Origin: an uncultured Pelagibacteraceae bacterium
GTDB taxonomy: Bacteria; Pseudomonadota; Alphaproteobacteria; Pelagibacterales; Pelagibacteraceae
Assembly: GCA_902593235.1 (NCBI GenBank)
Contig: CACJHS010000003.1
Span: forward strand, 1-62,201
Direction of reading: 5' to 3'
Length of the DNA stretch: 62,201 nt
Position numbers and translations under genes: made by a program. The notes under the pieces are model-generated. The model had not been told where the DNA came from. It ran no database searches and saw only the letters and a program-made list of their open reading frames with translations. Positions 1 through 62,201 of the stretch are shown one piece after another (the stretch's first letter is position 1; each line of letters opens with the position of its first letter).

Positions 1-2
1 AG

Positions 3-505
3 GCGCCTGATGATTTGGCTCCTCAATTTGAGTATATAAGAAAATCAGTATTAGCATTCAATTTACCATCTGTGGATCTTCCTAATTATGAAGCAGATGA
101 TTTAATAGCGACATATGTTGACCAAATCCTTAAAATAGGTGCAAAAGTTACAATTGTCTCATCAGATAAAGATTTAATGCAGCTTTATAAAAAAGGGGTT
201 CGAATTTTTGACCCCATGAAAAACAAATTTATAAATGATGACGATGTCTTAAAAAAATTTGGAGTAGAGGCCTCAAAAGTCATCGATGTGCAATCTTTGG
301 CAGGAGATAGTAGTGATAATGTTCCTGGTGTTCCAGGGATAGGTGTTAAGACAGCTGCAGAGCTAATTAACAAATATGGCACTTTAGAAAATTTACTAAA
401 ATCTGCTCATGAGATTAAACAAAATAAAAGAAGAGAAACATTGATAGAAAACAAGGATAAAGCATTAATAAGTAAAAAACTTGTAACATTAGATACTAAA
501 GATGA
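3..505 (+). pseudogene. polA: DNA polymerase I, partial: 5'-3' exonuclease domain only (cut by window start on the left, by the chimeric junction on the right)
   Basis: Frame is open from nt 3 (APDDLAPQFEYIRK...). YEADDLIAT, SSDKDLMQL and GDSSDNVPGVPGIGVKTAAELI are FEN/PolA 5' nuclease motifs. Polymerase domain absent; homology switches near nt 490-540. Confidence 0.85.
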
Positions 506-1337
506 ACTGATTAAAATAATTGAAAGTACAAATAATGCTAAAGATTTAGAGTTATTTGTAAGAGTTGCTGTTTCAAATGAACATGCAGAAATTGATTTAT
601 CAAAAAAATTTGGTGCTTTAACATCTGAAGCAATAGGTTTATTAAGACTTGTAAAACAACATGCAAAAAAGATTGGTTTAAGTTTTCATGTTGGTTCACA
701 ATGTATGCATCCAATTTCTTATTCAAAAGGAATTAGTGAGATTGGAAATATAATTAAAAAGACAAAAATTATTCCGCATTACATTAATGTAGGTGGAGGT
801 TTCCCTACAATCTATCCTGACTTAATTCCACAATCTTTAGATAGTTATTTTAATGAAATAAATAAGAGTTTAGAAAATTTAAAGCTTGAAAAACTTCCTG
901 AAATTATTTGTGAGCCTGGTAGAGCTATAGTTGCAGAAAGTGGTTCAACAATTGTAAGGGTTAATTTAAGGAAAAAACAAAAGCTTTATATTAATGATGG
1001 TACTTATGGTACTCTTTTTGATGCTGGTACACCAAACATTGTATTCCCATCTAGAATGATTAAAGAAAATTCTAATAAAATAATTTCAAAAAAATTAACT
1101 GCTTTTGATTTCTTTGGACCTACATGTGATAGCATGGATTATATGAAAGGTCCTTTTTTGCTTCCAAATAATATTAAAGAAAATGATTATATTGAACTTG
1201 GTCAACTTGGGGCATACGGATTAACATTTAGAACTCAGTTTAATGGTTATTACTCAAATGAAATTTATGAAGTTGAAGATAACCCAATAATGACAATGTA
1301 TGATAAAGACATTAACAAAGCTAACATGGTAGCTTAA
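490..1337 (+). pseudogene. Ornithine/lysine decarboxylase (fold III PLP), C-terminal part only, fused in frame to the polA fragment
   Basis: LFVRVAVSNEHAEIDLSKKFG, SFHVGSQC, NVGGGFPTIYP, ICEPGRAIVAESG and FGPTCDSMD are fold III decarboxylase motifs. The N-terminal PLP-lysine region is missing. Confidence 0.85.
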
Positions 1338-2386
1338 TGTCGAGTCAAAAAAATCCAGGTCACAACAGTAAAAGAGATTTCTTAAAAAATCCTGTTGAGC
1401 ATATCGATATAACTTCTTTCGACTCTAGAAAAATTATATCCTCAATGGAAAAAATGTCATTTGTTTCTAGAGAAACAGCAAATGCTGCTAATATTTATAA
1501 CGAGATGCTTAAAGATAAAGATTGTACAATTTTCCTTACTTTAGCAGGCTCTACTTCGGCAGCTGGATGCATGAATATTTATAAAGATTTAGTTAAATAT
1601 AATATGGTAGATGCAATCGTTGCTACAGGTGCCTCAATAGTAGATATGGATTTTTTTGAAGCTCTTGGTTTTAAACATTACCAAGGTTCACAATTTCAAG
1701 ATGATACTGAGCTGAGGAATAACTATATAGATAGAATTTACGATACCTATATAGATGAAGAAGAGCTTCAAATGTGTGATAAAATCATATGTGAAATCGC
1801 AAATAACTTAGAAGCGAGAAGCTATACTTCAAGAGAGTTCATTTATGAAATGGGAAAATATTTAAAGAATAACTCAAAGAAAAAAGACTCTTTGATTGAA
1901 ACTGCTTTTGACAACAATGTTCCTATCTTCTGCCCTGCTTTTACCGACTCAAGTGCAGGATTCGGGTTAGTTATGCATCAAGAACAAAATCCAAAAAAAC
2001 ATATGACAATAGACTCAGTTAGAGAATTTAGAGAACTAACAGAAATTAAAATCAAATCTAAAGGTTCTGGATTATTTATGATTGGTGGTGGTGTGCCTAA
2101 AAACTTTATTCAAGATACTGTAATTTGTGCTGAGCTATTAGGAAAAGATGTAGATATGCATAAATATGCTGTTCAAATTACTGTTGCTGATAGTAGAGAC
2201 GGTGCTTGTAGTAGCTCCACATTAAAAGAAGCAAGTTCATGGGGAAAAGTAGATATTACAAAGGAACAGATGGTGTTTGCAGAAGCAACTAGTGTTTTAC
2301 CATTGATAGCAAGTGATGCTTATCATAAGGGGGAGTGGAAAAATAGAACAAGAAAAAACTTTACAAAAATTTTTGAATCAAATTGA
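1337..2386 (+). CDS. Deoxyhypusine synthase-like protein (probable homospermidine-forming enzyme)
   Basis: DHS family motifs; retains the SWGK context of the catalytic lysine (EASSWGKVDITKEQMVFAEATSVLPL). Start overlaps the preceding stop by 1 nt. Confidence 0.85.
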   Translation: MSSQKNPGHNSKRDFLKNPVEHIDITSFDSRKIISSMEKMSFVSRETANAANIYNEMLKDKDCTIFLTLAGSTSAAGCMNIYKDLVKYNMVDAIVATGASIVDMDFFEALGFKHYQGSQFQDDTELRNNYIDRIYDTYIDEEELQMCDKIICEIANNLEARSYTSREFIYEMGKYLKNNSKKKDSLIETAFDNNVPIFCPAFTDSSAGFGLVMHQEQNPKKHMTIDSVREFRELTEIKIKSKGSGLFMIGGGVPKNFIQDTVICAELLGKDVDMHKYAVQITVADSRDGACSSSTLKEASSWGKVDITKEQMVFAEATSVLPLIASDAYHKGEWKNRTRKNFTKIFESN

Positions 2387-3258
2387 AATATCTCTCAAAT
2401 AAAAACGGATTTTTAGGAATTGATAATAAATTTAGCTTTAAAGAAAAAGCTGTGATTGTTCCATTTGGATTAGAAAAAACAGTCAGTTATGGTGGAGGAA
2501 CAAGAAATGGACCTAAAGAAATCATAAAAGCATCTCATCAAGTAGAGCTGTATGATGAAGAACTTAATTGTGAACCTTATAAAAAAATAGGTATTAAAAC
2601 TTTAAAACCATTTAAAATTGATAAAAATATTAAAAAAGCCCTAAATAAAATCTCCAATATTAATAAAGAAATTATAGATAAAAAGCTTTTCCCAATGACT
2701 TTAGGTGGAGAGCATTCAATAACGCCCGGGTGTATTGTACCTTTTACTAAAAAATATAAAAATATTTGCCTCTTGCATTTTGATGCCCATGCAGATTTAC
2801 GTCAAAGCTATAATGGAGAAAAATTTTCACATGCCTCAGCAATTAGAAGATGTCTAGATTATAAAAATGTTTCCTTAATTTCATTTGGGATAAGAAATAT
2901 CTCAGAAAGTGAAATCCCATTTTTAAAAAAAAATTCTTCAAGAATAAATATTTTTTGGGCAAAAGATAAAAAAAAATGGAATTTGTCTAAATTTAAAAAA
3001 TTGATTAAAAACAAAAATGTTTATCTAACATTCGATGTAGATGGACTAGATTCAAGTATTATGCCTGCTACTGGTACACCTGAACCAGGAGGACTTTTGT
3101 GGGACGAAACATTAGATATTATAAGAATTGCAGCTAAAAACTCGAAAATTGTTGGTGCAGATATTAATGAGCTGTCTCCAATTAAAGGATTTAATTCTTA
3201 TAATTTTCTTGTTGCAAAATTGGCTTATAAAATTTTGTCTTATAAATTTTTATATTAA
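2383..3258 (+). CDS. speB: Agmatinase/ureohydrolase family protein
   Basis: GGEHS, LHFDAHADLR and TFDVDGLDSSIMPATGTPEPGG metal-binding motifs of the arginase/agmatinase family; TTG start overlaps the upstream stop by 4 nt. Confidence 0.88.
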   Translation: MKYLSNKNGFLGIDNKFSFKEKAVIVPFGLEKTVSYGGGTRNGPKEIIKASHQVELYDEELNCEPYKKIGIKTLKPFKIDKNIKKALNKISNINKEIIDKKLFPMTLGGEHSITPGCIVPFTKKYKNICLLHFDAHADLRQSYNGEKFSHASAIRRCLDYKNVSLISFGIRNISESEIPFLKKNSSRINIFWAKDKKKWNLSKFKKLIKNKNVYLTFDVDGLDSSIMPATGTPEPGGLLWDETLDIIRIAAKNSKIVGADINELSPIKGFNSYNFLVAKLAYKILSYKFLY

Positions 3259-3809
3259 ACTTTAATTGGTTTAATAATTTTCAATAACATTCTGAAAGGT
3301 ATCAACATTATTATAGCAACTAAAATTTTTACCGCTAAATCTCCAAGAGATAAAGTAACCCAAGGTACCCCTGTTGCATAAAATGATATTGAGAAAAATA
3401 AAAATGTGTCAACTGTTGATCCAATCAAAGATGAAGTAAGTGGTGCAACAAACCACTCTTTTTTTCTTAATCGATCAAAAATTTGAATATCTAATAATTG
3501 AGCAGTAATAAAAGCTACCCCTGATCCTATTGCAATTCTAACCGATATTAAATCTGCAAAATCAGTTGAGAATAACAATGTAAATATAATTCCTATTAAA
3601 AAGCCCAAATATACAATTTGCCTTGCTAATAATTTTCCATAAGACCTATTTGCTAAATCTGTTATTAAAAAAGCTATTGGGTAACTAAAAGCTCCATAAG
3701 TTAAAATCTCATTTAGTCCAAAATAGTTTATTGGAAACTGGACTAAATAATTAGAAGATAGTACAACAACCCCCATCATTATAGACAGGGTGATAAATAA
3801 TTTGTTCAT
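3255..3809 (-). CDS. yhhQ: Queuosine precursor transporter (YhhQ/VUT family membrane protein)
   Basis: Multi-TM protein with SYPIAFLITDLANRSYGK, typical of the YhhQ family. Confidence 0.8.
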   Translation of the reverse strand: MNKLFITLSIMMGVVVLSSNYLVQFPINYFGLNEILTYGAFSYPIAFLITDLANRSYGKLLARQIVYLGFLIGIIFTLLFSTDFADLISVRIAIGSGVAFITAQLLDIQIFDRLRKKEWFVAPLTSSLIGSTVDTFLFFSISFYATGVPWVTLSLGDLAVKILVAIIMLIPFRMLLKIIKPIKV

Positions 3810-4120
3810 TAAGCTGATTTAGCTACAGGTTTCTTTTTAAAAGGGGATTTAATTAAAACTACTTTTTTTAATTTTTTTAATCTAGGAGATAAATTTTTAT
3901 TTTTTACAGTTTTTAAAAATTCATCAAAACTACCTTTTTTGTCAACTGACCTTACACCTGAGTTGCTTACAGTAAGTTTTAAACTTCTTCCAGTAAGCTC
4001 ACTTGTAAATTTTACTTTTTTAAGATTAGGTAAAAATCTTCTTTTAGTCTTGTTGTTAGCATGACTAACATTATGACCTTTCATAGGAATTTTACCGGTA
4101 AGTTCGCATTTTTTTGACAT
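3809..4120 (-). CDS. rpmB: 50S ribosomal protein L28
   Basis: [33 protein letters not shown] is an L28 signature. Start placed at ATG 4120, not at the ORF-track start 4222. Confidence 0.93.
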
Positions 4121-4132
4121 AATAACAGTGCC

Positions 4133-4161
4133 TATATAAGGGGAGATATTGAAGGCGTCAA
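4133..4161 (-). promoter_or_regulatory. Putative sigma70 promoter of rpmB
   Basis: Minus strand: TTGACG (4161-4156), 17-nt spacer, TATATA (4138-4133). Confidence 0.55.
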
Positions 4162-4172
4162 GTTTAATACAT

Positions 4173-5225
4173 TTAAGAAACAGTTTTATTTCCCACAATT
4201 TCTGTGAAATTTTTGACACCATCTCTTATCAGTAATTCTTTTAGGTCTTTTTTAATCATCCCAGCAATATTGGGTCCTTGAAATACCATGCCGGTATAAA
4301 GTTGAATATAGTCTGCTCCCAATAAAAACTTATCATAAGCTGCTTTACCAGAATCAACACCACCTACTCCAATTATTTTAATTTTACCTTTAAATAAATT
4401 GTAGAATTTACTTATTAAAAGATTTGATTTTTTTTCAATAGGTTTTCCAGATAAACCACCTTTTTGATGTCTCTGTATATTTTGAAGTGTTTCCCGAGAA
4501 GCGTCAGAAGTATTTGAAATTATTATTGCGCTTATTTCATTTTCTAAAAGTATTTCTGAAATTAAGTCAATTTGATTTTCGTTAATGTCTGGCGAAATTT
4601 TTACAGCTATAGGAATTTCAGTTTTTAATTGTTTTTTTTTCTCTGAAATAGATTTTAATAACTCATTTAATTTATTCTCATCGTGAAAGTTCCTTAGATT
4701 TTCAGTATTTGGCGAAGAAATATTGATTGTGATATAATCTGCAACTTCAGAAAATTTTTCTAATCCAATTAAATAGTCATTCAATCTATCATTAGAATTT
4801 TTGTTTGGACCTACATTTACACCTAGTACACCTAGTTTTTTATTAGATTTTATTCTGTTTAATATTGTATCTGATCCGTGGTTGTTAAAACCTAACCTAT
4901 TAATTAATGCTTGATCTTCTACTAATCTAAATACTCTTGGTTTTTCGTTTCCATATTGTTTTAACGGAGTAACTGTACCTACTTCAACAAATCCAAAACC
5001 CAGCTTAAATAAAGGGTTATATACCTCTGCATTCTTGTCAAAACCTGCAGCAATACCGATAGGATTATCAAGATCTTGATTAAATAATTTTGTTTTTAAA
5101 ATTGGATCATTTTTGGTTTCATCAAATATATTTGAAACTAAATTGAGTTTGAGTGATTGAATTGCTAAAAAATGTGCTCTTTCAGGATCTATTTTAAATA
5201 TTAAAGATCTTAAATTTGAATACAT
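4173..5225 (-). CDS. pyrD: Dihydroorotate dehydrogenase (quinone), class 2
   Basis: [67 protein letters not shown]. Confidence 0.94.
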
Positions 5226-6787
5226 TATTTCAATTTACTAATTATCAATTCTTTTGTTTCGTTAACACCGAAAAAACTTATAAAAAAACCCATTCTAGGT
5301 CCATTTTCATCTCCAAACACCACTTCATAAATTAACTTAAACCAATCTCTTAAGTTTTCTGCATACCCATTTTCTTTGCCTGTTGAATAAATTAATGTTT
5401 GTATATCCTCCGGAGACATTTGATCATTACATTGTTCTAAAGTTTTAACTAAGGCTTGTAGAGCTAATTTTTCATTTTCAGATGGATTTTTATATTTTTT
5501 TTGAGCCTTAATAACATCATTAAAATACTTGATTGCATAACCTACTAGCGCATCAAAAATTGGAAAATTTTTTTCATGAATATTAGATTTGTATTTTTTA
5601 ACAAACTTCCATAATAAATCTTTATTATCAGCATTACTTGTTTCAACTAAATTCAACAACATAGAAAAAGTCATAATCATCTCTTCTTTTGGAATTTTTC
5701 CATTATGAACATGCCAAACAGGATTCATTACTAATTGTTGTTCTGTTTGTTTTTTTGATTTTTCAATATTATCAAGGTACTCATCTACAGCTTTAGGCAC
5801 TATTTCTTTATAAAGTTTTTTTGCTCTTTTTGGATTTTGATACATGTATAAAGATAAGCTTTCGGGTGAAGCATATTTTAACCATTGGTCGATGGTAATA
5901 CCATTTCCTTTTGATTTTGAAATTTTTTCACCCTTTTCATCAAGAAATAATTCATAAGCAAATCCAGATGGATGTTTTTTACCAATTAAATTTATTATTT
6001 TGGTCGATAAAATTGCACTCTCAATAAGGTCTTTTCCATACATTTCAAAATCTATATCTAGAGCATACCATCTCATTGCCCAATCAACTTTCCATTGTAA
6101 TTTACAATTTCCATCCAAAATACTAGATTCTAATTTTTTACCTTTGTTATCAAAAATTATTTTAGAATTTTTTTTATCAATTTCTATAACTGGAATTTCG
6201 AGAACATGACCTGTATCTGGACAAATAGGTAAAAAAGGACAGTAAGTTTGTTGACGTTCTTTGCCTAAAGTTGGAAGTATAATATTCATTATACCATCAT
6301 AATTTTCTAAAATAATTTTTAAAGTTGGGTTAAAAAAACCGCCTTTGTATAAAGATGTCGAACTTTTAAAACTGTATTTAAAATTAAAACTATTTAAAAA
6401 ATCTTTTAACATTTCATTGTTATGCTCTCCAAAACTTGCAAATTTTTCAAATGGATCAGGAACTTGTGTTAATGGTTTATGTAAGTTTTTGTTTAGTAAT
6501 TCCTGATTAGGAACATTGTCAGGAACTTTTCTTAGACCATCCATATCATCAGAAAAAGTAATTATCTCAGTTGGTAAATCTGTAAGTTGCTTTAAGGCAT
6601 TCACCATCATTGAAGTCCTTGCAACTTCGCCAAATGTTCCGATATGAGGAAGACCACTTGGACCATATCCTGTTTGAAGGGTAATTTTCCCTTTTTTATC
6701 AATGAATGATTTTCTCTCACGAAGCATTTTTTTTGCTTCAACGAAAGGCCAAGCACTTGTTTTGTCTAAAATTTCTTTTTTAATCAC
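5225..6787 (-). CDS. lysK: Lysyl-tRNA synthetase, class I
   Basis: TGYGPSGLPHIGTFGEV (HIGH-like) and EKISKSKGNG (KMSKS-like) in a class I LysRS protein. Confidence 0.9.
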   Translation of the reverse strand: MIKKEILDKTSAWPFVEAKKMLRERKSFIDKKGKITLQTGYGPSGLPHIGTFGEVARTSMMVNALKQLTDLPTEIITFSDDMDGLRKVPDNVPNQELLNKNLHKPLTQVPDPFEKFASFGEHNNEMLKDFLNSFNFKYSFKSSTSLYKGGFFNPTLKIILENYDGIMNIILPTLGKERQQTYCPFLPICPDTGHVLEIPVIEIDKKNSKIIFDNKGKKLESSILDGNCKLQWKVDWAMRWYALDIDFEMYGKDLIESAILSTKIINLIGKKHPSGFAYELFLDEKGEKISKSKGNGITIDQWLKYASPESLSLYMYQNPKRAKKLYKEIVPKAVDEYLDNIEKSKKQTEQQLVMNPVWHVHNGKIPKEEMIMTFSMLLNLVETSNADNKDLLWKFVKKYKSNIHEKNFPIFDALVGYAIKYFNDVIKAQKKYKNPSENEKLALQALVKTLEQCNDQMSPEDIQTLIYSTGKENGYAENLRDWFKLIYEVVFGDENGPRMGFFISFFGVNETKELIISKLK

Positions 6788-6878
6788 GAGTATATCTTTT
6801 ATAAAAATCTTAAATTGGCGATTTTATTAATTCTTATAGAGTTGAAATTTATTTACCATAAAATAATGTTCTTTCAAA

Positions 6879-8318
6879 ATGTCTAATTATAAAACTGTTT
6901 TTTTTACACTTGGAATTTTGCAAATAATTTTAGGGGTCTCAATGTTCATCCCTATAATAGCTCAATTTATTTATTCAGAAATAGATTCATCATTTTTTGG
7001 TGCATCAATTGTTAGTATAATTTTTGGATCATTATTTTTTCTTTCAAATCTAGACCACGACAAAAAGTTAAATTTACAACAAGCATTTTTGTTAACTGCT
7101 TTGTCCTGGTTAAGTATTGCTATTTTTGGATCTTTACCATTTATATTTTCGACTATGGAGCTTTCAATTACCGATGCTTTTTTTGAGAGTATGTCTGGTA
7201 TTACAACAACTGGGTCTACAATTATTTCCAACTTAGAGAGTACTCCAAAAGGCATTCTATTATGGAGAGCAATACTTCAATGGTTGGGGGGTATTGGTAT
7301 TATTGTAATGGCAATTACCCTAATGCCATTAATGAATGTTGGCGGTATGCAATTATTTAAAATTTCTAGCAACGACTCTTCTGAAAAAATTCTTCCTAAA
7401 TCAAAAGAAATAGCTTTGAGACTTATTTATATTTATTCAGGTTTAACCGCTCTTTGTGCATTATCGTATTGGATATTTGGAATGGGAAAATTTGATAGTT
7501 TAACTCATTCTATGACTACCATAGCTACTGGTGGATTTTCTAATTATAATCAATCTATCGGATATTTTGACAGTGTTCCTATAGAAATATCATCAATGAT
7601 TTTTATAATTTTAGGAAGTATTCCATTTATTGCATATATTAAATTTATTAGTGGCAATAAAAAAATATTTTTAAACGATATTCAAATCAGAACATTTATT
7701 AAAATAATAATTATAAGCATTATTATATTATCAATTTATTTATTATTTAATAATAATGGAAACTTTAGTTTAAGATCTATTTTTTTTAATACAATTTCAA
7801 TATTGACTGGAACAGGTTATGTAAATGCTGAATTCGACGGTTGGGGAAGTTTTCCTATAACAATATTTCTTGCATTAATGTTTATTGGGGGCTGTGCTGG
7901 ATCAACTACTTGCGGAATCAAAATTTTTAGAATTCAAATTCTATATTTATTTATATTAAATCAATTAAAAAAAATTATATATCCCAAGGGAATATTTGTA
8001 ATTAAATACGATCAAGGATCTGTTGATGATAAATTTATTGCATCAATAATTTCATTTATTTATTTTTACTTTGTTATTTTTTTTATTTTAGCTGCATTAT
8101 TATCATTAACAGGTCTCGATTTTATAACTGCTATTTCTGGAGCAGCAACATCAATATCAAATGTTGGTCCTGGTTTAGGCCCTATAATAGGACCTAATGG
8201 AGATTTTTCATCTTTGCCTGATATTTCTAAATGGATCTTAACTGTAGGTATGATTTTAGGTAGACTTGAGTTGTTTGCAATATTAGTATTGTTCTTACCA
8301 TCTTTTTGGAGAAATTAA
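6879..8318 (+). CDS. trkH: Trk/Ktr-type potassium uptake membrane subunit
   Basis: Repeated TrkH pore motifs: ESMSGITTTGSTII, GTGYVNAEFDGWG, GGCAGSTTCGIKIFR, ISNVGPGLGPIIGP. Confidence 0.9.
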   Translation: MSNYKTVFFTLGILQIILGVSMFIPIIAQFIYSEIDSSFFGASIVSIIFGSLFFLSNLDHDKKLNLQQAFLLTALSWLSIAIFGSLPFIFSTMELSITDAFFESMSGITTTGSTIISNLESTPKGILLWRAILQWLGGIGIIVMAITLMPLMNVGGMQLFKISSNDSSEKILPKSKEIALRLIYIYSGLTALCALSYWIFGMGKFDSLTHSMTTIATGGFSNYNQSIGYFDSVPIEISSMIFIILGSIPFIAYIKFISGNKKIFLNDIQIRTFIKIIIISIIILSIYLLFNNNGNFSLRSIFFNTISILTGTGYVNAEFDGWGSFPITIFLALMFIGGCAGSTTCGIKIFRIQILYLFILNQLKKIIYPKGIFVIKYDQGSVDDKFIASIISFIYFYFVIFFILAALLSLTGLDFITAISGAATSISNVGPGLGPIIGPNGDFSSLPDISKWILTVGMILGRLELFAILVLFLPSFWRN

Positions 8319-8320
8319 TT

Positions 8321-9697
8321 ATGTCTGAAACAAAGAAACAAACATGGCTTGATTCTCTTGCAGTTTATAAAGATATTCGAATGGTAAGAATTCTTTTATT
8401 AGGTGCAATAAGTGGATTTCCATGGGTATTAATTGCAAGCAGCTTAAGTCTTTGGCTTAAAGAAGAAGGTCTTAGTAGATCAACAATTGGATGGGCAGGT
8501 TTAATTTTTGGAGTATATGCTTTCAATTATTTGTGGGCTCCCATTATAGATAGAATTCAAATTCCAATACTAACAAAAAAATTAGGTCATAGAAGAGGAT
8601 GGATAGTTTTGATGCAATCAATTATTTTGTTAAGTCTTGTTGTTTGGAGTGTGATTAATCCAACTGAAAATTTGGCTTTATTAATTACTGTAGGTTTAAT
8701 TATTGCTATTGCGTCAGCAACCCAAGATATAACTGTAGATGCATTAAGAATTGAACAGATAAACGAAAATGAGGGAAAATCAATGGCTGCTGGTGCAGCT
8801 ATGGCTGTTGTTGGTTGGTGGACAGGTTATAAATTAGGTGGAGTTGTTGCTTTATTCACAGCAGAATTTTTTGAAAACCTAGGGGTGGCTGACTACTGGC
8901 AAGCTACTTTTTTAATTTTAGGTATTTTAATAATTTTAATGAATATTGGATTAATGTTTGTTCATGAACCTATAGAAACAAACAGACAAGCAAAACAGAG
9001 AGAAACAGACAAATTAATTGAAGGAAAACTTGGATCTAGCAATATTATTACAAACTTTATCGCATATATTACAGGAACTATAGGCGGACCTATTATTAGT
9101 TTTTTTAGAAAAAATGGTTTTGCCATTGCTGCTGGAATTTTAGGATTTGTTTTCTTGTTTAAGATAGGTGAGGCATTTATGGGAAGAATGTCTATTGTTT
9201 TTTATAAAGAAATTGGTTTCTCCAAAGGTCAAATTGCAATTTATTCAAAAGGACTTGGTTGGATAACAACAGTTGTATTTACTTTGTTGGGTGGAGTAAT
9301 GGCCATGAGAGCTGGAACAATTAAAACTATGTTCTTTGCTGGTGGGTTAATGGCTATAACCAATCTTTTATTTGCAGTTTTAGCATGGACTGGAAAATCA
9401 GAAATTTTATTTGCAATTGCGGTTATAGCTGATGATATCACAGCAGCTTTTGCAACTGTAGCATTTGTTGCATTTATATCATTACTAGTTGATAGAACTT
9501 ATACAGCCACACAATATGCATTGCTTGCTTCAATTGGTACTGCTGGTCGTACTACTTTAGCTTCATCCTCTGGAGCTCTAGTTGACTGGTTAAACGGAGA
9601 TTGGGGAACATTTTTTGTTTTAACGACTATAATGGTGATACCATCATTAATTTGTTTGTGGTTAATTAAAAACAAAATTAAAATTGGTGCAAAATAA
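8321..9697 (+). CDS. ampG: MFS permease, AmpG-like (muropeptide transporter family)
   Basis: Multi-TM; FNYLWAPIIDRI, HRRGWIV, ATQDITVDALRIE. Start placed at ATG 8321 (MSETKKQ). Confidence 0.8.
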   Translation: MSETKKQTWLDSLAVYKDIRMVRILLLGAISGFPWVLIASSLSLWLKEEGLSRSTIGWAGLIFGVYAFNYLWAPIIDRIQIPILTKKLGHRRGWIVLMQSIILLSLVVWSVINPTENLALLITVGLIIAIASATQDITVDALRIEQINENEGKSMAAGAAMAVVGWWTGYKLGGVVALFTAEFFENLGVADYWQATFLILGILIILMNIGLMFVHEPIETNRQAKQRETDKLIEGKLGSSNIITNFIAYITGTIGGPIISFFRKNGFAIAAGILGFVFLFKIGEAFMGRMSIVFYKEIGFSKGQIAIYSKGLGWITTVVFTLLGGVMAMRAGTIKTMFFAGGLMAITNLLFAVLAWTGKSEILFAIAVIADDITAAFATVAFVAFISLLVDRTYTATQYALLASIGTAGRTTLASSSGALVDWLNGDWGTFFVLTTIMVIPSLICLWLIKNKIKIGAK

Positions 9698-10433
9698 TTT
9701 TTATTTCATAGGTAATTTTTCGAATATTTACAAAAATCCTTCGAAAAGATCTGAGGTAACTTCACAAATTATACATGGTGAAAAATTCAAAATACTAGCA
9801 AAAAGTAAAAATTGGATAAAAATTAAAACTTTATTTGATAATTATAAGGGGTTTATAAAAAATTCAAAATATATAGAAAAATTTAGCCCCAATTATAAAG
9901 TCAGTTCACTAAAAGCAAAGATTTATAAAAAACCTGGAATTGGAACTATCAGTTGGCTTCCATTTGCATCCAAATTATCTGTGTTTGAGCAAAATAAGAA
10001 TTACGTAAAAATTGAAAAAAATAAATGGATTAAAAAAGCTGATATTAAAAAAATAAACCATAAAGAAAATAATTTTACAAAAATATTTAAAAAATTTCTC
10101 AAAGTAAAATATGTTTGGGGTGGAAAAACATTTAAAGGTGTTGATTGTTCAGCTTTATTGCAAATTTTTTATTTTTATAATAATTTGTTTTATCCAAGAG
10201 ATACAAAAGATCAGATCAAATATACAAAAAAGAATTCAAAGAAAAGACTATTTAAAAAAGGAGATATTATTTTTTGGAAAGGTCATGTTGCTATGTGCTT
10301 AAATTCTAAACAACTAATTCATGCTTATGGTCCAGAAAGAAAAGTAATTATTATGCCAATTATAGAAACAATTAATAGAATTGAAAAAACTGCCAAGCTA
10401 AAGGTAAAAAAAGTATCTAGAATAAAATATTAA
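9684..10433 (+). CDS. SH3-domain and NlpC/P60 family peptidoglycan endopeptidase
   Basis: Tandem SH3b-like N-terminus, then VWGGKTFKGVDCSALLQ (Cys), KGHVAMC (His), LIHAYGP. Overlaps the ampG-like gene by 14 nt. Confidence 0.85.
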   Translation: MVQNNFYFIGNFSNIYKNPSKRSEVTSQIIHGEKFKILAKSKNWIKIKTLFDNYKGFIKNSKYIEKFSPNYKVSSLKAKIYKKPGIGTISWLPFASKLSVFEQNKNYVKIEKNKWIKKADIKKINHKENNFTKIFKKFLKVKYVWGGKTFKGVDCSALLQIFYFYNNLFYPRDTKDQIKYTKKNSKKRLFKKGDIIFWKGHVAMCLNSKQLIHAYGPERKVIIMPIIETINRIEKTAKLKVKKVSRIKY

Positions 10434-11326
10434 TTTCTTCCAAAGTCAGGTTTATCAATATCTTGTTTCAATTTGATGATTTTTGACCTTACTTTTTTAG
10501 TCTGAGTAAGTTTCTTTACAATAGACTTATTATTTTTTGAATTAATATCTTTTTTAAATTGATTTAAATTTTTAATAAATAAATCAATCGCTTTTGAAAT
10601 ATTATTTTTATTGTTAAAAAAAATATCTCTCCACATGATTTCATTTGATGCTGCTATCCTAGAAAAATCTCGTAATCCACCAGCACTATATTTGATTAGC
10701 TCATAATTTTGTTTTTTTTCAAAATCTTGTGCAGATTTCACCAGATTATATGCAATTAAGTGTGGTAAATGACTAGTAATAGAAAAAATTTTGTCATGTT
10801 TTTCAGCGCTCATAACAACTACTTTTGCTCCAATTTTTTTCCAAAACTTAGTTAGAATATTTATGTTATTTTTTTTAATATTTTTTTCTTTAATTATTAT
10901 GCACCATCTATCAGTAAACATATTTTCTTTACCATGCTCTGGTCCACTGACCTCTGATCCAGCTATTGGGTGACTTTGAATCCAATGAATACCTTTCTTT
11001 AAAAATTTATTTATAATTTTAGAAGTTTCAATTTTTGAAGAACCAATATCTGTAATCAAAGTTTTTGATGGTATAAATTTATTAATTTTTAAAATAATAT
11101 TTTTGTATTCACTCATTGGTGTACAAAAGACGATTAAATCGGAATTACTTACACCTTCTTTTAATGATTTAACAATTGTTCCAGGTAATTTTAATTTTTT
11201 TATCTTAGCAATATTTGATTTTGATTTTTCATAAATAAATATTTTTTTTGCTATTTTTTTTTTGCTAATACGCCTTAATAAAGATGAACCTAATAATCCA
11301 CAGCCAATAATTAAAATATTTTTCAT
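10430..11326 (-). CDS. tyrA: Prephenate/arogenate dehydrogenase
   Basis: GCGLLGSSLLR Rossmann motif, DIGSSK, HPIAGSEVSGPEH. Confidence 0.9.
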   Translation of the reverse strand: MKNILIIGCGLLGSSLLRRISKKKIAKKIFIYEKSKSNIAKIKKLKLPGTIVKSLKEGVSNSDLIVFCTPMSEYKNIILKINKFIPSKTLITDIGSSKIETSKIINKFLKKGIHWIQSHPIAGSEVSGPEHGKENMFTDRWCIIIKEKNIKKNNINILTKFWKKIGAKVVVMSAEKHDKIFSITSHLPHLIAYNLVKSAQDFEKKQNYELIKYSAGGLRDFSRIAASNEIMWRDIFFNNKNNISKAIDLFIKNLNQFKKDINSKNNKSIVKKLTQTKKVRSKIIKLKQDIDKPDFGRN

Positions 11327-12408
11327 TTTTTCAATACTTGCTTAATAACACCCATAAATTTTAAGTTTTCTTTTTTAGATCCAATAGTTAACCTTAATTT
11401 ATTCTTTATATGATAACCATCTTCTGTTGATCTTAAAATAATTCCCTTATTTTTAAGTTTTTCATACAGAAATTTTGCTGAATATCTGCATTTTTCAAAA
11501 TTAAGTAACAAAAAATTTGCTGAAACTGAATTTGAAAAAATATTATATGTCTCAAGGAATTTCTTAATTTTTTCAGAATATAATAAATTATGTCTAATCG
11601 ATTTATTTATGAAAGATTTATCCTTCAGTGACTCGGTGGCAGCTAATTGAGCAATACCATTTACATTAAATGGTGGTTTTATAACATTTAGTGCATCAAC
11701 TATTTTTTTTGATCCATATCCCCAACCTACTCTAAGAGAAGCTAATCCAAACATTTTTGAAAAAGTTCTAAGGATGAAAACATTGTCTTTATTTTTAAAT
11801 AAATCTAACCCAGATGAATAATCTTTGTTTTTCATATATTCTGCATAGGCATCATCTATAACTAATAAAATTTTTTTATTTAATCTTTTTCTTAATTCTA
11901 AAACTTCTTTTTTCGTTAAGTAAGTTCCTGTAGGATTGTTTGGGTTAGCTATAAACACAATTTTAGTTTTTTTTGTTATTTTTTTTAAAATTTCATTGAC
12001 TGAAACTTTAAAATTAATTTCTTTTGCAAATACAACTTTTGCACCTACAATTTTTGAGTAAATTCTGTACATTAAAAAACTGTACTCTGGTACTACAACC
12101 TCATCTTTTGGGTTTAAAAACAACTGACAGAGCATTTGAATAACTTCATCTGAACCAGCTCCACAAATAATTTTCTCAAAATTACATTTATAGGCTTTGG
12201 ATATTGCTTTTCTTAAATTTTGAGATTTTCCATCTGGATATTTATCTAAATTCAGATTTTTGTTTGATATTATTTTCTTTGCTTTAGGGCTCATACCTAA
12301 AGCAGACTCATTTGCAGAAAGCTTAATTACGTTCTTAAGTTTCTTAACTTTTGATTTACCAGGCTTATAAGCCTCAATTTTAAATTTTTTGAAATTTGGA
12401 GTTATCAT
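11323..12408 (-). CDS. hisC: Histidinol-phosphate aminotransferase
   Basis: KLSANESALGMSPKA, GAGSDEVIQMLCQLF, NPNNPTGTY, RTFSKMFGLASLRVGWGYG. Confidence 0.92.
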   Translation of the reverse strand: MITPNFKKFKIEAYKPGKSKVKKLKNVIKLSANESALGMSPKAKKIISNKNLNLDKYPDGKSQNLRKAISKAYKCNFEKIICGAGSDEVIQMLCQLFLNPKDEVVVPEYSFLMYRIYSKIVGAKVVFAKEINFKVSVNEILKKITKKTKIVFIANPNNPTGTYLTKKEVLELRKRLNKKILLVIDDAYAEYMKNKDYSSGLDLFKNKDNVFILRTFSKMFGLASLRVGWGYGSKKIVDALNVIKPPFNVNGIAQLAATESLKDKSFINKSIRHNLLYSEKIKKFLETYNIFSNSVSANFLLLNFEKCRYSAKFLYEKLKNKGIILRSTEDGYHIKNKLRLTIGSKKENLKFMGVIKQVLKK

Positions 12409-12481
12409 TTTTTTTAATTTATGTGCTCTTTATAGATAAAATTACAAAATTTTATAGAGAATAAGAGGATTTTTTAAAAAA

Positions 12482-12510
12482 TTGACATAATAAATAAGTT
12501 CTAGTAAAAA
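12482..12510 (+). promoter_or_regulatory. Putative promoter of the metX riboswitch transcript
   Basis: TTGACA (12482-12487), 17-nt spacer, TAAAAA (12505-12510); predicted start ~12517, the first base of the riboswitch P1 stem. Confidence 0.6.
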
Positions 12511-12514
12511 AATT

Positions 12515-12564
12515 ATGCGCTGATTTAACTGAATTGCGAGCGCTTAAAAAAAACCGCTAAAATA
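12515..12564 (+). ncRNA. SAM-II riboswitch upstream of metX
   Basis: ATGCGCTGATTTAACTGAATTGCGAGCGCTTAAAAAAAACCGCTAAAATA. P1 GCGCT/AGCGC; conserved GATTTAAC, ATTGC and GCTAAAA match the SAM-II consensus I recall. Confidence 0.92.
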
Positions 12565-12600
12565 GTTTTTTTTCTCACAATTCGAAACAGTCAAAAAACT

Positions 12601-13716
12601 ATGAATACTGAGAAAAGAATAAAAACTTTAATTGTAAAGAAACCACTAAAATTAGACTGTGGAAAGACCATAAAAGATTTTCCTATAGCCTATGAAACTT
12701 ACGGTTCACTTAATTCAAAAAAAGATAATGCAATATTAGTTTTTCATGCTCTAACAGGAGATCAATTTGTAACCGGAATAAACCCTGTAACTAACAAAGA
12801 GGGTTGGTGGAGTTATGCAGTAGGTCCTGATAAAGCTATCGATACGAATAAATTTTTTGTTATTTGCTCTAACGTAATTGGTGGATGTATGGGATCATAC
12901 GGACCAAGTCATAAAGATCATGATCAAAAAATTTTTGGAACAAATTTTCCCGTTATTACAATTAATGATATGGTGAATGCTCAATATAATTTACTTGATC
13001 ATTTTGGTATTGATAAACTGTTTTCTATAACTGGTGGTTCAATGGGAGGTATGCAAGTCCTTCAGTTTATTAGCAACTTTCCTGATAAATCTAAAACAGT
13101 AATACCAATAGCAACCACATCCAGTCATTCAGCACAAAATATTGCTTTTAACGAACTAGGCAGACAAGCTATTACAGCTGATAGTAACTGGAAAGAAGGA
13201 AACTATACATCAAACAATACTAATCCTGGAAAGGGTTTGGCTGTAGCTAGAATGGCAGCTCATATTACTTATTTATCTAAAAAAGGTTTGCAGGAAAAAT
13301 TTGGAAGAAAGTTACAAGAAAGAGAAGATCTTAATTTTGGATTTGACGCTGATTTTCAAATAGAAAGTTATTTAAGATATCAGGGCTCAGTTTTCGTAGA
13401 TAGATTTGATGCAAATAGTTATCTTTATATTACTAGAGCTATGGATTATTTTGATTTAGCCAAACAATTCAATGGTAATCTTTCAGAAGCATTTATAAAT
13501 ACAAACGCAAAATTTTTTATAATTTCTTTTACTTCAGATTGGCTTTATCCAACCCAAGAAAACAAAGATATTGTGATTGCTTTAAACTCAATAGGAGCTG
13601 ATGTTGGATTTGTAGAAATTGAGTCAGATAAAGGTCACGACTCCTTTTTACTAGACGTTCCTGATTTCTTAAGTGCACTTAAAAACTTTTTAGATAAATC
13701 TTACGAAGAAAATTAA
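12601..13716 (+). CDS. metX: Homoserine O-acetyltransferase
   Basis: DKFFVICSNVIGGCMGSYGPS, GGSMGGMQ nucleophile elbow, GHDSFLLD. Confidence 0.94.
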   Translation: MNTEKRIKTLIVKKPLKLDCGKTIKDFPIAYETYGSLNSKKDNAILVFHALTGDQFVTGINPVTNKEGWWSYAVGPDKAIDTNKFFVICSNVIGGCMGSYGPSHKDHDQKIFGTNFPVITINDMVNAQYNLLDHFGIDKLFSITGGSMGGMQVLQFISNFPDKSKTVIPIATTSSHSAQNIAFNELGRQAITADSNWKEGNYTSNNTNPGKGLAVARMAAHITYLSKKGLQEKFGRKLQEREDLNFGFDADFQIESYLRYQGSVFVDRFDANSYLYITRAMDYFDLAKQFNGNLSEAFINTNAKFFIISFTSDWLYPTQENKDIVIALNSIGADVGFVEIESDKGHDSFLLDVPDFLSALKNFLDKSYEEN

Positions 13717-13718
13717 TT

Positions 13719-14315
13719 ATGAAAAATGAATTTCAGGTAATAGCAGATTTAATTGAAAAAGATAAGAAGGTCTTAGATGTAGGTTGTGCCGATGGAACCT
13801 TGATGAAATTTTTAAAGGATAACAAAAACATAAATATAAGAGGATTAGAGATTTCAAAAGAAAAAGTGCAAGAATGTATTGCTAAAGGTTTAACTGTAAT
13901 TGAAGGAAATGCTGAAAAAGATTTAAAGCAATTTCCAGACAAATCATTTGATTATGTTGTTTTAAGTCAAACCCTTCAAGCTTTTCTTAATCCTGAATTA
14001 GTTTTAGATGAACTTTTAAGAGTTGGAAAAAAAGCAATAGTTACAATTCCTAATTTTGGATACTGGAAAGTAAGATTTCATTTATTATTTAAAGGTACAA
14101 TGCCAATTACAAAAACATTACCAGATGAATGGTATAACACACCAAATTTACATATGTGTACAATCAAAGATTTTTTTCACTTTGTAAAATCAAAAGATAT
14201 TAAAATTTTTAAATCACTCGCTTTAAATAATCTTAATTCATCAGTAATAAATGAGGGTAATTTAGGGCTTAAAAATTTGTTTGCAGATCTAGGTATTTTT
14301 TTGATAGAAAAATAA
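13719..14315 (+). CDS. metW: Methionine biosynthesis protein MetW
   Basis: VLDVGCADGTLM, SQTLQAFLNPELVLDELLRVGKKAIVTIPNFGYWKVR; directly after metX. Confidence 0.93.
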   Translation: MKNEFQVIADLIEKDKKVLDVGCADGTLMKFLKDNKNINIRGLEISKEKVQECIAKGLTVIEGNAEKDLKQFPDKSFDYVVLSQTLQAFLNPELVLDELLRVGKKAIVTIPNFGYWKVRFHLLFKGTMPITKTLPDEWYNTPNLHMCTIKDFFHFVKSKDIKIFKSLALNNLNSSVINEGNLGLKNLFADLGIFLIEK

Positions 14316-14316
14316 A

Positions 14317-15036
14317 ATGCGTATTGAAATTATACCCTGTCTTCAAGACAACTATAGCTATTTAATAATAGACGAAAGTAACAATTTTGCATGTGTTGTA
14401 GATCCCAGTGAGTCTGAACCAATAATTAATTTCCTAAAAAATAAAAAAATAAAATTAAAATATATTCTTAACACTCATCATCATCATGATCATATCGGAG
14501 GAAATCAAGAATTAAAAAAAAAATATGGATCAGTTGTTGTAGGTTTTAAAGGAGACTCAAAAAGAATACCCGGAATAGACACATTGTTAGAAGACAATCA
14601 AATATGGAAAGCTGAAAACTTTGAAGCTAAAATTATGCATATACCTGGACATACTTCAGGCCATATTTGTTTTAATTTTTTTAAAGAAAAATTAGTTTTT
14701 ACAGGAGACACACTTTTCTCACTTGGTTGTGGAAAAATATTTGAGGGCTCTTATGAGGAAATGTTTGAGTCTTTAAACAAAATTAAATCATTACCAAAAG
14801 ATACAAAAATTTATTGTGGTCATGAATACACTCTTAACAATGCAAAATTTTGTAAAAAATATGATTCCGAAAACAAAGATTTACAAAAAAAAATAGAAAA
14901 AATAGAAAATTTAAGAGAAAATGGAATTCCAACCATACCTTCAACTTTAAAAGAGGAATTGGAGTGTAATATATTTTTAAGAGCAAAAGATGTTAAAACC
15001 TTTTCAAAATTAAGAGATTTTAAGGATAATTTCTAA
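14317..15036 (+). CDS. gloB: Hydroxyacylglutathione hydrolase (glyoxalase II)
   Basis: DNYSYLI, THHHHDHIGGN, PGHTSGHI, FTGDTLFSLGCGKIFEG. Confidence 0.92.
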   Translation: MRIEIIPCLQDNYSYLIIDESNNFACVVDPSESEPIINFLKNKKIKLKYILNTHHHHDHIGGNQELKKKYGSVVVGFKGDSKRIPGIDTLLEDNQIWKAENFEAKIMHIPGHTSGHICFNFFKEKLVFTGDTLFSLGCGKIFEGSYEEMFESLNKIKSLPKDTKIYCGHEYTLNNAKFCKKYDSENKDLQKKIEKIENLRENGIPTIPSTLKEELECNIFLRAKDVKTFSKLRDFKDNF

Positions 15037-15046
15037 TTAATTCGGC

Positions 15047-15074
15047 TTGACTAAAGGCTGACTACAACTATATT
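15047..15074 (+). promoter_or_regulatory. Putative promoter of rplU-rpmA
   Basis: TTGACT (15047-15052), 16-nt spacer, TATATT (15069-15074), ~27 nt before rplU. Confidence 0.55.
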
Positions 15075-15100
15075 GCGGTAACTTTAAATTAAATCATAAT

Positions 15101-15499
15101 ATGTCATACGCAGTAATTAAAACAGGTGGAAAACAGTATAAAGTAAAATCTGGAGAAATTCTAAAGATTGAAAAACTACCAGACTCTAAACCTGAGACTA
15201 AAATAGAGTTTAATGAAATTTTGGCATACGGTGATGATAAATCAATTGAAATTGGAACTCCAAATGTTGAGGGCGCAAAAGTAGAGGCTGATTTAATTAA
15301 AAATAGCAAAAATAGAACTATTTTAATTTTTAAAAAAAGAAGAAGACAAAATTCAAGAAGAAAAAATGGGCATAGACAAGAATATACTATGATAAGAATT
15401 AACAAAATTTTTTCAAAAGATGGTAAAATTTTATCAGAAGCTGAAAAAATTTCTAAAACTTCAAAAAAAGATGAAGTTAAGGAAGCAGTAAGCAAATAG
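15101..15499 (+). CDS. rplU: 50S ribosomal protein L21
   Basis: MSYAVIKTGGKQYKVKSGEILKIEKL; RRRQNSRRKNGHRQEYTMIRI. Confidence 0.95.
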   Translation: MSYAVIKTGGKQYKVKSGEILKIEKLPDSKPETKIEFNEILAYGDDKSIEIGTPNVEGAKVEADLIKNSKNRTILIFKKRRRQNSRRKNGHRQEYTMIRINKIFSKDGKILSEAEKISKTSKKDEVKEAVSK

Positions 15500-15513
15500 T
15501 TATTAGGTAAATT

Positions 15514-15768
15514 ATGGCAACAAAAAAAGCAGGTGGATCATCACGAAACGGACGAGATAGTGCCGGTAGAAGACTTGGTGTAAAAAAGTATGGTGGTGAA
15601 ACAGTAATTCCTGGAAACATAATTGTTAGACAAAGAGGAACTAAGATTTTTCCGGGTGAAAATGTTGGTATGGGTAAAGATCATTCAATATTTTCAGTTG
15701 TTAAAGGAAAAGTTGTCTTCAAAAAATCTAAATCAGATAGAACTTTCGTTTCTGTAAAGCCCAATTAA
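15514..15768 (+). CDS. rpmA: 50S ribosomal protein L27
   Basis: [29 protein letters not shown]. Confidence 0.97.
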
Positions 15769-15784
15769 TAGTACAACCAATTAA

Positions 15785-17879
<2,095 letters not shown>

Positions 17880-19130
17880 ATGATTAAATATATGAATTTA
17901 ATTGGAATAAAAGCTCGAAAAGCTAGTGAGTATAAAGTTACAACTGAAGTAAAAAATAAAGTCTTAAATGATTACGCGAAATTAATTAAGAATGAAAAAA
18001 AATTTATTATTAATCAGAATTCAAAAGATATTAATTACGCAAGAAAAAAAGGTTTAAAAGAGAACTTAATCAAAAGACTTCATTTAAATGAAAATAAATT
18101 AAATGGAATTGTAAATTCTATTTTAAAAATAGCTAAATTAAGAGACCCTATAGACAACACTTTAGACAAATGGAAAAGACCAAATGGTTTGAATATAAAA
18201 AGAGTATCAATACCAATTGGAGTTATTGGTGTTATTTATGAAAGTAGACCAAATGTAACTTCAGATGTTGCTAGTCTTTGTTTTAAATCTGGAAATGTAG
18301 TTATTTTGAAAGGAGGCTCTGAGGCTATAAACTCAAACAGAGCTCTAGCTAAATTATTTAGAAAAGCACTTAAAAAAAATAAAGTTGATGAAAACTTTAT
18401 TCAATTTATTGACTCAAAACAAAGAAAACTTGTGGATATTATGCTTTCTAAAATGAAAAAATATATCGATGTAATCATACCTCGTGGTGGAAAAAATTTA
18501 GTTAAAAAAGTTTTAGAGTTATCCAAAGTGCCTATAATTGGACACCTAGAGGGGCTTTGTCATACTTATATAGATAAAGATGCTGAATTAAAAATGGCTA
18601 AAAAAGTTGTCTATAACGCTAAATTAAGAAATACAAGTATTTGTGGTGCAACTGAAACAATTCTTATTCATAAAAATATGGTCAAAAAATTCTGCAATCC
18701 AATTTTGCAGACACTTGAAAATAGTGGTTGTAAAATAATTGGCGATAAAATTTTGAAAAGTTATTACAAAGGTCAAATATATCCTGCAAAAGAAAAAGAT
18801 TGGTCAACCGAATATTTAGCATCAATTGTATCTGTTAAAGTTGTTAAAAATTCTGAGGAGGCAATAAAGCATATTAATAAATACGGAACTATGCACACTG
18901 ACTCCATCATTACAAAAAATAAAAAAACAGCAAAATATTTCTTAAAAAATGTTAAAAGCTCAATTGCAATGCATAACACCTCAACTCAATTTGCTGATGG
19001 CGGTGAATTTGGATTTGGTGGAGAAGTTGGAATTTCTACTAATACACTACCACCGAGAGGTCCTGTAGGTTTAAATCAATTGATTTCATATAAATATGAA
19101 ATCACTAGTAATGGTAAAATAAGAAATTAA
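17880..19130 (+). CDS. proA: Gamma-glutamyl phosphate reductase
   Basis: GVIGVIYESRPNVTSDVASLCFKSGN, HLEGLCHTYID, ADGGEFGFGGEVGISTNTLPPRGPVGL. Confidence 0.96.
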   Translation: MIKYMNLIGIKARKASEYKVTTEVKNKVLNDYAKLIKNEKKFIINQNSKDINYARKKGLKENLIKRLHLNENKLNGIVNSILKIAKLRDPIDNTLDKWKRPNGLNIKRVSIPIGVIGVIYESRPNVTSDVASLCFKSGNVVILKGGSEAINSNRALAKLFRKALKKNKVDENFIQFIDSKQRKLVDIMLSKMKKYIDVIIPRGGKNLVKKVLELSKVPIIGHLEGLCHTYIDKDAELKMAKKVVYNAKLRNTSICGATETILIHKNMVKKFCNPILQTLENSGCKIIGDKILKSYYKGQIYPAKEKDWSTEYLASIVSVKVVKNSEEAIKHINKYGTMHTDSIITKNKKTAKYFLKNVKSSIAMHNTSTQFADGGEFGFGGEVGISTNTLPPRGPVGLNQLISYKYEITSNGKIRN

Positions 19131-19131
19131 A

Positions 19132-19653
19132 TTGAATAACACAAAAATAAAAATTGGTGTATTGGGTGGATCGTTTGATCCTGCTCATAAAGGACATTTA
19201 GCAATTTCGAAGGAAGCAAAAAAAAGATTTAAACTAAAAAAAGTTATTTGGGCAATTACAAAAAAAAATCCGTTTAAAATTGAGAGCAAAACATCTGTTA
19301 ATGTCAGAATTAAATATTGTAAAAAAATAATTGGTACAAATTCATTTATTAAAGTTAAATTTTACGAAAAAATTATTAAATCAAATAAAACTATAAATTT
19401 AATCAATCATTTAAAAAAAGGTAAAAATATTGAAATTTATTTTTTAATGGGTGCCGACAACCTTATTAACTTTCATAAATGGCATAAATCTAAATTAATT
19501 TCAAAAAAATGTAACATTCTAGTTTTTGACAGACATGGGTATAAAAAAAATTCTTTAAAATCAAAGACATTTAAGCAACTTAGTAAAGACAATCTAGAGT
19601 TTATTGAGTTTAATAAAGTCAACATTTCATCTTCTCAATTAAGAAAAATTTGA
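19132..19653 (+). CDS. nadD: Nicotinate-nucleotide adenylyltransferase
   Basis: GVLGGSFDPAHKGHL nucleotidyltransferase motif, FLMGADNLINFHKWHK, SSSQLRK. Confidence 0.9.
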   Translation: MNNTKIKIGVLGGSFDPAHKGHLAISKEAKKRFKLKKVIWAITKKNPFKIESKTSVNVRIKYCKKIIGTNSFIKVKFYEKIIKSNKTINLINHLKKGKNIEIYFLMGADNLINFHKWHKSKLISKKCNILVFDRHGYKKNSLKSKTFKQLSKDNLEFIEFNKVNISSSQLRKI

Positions 19654-19670
19654 TAATCTAAAATTAATTA

Positions 19671-20021
19671 ATGGACAAAATTTCAGACTTAAAAGAAATT
19701 GTAATCAACACACTAGATCTCAATAAAGCTCAGGACATTGTAACTATTGATCTTAAAGACAAAAGTTCTATGGCTGATTACATGATCATAGCAAGCGGAA
19801 CTTCATCTAGACATATCCAGTCTTTATCGGAACAAGTTTTAGAAAAACTTAAAAATAATGGTGTAAAAGACTCTAAAATTGAAGGCAAAGAAAGTGGAGA
19901 ATGGAAGCTTGTTGATGGGATTGATTTAATTGTTCATATTTTTCACCCAGAGAAAAGAAAATTTTACGAATTAGAGAAAATTTGGTCAGAACTAATTCCA
20001 AAAGAAAAAGTGATGATATGA
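19671..20021 (+). CDS. rsfS: Ribosomal silencing factor RsfS
   Basis: MADYMIIASGTSSRHIQSL, GEWKLVDGIDLIVHIFHPEKRKFYELEKIWS. Confidence 0.92.
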   Translation: MDKISDLKEIVINTLDLNKAQDIVTIDLKDKSSMADYMIIASGTSSRHIQSLSEQVLEKLKNNGVKDSKIEGKESGEWKLVDGIDLIVHIFHPEKRKFYELEKIWSELIPKEKVMI

Positions 20022-21156
20022 GAAAAATTAAATTTTTATCACTAATTTTTTTTCTTTTTTTTGTTTAAATAAAACAGTTATTTCAGCTGAAATTGATATT
20101 TATAAAAAAATTGATCTTTTCGGTGAAGTTCTAGAAAAAATAAATAAAGAATATGTTGATGAGATCGATCAATCTGAAAGTATGGACTCTGCTATCAATG
20201 GTCTTTTACAATCACTCGATCCATATTCAGCATACATGTCTCCTAAAATTTTTGAGGAAATGCAAACTGATACTAAAGGAGAGTTTGGGGGACTTGGAAT
20301 AGAAGTAAGTATGGAAGCTGGTGTGGTGAAGGTTATTTCTCCTATAGATGGTACTCCAGCATCTAGAGCTGGATTAAAAGCTGGAGACTACATTGTAAAA
20401 ATTGACAATATTCAAGTTCAAGGAAAGTCATTAAGTGAAGCTGTTGATATTATGAGAGGTCCAGTAGGAACTTCCATTGAGCTTATTGTAAGAAGAAGGG
20501 GTGTTAAAAAAGCATTAACATTTAATATCGTAAGAGAAGTTATTCAGGTGCAATCAGTTAAATCTGAAATTATAGATGAAAATATTGGTTACATAAGACT
20601 CACATCATTTAATGACAATAGTAGTGATCAAATTAAAAAACAAATAAATGAGTTAAAAAAAAATAAAAAGTTAAATTCATTTATTCTAGATCTAAGAAAC
20701 AATCCTGGCGGACTTTTATCTCAAGCTATTAAAATCTCTGATTTTTTTCTAGAAAATGGAGAAATAGTTTCAACAAAGAGCAGAAAAAAATCTGAAAATA
20801 GAAAGTGGTTTGCGCGAAAAGGTGATATTACAGATGGAAAGACTTTATTAGTTTTAATTAATTATGGATCAGCGTCAGCATCAGAAATAGTAGCTGGAGC
20901 TTTAAAGGATCATAAGAGAGCTATTATTGTTGGTGAAAATAGCTTTGGAAAAGGCTCAGTTCAATCAATAATTCCTCTTAGAAATCGTGGTGCGATACGT
21001 CTTACTGTATCAAAATACTATCTACCTTCAGGAAAATCTATTTCTGAAGTAGGTGTTAGACCTGATATCGAAGTTAATGAGGAAGGTGATGATTTTAGAA
21101 TTAAAACTGATACTGATAATCAACTGAATTACGCTATTAGATTACTCAACGGATAA
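20018..21156 (+). CDS. ctpA: C-terminal processing peptidase (S41), with an apparent 1-nt frameshift in the signal peptide; intact ORF runs only from 20182
   Basis: PDZ domain and S41 motifs (GSASASEIVAGALKDH, GENSFGKGSVQ). ATG 20018 gives MRKIKFLSLIFFLFFV*, while the -1 frame continues CLNKTVISAEIDIYKKIDLFGEVLEKINKEYVDEI into the ORF. Confidence 0.85.
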
Positions 21157-21157
21157 T

Positions 21158-21631
21158 ATGAAAAAAAAATTTAAAGATTTACCACTGAGAAGTGGAGTCG
21201 GAATAGTGTTATTGAATAACCAAAATAAAGTATTCGTGGCAAAAAGAATAGATAATCCTAAAAACTTCTGGCAAATGCCTCAGGGTGGTATTGATGAGGG
21301 AGAAGATAATTTAAAAGCTGCATTTAGAGAACTAGAGGAAGAAACTAGTATCAAAAGCGTAGAACTTATAAAAGAATTAGATGGTACATTAACTTATGAT
21401 TTACCAGATAGATTACTAGGTATTATTTGGAAAGGTAAGTACAAAGGTCAGAAGCAAAAATGGTTTTTAATGCGATTTATTGGAAATGATAATGAAATAA
21501 ATATTAATACATCTAATCCAGAATTTTTAGATTGGAAGTGGATTGACTTAGATTTAATTACTGATGTTGTGGTTGATTTTAAACATCATGTTTACAAAGA
21601 ACTTAAAGAAAAAGTAAAAAAATTAATTTAG
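21158..21631 (+). CDS. rppH: RNA pyrophosphohydrolase (Nudix)
   Basis: RSGVGIVLLN, WQMPQGGIDEGEDNLKAAFRELEEETSI Nudix box. Confidence 0.92.
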   Translation: MKKKFKDLPLRSGVGIVLLNNQNKVFVAKRIDNPKNFWQMPQGGIDEGEDNLKAAFRELEEETSIKSVELIKELDGTLTYDLPDRLLGIIWKGKYKGQKQKWFLMRFIGNDNEININTSNPEFLDWKWIDLDLITDVVVDFKHHVYKELKEKVKKLI

Positions 21632-22014
21632 AGTTTTTAAAACTTCAACTTTTTGATCTGCTAAATATTTAGATTGATCGTTAATATCGGTTTTATTAGC
21701 CTCTTCTTCTGCCTGTTTAAGTAAATCTTGTTGCTTTGATTTATCCATATCAGCAAGATTAAAAATTGTGCTTGTTAAAATAGATAAATTGTTATTTTTG
21801 AACTCAACAATTCCATCTTCAACATAGTAATTTTCATCACCTGATTTTGATAAAATCTTAATTATCCCAGGTTTCAAAAAGGAAATAATAGAAATATGAT
21901 CCTTCAATATTCCCATCTCTCCTTCAAAAGCAGGGACCACAACTTCTGAAACATCATCTTTTACTAAAAAAGATTTTTCAGGATTTACTATTTCAACTTT
22001 AAACTCTTCGCTCA

Positions 22015-22015
<1 letters not shown>
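21623..22015 (-). CDS. atpC: F1 ATP synthase subunit epsilon
   Basis: FKVEIVNPEKSFL, PAFEGEMGILKDHISIISFLKPG; end of the atp operon. Confidence 0.92.
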
Positions 22016-24308
<2,293 letters not shown>

Positions 24309-24314
24309 AAATTA

Positions 24315-25850
24315 TTAAGATTTAAAATTTCCTTTTAATTGAGTAATTACCTCAACAAGTAATTTTTCTTTATCTTCCTCAAGTTTTCCTGAAGTTAAAA
24401 TTGACTCGATAATTTCAGGCTTATCTGATTTACATTTTTCAATAATCTTGCTCTCAAATTCAGCAACATCTTTTAGATTAATATCGTCCAGATAACCTTT
24501 TACTCCACAAAATACTGAAATAACTTGTTCTGCAACAGTCATAGGTGAATATTGTTTTTGTTTTAAAAGTTCAGTTAGTTTAGAGCCTCTATTCAAAAGT
24601 TGCTGAGTAGATGCATCTAAATCAGATCCAAATTGAGCAAAAGCTGCCATTTCTCTGTATTGAGCTAGCTCTAGTTTCATTGAACCAGAAACTTTTTTCA
24701 TCGCTTTTGTTTGAGCTGATGAACCAACCCTAGATACTGATAAACCAACGTTAATTGCAGGTCTTATACCTTGGTTAAATAATTCTGTTTCAAGAAAAAT
24801 TTGTCCGTCTGTAATTGAAATAACGTTAGTAGGAATGAATGCAGACACGTCTCCACCTTGTGTTTCAATGATTGGCAGTGCAGTAAGTGATCCACCACCA
24901 TGTTCGTCACTTAATTTTGCTGCTCTTTCAAGTAATCTACTATGAAGATAAAATACATCTCCAGGATAAGCCTCACGTCCTGGAGGTCTTCTTAATAGCA
25001 ATGACATTTGTCTATAAGCAACTGCTTGTTTAGACAAATCATCATAAATTATTAACGCATGCATTCCATTATCTCTAAAATACTCACCCATAGCACAACC
25101 TGTATATGGTGCTAAGAATTGTAAAGGAGCAGAGTCAGATGCAGTAGCAGCAACGATTGTTGTGTACTCCATAGCTCCAGCTTCTTCTAATGTTTTTTGA
25201 ATTTGTCTTACTGTTGATCTTTTTTGTCCAACTGCAACGTATATACAATACAGTTTTTGTTTTTCATCACCAGTTTCATTGATTTTTTTTTGATTAATAA
25301 TTGCATCTACTGCAACTGCTGTTTTACCAGTTTGTCTATCACCAATAATTAATTCCCTTTGACCTCTTCCGATTGGTACTAGACTATCAATTGATTTAAG
25401 ACCAGTTTGCATTGGTTCACTAACTGATTGTCGTGGAATAATACCAGGTGCTTTAACTTCAACCCTACTTTTTTTAATTCCTTTATCTAATGGTCCTTTT
25501 CCATCAATAGGATTTCCTAAACCATCTACTACTCTTCCTAATAATTCTTTTCCAACTGGGGTATCTACAATATTACCCGTTCTTTTTACTACGTCACCTT
25601 CTTTAACATTTCTGTCATCTCCAAAAATTACAACACCAACGTTTTCACTTTCTAAGTTAAGAGCCATACCTTTTGAACCATCTGAAAACTCTACCATTTC
25701 ACCAGCTTGAACATTATCTAAACCATAGATCCTAGCAATACCGTCTCCAACTGATAAAACTTGACCAACTTCTGTGACTTCTGCTTTATCACCAAAATTT
25801 TTAATTTGTTCTTTTAATATTTTTGTAACTTCTGAAGGATTTATTTCCAT
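24315..25850 (-). CDS. atpA: F1 ATP synthase subunit alpha
   Basis: [43 protein letters not shown]. Confidence 0.98.
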
Positions 25851-26408
25851 TTATGCCTCTATCATTCTATTTTCGATTTGTTGTAATTTATTTTTAATCG
25901 AGGTATCAACCATAGTACTTCCAACTTGTACTACCAAACCTCCTATTAAACTTTCGTCATGTTTGTAGTTTAATTTTATTTTTGAGCTAAAATTTTTTGT
26001 TAACTCCTCTGTTATTTTTGAAATTTCTTCATTAGATAATTCTTTTGCTGATTTTAATTCTGCCTTAAGTTCTCCTCTTTTTCTTGAACAAATTTCAATA
26101 AAACTTTTAAGGATACGCTCAATAAAAAAGAAACGTCTTTTTTGAATTAAGAAACTTAAAAAATTTTTAAATAAAGACTCAAATTTATTATTTTCAGAGA
26201 TTGTATTGATTACTGTTAGTAAATCTTCTTGGCTTGTAGTTGGATCTTTAATCAAGTTAGAAAAATCTTCGCTTTGCTTAATTAAATTAAGAATAGATGA
26301 AGACTGGTCTTCGATCTGACTTAAAAGATTGCTTTCCTCTGAAAGTTCAAAAAGCGCAAGAGAATACCTTTCAGCTGAAGTTATTGAAAATCCGGTGTCT
26401 TTACTCAA
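25851..26408 (-). CDS. atpH: F1 ATP synthase subunit delta
   Basis: OSCP/delta family (AERYSLALFEL...; ...SLIGGLVVQVGSTMVDTSIKNKLQQI); TTG start with upstream GAGGAA; first in the operon. Confidence 0.93.
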   Translation of the reverse strand: MSKDTGFSITSAERYSLALFELSEESNLLSQIEDQSSSILNLIKQSEDFSNLIKDPTTSQEDLLTVINTISENNKFESLFKNFLSFLIQKRRFFFIERILKSFIEICSRKRGELKAELKSAKELSNEEISKITEELTKNFSSKIKLNYKHDESLIGGLVVQVGSTMVDTSIKNKLQQIENRMIEA

Positions 26409-26452
26409 CTTGGTTCCTCTATAATGTTGAAGATTATTTAAAAATCACGCCC

Positions 26453-26481
26453 TAAATAGCATATGACCCTTATGTCTTCAA
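26453..26481 (-). promoter_or_regulatory. Putative promoter of the atpHAGDC operon
   Basis: Minus strand TTGAAG (26481-26476), 17-nt spacer, TATTTA (26458-26453). Confidence 0.45.
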
Positions 26482-26494
26482 GTAGCGGATTCGT

Positions 26495-26512
26495 AAAAAA
26501 GGTCTCTTTTTT
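26495..26512 (-). terminator. Putative short hairpin/U-tract terminator after priA
   Basis: AAAAAAG-GTCT-CTTTTTT perfect 7-bp inverted repeat just past the priA stop; low-GC stem, so weak evidence. Confidence 0.4.
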
Positions 26513-26516
26513 GTGA

Positions 26517-28472
26517 TTAATTGAAGTTAATTGGGTCAACATCAACTGAAAGTTTTATTCCGGAAGAAAATTTATATTTTGGAATAATTTTTGCAAGAGA
26601 GCTTTGTAGTTTCATAGATTTTAAGCCTCTAATTAAAAATCTAATTCTAAATTTTCTCTTTAATCTAAATAATGGAGCATTCACTGGCCCTAATATTTTT
26701 CCTTGAATTTTATTTTCAATAAAATTTTTAAAATTAATAGCTTCTTTTTCTAATTTAATTTCATTTTCTCCAGTTAAGATTAAAGAAATAAATCTTTGAA
26801 ATGGTGGTAGTTTATTTTTTTTCCTTATGTCCAGTTCTCTTTCTAAAAAAATATCTGGATTTTTACTTGTAATTTCTGAAATCATCTTGGTATTATTTTC
26901 ATAGGTTTGAAAATATACGGTTGCTGGTTTTCCAGTTCTTCCTGCACGTCCTGAAAGTTGATGATAAAGCTGCAAATTTTTTTCTGCACCTCTTAAATCA
27001 TGCCCTTGAGATGAAAGGTCAATATCAACAACTACAATGCAATTTAAGCTTGGAAAATGAAAACCTTTTGAAATTAATTGAGTACCAACTAAAATATGGG
27101 TTTCATTATTAATAATTTTATCTATTTTTTCTTTAGAATCTTTTTTATTCATTGTGTCACTTGAAAAAATCTCTATTTTTTTTCCAGGAAATTTTCTTTT
27201 TACCTCTTCTGAAATTCTCTCAACACCAGGGCCACTAAAAATAAATTCACAATTACCTTCTTTTGTACAATTCCTTTTAAGATCAGATTTATACCCACAA
27301 TAATGACACAATAAATTATTTTTATTTTTATGATATACTAGGTTTATACTACAATTTGGGCATGTAAAACTTGTAAAACACTTATTGCATAAAGCATTTG
27401 GAGAAAAACCTCTTCTATTTAAAAAAAATAAAACTTGATCTTTTTTTTCTAAATGTAAATTTACTTTTTCGATAATTTTATTTGATAGCCATGATTGTTT
27501 TTCAAGTTTGGTTTTATTTAAATTAATAATTTCATAATTAGGTAATGCTGCGTTTTGATATCTTTCATTTAATCTAGAAACCTCATATTTACCTTTTTTA
27601 ATATTTTCAAAAGTTTCAATAGAAGGAACAGCAGTAATCAAATTGATTGGAATATTTTCAAAAGATGCTCTAGAAATTGCCATATCACGAGCATTGTAAG
27701 TTATGCCTTCATCTTGTTTAAATGATTGATCATGTTCCTCATCAACAATTATCATTCCTAATTTTTTAAATGGTAAAAATAGTGAGGATCTTGCACCAAT
27801 AATTATTTTTATTTTACCATTAGAAACTCCGCTCCAAATTAATTCTTTCTTTTTTTTTGAAATACCTGAATGCCAAACTGCAGGTTTAAAACCAAAATGT
27901 TCTAAAAATTTTTGTTCAAACTGACTAGTTAGACCTATTTCTGGCAATAAAATTAATCCTTGAAAACCCTTCTCTATCAGTGGTTTTAACGCTTCAAAAT
28001 AAACTAAAGTTTTTCCTGATCCAGTTGTGCCTTGCAAAACATGAACTCTAAATTTTTTATTTGAAATATTCATTTTATTTAGAGATTTATTTTGATCAGT
28101 AGATAGCTTGATTAAGTTTTGTTTAATTTTGCTATCAAACATTTGATAAAGTTGAGTTTCTTTATTCTCTATTGCCTCGCTGCTTAAAAGCACCAACTTT
28201 AATGCCATACCCTTTGGTATAAGATTATATTCTGCAAACCAATTTAAAAAATTAATTGTATTTTTTTTTAATGGAGTAACGTCTAATTTCTTTATTACCT
28301 TTTTAGTCTTAAAATTTTTATTATTATTTTTTTCAAATTCGTCCCAAACAACACCTGTAATTTTTGATTTTCCAAAAGGTACCCTTACATAATCACCAAC
28401 TTTAAGATTTAAACTACTTTCATAAGTAAATGGATGATTAAAAATATTTGGTACAAGAATCGGAAATTTCAT
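26517..28472 (-). CDS. priA: Primosomal protein N' (replication restart helicase)
   Basis: GTTGSGKTLVYFEAL, DEEHDQSFKQ, cysteine-rich zinc region (CNKCFTSFTCPNCSINL...CHYCGY), LVGTQLISKGFHFP. Start at ATG 28472 (MKFPILVPNIF); the 49-aa ORF-track extension runs into lpd. Confidence 0.95.
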   Translation of the reverse strand: MKFPILVPNIFNHPFTYESSLNLKVGDYVRVPFGKSKITGVVWDEFEKNNNKNFKTKKVIKKLDVTPLKKNTINFLNWFAEYNLIPKGMALKLVLLSSEAIENKETQLYQMFDSKIKQNLIKLSTDQNKSLNKMNISNKKFRVHVLQGTTGSGKTLVYFEALKPLIEKGFQGLILLPEIGLTSQFEQKFLEHFGFKPAVWHSGISKKKKELIWSGVSNGKIKIIIGARSSLFLPFKKLGMIIVDEEHDQSFKQDEGITYNARDMAISRASFENIPINLITAVPSIETFENIKKGKYEVSRLNERYQNAALPNYEIINLNKTKLEKQSWLSNKIIEKVNLHLEKKDQVLFFLNRRGFSPNALCNKCFTSFTCPNCSINLVYHKNKNNLLCHYCGYKSDLKRNCTKEGNCEFIFSGPGVERISEEVKRKFPGKKIEIFSSDTMNKKDSKEKIDKIINNETHILVGTQLISKGFHFPSLNCIVVVDIDLSSQGHDLRGAEKNLQLYHQLSGRAGRTGKPATVYFQTYENNTKMISEITSKNPDIFLERELDIRKKNKLPPFQRFISLILTGENEIKLEKEAINFKNFIENKIQGKILGPVNAPLFRLKRKFRIRFLIRGLKSMKLQSSLAKIIPKYKFSSGIKLSVDVDPINFN

Positions 28473-28494
28473 ATTTTTATAATATGAAAAAAAA

Positions 28495-29895
28495 TTAAGA
28501 GTGTATTGCTCTTTTATCCACTGATAAAGCAGCTTCTTTAACTGCTTCAGAAAACGTTGGATGAGCATGACAAGTTCGGGCGATATCTTCTGCACTTGCA
28601 CCAAATTCCATTGCAACACCGATCTCTGCTATTAATTCTCCTGCATGAGGTCCAATTATATGTGCACCTAATACTTTATCTGTTTGCTCATCAGCTAAAA
28701 TTTTAACAAAACCTTCTGCATCGTCTATGGCCTTGGCTCTTGAATTAGCCATAAACGAAAATTTCCCTACTTTATATTTTTTATTTAATTCTTTTAATTG
28801 TTCCTCTGTTTTACCGATTGATGCTACTTCTGGTGTTGTATAAACTACTCCTGGGATTGTTTCGTAATTTACATGTCCAGATTGACCAACTATGTTTTCT
28901 GCAACTGCTATACCTTCGTCCTCTGCTTTATGTGCAAGCATTGGACCAACAATTACATCGCCTATTGCATAAATATTTTCAACGTTAGTCTTAAAAATTT
29001 TATCAGTTTTAATTCTATTTCTTTCATCAAGATCTACTCCTACAGACTCTAAATTTAAACCATCTGTATTAGGTTTTCTGCCAACAGAAATCAAAACAAC
29101 ATCACACTCAAAATTATTTTTTTTACCATCTTTATCTACTGTGGACACCACTGCACCTGCTGCACTTTTTTTAATTGTTTCAACTTTATTTTGCATATTA
29201 AATTTCATTCCCTGTTTTTTTAAAATTTTCATAAATTCTGAAGAGATTTCTTTATCCATTCCAGGTGTAATATGATCTAAAAATTCAACAACTTGTACCT
29301 CTGCTCCAAGTCTTGACCATACAGATCCCATCTCCAATCCTATATAGCCTCCTCCTACTACAACCATTTTCTTAGGTACCTTTTCTAACTTTAAAGCACC
29401 TGTTGATGAGACAATTGTTTTCTCATCTATTTCTATTCCTGGTAATGAAACTGGAACTGAACCTGTTGCAATAACTGTTTTTTCTGTTTGGATGATAGTT
29501 TCTTTATTTTTATCATCCTTTATTAAAATTTCATTTTTAGATTTAAAACTTCCGTGTCCTTTAAAGTAAGTAACTTTGTTTTTTTTCAAAAGGAATTCAA
29601 CACCTTTTGTAAGAACAGTTACAGCTTTATCTTTGCTTTTCATCATTTTGTCTAAATTTAATTTTACTTCACCAACTTCAATACCTTTGTTTGCTAAACT
29701 TTTTACTTTGTGAAATTCTTCAGACAGATTAAGTAAGCTTTTTGATGGGATACAACCAACATTTAAACAAGTGCCTCCCAAAGACCCTCTAGACTCTATA
29801 CATGCAGTTTTTAATCCTAATTGAGCAAGTCTGATTGCGCATACATAACCACCCGGTCCACCTCCAATAACTACAGCTTGAAATTTTTCTGACAT
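28495..29895 (-). CDS. lpd: Dihydrolipoamide dehydrogenase
   Basis: [46 protein letters not shown]. Confidence 0.97.
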
Positions 29896-31194
29896 TTAAA
29901 TATCTAAAAACAACCTCCTAGGGTCTTCTAAGTTTTCTTTAATCATTTTAAGGAAAGATACAGACTCTTTTCCATCAATAATTCTATGATCATATGATAA
30001 TGCTAAATACATAATTGGTCTTATTTTGATTTCACCATCAACAACAACTGGTCTTTCTACTATATTATGCATGCCCAACACACCAGATTGAGGTAAATTT
30101 AGTATTGGGGTTGAAAGCATAGACCCATACACACCTCCATTACTTATTGTAAATGTTCCTCCTTGAAGATCTTCAATTGTTAACTTTCCATCTCGAGCTT
30201 TTTCTGAAATTTCTTTAATATTTTTTTCTATATCAGCAAAAGATAATTCATCTGCATTTCTTAAAACTGGAACAACCAAGCCTTTATCTGTTCCAACAGC
30301 AAAACTAATATTGTAATAGTTTTTGTAGATAATCTCATCACCATCTATTTCAGCATTCACAGCAGGGAAATTTTTTAAAGCAACTACACATGCTTTTACA
30401 AAGAAAGACATAAATCCTAATTTTATCCCATAACGAGATTGGAAATCCTCTTGATTTTCTTTCCTCATTTCCATTACACTGCTCATATCAACCTCGTTAA
30501 ATGTTGTTAAAAGAGCGGCATTCTCTTGAGCTTGCTTTAATCTTTTTGCAATAGTTTGTCTCAACCTAGTCATCTTAATTCGTTCTTCTTCACCATATTG
30601 AATTTTTCTTTCAGATGGTTTTGGATTTGCACCCATCAAACTTATTAAATCTCCCTTTAAAACTCTCCCATCTTTTCCTGAACCTTGAATTGAATTAATA
30701 TCAATATTATTTTCAGTTACTATTTTTCTCACTGCTGGAGACAAGGTTGGATTAACATCTCTTTTTGGACCAAGATCTAATTTAACTTCCTCAGTTAAAA
30801 CCAAAGGTTTATCTTTGGGTTTTTCTATCTCTTTTTCTTCAAATACTTTTGGTTCTTTTTTATTTGCATCTAATTTTATTACATTGCTCTCTGCAGGAAC
30901 TATTTCCTCTTGCTTGATTTCTTTTTGAGTTTTTGGCACAGATTTGACCGCTCCACCATCTGCTGATACAGAACCTAACAATGCTCCTACTTCGACAATC
31001 GACCCATCTTGTGAATTTATTTCAGTTAATACACCAGAAATTGGCGATGGCACCTCTAAATTTACTTTATCTGTCTCAAGTTCTACAATTGGCTCGTCTG
31101 CTTTAACATCATCACCCTTTTTTTTTAACCATTTAGCAACAGTGGCTTCAGTTATACTTTCACCAAGAACTGGGACTACAATTTTTTCACTCAT
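29896..31194 (-). CDS. sucB: 2-oxoglutarate dehydrogenase E2 (dihydrolipoamide succinyltransferase)
   Basis: Lipoyl domain with [15 protein letters not shown]3-binding domain, catalytic [12 protein letters not shown]. Confidence 0.96.
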
Positions 31195-31199
31195 TATAA

Positions 31200-34118
31200 T
31201 TAATTAAACACCTTGTTTATTATTTCTTGTTGTTGAGAATTATGCCTTTTGGCATATCCTGTTGCAGGAGTTGCGTCTGGGCTTCTTCCTATATAAGAAA
31301 TTTTGTTATTATTAGCCTTTAAAGTGTCTAATGTCCATTGGATATAATCTCTAACTGAAAACCAAGCACCCATATTTTTTGGTTCTTCTTGACACCAGAA
31401 GAATTGAGCATTTTTAGCATATGGTTTTAACTCCTTAATCAAAGCTTTTGCTGGAAATGGATACAATTGTTCAATTCTATACATCACAACATCATCTCTT
31501 TTAAACTTTTCTCTAGCACCTAATAAATCAAAATATACTTTTCCAGAACAAAGGATTACTTTTTTAATCTTTGAACTTTCTTTGAGTTCAATAAATCCTT
31601 TAGACTTAGGATCGATAGCATGATCCCACAGTACTCTATGGAAAGTATTTTTTTTGTTAAAATCTTCTAAATTTGAAACACAGTATTTGTTTCTTAATAA
31701 TGATTTTGGTGTCATTATGATTAGTGGCTTTCTGAAACTCCTATGCATTTGTCTTCTTAAAGCGTGAAAATAATTTGCTGGAGTTGTGCAGTTCATTACT
31801 TGCATATTATCGTTTGAGCATAGTTGTAAAAATCTTTCTAACCTTGCTGATGAATGTTCTGGTCCTTGCCCTTCATATCCATGAGGCAACAACATCACTA
31901 TACCAGATGCTCTATTCCACTTTCTCTCTCCAGATGCAATAAATTGATCAATTACTACTTGAGCTCCATTTGCAAAATCACCAAATTGAGCCTCCCAAAG
32001 AGTAAGAGTGTTTGGTTCTACAAGACTGTAGCCGTATTCAAAACCTAAAACCGCGAGTTCAGATAAAAAACTATCTACTACTTCAAAATGTTTTTGATTT
32101 TTAGAAATATTATTTAGAGGAATGTACCTAGAATTATCTATTTGATTTCTCAACACAGAATGTCGTTGACTGAATGTTCCTCTTCCAGAGTCTTGTCCTA
32201 CAAGCCTAACTGGATATCCTTCTTCAAGCAAAGATCCAAAAGCAAGAGCTTCTGCTGAAGACCAATCGATTCCAGTACCTTTTTCGATACTTTCTTTTCT
32301 GGCATTGAATATTTTAGAGATAGTCTTATGAATATTTTTTTCCTCAGGAATACCATTTATTTTATCTGAAATTATTTTTAATTTATTTTCATCAAAACCT
32401 GTTATACCCCTTTTATCTTTACCTCTTTCAGGTTTATATCGTGACCATGTTCCCTCAAACCATTCTATTTTAGGTTTATAATCTTTTGCACTCTTATATT
32501 GTTCATCAAGTAAATCTTTAAATGATTTAACATTTTGATTTAATAATTCTTGCGTTATAGAGTTTTCATTTACAAGTTTATTTCCATAAATTTTGTAAAC
32601 ACTGGGATGAGATCTAATTTTTTTATACATTAAAGGTTGAGTAAATGAAGGCTCATCTCCCTCATTATGTCCAAATCTTCTATAACAAATTAAATCTACT
32701 ACAACGTCTCTATTAAATTTTAATCGAAATTCTGTTGCTATTCTAGTTGCATAAACAACTGCTTCTGGATCATCACCATTAACATGAAGAATTGGAGCCT
32801 CTACCATTTTTGCAACATCAGATGGATAAGGTGAAGACCTCGCAAATCTTGGACTAGTAGTAAATCCTATCTGGTTATTAACAATAATATGAATTGTTCC
32901 TCCAGTGTTATGTCCTGGTAGTCCAGACATTGCGAAACATTCTGCTACAACTCCTTGACCAGCAAAGGCTGCATCCCCATGAATGAGAATAGGTATAACT
33001 TTATTTCTTTCTCGGTCTTTATGAAAAAATTGTTTGGCTCTTGTTTGACCTAAAACAACTGGGTTAACAGCTTCTAAATGAGAAGGATTATCTGTTAAAC
33101 TGACATGTACTGAATTTCCATCAAATTCTCTATCAGACGACGCTCCAAGATGATATTTTACATCTCCAGCACTATCTTCAGAATCATTACTCAACTCACC
33201 AGCAAACTCATTAAAAATTTTTTTGTAAGATTTTTGTAAAACGTTTGCCAAAACGTTAAGCCTACCTCTATGAGACATACCTATTTTAACTTCTTTTATA
33301 TTATTTTGACCACCAATTTTTATTATTTGTTCAAGAGCAGGTATTAAACTTTCGCCACCATCTAAACCAAATCTTTTTGTTCCCACATACTTTGTAGCTA
33401 AAAATTTTTCAAATCCTTCTGCCTGTACTAATTTATTTAAAATTGCCTCTTTACCATTTTTTGTAAATTGAAGTGCATTTTTATCTTGTTCTATCCTGTC
33501 TCTAAACCACTTTCTTTCATTTGGGTTTGAAATATGCATGAACTCATAACCTATTTTTCCACAGTAGGTTTTCTTCATAAACTTAAGTATTTCTCTTATA
33601 TTTGCATATTTACGATTGATTACCCCGTTTAGAAAAATTTTCTTATCGTAATTTTCTTTTTTAAAACCATAAAAATCTGGATGAAGCTCGTCTAGATATT
33701 CTGACTCTCTCATTTCTAAAGGATCAAGATCCGCTAATAAATGTCCTCTTAGTCTGTATGCTCTAATTAATGCTACAGCACTAATAGAATCTTTATTTGA
33801 GTCAGCAAGTAATTGAAAATTAAATTTTTCTGAAGTGTCTAATTTGACATTATCAAAATCGTTTTTATCTTGTTCTTCTATTTTTTTTTGTAATTCATCA
33901 ATATCAATCTTTTTTTTAGTAGGTCCCCATGATGGACCATTAATTTCTTTTGCTATAACATTTAATTCTTCACCAATTCCCTCAAAATAATTTGCCCAAC
34001 TTTCTGGAAGATCAGCATCTTTATTAACAAACTTTAAATACATTTCTTCTATAAATGCACTATTAGATTTGTTTAAAAACGAAGTTTTTTCGAAATCAAG
34101 ATTTTTTGATGAAGACAT
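31200..34118 (-). CDS. sucA: 2-oxoglutarate dehydrogenase E1
   Basis: 972 aa; [63 protein letters not shown]. Confidence 0.97.
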
Positions 34119-34153
34119 CTTATTTATTTAATATATCCCTCTAATATTTTTTT

Positions 34154-35029
34154 TCAATTAGACAGTTTATCAAATAAAGTTTTTCCAATAATTGATGGTG
34201 ATTTGGCAACTGTAATATCACATTCTTCCATTTTTTTTATTTTATCCTCAGCTCCACCCTTGCCACCTGATATAATGGCACCAGCATGTCCCATTCTCCT
34301 TCCTGGAGGAGCAGTAATTCCAGCTATAAATCCAACTATTGGTTTTTTAATCTTATGATTTTTTATAAAGTCAGCCGCTTCTTCTTCGGCTGTTCCTCCA
34401 ATTTCACCTATCATTAAAATAGATTCTGTTTCAGGATCATTTAAAAATAAATCTAAACAATCTATAAAATTTGTTCCATTAATAGGATCACCACCAATAC
34501 CAATACAAGTTGATTGACCAAGTCCATTTTCAGTTGTTTGGGCTACTGCTTCATATGTCAATGTTCCTGATCTTGATACAATTCCAACACTTCCTCTTTT
34601 GTGAATACTTCCCGGCATAATCCCAATTTTACATTCATCTGGTGTGATTATTCCTGGACAATTAGGTCCAATTAATCTGCTACTAGATCCACTTAATTTC
34701 TGTCTGACCTTAAGCATATCCTGAATTGGAATTCCCTCTGTTATACAAACAATAAGTTCAACTGATGCATCAATAGCTTCAATGATTGCTGCTGCTGCAA
34801 ATTTTGCAGGTACATAAATCATAGTTGCATCTGCTCCTACTTCATTTTTTGCCTCTAAAACGCTATTAAAAACTGGTCTGTCTAAATGTTTTTGTCCACC
34901 TTTCTTTGGCGTAACTCCACCAACAAGATTGGTTCCATATTTTATAGCCTGCTCTGAATGAAATGTTCCGTGTGAGCCAGTAAATCCCTGACAAATTACT
35001 TTAGTATTTTTATTTACCAAAACCGACAT
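34154..35029 (-). CDS. sucD: Succinyl-CoA synthetase subunit alpha
   Basis: [54 protein letters not shown]. Confidence 0.97.
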
Positions 35030-35030
35030 T

Positions 35031-36191
35031 TTATTTTATCGCCTCAACAATTTTCTTAGCAGCATCATCTAAATTTTCTGCAGAAATTAATTTTAATCCA
35101 GAATTATCAAGAATTTCTTTTCCTTCCTTGAAATTTGTACCTGCTAATCTTACAACTAAAGGCACACTAATATTAATTTCTTTAGCTGCATCAACTACTC
35201 CTTGAGCAAGTACATCACATCTCATTATTCCTCCAAAAATATTAATTAAAATACCTTTAACATTTTTATCTGAGAGAATTATCTTTAAAGCGGCAGATAC
35301 TTTTTCTTTGGATGCGCCACCGCCTACATCTAAAAAATTTGCTGGCTCTTTGCCATACAATTTAATTATATCCATTGTTGCCATCGCTAATCCTGCTCCA
35401 TTTACCATACAGCCAATACTTCCATCTAACTTGATATATGCAAGATCATGCTTGCTAGCTTCTATCTCGGTAGGATCTTCCTCATTTAAATCTCTTAATT
35501 CAACAATTTCTGGATGCCTAAATAAAGCGTTAGAGTCGAAATTAACTTTTGCATCTAAACAAACAATTTTTTCCTCTTTTGTCAAAATTAATGGATTTAC
35601 TTCAACCATGTTTGCATCAGTATTCACAAACATTTTATATATTGATTTAATTAATGTTATTGCTTGTTTTTTTGCGTCTTCATTTAAATTAAAAATATTA
35701 ATTATTTTTTCACAATCTGACTCAGAAATTTCATCACTCATATCAACTTTCGTAGTTATAATTTTTTCAGGTGAACTGCTTGCAACTTCTTCAATGTCCA
35801 TCCCTCCTTGGTCACTTGATATAAATGCAATTTTAGAACTTGACCTATCAACCAGGCACGATAAGTAAAATTCTTTATCTATATTTGATGATTCTTCTAC
35901 GTATAATCTTTTTACCTCTCTACCTTCGGGGCCAGTTTGATGAGTAACTAGTGTTTTTCCTAGTAATTCTTTAGCTGCTACCGCTAGTTCCTCTATAGAG
36001 TTTAAAATTTTTACACCACCAGCTTTTCCTCTACCTCCAGCATGGATTTGTGCTTTAAGCACATATTTCTCAGTTTTGAGTGCTTTTGCTTTTTGAATAA
36101 GTTCATCAACATTAAGCGCAAATACTCCTTCGGGAACTACAGCTCCATATTTTTTTAATATTTGTTTAGCTTGATGCTCGTGAATATTCAT
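35031..36191 (-). CDS. sucC: Succinyl-CoA synthetase subunit beta
   Basis: [52 protein letters not shown]. Confidence 0.97.
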
Positions 36192-36193
36192 TA

Positions 36194-37156
36194 TTACTTA
36201 GATAAATCAGGATCTATTTTAGATGCAGCTTCCCATAAAGCTTTTACAGCATCTATTGAATGCATAAATTCTTTTTTTTCTTTTTCATCTAAATCAATCT
36301 CTTCAATTTTTTCTACACCATCTTTTCCAATGACAACGGGAACACCTGCATAAACATTTTTCACACCATATTCTCCATTTAATTTTACAGCGCAGGGTAA
36401 TAATTTTTTTTGATCACTCAAATATGCTTCTGCCATTTGAACACCTGAAGCTGCTGGTGCATAAAAGGCTGATCCTTTTTCTAAATATTTAACTATTTCT
36501 GCACCACCATCTCTTGTTCTTTGATTAATTTCCTCAACTCTTTCTGAAGAAATCTTTCCATCCTTTACAAGATCTAACAATGGTTTACCTGAAATTTTTG
36601 TAAATCTTGGCATAGGGACCATGGTGTCACCATGACCACCCATAACCATTGCCTCAATTTCTCTTACTGGAACATTTAGCTCTAATGATAAAAATAATTT
36701 AAATCTCGAACTATCTAAAATACCTGCCATACCAACAACTTTATTTGATGGCAAATCTGAAAATTTTTGAAATGCCATAACCATAACATCTAAAGGATTG
36801 GTGATACAGATCACAAAAGCGTTAGGAGTATTTTTCTTTACCCCCTCAGCAACTTGTTTAATAATTTTTAAATTAATTCCAAGAAGATCATCTCGGCTCA
36901 TTCCAGGTTTTCTTGGAACACCTGCTGTAATTATTATTACATCTGAATCTTTTATGTCCTCATAGTTATCAGTTCCTGAAAACCTAACATTGAAACCATC
37001 TACAGATGAAGATTGTGCAATATCTAATGCTTTTCCTTTTGCAATACCACTAGCTACATCAAATAAAACTACTTCATCAACTAGTTCTTTTGTTCCTATT
37101 AAATGTGCAAGAGTTCCACCTATTTGGCCTGCACCAATTAAAGATATTTTTGTCAT
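36194..37156 (-). CDS. mdh: Malate dehydrogenase
   Basis: [42 protein letters not shown]. Confidence 0.97.
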
Positions 37157-37165
37157 TTATTTCCT

Positions 37166-38659
37166 TTATTTCATTGTTGGCATAACAAATTCCGCATTTG
37201 ATCGGACACCTGAAGGCCATCTGGATGTTACTGTTTTAAGTTTAGTATAAAATTTTATTCCTTCCATACCATGCATTCCACTATCTCCAAATAATGATCT
37301 TTTCCAACCACCAAAACTATGAAATGCCATTGGAACTGGGATCGGCACGTTAATACCAACCATACCTACTTGAATTTTACTTGCAAAAGTTCTACCTGCA
37401 TCACCGTCTCTTGTATAAATACTAACTCCATTTCCGTACTCATGGTCGTTAATTAATTTTGCAGCTTCTTCAAAAGTTTTTACTCGAACAACTGATAAAA
37501 CTGGACCGAATATTTCCTCTTTGTAAATTCTCATATCTTTATTTACATGATCAAACAAGCATCCACCTATATAAAAACCATTTTCATAACCTTGAAGTTT
37601 TAAACCTCTTCCATCAACCACTAGCTTTGCGCCTTCCTTGACACCTAAATCAACGTAACTTGTAACTTTTTCTAAATGTTCCTTTGTAACTAAAGGTCCC
37701 ATTTCTGATGCTTTATCCATTCCAGGACCAACTTTTAAAGCTTCAGCTTTTTTTGATAATCTTGATACAAGTTCATCACCAATATCTCCAACCGCAACCG
37801 CAACTGATTGAGCCATACATCTTTCTCCAGCTGAACCATAAGCGGCACCCATTAAACCATTTACTGCACCATCTAAATCACAATCTGGCATAACAACTAA
37901 ATGGTTTTTTGCTCCACCCAAAGCTTGAACTCTTTTTTCATTTTTAGCTGAATTTTCATAAATATATTTTGCAATTGGAGTAGATCCTACGAAACTAACA
38001 GCTTTGATATCTTTATTTTCCAAAATTGCATCAACAGCTTCTTTATCTCCATTTATTACGTTAAATACTCCTTCTGGAAGACCCGCCTCAGAAAGTAATT
38101 CTGCTAATCTTATTGCGCAAGAAGGGTCTTTTTCTGATGGTTTAAGAATAAAAGTGTTTCCACAAGCTATTGCTATTGGAAACATCCACATTGGTACCAT
38201 AGCAGGAAAATTAAAAGGTGTAATACCTGCAACAACTCCTAATGGTTGTCTGATTGACCAACTATCAACATTGGTTCCAACATTTTCTGAAAACTCACCT
38301 TTTAATAAATGTGGTATTCCACAAGCAAATTCTACCACCTCAATTCCTCTAGTTAAAGAGCCTCTTGCATCTTCATAAACTTTTCCATGTTCTGAAACTA
38401 TTAACTTCGTTAATTCATCAGAATTTTTTTCAATTAATTCTTTAAATTTAAATATTATTCTAGCTCTTTGTAGAGCAGGTTTTAAAGACCAACTTTCAAA
38501 TGCTTTTTTTGCTACCTCAACAGCACTGTCTAGATCAGATTTTGAAGCAAGTCTTACCTCTGACTCTTGTTCACCAGTTGCTGGATTAAAAACTTTTCCT
38601 TTTTTATCTGAGGATCCCGGAATTATTTTACCGTTTACGAAGTGTTCTATTAATTTCAT
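37166..38659 (-). CDS. mmsA: Methylmalonate-semialdehyde dehydrogenase (CoA-acylating)
   Basis: ALDH family; GVVAGITPFNFPAMVPMWMFPIAIACGNTFILKPSEKDPS, GAAYGSAGERCMA, GGWKRSLFGD. Confidence 0.93.
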   Translation of the reverse strand: MKLIEHFVNGKIIPGSSDKKGKVFNPATGEQESEVRLASKSDLDSAVEVAKKAFESWSLKPALQRARIIFKFKELIEKNSDELTKLIVSEHGKVYEDARGSLTRGIEVVEFACGIPHLLKGEFSENVGTNVDSWSIRQPLGVVAGITPFNFPAMVPMWMFPIAIACGNTFILKPSEKDPSCAIRLAELLSEAGLPEGVFNVINGDKEAVDAILENKDIKAVSFVGSTPIAKYIYENSAKNEKRVQALGGAKNHLVVMPDCDLDGAVNGLMGAAYGSAGERCMAQSVAVAVGDIGDELVSRLSKKAEALKVGPGMDKASEMGPLVTKEHLEKVTSYVDLGVKEGAKLVVDGRGLKLQGYENGFYIGGCLFDHVNKDMRIYKEEIFGPVLSVVRVKTFEEAAKLINDHEYGNGVSIYTRDGDAGRTFASKIQVGMVGINVPIPVPMAFHSFGGWKRSLFGDSGMHGMEGIKFYTKLKTVTSRWPSGVRSNAEFVMPTMK

Positions 38660-38698
38660 GAATACGGTGTTTTAGATCAAAAATATCGAATAGTCTAT

Positions 38699-39478
38699 TT
38701 AAACATTAGCTGTTGCTAACATTTTTTTTATTTCAGCTATAGCTTTTGCTGGATTCAAGCCCTTGGGACATGCATTTGTACAATTTAATATTGTATGGCA
38801 TCTATATAATTTTAATTCATCTGAAACTTTTTTTAATCTAGCTTTTCTCTCTTCATCTCTACTATCAATAATCCATCTATAAGCCTGTAGCAGAACTGCT
38901 GGACCTAAATATTTATCTCCATTCCACCAATAACTTGGGCAAGATGTAGAACAGCAAGCACACATAATGCATTCGTAAGCACCATCAAGTTTTGCCCTAT
39001 CTTCTTTAGACTGATAAATTTCTGTTGTCTGTTTTGTTGAGTTATTTTTTAACCAAGGTTCAATAGATTGATATTGTTTATATAAGCCATCTAAATCACC
39101 AATCAAATCCCTTTTAACTTTTAAATGAGGTAGAGGATAAATATCGATGTCACCGTCTATCTCTGCATGAGAAGTTGTGCAGGCTAGTCCATTTTTTCCT
39201 CCCATATTCATAGCACAAGAACCACAAACACCATGAGCACAAGACCTTCTATAAGCCAATGTAGGATCAATTTCGTTTTTAATTTTATTTAGAATATCCA
39301 GCACCTTAGATGGACAATTATCCATATCAACTTCGTATGTATCAATTCTAGGATTTTCTTCTGTCGATGGATCCCATCTATAAATATTTACTTTTCTTAA
39401 ATTTTTAGATCCAGTTTTGTCTTTAAAATATTTGCCTTTTTTAACCTCTGAATTTTTAGGTAAACTTAGCTGAACCAT
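38699..39478 (-). CDS. sdhB: Succinate dehydrogenase iron-sulfur subunit
   Basis: [56 protein letters not shown]. Confidence 0.97.
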
Positions 39479-41253
39479 TAATATACTCGCTCTTGTGGTG
39501 GAAAATATTGAACTTCATTTGTTAAAGTTGATTTGTGTACTGCTCTGTAACTAATCTTTGTATTTTTTCCATCACACCAAGCAAGAGTATGTTGCATAAA
39601 TTTTTCATCATCTCTTTTTGGATAGTCATCTCTCGCGTGAGCACCTCTGCTCTCCTTTCTATGATATGCAGACTCTACAGTAGTTACTGCTTGTCTTATT
39701 AAATTATCAAATTCTAATGTTTCAACTAAATCAGTATTAAATACTAAAGACCTATCTTTAACTGAAATAGAGTCCATACCATCATAAGTTTTTTTAATCT
39801 CATCAACACCTTCTTTAAGATTTTTTTCTGTTCTAAAAACTGCACATTTCGACTGCATAGTTTTTTGCATTGAAAGTCTAAGTTCTGCAGTACTATTATT
39901 TCCTTGTGCATTTCTAAGTTTATCAAATCTATCTAAACATTTTTGTGTTTCTGACTCAGGAATTTCTTCATGAGGTGTTCCTGGCTTAACTAACTCAGCT
40001 GCTCTTTTTGCTGCTGCTCTTCCAAATACTACTAAATCAATTAAAGAATTAGAACCAAGTCTATTTGCTCCGTGAACAGAGACACATGCCGCTTCTCCTA
40101 TAGCCATTAAACCTGGAACAGTTTTTTCTGAGCCATTTACAGTTAATACTTCTGCTTTATAGTTTGTTGGAATACCACCCATATTATAATGAACTGTTGG
40201 TACAACAGGAATTGGTTCTTTAGTTACATCTACATTTGCAAATAATCTTGCTGCATCAGTAATTCCAGGAAGCCTGCTTTCAATTATATCTTTATCTAAG
40301 TGACTTAGGTTCAAATGAACATGATCTTGATCTTTTCCAACACCTCTTCCCTCATTAATCTCAATAGACATAGATCTACTAACAACATCTCTTGATGCTA
40401 AATCTTTTGCATTTGGAGCATATCTTTCCATAAATCTTTCACCTTTAGAATTTGTAAGATAACCCCCTTCTCCTCGCGCACCTTCTGTTATTAATGTGCC
40501 GTGGCCATAAATTCCTGTTGGGTGAAATTGAACAAACTCCATATCCTGAAGCGGCAGTCCAGCTCTTAAAACCATTGCATTACCATCACCAGTGCAAGTA
40601 TGTGCTGATGTTGCTGAATAATAAACTTTTCCATAACCACCTGTAGCAATAATTACGGTGTGCGCTCTAAATCTGTGAATTGTACCATCATTCAAATTCC
40701 AAGCAATTAGACCTTTGCATTCTCCATTCTTCATCAACAAATCTAATGCAAAATATTCTATAAAAAATTCTGTATTATGCTTTAACGCTTGTCCATATAA
40801 TGTATGTAAAATAGCATGTCCTGTTCTATCAGCTGCTGCACAAGTTCTTTGAACTATTCCATTTCCATAATTTTTTGTCATTCCACCAAATGGTCTTTGA
40901 TAAATTTTTCCTTCTTCAGTTCTGCTAAATGGAACTCCATATTTCTCTAACTCTAAAACTGCTTTAGGTGCTTCTTTACAAAGATATTCAATACTATCTT
41001 GATCACCTAACCAATCTGCACCTTTTACAGTGTCATACATGTGCCATCTCCAATCATCTTCTCCCATGTTTCCTAGTGCTGCTGATATTCCACCTTGTGC
41101 AGCTGATGTATGACTTCTGGTAGGAAATACTTTTGAGATACAAGCTGTTTTTAAGCCAGCTTCGCTGAGCCCTACTGCCGCTCTTAAACCTGATCCACCT
41201 GCGCCAAGTACAACAACATCGTACTCATGGTCTATAATATTATATGCTTTCAT
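39478..41253 (-). CDS. sdhA: Succinate dehydrogenase flavoprotein subunit
   Basis: [58 protein letters not shown]. Confidence 0.98.
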
Positions 41254-41579
41254 GTATTTAAGTTAAAAATTACAATTATTGTAATTACTGGAATTGTTAT
41301 AGCAAAAAAATTTAGGACTTTGTTTGCGGCATTTTTGGTTTTTTTATCGTTAATATAGTCTTCAAAAACCTCACTTATATTCAAAGCTGAAAAAAAATAA
41401 GCAATAACTAAAAATAATCCAATTAAGAATTTAGATGGTTGTGTTGTTAAAAAATTCACTATTTCAAAATAACTTTTATCATAGATATTCACTAAATTTA
41501 TAATAAACCAAAGCATTAAAGGTAATAAGATTGCGGAACTAATTTTTAAGAATAACCATTTTTTTGTTACTGGAAGCAT
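41250..41579 (-). CDS. sdhD: Succinate dehydrogenase membrane anchor subunit
   Basis: ~109 aa, three predicted TM segments, between sdhC and sdhA; called mainly from context. Confidence 0.75.
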
Positions 41580-41959
41580 TATATTAATCCTCTGCCAATT
41601 AAATATATTAAGATAGTTAAAACAATCGAACCAAAAATAACTAACAAACCTGTGATTTTTGTTGTTTGTAATTCAAATCCATAACCCAAATCCATAATCA
41701 AGTGTCTTACTTCACTTAACATTTGAAAACTAAATGACCAGGTTATTCCAATTAAAATAAACTTACCTAAAAAAGTTTCTAAAAAAATTTTAATAATTTG
41801 ATAATTACTTTCTCCTAAAAGCATTAATGCAAACCAAATACAAATTAATGTGATCGCAAAAAAATTAATTATTCCTGTAATTCTATGTGAAATAGATACT
41901 AATGAAGAAATATGCCATTTATAAATCTGTATATGTGGTGATAAAGGTCTGTCTTCCAT
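41579..41959 (-). CDS. sdhC: Succinate dehydrogenase cytochrome b556 subunit
   Basis: RPLSPHIQIYKWHISSLVSISHRITGI, EVRHLIMDLGYG. Confidence 0.92.
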   Translation of the reverse strand: MEDRPLSPHIQIYKWHISSLVSISHRITGIINFFAITLICIWFALMLLGESNYQIIKIFLETFLGKFILIGITWSFSFQMLSEVRHLIMDLGYGFELQTTKITGLLVIFGSIVLTILIYLIGRGLI

Positions 41960-41962
41960 ATT

Positions 41963-42958
41963 TTATTTTGAGTTAATAATTGTTTCAGCAATTTCAACAG
42001 AATTAAGTGCTGCACCTCTAAGTAGGTTATCTGATACAATCCACAAATTTAATGAATTTTTTTTAGTTTTGTCTTCTCTAATTCTAGATATATATGTCTC
42101 ATCACTCCCAGCTGCTTCAAATGGTGTGCTATAACCTCCATTTTCTCTTTTATCAATAACCTCACAACCATCTGCTTTACTTAAAACATCTCTCACTTTT
42201 TCTAAAGTATATGGTTTTTCAAATTCTATATTAACAGACTCCGAATGAGATACTAAAACAGGAATTCTTACACATGTAGCTGTAAGTTCTATTGAATCGT
42301 CTAATATTTTTTTTGTTTCATTTGTCATTTTTAATTCTTCTTTTGTATATCCATCATCAGCAAAAACATCGATATGTGGAATAACATTAAAAGCAATTTG
42401 TTTAGTAAAATTTTTTGACTCTATTTTTTTTCCATCTAAATATTGTTTAGTTTGATCTATTAATTCGTCCATTGGACTTTTGCCACCACCTGAAACAGAT
42501 TGGTAAGTTGAAACTACAACTCTTTTAATTTTGAATAAATTATGTAGTGGTTTAAGTGCTATAACAAGTTGTGCTGTAGAACAATTTGGATTTGCGATAA
42601 TATTTTTTTTCATATTTTTAATTTCAGCTGCATTCACTTGTGGGACGATCAATGGAACATCTGGATCCATTCTAAAAAAACTCGAATTATCAATTACTAT
42701 TGTGTGCTTGGCAGCTTTTTCTGCAAATTTTTCAGCAATTTTTCCTCCTGCTGCGAAAAAAGTTATATCTGCTTTTGAAAAATCATATGTCTCTAAATTT
42801 TCAACAACATACTCTTTATCTCTAAAAGAGATTTTTTTTCCTGCACTTTTTTCTGAGGCAACTAAATATAGATTATCAAACTTAAAGTTTTTTTTATCAA
42901 ATACTTCAAGAGTTTTTCTCCCAACATTTCCTGTTGCACCTACTATAGCTATGTTCAT
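41963..42958 (-). CDS. asd: Aspartate-semialdehyde dehydrogenase
   Basis: GATGNVGRKTLEV, NPNCSTAQLVIALKPLH, YQSVSGGGKSPMDEL. Confidence 0.95.
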   Translation of the reverse strand: MNIAIVGATGNVGRKTLEVFDKKNFKFDNLYLVASEKSAGKKISFRDKEYVVENLETYDFSKADITFFAAGGKIAEKFAEKAAKHTIVIDNSSFFRMDPDVPLIVPQVNAAEIKNMKKNIIANPNCSTAQLVIALKPLHNLFKIKRVVVSTYQSVSGGGKSPMDELIDQTKQYLDGKKIESKNFTKQIAFNVIPHIDVFADDGYTKEELKMTNETKKILDDSIELTATCVRIPVLVSHSESVNIEFEKPYTLEKVRDVLSKADGCEVIDKRENGGYSTPFEAAGSDETYISRIREDKTKKNSLNLWIVSDNLLRGAALNSVEIAETIINSK

Positions 42959-42973
42959 TTTAAAGTTGTTATA

Positions 42974-44083
42974 CTAAATAAAAGGTAAATCGCAAACTTT
43001 ACCACTACAAATATCACCATTTATGCTTGCTTTTACGTTCTGGTCTATATTCCAATGCGATTTTTTCATCATAGCAATACCAATTACTTTTTTAAAATGA
43101 GGCGAATAACAGGCTGACCTTAATTCCCCAATGATTTTGTTATTATCATCAGTCAGATCTAAAGATCCTGTTAAACTTATTTTGTCCAAATCTAACTTCA
43201 CACCCATTAATTTTCTTTTTATACCTTCAGATTTTATTTTCTTTAATTTTTCTTTTCCTAAAAAAATAATATCACTATCTATGTTTACATATTTATCAAA
43301 ACCACATTCATAAGGATTATCTCCATTATCCATATCATTACCATGAGATAACAGTCCACTTTCTATTCGTTCGATCAAATTAGGACATCCCGGTTTAACA
43401 TTTAATTCTTTTCCAATTTCAAATAAATGATCATATAGTTTTAAGCCTGCTTCTGTATTTTGAACATATACTTCATAGCCTCCTTGTTTAGACCATCCAG
43501 ATTGTGCGATAAGGTGTTTTGCACCTCCAAATTCAAAATAATCAAAACCAAAAAATTTTAATTTTGTGATCTGTTCCCCAAATACTTTTTCCATCAATTT
43601 AAATGATTTTGGACCTTGTACAGCCATGATATCAACTTTTGGCTCTACGATTTCAACATCAAATTTATTTCCAATTGCTAATCCTTTTGCAAATAATATT
43701 ACGTCCGTATCTGCAATAGAAATCCACCATTTATTTTCATTAATTCTTAAAACAACTGGATCATTAATTAATCCAGCATTATCATCTATAATCGGACAAT
43801 AATAACATCTTCCATCTTTAGATTTTGATAAATCTCTACAAGTCATCAACTGAACTAGTTTTGCAGAATCTTTTCCTGAAATTTCTACCTGTCTTTCAGC
43901 TGCTACATCCCAGATCTGAACATGCTCTTTTAAATGATGATAAGATTCTTCAATTGAACCAAAGGCAGCTGGAAGCAACATGTGGTTATAAATTGTATAA
44001 GCTGTAACACCCTGTTCCTCAATTCGAGAAGTATATGGAGTACTTCTAAGTCTTCTTGATTTTGCAATTGAAAAGTTTTTCAT
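42974..44083 (-). CDS. dmdA: DMSP demethylase DmdA
   Basis: SAR11-type Dmd[36 protein letters not shown]...[14 protein letters not shown]...RCYYCPIID...[10 protein letters not shown]...[12 protein letters not shown]...[12 protein letters not shown]. Adjacent dmdB/dmdC-like genes support it. Confidence 0.92.
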
Positions 44084-44856
44084 TTTTTCAAAAATTCTAA
44101 AACTTTCTCTCTCATTTCAAATGCTTTTTCAATCATAATCATATGTCCACAACCCTCTATTATATGTGTAGATGAATTATTAATAAGACTAGAAAATTTT
44201 TTTCCAGCTTCTATATTTACCATCTTATCTAAAGAACCAAAAATAAACATTGATGGAAATTGTATTAATTTAGCAGCATCAGAACCATTTTTGTAATTGT
44301 TGCACGCAACAAGGTCTACCGCCAGTATGTCTCTTATATCTCGAGGTGATTGTATTATTTTTTCTACTGGGTTACCTCCAATAAATCTTTTTGAACCTTC
44401 ATAACCCCACTTCATCATTAATTTAACTGCATCGGAGTCCCCATTTTTTGCTAAATCAATTAAATCTGGATGTACTGGCATTTTATTTGAGCCTCCAATA
44501 AAGACTAACTTTTTTAATCTATCTTTATATTTGTGAGCATATTCAAGTATCTCCAAGCAACCTTGGGAATGACCAATTAAAATTAAATTATTTAAATTAA
44601 GTTTATTAAAAACGTGCTCCAACCAATCAGCTATTTTTTCAATACTATCTAAGCAAGGGCCATCAGAATTACCGTGCCCAGGTAAATCAATAGATAATAC
44701 GTTAAAATTATTATTTGAAAAAAACTGTTCAGTTAGAGACCAAACAATATGCGAAAGACCACTTCCATGAAGAAATACTATTGTATCTTTATTTTGATCA
44801 ATGCCCTGTCCTGCATCAGACGCATAAACATTTTTATTTTCCAATTGAAAATTCAA
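44080..44856 (-). CDS. Alpha/beta hydrolase in the dmd cluster
   Basis: [12 protein letters not shown] oxyanion region, GHSQGCLEI nucleophile elbow, [21 protein letters not shown]; overlaps the dmdA start by 4 nt. Confidence 0.85.
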
Positions 44857-44863
44857 AAATTAC

Positions 44864-46480
44864 CTAAACTTGTTTTCTTAATTCAAACTTTTGTATTTTT
44901 CCTGTCGAAGTTTTTGGCAAATCACAGAACACAACCTTTTTAGGAACTTTAAATCCCGCTAAAGTTTCTTTACAAAAATCAATTAATTCTTTTTCTGATA
45001 CCGGCTTATCTTTAACCATTTCAATAAATGCACAAGGAACTTCTCCCCATTTTTCATCTGGTTTTGCAACAACTGCAGCAATAGAAACTGATGGATGTTT
45101 AGAAAGTGTATTTTCTATTTCAATTGAAGAAATATTTTCTCCTCCAGAAATAATTATATCTTTTGATCTATCTTGTATTTTTACATACCCATCAGGATGC
45201 ATTACAGCTAAATCACCACTATGAAACCATCCATCTTTCATGGCTTTATCAGTAGCATCTTTGTCTTTAAAGTAACCTTTCATTACGACATTCCCTCTAA
45301 TCATAATTTCACCAATTGTTTTTCCATCTTTAGGAACTTCTTTCATTGTTTCTGGATCCAAAACAACGACACCTTCAGTATTTGGATATCTCACACCTTG
45401 CCTAGCTTTAATTTCATTTTGTTTTTCTTCATCAAAATTGTTCCACTCATCATTCCAAGCACACTGGGTAACATGTCCATAAGTTTCTGTTAAACCGTAA
45501 ACATGCATAACTTCAAAACCTAATGCTTTCATTTTTTTAAATATTATACTTGGTGGAGGTGCTCCAGCCGTTAAGACATAAACTTTTTGTTTTAATTTTT
45601 TTTTGTCACTTTCTGGTGCTCCGGTAATCATGTTTAATACAATTGGTGCACCACCAAAATGGGTTACTTCATATTTCTCAATTAATTCAAAGATTTTTTT
45701 AATATCAATATTTCTTAAACAAATTGTCCTTCCGTTTAACATTGGAACCGTCCATGGATAACACCAACCATTACAATGAAACATTGGAACCACTGTTAAA
45801 AAATTTAATCTATTTGGCATGTTCCAAGCTACTGAACTTCCCGTGGACATTAAATATGCTCCTCTATGATGATAAACTACTCCCTTTGGATTTCCTGTAG
45901 TACCCGAAGTATAGCTTAATGATATTGCCTGCCATTCATCCTTTGGCATTTGCCAATCGAAATTTTCATCACCTGTATTTAAGAAACTCTCATATTCTAA
46001 ATCACCAATTTTTTCTAATTTCGATTGGTCAGCATTTTTATCATCAATATCAATTATTGTAATTTTCTTACCTAAAGTTTTTAATGCTTTTTTAACTTCT
46101 ACATGTAATTGTCGATCAACTACTAACACCTTTGCATCACTGTGATCTAAAATATATGAAATTGTATTTGCATCTAATCTTATATTAATTGTATTTAATA
46201 CTGCACCCGCCATAGGTACTGAGTAATGTGCTTCAAAAATCTCTGGTGTATTAAAGGCTAAGAATGAGACAGTGTCTCCTTTTTTAATTCCAATTTTTGA
46301 CAGTGCACTAGCAAATTTTACAGCTCTTTTGTAAACTTCGTTCCAAGTATATTTCCTATCTTCATAAATTATAGCTTCATAATTTGGATAAATTTCCCTT
46401 GCTCTTTTAAGAAACGTTAATGGAGTAAGCGGTACGTAGTTGGCTTTATTTTTATCTAAATTTGTCTCGTAATGATTCAT
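44864..46480 (-). CDS. dmdB: Acyl-CoA ligase, probable 3-methylmercaptopropionyl-CoA ligase DmdB
   Basis: AMP-binding motif SYTSGTTGNPKGVVYHHRGAYL, YGLTETYGHV, HSGDLAVMHPDGYVKIQDRSKDIIISGGENISS; DMSP role from neighbourhood. Confidence 0.85.
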   Translation of the reverse strand: MNHYETNLDKNKANYVPLTPLTFLKRAREIYPNYEAIIYEDRKYTWNEVYKRAVKFASALSKIGIKKGDTVSFLAFNTPEIFEAHYSVPMAGAVLNTINIRLDANTISYILDHSDAKVLVVDRQLHVEVKKALKTLGKKITIIDIDDKNADQSKLEKIGDLEYESFLNTGDENFDWQMPKDEWQAISLSYTSGTTGNPKGVVYHHRGAYLMSTGSSVAWNMPNRLNFLTVVPMFHCNGWCYPWTVPMLNGRTICLRNIDIKKIFELIEKYEVTHFGGAPIVLNMITGAPESDKKKLKQKVYVLTAGAPPPSIIFKKMKALGFEVMHVYGLTETYGHVTQCAWNDEWNNFDEEKQNEIKARQGVRYPNTEGVVVLDPETMKEVPKDGKTIGEIMIRGNVVMKGYFKDKDATDKAMKDGWFHSGDLAVMHPDGYVKIQDRSKDIIISGGENISSIEIENTLSKHPSVSIAAVVAKPDEKWGEVPCAFIEMVKDKPVSEKELIDFCKETLAGFKVPKKVVFCDLPKTSTGKIQKFELRKQV

Positions 46481-46482
46481 TA

Positions 46483-48246
46483 TTAATTAAACTTAAAATT
46501 CATTATATTAGAACTTCCAGAAATAGCAGATTTGTAATGATACTCAGCTCTAGGCAATACCTTATCAAAATAAAATTTTGCTGTATTTATTTTATCGGAA
46601 TAAAATTCTTTATTTGAATCAAAATCCTCAAAGCTTACATCTAAAATTTTGATCCAAGCGTAAGCAATTGAAACATATCCCAGACTTCTTAAATAATCAT
46701 TTGCTGCAGCACTAACATCGTCTTTTTCAATTTTATGTTTATCCTTAATCCAGTCGGTAAACTTAGATAAAATATCTAAATAATGATTTAATTCTTTTGA
46801 AAATGTATTTACTTTTTCATTTTTACTATCACATTCAGATTTAACCATATCTAAAAACTTGTTAATAACATCACCATTTTTATTTGATAATTTTCTAAAT
46901 ACTAAATCTGCTGCCTGGACAGAATTTGTTCCTTCATAGATTGGGGTAATACGATTATCTCTATATAATTGCTCTATTCCTTGGTCTTTAGTGTATCCAT
47001 ATCCACCATGTATTTGCATCGCGTCATTCGTAATTTCCATAGCTAAATCTGTAAATAATGACTTAACAACTGGTGTCATCAATGAAACATAATCCAAAGC
47101 TTCTTGTTTAATCTTTTCATCAGGATGATAAAGACTCACCTCAGTTTGTTGTGATAACCAAAAACATAAAGCTCTTTCTCCTTCAATAATTGACTTCATA
47201 TTAAGTAAAGATCTTCTAATATCCGCATGATTTATTATAAAGTCTGCACCATTTGTAGATTTTGAATTATTTGTTTTTCCTTGCTTTCTCTCTTTTGCAT
47301 AAGCAAGTGAGTTCTGATACGCAATTTCAGAAATTCCTAAACCTTGAATGCCTACCACTATTCTCTCAAGGTTCATCATAGTAAACATAGCACTAAGACC
47401 TTTATCTTTGTTACCAATCATATAACCAGTTGCTTCATCAAAATTTAACACACATGTTGCTGAACCCTTTATTCCCATTTTACTCTCTATAGATCCTGTT
47501 GAAATTCCATTTCTTTGACCAACACTACCATCTTCATTTACAATAAATTTTGGTACTAAAAATAAACTAATTCCTTTAGTGCCCGCAGGAGAGTCCGTTG
47601 ATCTTGCTAAAACTAAATGAATAATATTTTCAGTTAAGTCATGATCACCAGAAGTTATAAAAATCTTTTGACCACTAATTTTATAGGTGTCATCAGATTG
47701 TTTGACGGCTTTGGTTTTTAACAAACCTAAGTCTGTACCACAGACTGGTTCTGTTAAACACATCGTGCCACTCCATTTACCTTCGACGATCTTTGGTAAA
47801 TATTTATCTTTAATTTTATCTGAAGCATGATGATTAATACAATTATAGGCACCAATACTAAGTTCACTATATAATTTAAATGACAAACTGGCTGAAGAAA
47901 GCATTTCATCAAAGAACGCGCTTACCGTTTTTGGCATTCCTTGGCCTCCATATTTGGGGTCACAAGACAATGACGTCCAACCATCTTCAATGTATTTCTG
48001 ATATGCTTCTTTGTAACCTGGTGGTGTTCTGACAACACCATTTTCTAAAATTGCCGGATTTTCGTCACCTGCTTTAGCAAGAGGTAAAATTAAATTTTGA
48101 TTTATTTTAGCTGCTTCTTCTAAAATATCTTTAACAAGATCTACACTCACCTCATTATATTTTTCAAGCTCATTATAATTCTTATTATCTCTTAATTTTT
48201 CAAAGAGAAACATCATATCTTTTACTGGTGCGGTGTAACTTGGCAT
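46483..48246 (-). CDS. dmdC: Acyl-CoA dehydrogenase, probable 3-methylmercaptopropionyl-CoA dehydrogenase DmdC
   Basis: 587-aa long-form ACAD: MCLTEPVCGTDLGLLKTKA, MQIHGGYGYTKDQGIEQLYRDNRITPIYEGTNSVQA; neighbourhood supports DmdC. Confidence 0.85.
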   Translation of the reverse strand: MPSYTAPVKDMMFLFEKLRDNKNYNELEKYNEVSVDLVKDILEEAAKINQNLILPLAKAGDENPAILENGVVRTPPGYKEAYQKYIEDGWTSLSCDPKYGGQGMPKTVSAFFDEMLSSASLSFKLYSELSIGAYNCINHHASDKIKDKYLPKIVEGKWSGTMCLTEPVCGTDLGLLKTKAVKQSDDTYKISGQKIFITSGDHDLTENIIHLVLARSTDSPAGTKGISLFLVPKFIVNEDGSVGQRNGISTGSIESKMGIKGSATCVLNFDEATGYMIGNKDKGLSAMFTMMNLERIVVGIQGLGISEIAYQNSLAYAKERKQGKTNNSKSTNGADFIINHADIRRSLLNMKSIIEGERALCFWLSQQTEVSLYHPDEKIKQEALDYVSLMTPVVKSLFTDLAMEITNDAMQIHGGYGYTKDQGIEQLYRDNRITPIYEGTNSVQAADLVFRKLSNKNGDVINKFLDMVKSECDSKNEKVNTFSKELNHYLDILSKFTDWIKDKHKIEKDDVSAAANDYLRSLGYVSIAYAWIKILDVSFEDFDSNKEFYSDKINTAKFYFDKVLPRAEYHYKSAISGSSNIMNFKFN

Positions 48247-48272
48247 ATTTAAAGCTTAGAATAATTCTGATT

Positions 48273-49379
48273 TTATTGCAATTTTGAAATTATCGCATCA
48301 CCCATTGCTGACGTGGAAGTCTCTTTCATACCCTCTGACATTATATCTTTAGTTCTTAACCCATCATTTAAAACATCTTGAACTGCTTTTTCTAAAATAT
48401 CTGCTTCTTTATCAAGATCTAAAGAATATCTTAGTGCCATAGCAAAGCTCAAAATAGAAGCAATTGGATTTGCTATCCCTTTACCAGCTATATCTGGAGC
48501 TGACCCGTGTATAGGCTCGTACATCGCTCTCATCTCACCATCTTTATTTTTTGCGCCTAAAGATGCTGATGGTAAAAGACCTAAAGATCCTGTTAACATT
48601 GAAGCTTGGTCTGACAACATATCTCCAAACAAATTATCTGTTACAATTACATCAAATTGTTTTGGATTTCTTAAAAGCTGCATAGCACAATTGTCTGCTA
48701 ACATATGACTTAATTCTACATCTTTGTATTCTTTTTCATGAAGTTCTTGGACTTCTTCTTTCCACAATTGTCCTGCTTCCATCACATTTGATTTTTCACA
48801 TGAAGTAACCTTGTTTGATCTTTTTCTAGCTAAATCAAAAGCGATCCTAGCTACTCTAGTAATTTCACTAGTCGTATAAGTGTGTGTATTAATTCCTTTT
48901 CTTTCTCCATTTTCAATTGGCTTAATTCCTCTAGGTTCACCAAAATATATACCACCCGTTAACTCTCTTACTATCATTATATCTAGTCCTGAAACTACTT
49001 CTGGCTTTAGGGTTGAAGCATCGACTAATTGTTTAAAACAAATTGCAGGCCTTAAGTTAGCAAAAAGCTTTAATTCTTTTCTAAGTTTTAATAATGCTCT
49101 TTCTGGTTTTTTGGAAAATTCTAGGTTATCCCATGTAGGACCACCAACTGCTCCAAGCATAATTACTTCACTTTCTAGTGCTTTGTAAAAAACCTCATCA
49201 GTGATTGGGGTACCGTGTTTATCATAAGAACAACCACCAACTAGCTCCTGATCAATTTCAAAATCTAAAGATTTTTTATCATTAAACCAGTTAATAATTT
49301 TTTTTACCTCAGCTATTACCTCTGGACCAATACCATCACCAGGAAGTAAAAGTATTTTTCTTTTTTTTACTTTAATCAT
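48273..49379 (-). CDS. leuB: 3-isopropylmalate dehydrogenase
   Basis: [58 protein letters not shown]. Confidence 0.96.
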
Positions 49380-49977
49380 TAAATATCCAAGGCTTTTCGT
49401 TTTTTAAATTTGTTTCAAACTTCTCTATTTTTTCTGATTTTTTTAGTGATAAAGCGATATCATCAAGCCCTTCTAACAAACATTTTTTCTTAAATGGATC
49501 AACTTCAAATTTTAGCTCATTATTTCCATAAACTATTTTTTCCTCTTGCAAATCAATAGAAATTTCTTCTTGTCTATTTGCGTATTCAGATAGCTCTTTT
49601 ATTTTTTCTTCTTCAAGGATTATAGGCAAAATTCCATTTTTAAAACAATTACTAAAAAAAATATCTGCATAACTTGAACTAATTACACAAGTAATTCCAA
49701 AATCTAATAAAGCCCAAGGAGCATGTTCTCTTGATGAACCACATCCAAAGTTTTTTCCAGCTATTAAAATTTTAGATTGATTAAATGGATCTTTGTTTAA
49801 CACAAAATCATTTATTTCTTTGCCTTGATCATCATATCTCATTTCAAAAAACAAATTTTTTCCAAGACCGGTTCTTTTGATAGTTTTTAAAAACTGTTTT
49901 GGAATTATCATATCTGTATCAATATTTACAATTGGTAAATAAGCTGGGATACTTTTTAATTTATTAAATTTTTGCAT
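49372..49977 (-). CDS. leuD: 3-isopropylmalate dehydratase small subunit
   Basis: [38 protein letters not shown]. Confidence 0.96.
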
Positions 49978-51381
49978 TTAATTTTGATACTTTCTGACAT
50001 CATCTAAATTACCTGAAATTGCAGCTGCTGCGGCCATTCCTGGACTAACCAGATGGGTTCTACCACCTCTACCTTGTCTTCCTTCAAAATTTCTATTTGA
50101 TGTAGAGGCACATCTTTCTTCTGGCTTTAATTTATCAGCATTCATCGCTAAACACATAGAGCAACCTGGTTCTCTCCATTCAAATCCTGAGCTAACAAAA
50201 ATTTTATCTAGTCCTTCTTGCTCTGCTTGTTCTTTAACTAAGCCTGAGCCTGGAACTACTATTGCATTAACATGCGATGATACTTTTTTATCTTTTACAA
50301 TTTTTGCTGCTTCTCTCAAATCCTCTATTCTACCATTAGTACAACTACCAATAAATACTTTATCTATTTTTATATCTGTGGCTGCCATGTCAGGTTTTAA
50401 ACCCATATACTTTAAAGCTCTTTCAATTGAATTTTTTTTATCTTCATCAGTCTCATTATTTGGATTTGGAACTTTTCCATCAATTGTTATTACATCTTGT
50501 GGTGACGTACCCCATGTAATCATGGGTAAAATTTCATTTGCATTAAGGCTAATTTCTTTATCAAAACTAGCATCAGAGTCTGTTTTTAAAGTTTCCCAAT
50601 AGTTCAAAGCTTTATCCCAATTTTCACTTTTTGGTGACATTGGTTTTCCTTTTAAATATTCAAAAATTTTTTCATCTGGTGCAATTAATCCTGCTCTAGC
50701 ACCACCTTCGATTGTCATATTGCAAATAGTCATTCTTTGCTCAACACTTAAAGATCTTATTAAATCTCCAGCATATTCCACAACAGATCCTGTACCACCT
50801 GCTGTACCTATTTTTCCAATTATTTGAAGTATTACATCTTTAGAAGTAACTCCTAAAGGAAGTTCACCATTAACATTAATTCTAAAATTTTTAGCTTTCT
50901 TCTGAACTAGTGTTTGGGTTGCTAAAACATGTTCAACTTCTGAAGTTCCTATTCCAAATGCTAAAGCACCGAATGCTCCATGCGTTGCGGTATGACTGTC
51001 TCCACAAACAATAACAGTACCTGGTTGAGTAAAACCTTGTTCAGGTCCTATAATATGAACGATACCTTGCCTCTTATCATCCATACCAAATAACTGAACA
51101 CCGAATTCTTTACAATTTGCCTCTAAAGTATCTACTTGAATTTTTGACTCTTCATCTGAAATACCTTTTGATCTGTCAGTTGTTGGAACATTATGATCTG
51201 CAACTGCTAAAGTTAAATTTGGGTGTCTAACTTTTCTATTAGAATTTCTTAATCCTTCGAAAGCTTGGGGGCTTGTCACCTCATGAATTAAATGTCTATC
51301 TACAAAAAGTAAAGATGTGCCATCATCTTGTTGATCAACTAGATGATCGTTCCAAATTTTATCGTATAATGTTGTAGACAT
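49978..51381 (-). CDS. leuC: 3-isopropylmalate dehydratase large subunit
   Basis: [61 protein letters not shown]. Confidence 0.97.
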
Positions 51382-51392
51382 TGAAAAAAAAA

Positions 51393-51935
51393 TTATTTTT
51401 TTTCTGTAGAGCTTTCTGATTTTTGTTCTTCTTTAGAAGCCTCTGCTGCTGGAGCCGCCTCTTTTTTAGGTGCTGCTTCTGCTTTAGGAGCCTCTTCTTT
51501 AGTTGCTTCAACTGCAGGAGCTACATTTTCCTCTGTAACTGTCTCTGGTTTTGCCTCGATATCAATACCAATTTTTTTTCTAATTTTTTCTGCAATCCTT
51601 GCTGATTTACCAGTTCTGTCTCTTAGATAATAAAGTTTTGCTCTTCTTACTTTACCTGATCTAATAACCTTAATTGAATCAATTAACGTTCCAAATAAAG
51701 GAAAAGTTCTCTCAACACCCTCTCCAAATGAAATTTTTCTAATCGTAAAAGATGAGTTTAAGTCTCTACTTTTTTTAGCAATACATACTCCCTCAAAATA
51801 TTGAATTCTTTCTTTTTTACCCTCGGTAATTCTCACACCGACCTTAACAACATCTCCAGGATAAAATTCTGGAATTTTTTTCTCTGAAAGAATTTTGTTA
51901 ACGTTATGCTGGTTTATTTCTTCAATTGTTTTCAT
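51393..51935 (-). CDS. rplS: 50S ribosomal protein L19 with Ala/Glu/Lys/Pro-rich C-terminal tail
   Basis: [74 protein letters not shown]; tail [26 protein letters not shown]. Start at ATG 51935. Confidence 0.94.
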
Positions 51936-51951
51936 GTTAATATTTATCAAG

Positions 51952-52638
51952 TTAATTCTTCTTATATTTTTCCCATAAATCTGGTCTTCGGTCGCGTGTT
52001 ATAGCCTCAGATTGAGATAAACGCCAGTGTTTAATTTTATTATGATCACCTGATAATAGTACGTCTGGCACAGCTTTTTCCTCCCAAATTTGAGGTTTTG
52101 TATACTGAGGGTACTCTAGAAGACCATTTTCAAAGGTTTCATCTAATTTAGAGTTTTCATTTCCTAATACACCTGGCAGCAATCTTAAAATACTATCTAT
52201 TACTACATATGCTGCTGACTCCCCACCTGACAAAACATAATCTCCAATACTAATTTCCTCAATATTTCTTGTTGAAAGTATTCTTTCGTCCACACCTTCA
52301 AAATGACCACAAATTAAAGACAGAGATTTTTCATTAGCTAGCTCTTTTGCTAAATTTTGATCAAATTTTTTTCCTTTTGGCGATAAGTATAAAATTCTCT
52401 CACTCTCATTTTTGTTTTCATCTAAAGACTTTGCGAGAACATCTGCTTTTAACAACATCCCTGAACCACCCCCATAAGGTGTATCATCTACTGTTTTATG
52501 TTTGTCGTCAGCTGCATCTCTTATGTTTACAACTTTAAGTTTCCATAAATTATTTGATAAAGCTTTTCCATAAAGTCCTTTAGATAAAGGACCAGGGAAA
52601 ATCTCTGGATAAAGTGTAAACACTTGAGCTTGCCACAT
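51952..52638 (-). CDS. trmD: tRNA (guanine37-N1)-methyltransferase
   Basis: [49 protein letters not shown]. Confidence 0.95.
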
Positions 52639-52652
52639 AAATAATCTTTAAA

Positions 52653-53117
52653 TTATTTTTTTTCCTCTGCTGGAGCTGCTTCTGCTTTTGGAGCTTCTTC
52701 CTTAGGAGCTTCTGCTGCTGTAGCTGCTTCTGCTTTTGGAGCTTCTTCCTTAGGAGCTTCTGCTGCTGGAGCTGCTTCTGCTTTTGGAGCTTCTTTATTA
52801 TCCTCTTCTTTTTTATTTCTCTCTTTTTTTGGCACTGCTTTATTTGGATTATTTCCATTTGCAGGCATAGGCATTAGTTCGTTCTCACCTAAAATTCTTG
52901 CTACTCTAGTTGTTGGTTGAGCTCCTTGACCAAGCCAATATTTAATTCTCTCAGCTTCTAGACCCACTCTTTCTTTTTTCTCTTTTGGTAATAGAGGATT
53001 AAAGAAACCAACCTTTTCTATAAATCTTCCATCTCTTGCAAAACGACTGTCGGCAACAACAACTTTATAAACAGGACGTTTTTTTGTTCCACCTCTTGAT
53101 AATCTTAATTTTAACAT
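52653..53117 (-). CDS. rpsP: 30S ribosomal protein S16 with repetitive C-terminal tail
   Basis: [43 protein letters not shown]; tail [16 protein letters not shown] repeated. Confidence 0.95.
52666..52803 (-). repeat. 48-bp in-frame tandem repeat (~2.8 copies) encoding the S16 tail
   Basis: Unit tctgctgctgKagctgcttctgcttttggagcttcttccttaggagct (full copy 52711-52758) with near-identical flanking copies; 16-aa unit APKAEAA[P/T]AAEAPKEE. Confidence 0.9.
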
Positions 53118-53129
53118 TTCTTCTCCTTT

Positions 53130-54488
53130 TTACTTTAATTGGTTAAATAGCTCTGGCGGTATACCTTTATCAGACATACCTTTCAGATTTCCTTTTGACA
53201 TCTTTTTCATCATTTCAGACATCATTTTAAATTGCTTAAGCAATTTATTGATAGTGGCCGGATCTGTGCCAGAGCCATTAGCAATTCTTTTTTTTCTAGA
53301 ACCATCTATTATTTTTGGGTTCTCTCTTTCTTTTTTTGTCATTGATAAAATAACAGCTTCATTTTTAGAAATTATACTTTCATCAATTCCCGCTGAATCC
53401 ATTTGAGATTTAATTTTAGAAACTCCTGGCATAAAAGACATAATTCCCTCAATGCCACCCATTTTTTTCATTTGTCTTAATTGAGATAAATAATCTTCCA
53501 TAGAGAATTGACCTTTTTTTAAATTTTCCTCTGCTTTTTTAAGATTTTCTTCTCCTAAATCTTGAGCCGCCTTTTCTACAAGGGATACAATATCCCCCAT
53601 ACCAAGTATTCTGTTTGCAATTCTATCTGGATGGAATACTTCAAGATTATCTATTTTTTCTCCTATACCTAAAAATTTAATTGGAACGTTTGAAACATAT
53701 TTCATACTCACTGCGGCTCCACCTCTTGCATCACCATCAGCCCTAGTTAAAATAATTCCAGATAAATTAACTGTATTTTTAAATTCTTTTGCCACTGAGG
53801 CTGCAACTTGACCTGTTAAAGAGTCTGCAACTAAGAAAGTTTCTGTTGGATTAATGACAGCTTCAATTTGCTTAATCTCACTCATCATTTGTAAATCAAT
53901 TTGAGTTCTACCAGCAGTATCAAATAAAATTATTTCAGCTCCATTTAAATTAGCGGCACTTATTGCTCTTCTACAAATATCAGCAGGTTGCTGACCTTCT
54001 ATAACAGGTAAAGTTAAAATATTATTTTGTTCTCCTAAAGATCTAAGTTGTTCTTGTGCAGCTGGTCTGTAAATATCTAGACTGACCATCATTACTTTTT
54101 TCTTTTTATTATTTTCTAAAAATTTTGCTAATTTTGCTGTTGTTGTTGTTTTTCCAGAACCTTGTAACCCAACTAACATCATTGGCACGGGCGGTACTGC
54201 GTTTAAGTTTATCTCATTATTTGTTGCACCTAATAAGTCTACAAGCTCATCATAAACAATTTTTACAACCATATCCCCAGGAGAGGTAGACCTTATTATT
54301 TCTTGGCCTAATGCTTTCGGCTTAACTTTTTCAATAAAATCTTTTGCAACATCCAAAGAGACATCTGCTTCAAGTAAGGCTTGCCTAATACTTCTTAAAC
54401 CTTCGTCTACTTGAGCTTCATCAAGTGAAGGTGCCTTTTTCAGAGAAGAAAAAATTTCTTCAAATTTATTTGTTAAATTTTCAAACAT
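53130..54488 (-). CDS. ffh: Signal recognition particle protein Ffh
   Basis: MLVGLQGSGKTTTTAKLA, DTAGRTQIDLQMM, methionine-rich C-terminal M domain. Start at ATG 54488 (MFENLTNKFE), not the ORF-track GTG/TTG-type start 54566. Confidence 0.96.
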   Translation of the reverse strand: MFENLTNKFEEIFSSLKKAPSLDEAQVDEGLRSIRQALLEADVSLDVAKDFIEKVKPKALGQEIIRSTSPGDMVVKIVYDELVDLLGATNNEINLNAVPPVPMMLVGLQGSGKTTTTAKLAKFLENNKKKKVMMVSLDIYRPAAQEQLRSLGEQNNILTLPVIEGQQPADICRRAISAANLNGAEIILFDTAGRTQIDLQMMSEIKQIEAVINPTETFLVADSLTGQVAASVAKEFKNTVNLSGIILTRADGDARGGAAVSMKYVSNVPIKFLGIGEKIDNLEVFHPDRIANRILGMGDIVSLVEKAAQDLGEENLKKAEENLKKGQFSMEDYLSQLRQMKKMGGIEGIMSFMPGVSKIKSQMDSAGIDESIISKNEAVILSMTKKERENPKIIDGSRKKRIANGSGTDPATINKLLKQFKMMSEMMKKMSKGNLKGMSDKGIPPELFNQLK

Positions 54489-54499
54489 ATTTATTACGC

Positions 54500-54602
54500 A
54501 TAGCAGTAACGCACTAGTGGGCGAACCCTCGCTGACTAGTGTCGATCTCTTTGTTTCCAAAGACACCGCAAAGTTAATGTTTTTGCGGAAACGGAAGCAA
54601 CC
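54500..54602 (-). ncRNA. Candidate structured RNA or ffh leader: three consecutive hairpins
   Basis: Stems CCGCAAA/TTTGCGG (54566-54572/54582-54588), TCTTTG/CAAAGA (54548-54553/54558-54563; GAAA loop on minus), CACTAGT/ACTAGTG (54512-54518/54535-54541; inner GGG-UUCG-CCC on minus). GC-rich island in an AT-rich genome. Confidence 0.55.
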
Positions 54603-54648
54603 TATAATAGAGGTTCAAAAAGTCAATAAATAAGTTAAATATCTATAT

Positions 54649-55473
54649 ATGGATATTAAAGCTTTTAAAATGGACGGTTTAGGTAATGATTTTGTCATCA
54701 TAGATAATAGGCAAACAATTACAAATTTGACGAAAGAGCAAATAATAAAGATTTGTGACAGAAAATTTATTGGTTGTGACCAACTAATATTGATTAAAAA
54801 AAATGATATTTCAGATGCTTCACTAGAATTTTATAATTCAGATGGAGGAATGTCTGGTGCGTGTGGAAATGGTACACGATGTATTGCTGATTTATTAGGC
54901 AAAGAAAATAACAAAAAAGAAATTGTCCTAACAACTTTATCTGGCAAATTAAAATCAAATATTGTTGGAGAAAAAATGGTTTCTACAGAAATAGGTGTTG
55001 CAAAAACAAAATGGGATGAGATTCCATTGTCTAAAGAATTAAATACGAATAATTTAGGAATTAAAATTAATGACAAAAATAATAACGAATTTTCTGGCGG
55101 AACTGCTTTAAATGTTGGAAACCCACATATAGTTTTTTTTGTTGATAATAACGAAAATTTTGAAATTGAAAAAATTGGACCAAAAATCGAAACCCACTCT
55201 CTATTTCCAGAAAAATGTAATGTTACTTTAGCAACTGTTGTTAATAAAGAATTGATAAAAGTTAGAGTGTGGGAAAGAGGAGCTGGACTTACCAAAGCTT
55301 GTGGAACTGCAGCTTGCGCAACAGCTTTTGCCGCAAAACAAAACGGACTGGTAAATGATAAAGTAGATATTGAATTTTCTACAGGTAGATTGACAATTTC
55401 AATTGATGAAAACAATAGTATTCATATGAAAGGACCAGTTTCAGATATTGAGGAGATAAATTTTAAAATTTAA
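54649..55473 (+). CDS. dapF: Diaminopimelate epimerase
   Basis: KMDGLGNDFVIID, GACGNGTRCIA, NVGNPHIVFF, ERGAGLTKACGTAACA. Confidence 0.96.
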   Translation: MDIKAFKMDGLGNDFVIIDNRQTITNLTKEQIIKICDRKFIGCDQLILIKKNDISDASLEFYNSDGGMSGACGNGTRCIADLLGKENNKKEIVLTTLSGKLKSNIVGEKMVSTEIGVAKTKWDEIPLSKELNTNNLGIKINDKNNNEFSGGTALNVGNPHIVFFVDNNENFEIEKIGPKIETHSLFPEKCNVTLATVVNKELIKVRVWERGAGLTKACGTAACATAFAAKQNGLVNDKVDIEFSTGRLTISIDENNSIHMKGPVSDIEEINFKI

Positions 55474-56390
55474 TGGGAATTTTTGAGAAATTTAAATCAG
55501 GTTTTAAAAAAAGTGCCTCAGCTTTTACAACGGGTTTAAGAGATATAGTTGTAAAAAAAGAGATTGATGACAAAACATTAGACAAAATTGAAGATTACTT
55601 AATTCAATCCGATGTTGGTATTGTTTCTGCTTCAGAAATAAGAGAAATAATTTCTCAAACAAAAATTGATCCCAATAAAGATTTAACCGACGAAATAAAT
55701 AATATTTTAAAAAATTATATTATTTCAATTATGAAACCTTTAGAAAATATTGAATTCTTCAAAAAAAAAGAAAAATTAAATGCAACATTAATTTCAGGTG
55801 TCAATGGTGTTGGAAAGACAACTACTATTGGAAAAATAAGCAAAATATTAAAGGGTAATGGAAACAAAGTAATGCTAGCTGCATCAGATACTTTTAGAGC
55901 AGCAGCTATAGATCAACTAGAAAATTGGGCAAACAAAGTTGATGTTCAAATTACAAAATCATCTCAAGGTTCTGATCCTGCATCAGTTGCTTACAAGGCT
56001 ATTGAAGAAGCATTAAACAATAATTTTAACCAAGTTTTAATTGATACAGCTGGAAGACTACAAAATAAAAAAAATTTAATGGAAGAATATAAAAAAATTG
56101 CAAACGTTACTAAAAAAATTGATCCTGATGCTCCACATGATGTTATTTTAGTTTTGGATGCAACTTCTGGCCAAAATGTAATTAATCAAGTTGAAGAATT
56201 TAATAAAATTATTCCAATAACTGGTCTTATTATGACAAAATTAGATGGCACAGCCAAAGGAGGTATTCTTTTAGCTGTTGCTAAAAAATATAAACTACCA
56301 ATTATAGCACTTGGATTAGGTGAAAAAGAAGATGATTTACAAATTTTTGAGGCCGAAAAATTCGCAGAGGCATTTACTCAAATTAATTAA
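55473..56390 (+). CDS. ftsY: Signal recognition particle receptor FtsY
   Basis: SGVNGVGKTTTIGKI, AASDTFRAAAIDQLENWA, DTAGRLQNKKNLMEE, TKLDGTAKGG; lacks a long acidic A domain. Confidence 0.96.
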   Translation: MGIFEKFKSGFKKSASAFTTGLRDIVVKKEIDDKTLDKIEDYLIQSDVGIVSASEIREIISQTKIDPNKDLTDEINNILKNYIISIMKPLENIEFFKKKEKLNATLISGVNGVGKTTTIGKISKILKGNGNKVMLAASDTFRAAAIDQLENWANKVDVQITKSSQGSDPASVAYKAIEEALNNNFNQVLIDTAGRLQNKKNLMEEYKKIANVTKKIDPDAPHDVILVLDATSGQNVINQVEEFNKIIPITGLIMTKLDGTAKGGILLAVAKKYKLPIIALGLGEKEDDLQIFEAEKFAEAFTQIN

Positions 56391-56946
56391 TTAAGGTACT
56401 GGAAATTAAAGGTTTATAAAAACTACATTTGTAGTGTTCTTTAAAATCATAATATCCACAATTTTTAGCTATCGAAGAAATAATAAAATCAAATTTTCCA
56501 TTTATAGGATAAAGCTCTAACTTTTTTTCAACAATATCAAATTTAAAATTAGCTTTTAGACTTTTTACAGCACTAATCATCACTAGAGTTTTGTTATCTT
56601 TTAAAAGATAATATGCAAAATCATCTGGAAAAACTGGGAAATCATACTCTTGCAAAAAATATTTTGCTGTTTTGGGAAACCATTCATAAGAAATTAATGG
56701 CAAAGACTCTTTCGTTTTGTAGTTATAAATATAAAGATCTTTTGGAAAATCATTAATATAATTTGAATTTTCTCCTCGAGCTAAGACAGCTTTTTCACGA
56801 GTTTTAAAATATAATGCAAAATTTTCATCGTGCGAATTCATTTGATCAATATGAAAAAAGCTATCTACAGGTGCTAAATTTTCTTTGGCATTTGATAAAT
56901 TATCTAAAGAAAAAAGAACAATAAAAAATAAGAAAAAATTTTTCAT
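56383..56946 (-). CDS. Hypothetical protein with probable signal peptide
   Basis: 187-aa ORF starting MKNFFLFFIVLFSLDNLSNAKE; no family recognised. Confidence 0.65.
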   Translation of the reverse strand: MKNFFLFFIVLFSLDNLSNAKENLAPVDSFFHIDQMNSHDENFALYFKTREKAVLARGENSNYINDFPKDLYIYNYKTKESLPLISYEWFPKTAKYFLQEYDFPVFPDDFAYYLLKDNKTLVMISAVKSLKANFKFDIVEKKLELYPINGKFDFIISSIAKNCGYYDFKEHYKCSFYKPLISSTLIN

Positions 56947-56994
56947 AAATTAACTTAAAAAAAAAATTTGAATTATCTTTGTTTAGATTATGGC

Positions 56995-57813
56995 TTAATT
57001 TAAACTATCAACAAACGATTTAAGAGCTAATACAAGTTTATCATCATATTCCATCATATGATCGTCATATTTTGTGAAATATGAATATTTAGGTTCACTT
57101 GCTAAATTAAAAATTTTTTTACCCATCCAAAATGGAACTATTTGGTCAGCCTCACCATGCATTATTAATACTGGAATATTAATATTTTTAATTTTTTCAT
57201 TATTTTCATACTTATCTTTTAAAATTAAACCTACTGGAATATATGGATAAAAATTTTTCGCAGCCTCAATCATTGATGTGAACGGCGTTTCTAAGATTAA
57301 TCCTGCAAAATTTTTATTCTGAGTAATTTCAGTAGCAATGCCTGTTCCTAATGACTCTCCATAAATAATTATATCTTCTTCTTTTAGACCTTTTTCTTTA
57401 AGCCAGTTTATTGCACTAGCGCCATCTTTATAAAGACCCTCCTCACTTGGTTTTCCTTTATTGCCGCTAAAGCCTCTCCATGCAATAATTAAAAAATTAA
57501 CATCCATGTCTTTAAAATGATTTAACTTATGAATTCTGTTTTCAAGTGTCCCTGCATTTCCGTGAAAATAAACTATAGTTTTGTAACCATTTAAATTTTT
57601 ATTATGAAACCAGCCTAAAAGATTAATATTATCTATTGTTTTGATAGTAACTTTTTCAATGTTAACTTCTAAATTATCTCCAGAATAATTGTTCTCATCA
57701 GGATGATACATTAAATTTCTTTGAAAAAAGAATAAGAAAATTAAAATGATTAAGTAAATAGCAACAATACCAATAAATAATTCCAAAAAAAAATTCCTAC
57801 GTTTTATTTTCAT
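56995..57813 (-). CDS. Membrane-anchored alpha/beta hydrolase (BEM46/ABHD13-like)
   Basis: N-terminal TM; YFHGNAGTLENR, GESLGTGIATE nucleophile, LIMHGEADQIVPF. Confidence 0.85.
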   Translation of the reverse strand: MKIKRRNFFLELFIGIVAIYLIILIFLFFFQRNLMYHPDENNYSGDNLEVNIEKVTIKTIDNINLLGWFHNKNLNGYKTIVYFHGNAGTLENRIHKLNHFKDMDVNFLIIAWRGFSGNKGKPSEEGLYKDGASAINWLKEKGLKEEDIIIYGESLGTGIATEITQNKNFAGLILETPFTSMIEAAKNFYPYIPVGLILKDKYENNEKIKNINIPVLIMHGEADQIVPFWMGKKIFNLASEPKYSYFTKYDDHMMEYDDKLVLALKSFVDSLN

Positions 57814-59035
57814 ATTTTTTTCTATTTAATATTAAAAAAAATATATAAGAAATAATACTTAAGATTAAGAAAACTGAAAAAGCTGATTTAAAAGCAAATA
57901 TTTCTGTGTGACCCATCCCTTTAACAAAATCTATTACTAATCCCATTAACCATTGCATTATGAATGTTCCTGCAAATATTAATAAATTGAATGAAGTTAG
58001 TGCTTTACCAGCAGAATAACCTGAAAAAGAAAGGCCCACAGCTGGCTGTGTAACTGATAAAAAAATTGAACTTAAAATAAATAAAGTTATGTAAAAAGCC
58101 CCTGCTTTTGGACCTAATAAAATTATCACTAACATTACAGAAAAACTAATTGGCAAACCTAATTTAAGTATTCTTTTGGCGCTAAACCCTATTCCTGAAA
58201 TTTTTGGTAAAAAATAACCCCATAAAAAAAAGGATACCAACATAGTTACATTGATCCAAAATAATCCTGTAGCGCTTTGTAGTGGTGTATAACCAGCAAC
58301 TCTAGTCATCCATGGTCCTGCCCATAAAGTTTGTATAGCCATTAAGCCCCCATAATTAAATAAACCCATTGGAATTACACTTATAAAAAATCTATTTTTC
58401 CAAACTTCAGATAAAGTTCCAGTATTGATTGGCTCTTCTGACTCTTTATTTTTAGTTAAATTCCATTTTGGAATGAAAACTAACATTAAAAAAATACTAA
58501 TTAAAATTAAGATAGCGATGCCGCCAAATATCCATCTCCATCCGAGACTAGGCAATAAAAGTTGCACAGGCAATGTAGATGACAAAAAACCTAATGATGC
58601 AATCATTAGCATCCATGAGTTTGCTCTTTGTTGTTGATTTTCTGCATACCATATTCTGTAACCGGTTAATGGAGCCATTAAACAAGCACTAACACCTACT
58701 CCGATTAGAATTCGCGAAACTAACAATCCAGAAAAACTTTCAGCTAAAGCAAATGATCCTGTTCCAACTAATGCAATTAACAAAAAAGAAGAGACAATTT
58801 TTTTTGGTCCATATTTATCTAACAAATATCCAAGAGGTATTTGCATACAAGCAAAACCCAAAAAATAACCCCCAGCTAATAATCCTAAATCAGCTGCTAA
58901 CAAATTAAATTCTGAGGTTAATACGGGAGAAAGTGTTGCAGTAATTGCACGCAACAAACATGATAAAAAATAACCAAATGCAAATACAAAAAAAACAACA
59001 ATAGCCTGTTTTTTTGGTAAAATATAATTTTCCAT
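57797..59035 (-). CDS. MFS transporter
   Basis: ~12 TM; GYLLDKYGPKKIVSSFLLIALVGTGSFAL MFS motif A-like region; substrate unknown. Confidence 0.85.
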   Translation of the reverse strand: MENYILPKKQAIVVFFVFAFGYFLSCLLRAITATLSPVLTSEFNLLAADLGLLAGGYFLGFACMQIPLGYLLDKYGPKKIVSSFLLIALVGTGSFALAESFSGLLVSRILIGVGVSACLMAPLTGYRIWYAENQQQRANSWMLMIASLGFLSSTLPVQLLLPSLGWRWIFGGIAILILISIFLMLVFIPKWNLTKNKESEEPINTGTLSEVWKNRFFISVIPMGLFNYGGLMAIQTLWAGPWMTRVAGYTPLQSATGLFWINVTMLVSFFLWGYFLPKISGIGFSAKRILKLGLPISFSVMLVIILLGPKAGAFYITLFILSSIFLSVTQPAVGLSFSGYSAGKALTSFNLLIFAGTFIMQWLMGLVIDFVKGMGHTEIFAFKSAFSVFLILSIISYIFFLILNRKKYENKT

Positions 59036-59038
59036 TAA

Positions 59039-61690
59039 TTAAAAGTTTAAAGATATATCTCTGTGAACTGAATTACACCTTGCAACAAATTTAGCTTGTT
59101 CTTTGGTTAATCTGTTTTGAAGTCTTAGACCAATATTATGTTTGATAACATCATTATATTTAATTAATTCAGGCATCAAATTCTTATTAGCATCATCTCT
59201 CCATGAAACTTCTAAATTGAAAAGATTGAATGTTTCTGAACTTACTTCAATTAATTTTTGCTCATCTACCTCATCATTATCTATAACAGATATTAAGTCA
59301 TCTAATTTGTTTGCAAATTCTTCAGTTCCAGAAATTTCTCCTAGCTTTTCAAAAAGATTATCAATTGTTGATATTGCGTTTTCGTAATTTTTATTATCAA
59401 TATTATATTTTAATTCTTTTATTTCTGGTGAAAGTTCTTTTAATTTTTCATTATCATTTATAAACATTACTATTTGATCCAGAGTTTCATACGCTTCATC
59501 AACATTTTTTCTATATCTTTTAGTTCTTGTGTTTTTTGCTTTGTGCAATATTTCAAACTCTCCATTTTTAGCTTTCCAACTTTCAGGAACTTTATTTTGA
59601 AGTTCTTTAATTTCTAGCTCGTAATTCTCGATCTTTAATTCTAATTTATTTTTATCTGACAGGTCATCATCATCTAAATTTCTAATTTCAGCTTTTGTTT
59701 TTTTAATTTTCTGGTCTATTTTTCTAATTTTTTTCTCAATTTTTCTTACATTGAAATGCAAGTCCCTATAATCTTTTGTAAATAATTCATATTCTTCCTC
59801 TGTTTTTTGTAGTTTTTTAACAATAGCAAAAGTCCCAAGAGCATTATCAAAATGCTCTTCAAAAATATCTAATTTATCCATTGGAAGATTTGCGGGAGTT
59901 AATTTCTGCATGTTTTTTATTGCACTAGTAATTCTTTGTTCTTCAGTGTTGTAAATCGCAAATTTGTACTCTTGTAAGCAATATTGTAGCTTTGGATTCA
60001 TCGGTGGTGGAGCAACGTTCGAAGTTAAATATGTTCTTGCTGGCAAGTAATTTACTAGTGATGGATAGAAACCAACAATTCCAAGACCTATTAATTGTAA
60101 AATAATGAATGGAACAACACCTTTCCAAATATTTAAAGTAGTAACAAGTTTTGAAGCTACACCTTTTAAGTAAAACAATGCAAAACCAAATGGCGGTGTT
60201 AAAAATGAGGTTTGTAAATTTACTCCAATCATTACACCAAGCCAAATTGCACTTACATTAGCTCCTGGTTCAGCTAATAATATCGGAGCAATGATAGGAA
60301 CAACAACAACGGCTATTTCTATAAAATCAAGAAAGAAACCCAGTAAAAAAATCACTGCCATTACAACAATAAACTGTGTCCAAAATCCCCCTGGCAAATC
60401 TTGAAGAAAATCTCTTACTAGCTCTTCACCTCCAAACGCTCTAAATCCAGAGGTTAACATAGCAGCTCCTAATAAAATTATAAAGACCATTGAAGTCGTT
60501 ACACATGTTTCTGTAACAACCTCTCTTAAAACATTCTCAATTTTGTATGCTCTCCAAAAACTCCAAACAATTCCAATTAAAAAAGTAATAGTAAAAAATC
60601 CTGTGATAAAAATTGCTGTAAGATCTCTAGTTTCTACAGCCTTAATATTTAAATTATAATTCTTAGATAAAATATAAATTGGAATGACAGATAAAATTGC
60701 AATTATAATTGGATAGTAAGCATCTTTTTTTCCTTTATGTAAACGATAACCAGCCATCATGGTTGCACCTATTGCTCCAATTGATCCAGCTTGATTAACG
60801 GTTGCAATACCTAAAAGTATAGATCCTAAAACCGCAAAAATTAAAGCAAGGGGAGGAATAATTACTATTAAAACCTTAATCCAAAATTTTGAGTCAAAAT
60901 TTCCTTTAAATGGAACGGGAGGAGCTGCTTTGGGATTTAGTCTTGCGTATACAAATACATAAATCATATACAAACCAACCAAAACTAAACCAGGTAATAA
61001 TGCCCCCAAAAACATATCTCCTGCAGAAGTAGATCCCACTCTAAATTCTCCGGGCATATTGAATTCACCAGTTAAAATTTTGTAATCAGTCTGACGCATA
61101 GTATTTGCAACGTCTGCTGCGCTAGCTAATTGATCAGCTATAATAATTAATACAATTGATGGAGGTATAATTTGCCCAAGAGTTCCTGATGAACAAACAA
61201 TTCCACTTGCTAGACTTTTATCATATTTATTATTAAGCATTGTGGGTAATGATATTAATCCCATTGCTATTACTGTTGCGCCAACAATACCCGTGGTAGC
61301 TGCAAGAAGCGCTCCAACAAAAATTACTGATATTCCTAAGCCTCCAGGGATGGGTCCAAACAACTGCCCCATCGTAACTAAAAGATCTTCCGCAATTTTT
61401 GATTTTTGCAGCATAATCCCCATGAAAATAAATAAAGGAATTGCAATTAAAGTATCAGTTTCAACATCCCAGTAGTTACTCCTAAAGTTTGTAATACCGG
61501 CGGTTAACCATTCTTTGGGGCCATCGACAGCAAAATAAGCACTACTATCTCCTGCAAATAAGTAACCAAAAAAAGCAGCAAGCCCAATTGAAATTATTGC
61601 TGATCCAGGTAATGCAAAAGCTACTGGAAAACCAGAAGCTAATGCTCCAATCATTATAATTACAAGTAAAGCTAAAAATAAATGTTCCAT
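59039..61690 (-). CDS. dctM: TRAP transporter large permease (DctM-like) with ~320-aa C-terminal extension
   Basis: FPVAFALPGSAIISIGLAA, IPLFIFMGIMLQKS, GIVGATVIAMGLISLP, SSGTLGQIIPPSIVLIIIAD. Charged coiled-coil-like tail after PPPMNPKLQYC. Confidence 0.88.
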   Translation of the reverse strand: MEHLFLALLVIIMIGALASGFPVAFALPGSAIISIGLAAFFGYLFAGDSSAYFAVDGPKEWLTAGITNFRSNYWDVETDTLIAIPLFIFMGIMLQKSKIAEDLLVTMGQLFGPIPGGLGISVIFVGALLAATTGIVGATVIAMGLISLPTMLNNKYDKSLASGIVCSSGTLGQIIPPSIVLIIIADQLASAADVANTMRQTDYKILTGEFNMPGEFRVGSTSAGDMFLGALLPGLVLVGLYMIYVFVYARLNPKAAPPVPFKGNFDSKFWIKVLIVIIPPLALIFAVLGSILLGIATVNQAGSIGAIGATMMAGYRLHKGKKDAYYPIIIAILSVIPIYILSKNYNLNIKAVETRDLTAIFITGFFTITFLIGIVWSFWRAYKIENVLREVVTETCVTTSMVFIILLGAAMLTSGFRAFGGEELVRDFLQDLPGGFWTQFIVVMAVIFLLGFFLDFIEIAVVVVPIIAPILLAEPGANVSAIWLGVMIGVNLQTSFLTPPFGFALFYLKGVASKLVTTLNIWKGVVPFIILQLIGLGIVGFYPSLVNYLPARTYLTSNVAPPPMNPKLQYCLQEYKFAIYNTEEQRITSAIKNMQKLTPANLPMDKLDIFEEHFDNALGTFAIVKKLQKTEEEYELFTKDYRDLHFNVRKIEKKIRKIDQKIKKTKAEIRNLDDDDLSDKNKLELKIENYELEIKELQNKVPESWKAKNGEFEILHKAKNTRTKRYRKNVDEAYETLDQIVMFINDNEKLKELSPEIKELKYNIDNKNYENAISTIDNLFEKLGEISGTEEFANKLDDLISVIDNDEVDEQKLIEVSSETFNLFNLEVSWRDDANKNLMPELIKYNDVIKHNIGLRLQNRLTKEQAKFVARCNSVHRDISLNF

Positions 61691-61693
61691 TAT

Positions 61694-62201
61694 TTAATTC
61701 TTTAAAAGTTTATGACTGCTACTCATAAAGTAGCTAGTGAATTGAGTTAACATACTTACTGCAAACACAGCTAAATAAACTGCCATTAGATAAAGTAAAT
61801 ATAATCCGTTTGAACCTTGCTGCGTGATTTCAAATGAAATTACAGGACCATTGATGATACTAGCTTTACCCCCCATGCCTAAAAATATTACAATCAAACA
61901 TAAAGGAATTCCTAGAATTAATGACCCAATTGCATTAGTCCATGCTTTTTTACGTTCGCTAAAACCAGTATAAAGAACATCAACTCTTACGTGACCTTCA
62001 TGAATTAACGCATAAGCGCTTGCAAATAAATATAGGGCTGCATACCAAAAACGAACTAAGTCGCCTTGGAATGCTTGTTCATATTGAAAAATAAATCTTG
62101 ATAATACAATTAAAAATTCACTTCCAACTACTAAAACTGCTAACCAAATAAACCCTACAGATCTTGTAAAATAACCAATTACAAAAGAAGCCAATATTAA
62201 A
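61694..62201 (-). CDS. dctQ: TRAP transporter small permease (DctQ-like), probably truncated by window edge
   Basis: Four-TM DctQ-like protein (RFWYAALYLFASAYALIHEGHVRVDVLY) directly upstream of dctM; frame open to the window end. Confidence 0.82.
   Translation of the reverse strand, partial: LILASFVIGYFTRSVGFIWLAVLVVGSEFLIVLSRFIFQYEQAFQGDLVRFWYAALYLFASAYALIHEGHVRVDVLYTGFSERKKAWTNAIGSLILGIPLCLIVIFLGMGGKASIINGPVISFEITQQGSNGLYLLYLMAVYLAVFAVSMLTQFTSYFMSSSHKLLKN

Follow-up and report, generated by a model that had tools for sequence, protein, structure and literature searches.

The alphaproteobacterial ffh RNA is a three-hairpin element that stays with the rpsP operon in an order apparently lacking the SRP

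The hairpin cluster between ffh and dapF of an uncultured Pelagibacteraceae bacterium (positions 54500-54602 of the 62,201-nt stretch of contig CACJHS010000003.1, assembly GCA_902593235.1, that was analysed in full and is called the window here) is, by sequence comparison, a real structured RNA and the known ffh RNA (Rfam RF01793), catalogued since 2009. Comparative analysis indicates that the RNA is longer than its catalogue entry, a three-hairpin element of which Rfam models only the last hairpin, and that it is kept in one marine alphaproteobacterial order apparently without SRP. We propose, at a probability of roughly 0.55, that it acts in cis as the leader of the (ffh-)rpsP-(rimM-)trmD-rplS operon, with three hairpins and a promoter of its own, and that a factor bound to the third hairpin lowers expression of the operon. 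New in this work are the extended three-hairpin leader, the assignment of its strand by base-pair asymmetry, the rejection of a proposed switch and the separation of the RNA from the SRP. The features of the locus are as follows.

54621-54626, minus strand: -35 element TTGACT, directed towards ffh; TTGAC is conserved in 119/119 loci.
54599-54604, minus strand: candidate -10 element TAGGTT with a 16-nt spacer, assigned by its position relative to TTGACT and by TAxxxT in relatives.
54582-54588 with 54566-54572, minus strand: hairpin 1 (H1), CCGCAAA/UUUGCGG, absent from the Rfam model.
54548-54563, minus strand: hairpin 2 (H2), UCUUUG-GAAA-CAAAGA, beyond the paired positions of the Rfam model.
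54512-54541, minus strand: hairpin 3 (H3), CACUAGU-CA-GCGA-GGGU-UCGC-CC-ACUAGUG, the bulged hairpin of RF01793.
54504-54556, minus strand: RF01793 match (Infernal against Rfam 15, 56.9 bits, model positions 1-52).
54496-54511, minus strand: single-stranded tail from H3 to the region of the ffh start, with GCGAUnnUUGyUGGA as the consensus of relatives, from alignment column frequencies.
53130-54488, minus strand: ffh coding sequence, first gene of the operon, ATG at 54488 (open reading frame and homologues).
52653-53117, minus strand: rpsP, ribosomal protein S16 (open reading frame, named from its translation; rpsP homologues were found with its protein).
51952-52638, minus strand: trmD (open reading frame, named from its translation).
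51393-51950, minus strand: rplS (open reading frame, named from its translation).

The match to RF01793, the ffh sRNA, spans the full model (E = 3.5e-08) and lies far above the gathering score of 35 bits. The sequence-only reading that first drew attention to this segment had allowed that earlier screens might already have listed it, and they had. Meyer et al. 2009 (PMC2704228) report a motif that in Ca. P. ubique HTCC1062 lies on the minus strand of the ffh/dapF spacer and that also occurs in Rhodobacterales, Sphingomonadales and Rhizobiales. They describe one bulged hairpin whose stem covaries and in which two cytosines are almost invariant; spacer, strand, hairpin and conserved cytosines are all shared with the RNA of the window. 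The two differ in extent. The 52-position model covers the final hairpin only, with H1 and H2 beyond its paired part, and the account of the motif in PMC2704228, as far as it is drawn on here, is given without H1, H2, a promoter, or genomes lacking ffh in which the RNA precedes rpsP. Matches to RF01793 were found in 128/147 genomes of the window's family and in 61/240 genomes of the class; occurrence beyond the Alphaproteobacteria was considered and rejected, as all 55 matches among 299 genomes of the phylum fall within that class.

The segment is the GC-rich island in an AT-rich genome that had been described, with 47.6% G+C against 30.5% for the whole window, a richness matched by only 0.2% of 103-nt windows. 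Its minus-strand fold is more stable than those of all 600 other 103-nt windows compared. The three minus-strand hairpins are present at 54512-54588 with the stem lengths originally given. The tetraloops held up in part: GAAA is the true loop of H2, while the UUCG sequence is present yet forms no tetraloop, given that H3 has a GGGU loop on a GCGA/UCGC stem. H3 additionally contains a C.C mismatch (54534/54519) beside an A.C pair (54533/54520).

All three stems are conserved and covary, the opposite of what the sequence-only reading had named as grounds for its refutation. Across 54 distinct sequences from the window's family, 99.6% of cells in the three hairpins were paired, as compared with 94.2% in shuffles, and two-sided changes occurred at 11 of 24 pairs (5.5 in shuffles). 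The covariation score was 0.212 against 0.105 in shuffles and 0.04-0.08 in slid controls; relatedness inflates the shuffle comparison, and it is retained in the slid controls, which score far lower. H2 contributes most clearly, with two-sided changes at 6/6 pairs and 100% of cells paired; H3, likewise 100% paired, has them at three pairs and H1 at 2/7. Both columns of the C.C mismatch are invariant in a SAR11 alignment, and the facing cytosines are kept in 14/14 further distinct H3s.

The same alignment speaks against an alternative fold. A GTGTC/GACAC complementarity does exist as the sequence-only reading stated, which had seen in it a competing helix and a possible two-state switch. That switch is rejected: the GUGUC/GACAC helix showed no two-sided changes in the 54 sequences and a covariation of 0.061, not above the 0.066 of shuffles. 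Its two inner pairs are unpaired in 22 and 13 of the 54 sequences, respectively, and the three outer pairs hardly vary and are hence mute either way.

Assignment of the strand relied on the fact that a G-U pair is tolerated in the transcribed strand and appears as an A-C mismatch in the opposite one. In the ffh sense, H3 from 58 other alphaproteobacteria contained 23 G-U and 1 C-A cells, and 14 further distinct H3s contained 7 and 0, respectively (counts of cells rather than of independent events). The asymmetry places the RNA on the ffh-sense strand, and comparison thus agrees with the minus-strand reading made from the letters. Folding energy alone would have pointed to the wrong strand, since against dinucleotide shuffles of 54500-54602 the plus strand gives z = -4.8 and the minus strand z = -2.2. 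The RNAalifold energy is also slightly better on the plus strand. Both values would suit a leader of dapF; we give that reading almost no credence and reject it, given the 23:1 and 7:0 ratios and a conserved TTGAC promoter that points to ffh.

TTGAC was found upstream of the RNA in 119/119 loci, within -110..-35 relative to the Rfam start, where shuffles led us to expect 7.1. Together with the candidate -10 element, it places the predicted transcription start at about 54590-54595, at the foot of H1. Since the element is conserved in every locus, the ffh mRNA is expected to begin with the RNA. Spacing on the other side of the RNA agrees. In the window 23 nt lie between the end of H3 and the ffh ATG, and the distance from H3 to the start codon is ~20-30 nt in SAR11 and ~20-55 nt in SAR11 and the apparently SRP-less order combined; the short SAR11 gap is too small to hold another complete promoter, so that, barring a start within the structure, the ffh mRNA must include it. 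The gene ffh lies directly downstream of the RNA in 114 of 119 loci checked; of the remaining five, two have rpsP and three are cut off by the end of the contig. In the window itself (51393-53117), there is no rimM reading frame between rpsP and trmD; loci L202 and L216 have rimM. An extension of the ffh coding sequence through the hairpins, from an open reading frame starting at 54566, was also considered and discarded, with the frame open in only 15/61 SAR11-family loci. As for transcripts, PMC2704228 cites metatranscriptomes as evidence for the ffh motif, and a Bartonella ‘ffH leader RNA’ is a published transcript (PMC7717549).

A further reading makes the RNA an independent, trans-acting sRNA whose transcript ends after H3, the operon being reached by read-through or from another promoter. 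Rfam types RF01793 as ‘Gene; sRNA’, and there is the S. meliloti candidate sm5 (dapF<ffh>, ~120 nt, ffh strand), a prediction (PMC2573895). A run of U7-U8, resembling an intrinsic terminator, follows H3 in one group of gut alphaproteobacteria, and 53 of 108 distinct tails have at least 5 U in 9 nt. About half of the tails are nonetheless U-poor, the window's included, so that the window has no good intrinsic terminator and a general one after H3 is rejected. The SAR11 gene start, moreover, follows only 20-30 nt past H3, and on contigs of sufficient length the RNA was never found apart from ffh or rpsP. We regard an sRNA of this kind as unlikely.

Alternatively, H3 and a U-rich tail could together form a conditional terminator, which the 5' end of the RNA would open by pairing with that tail. 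Such attenuation would be consistent with the U8 tracts and the 5'-end/tail helix of the gut clade. Across the set, an RNA's own 5' end and own tail beat swapped tails in 30 of 46 cases (mean -6.0 versus -4.6 kcal/mol), a preference strongest in the U8 group, albeit in a sequence set that is A+U-rich and related. Since the pairing is limited to one group and the window and many SAR11 genomes are without a U tract, we consider a transcription attenuator improbable in general; it may operate in the gut clade with its U8 tail, and not in the window. Long U tracts after H3 occur in L169, L170, L186, L191, L194, L195, L198 and L204, mostly gut alphaproteobacteria. In these loci the tract pairs with the RNA 5' end and both change together between species, and H2 loops are often UACG or UGCG (UNCG).

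The gene context invites a connection to the SRP, and the RNA could in principle be SRP RNA itself. This was ruled out. As the sequence-only reading had already observed, the segment lacks the SRP RNA signature, with no match to RF00169 (bacterial SRP RNA) up to E = 10; the 4.5S RNA of SAR11 relatives sits at a separate locus. The two RNAs have in common that each is tied to Ffh, by function or by gene context. No 4.5S RNA was matched in the assembly to which the window belongs, which is 77% complete. Of 41 relatives, 23 score above the RF00169 cut-off and another nine narrowly miss it, from which it appears that the Rfam model fits SAR11 4.5S RNA poorly.

A more specific connection would be autoregulation, in which H3 imitates domain IV of 4.5S RNA and excess Ffh binds the leader and shuts the operon. 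As in H3, domain IV has GUCAG in its 5' strand and an A.C pair adjoining a mismatch. The recurrence of GUCAG in the 5' strand of H3, a putative likeness to 4.5S RNA, favours this reading, as does the fact that the RNA precedes ffh almost throughout. On its 3' strand, however, the mismatch region differs from 4.5S RNA. The authors of the 2009 report likewise state that the motif has no resemblance to the Ffh-binding part of SRP RNA (PMC2704228). The distribution of the RNA is also difficult to reconcile with autoregulation. In L202, about 2 kb separate ffh from the RNA downstream of it, whose single copy precedes rpsP-rimM-trmD-rplS; the RNA has stayed with rpsP and not with ffh. In this locus (L202:3458-7401), the intervening DNA contains a gene resembling cytidine deaminase and three reading frames of ~150 aa that are similar to one another.

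The apparently SRP-less marine order (18 genomes, including G226, in one family here and three genera) separates the two further. The RNA is present in 14 of these genomes and is always directly before rpsP, with 85-92 nt from the start of the match to rpsP in 14/14 loci. On the far side, every contig of sufficient length shows dapF in divergent orientation, and in L216 rpsP-rimM-trmD-rplS follows the RNA (names from translations). Loci of the order are L154-L167, L172, L173, L181, L199, L205 and L216, from GTDB species genomes. The SRP54-type GTPase of Ffh and FtsY (PF00448) was over cut-off in 0/18 genomes, a weak match in G417 being discarded as the P-loop of a 310-aa protein that, as read from its sequence, is adenylylsulfate kinase. 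The Ffh M domain (PF02978) was also over cut-off in 0/18, with two sub-threshold matches broken by stops, and 4.5S RNA (RF00169) was not found in the 18 genomes. Both protein domains were recovered from 14/14 named control genomes, and SecY was found in 14/18 genomes of the order, including all six that are at least 90% complete. Here H3 shows 100% pairing and two-sided changes at two pairs, and by these compensatory changes the RNA appears to be still under selection without an SRP.

Retention of the RNA where no SRP is detectable removes an Ffh-specific role as the general explanation. Autoregulation by Ffh is accordingly disfavoured as a general function and strikes us as distinctly unlikely, while a role for Ffh in genomes that keep ffh is possible. 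The suggestion made from the window alone, a cis leader of ffh or a small RNA between two SRP pathway genes, stands as to a structured RNA in the ffh sense and calls for revision as to the link with the SRP pathway, since the RNA stays with rpsP where ffh is displaced or lost. SRP is called conserved in all living organisms in PMC7844537, and no report of its loss in such an order was found in the literature searched; relative to that literature, both the uncoupling of the RNA from SRP and the order apparently without it seem new.

As the RNA remains with the rpsP operon rather than with ffh, the simplest reading is that it is a leader of that operon. It would be a 5' leader of ~100 nt in the ffh sense, transcribed from its own sigma-70-like promoter, in which H1, H2 and the bulged H3 act in cis on (ffh-)rpsP-(rimM-)trmD-rplS. 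A trans-acting factor would recognise H3 with its C.C mismatch, and binding would lower translation or read-through of the operon, a sign of regulation that we infer to be negative. The ligand would most likely be an operon protein, or another factor of translation or ribosome supply, rather than Ffh. Against a leader mechanism, the spacing from H3 to the gene ranges from ~20 nt to over 100 nt, so that one common translational mechanism is not obvious. The RNA might also simply have kept an older trans function.

Known leaders of ribosomal protein operons include L19_leader and the rpsB and rpsL motifs. Like them, the proposed leader is structured, lies 5' of a ribosomal protein operon and is conserved widely in a single bacterial class. 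It differs in that the segment matches no Rfam ribosomal leader and no rRNA-like sequence was found in H3; mimicry of rRNA by H3 went unsupported in a crude sequence and hairpin scan against E. coli 16S and 23S rRNA, which revealed no likeness beyond chance. A gapped alignment made for this comparison scored lower than its shuffled controls and carries no weight here. Some of the ribosomal leader motifs compared here come from PMC2704228. A broader version of the leader reading holds that the ‘ffh’ RNA is misnamed, being a class-wide leader of rpsP-rimM-trmD-rplS with a ribosomal or tRNA-modification protein as ligand and ffh as an incidental member in most genomes, and that the marine order has lost the SRP entirely but kept the RNA. 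We advance it tentatively, at slightly less than even odds.

The ffh RNA has been described since 2009; the literature searched contained no tested function, and the role proposed in print is to regulate ffh (PMC2704228). In light of the comparisons above, the leader appears to extend beyond the catalogued hairpin, to three hairpins preceded by a defined promoter. Its preservation, with compensatory changes, in genomes without a detectable SRP points instead to the downstream ribosomal operon. If the RNA is indeed a leader of that operon to which ffh is incidental, the order apparently without SRP makes this reading testable.
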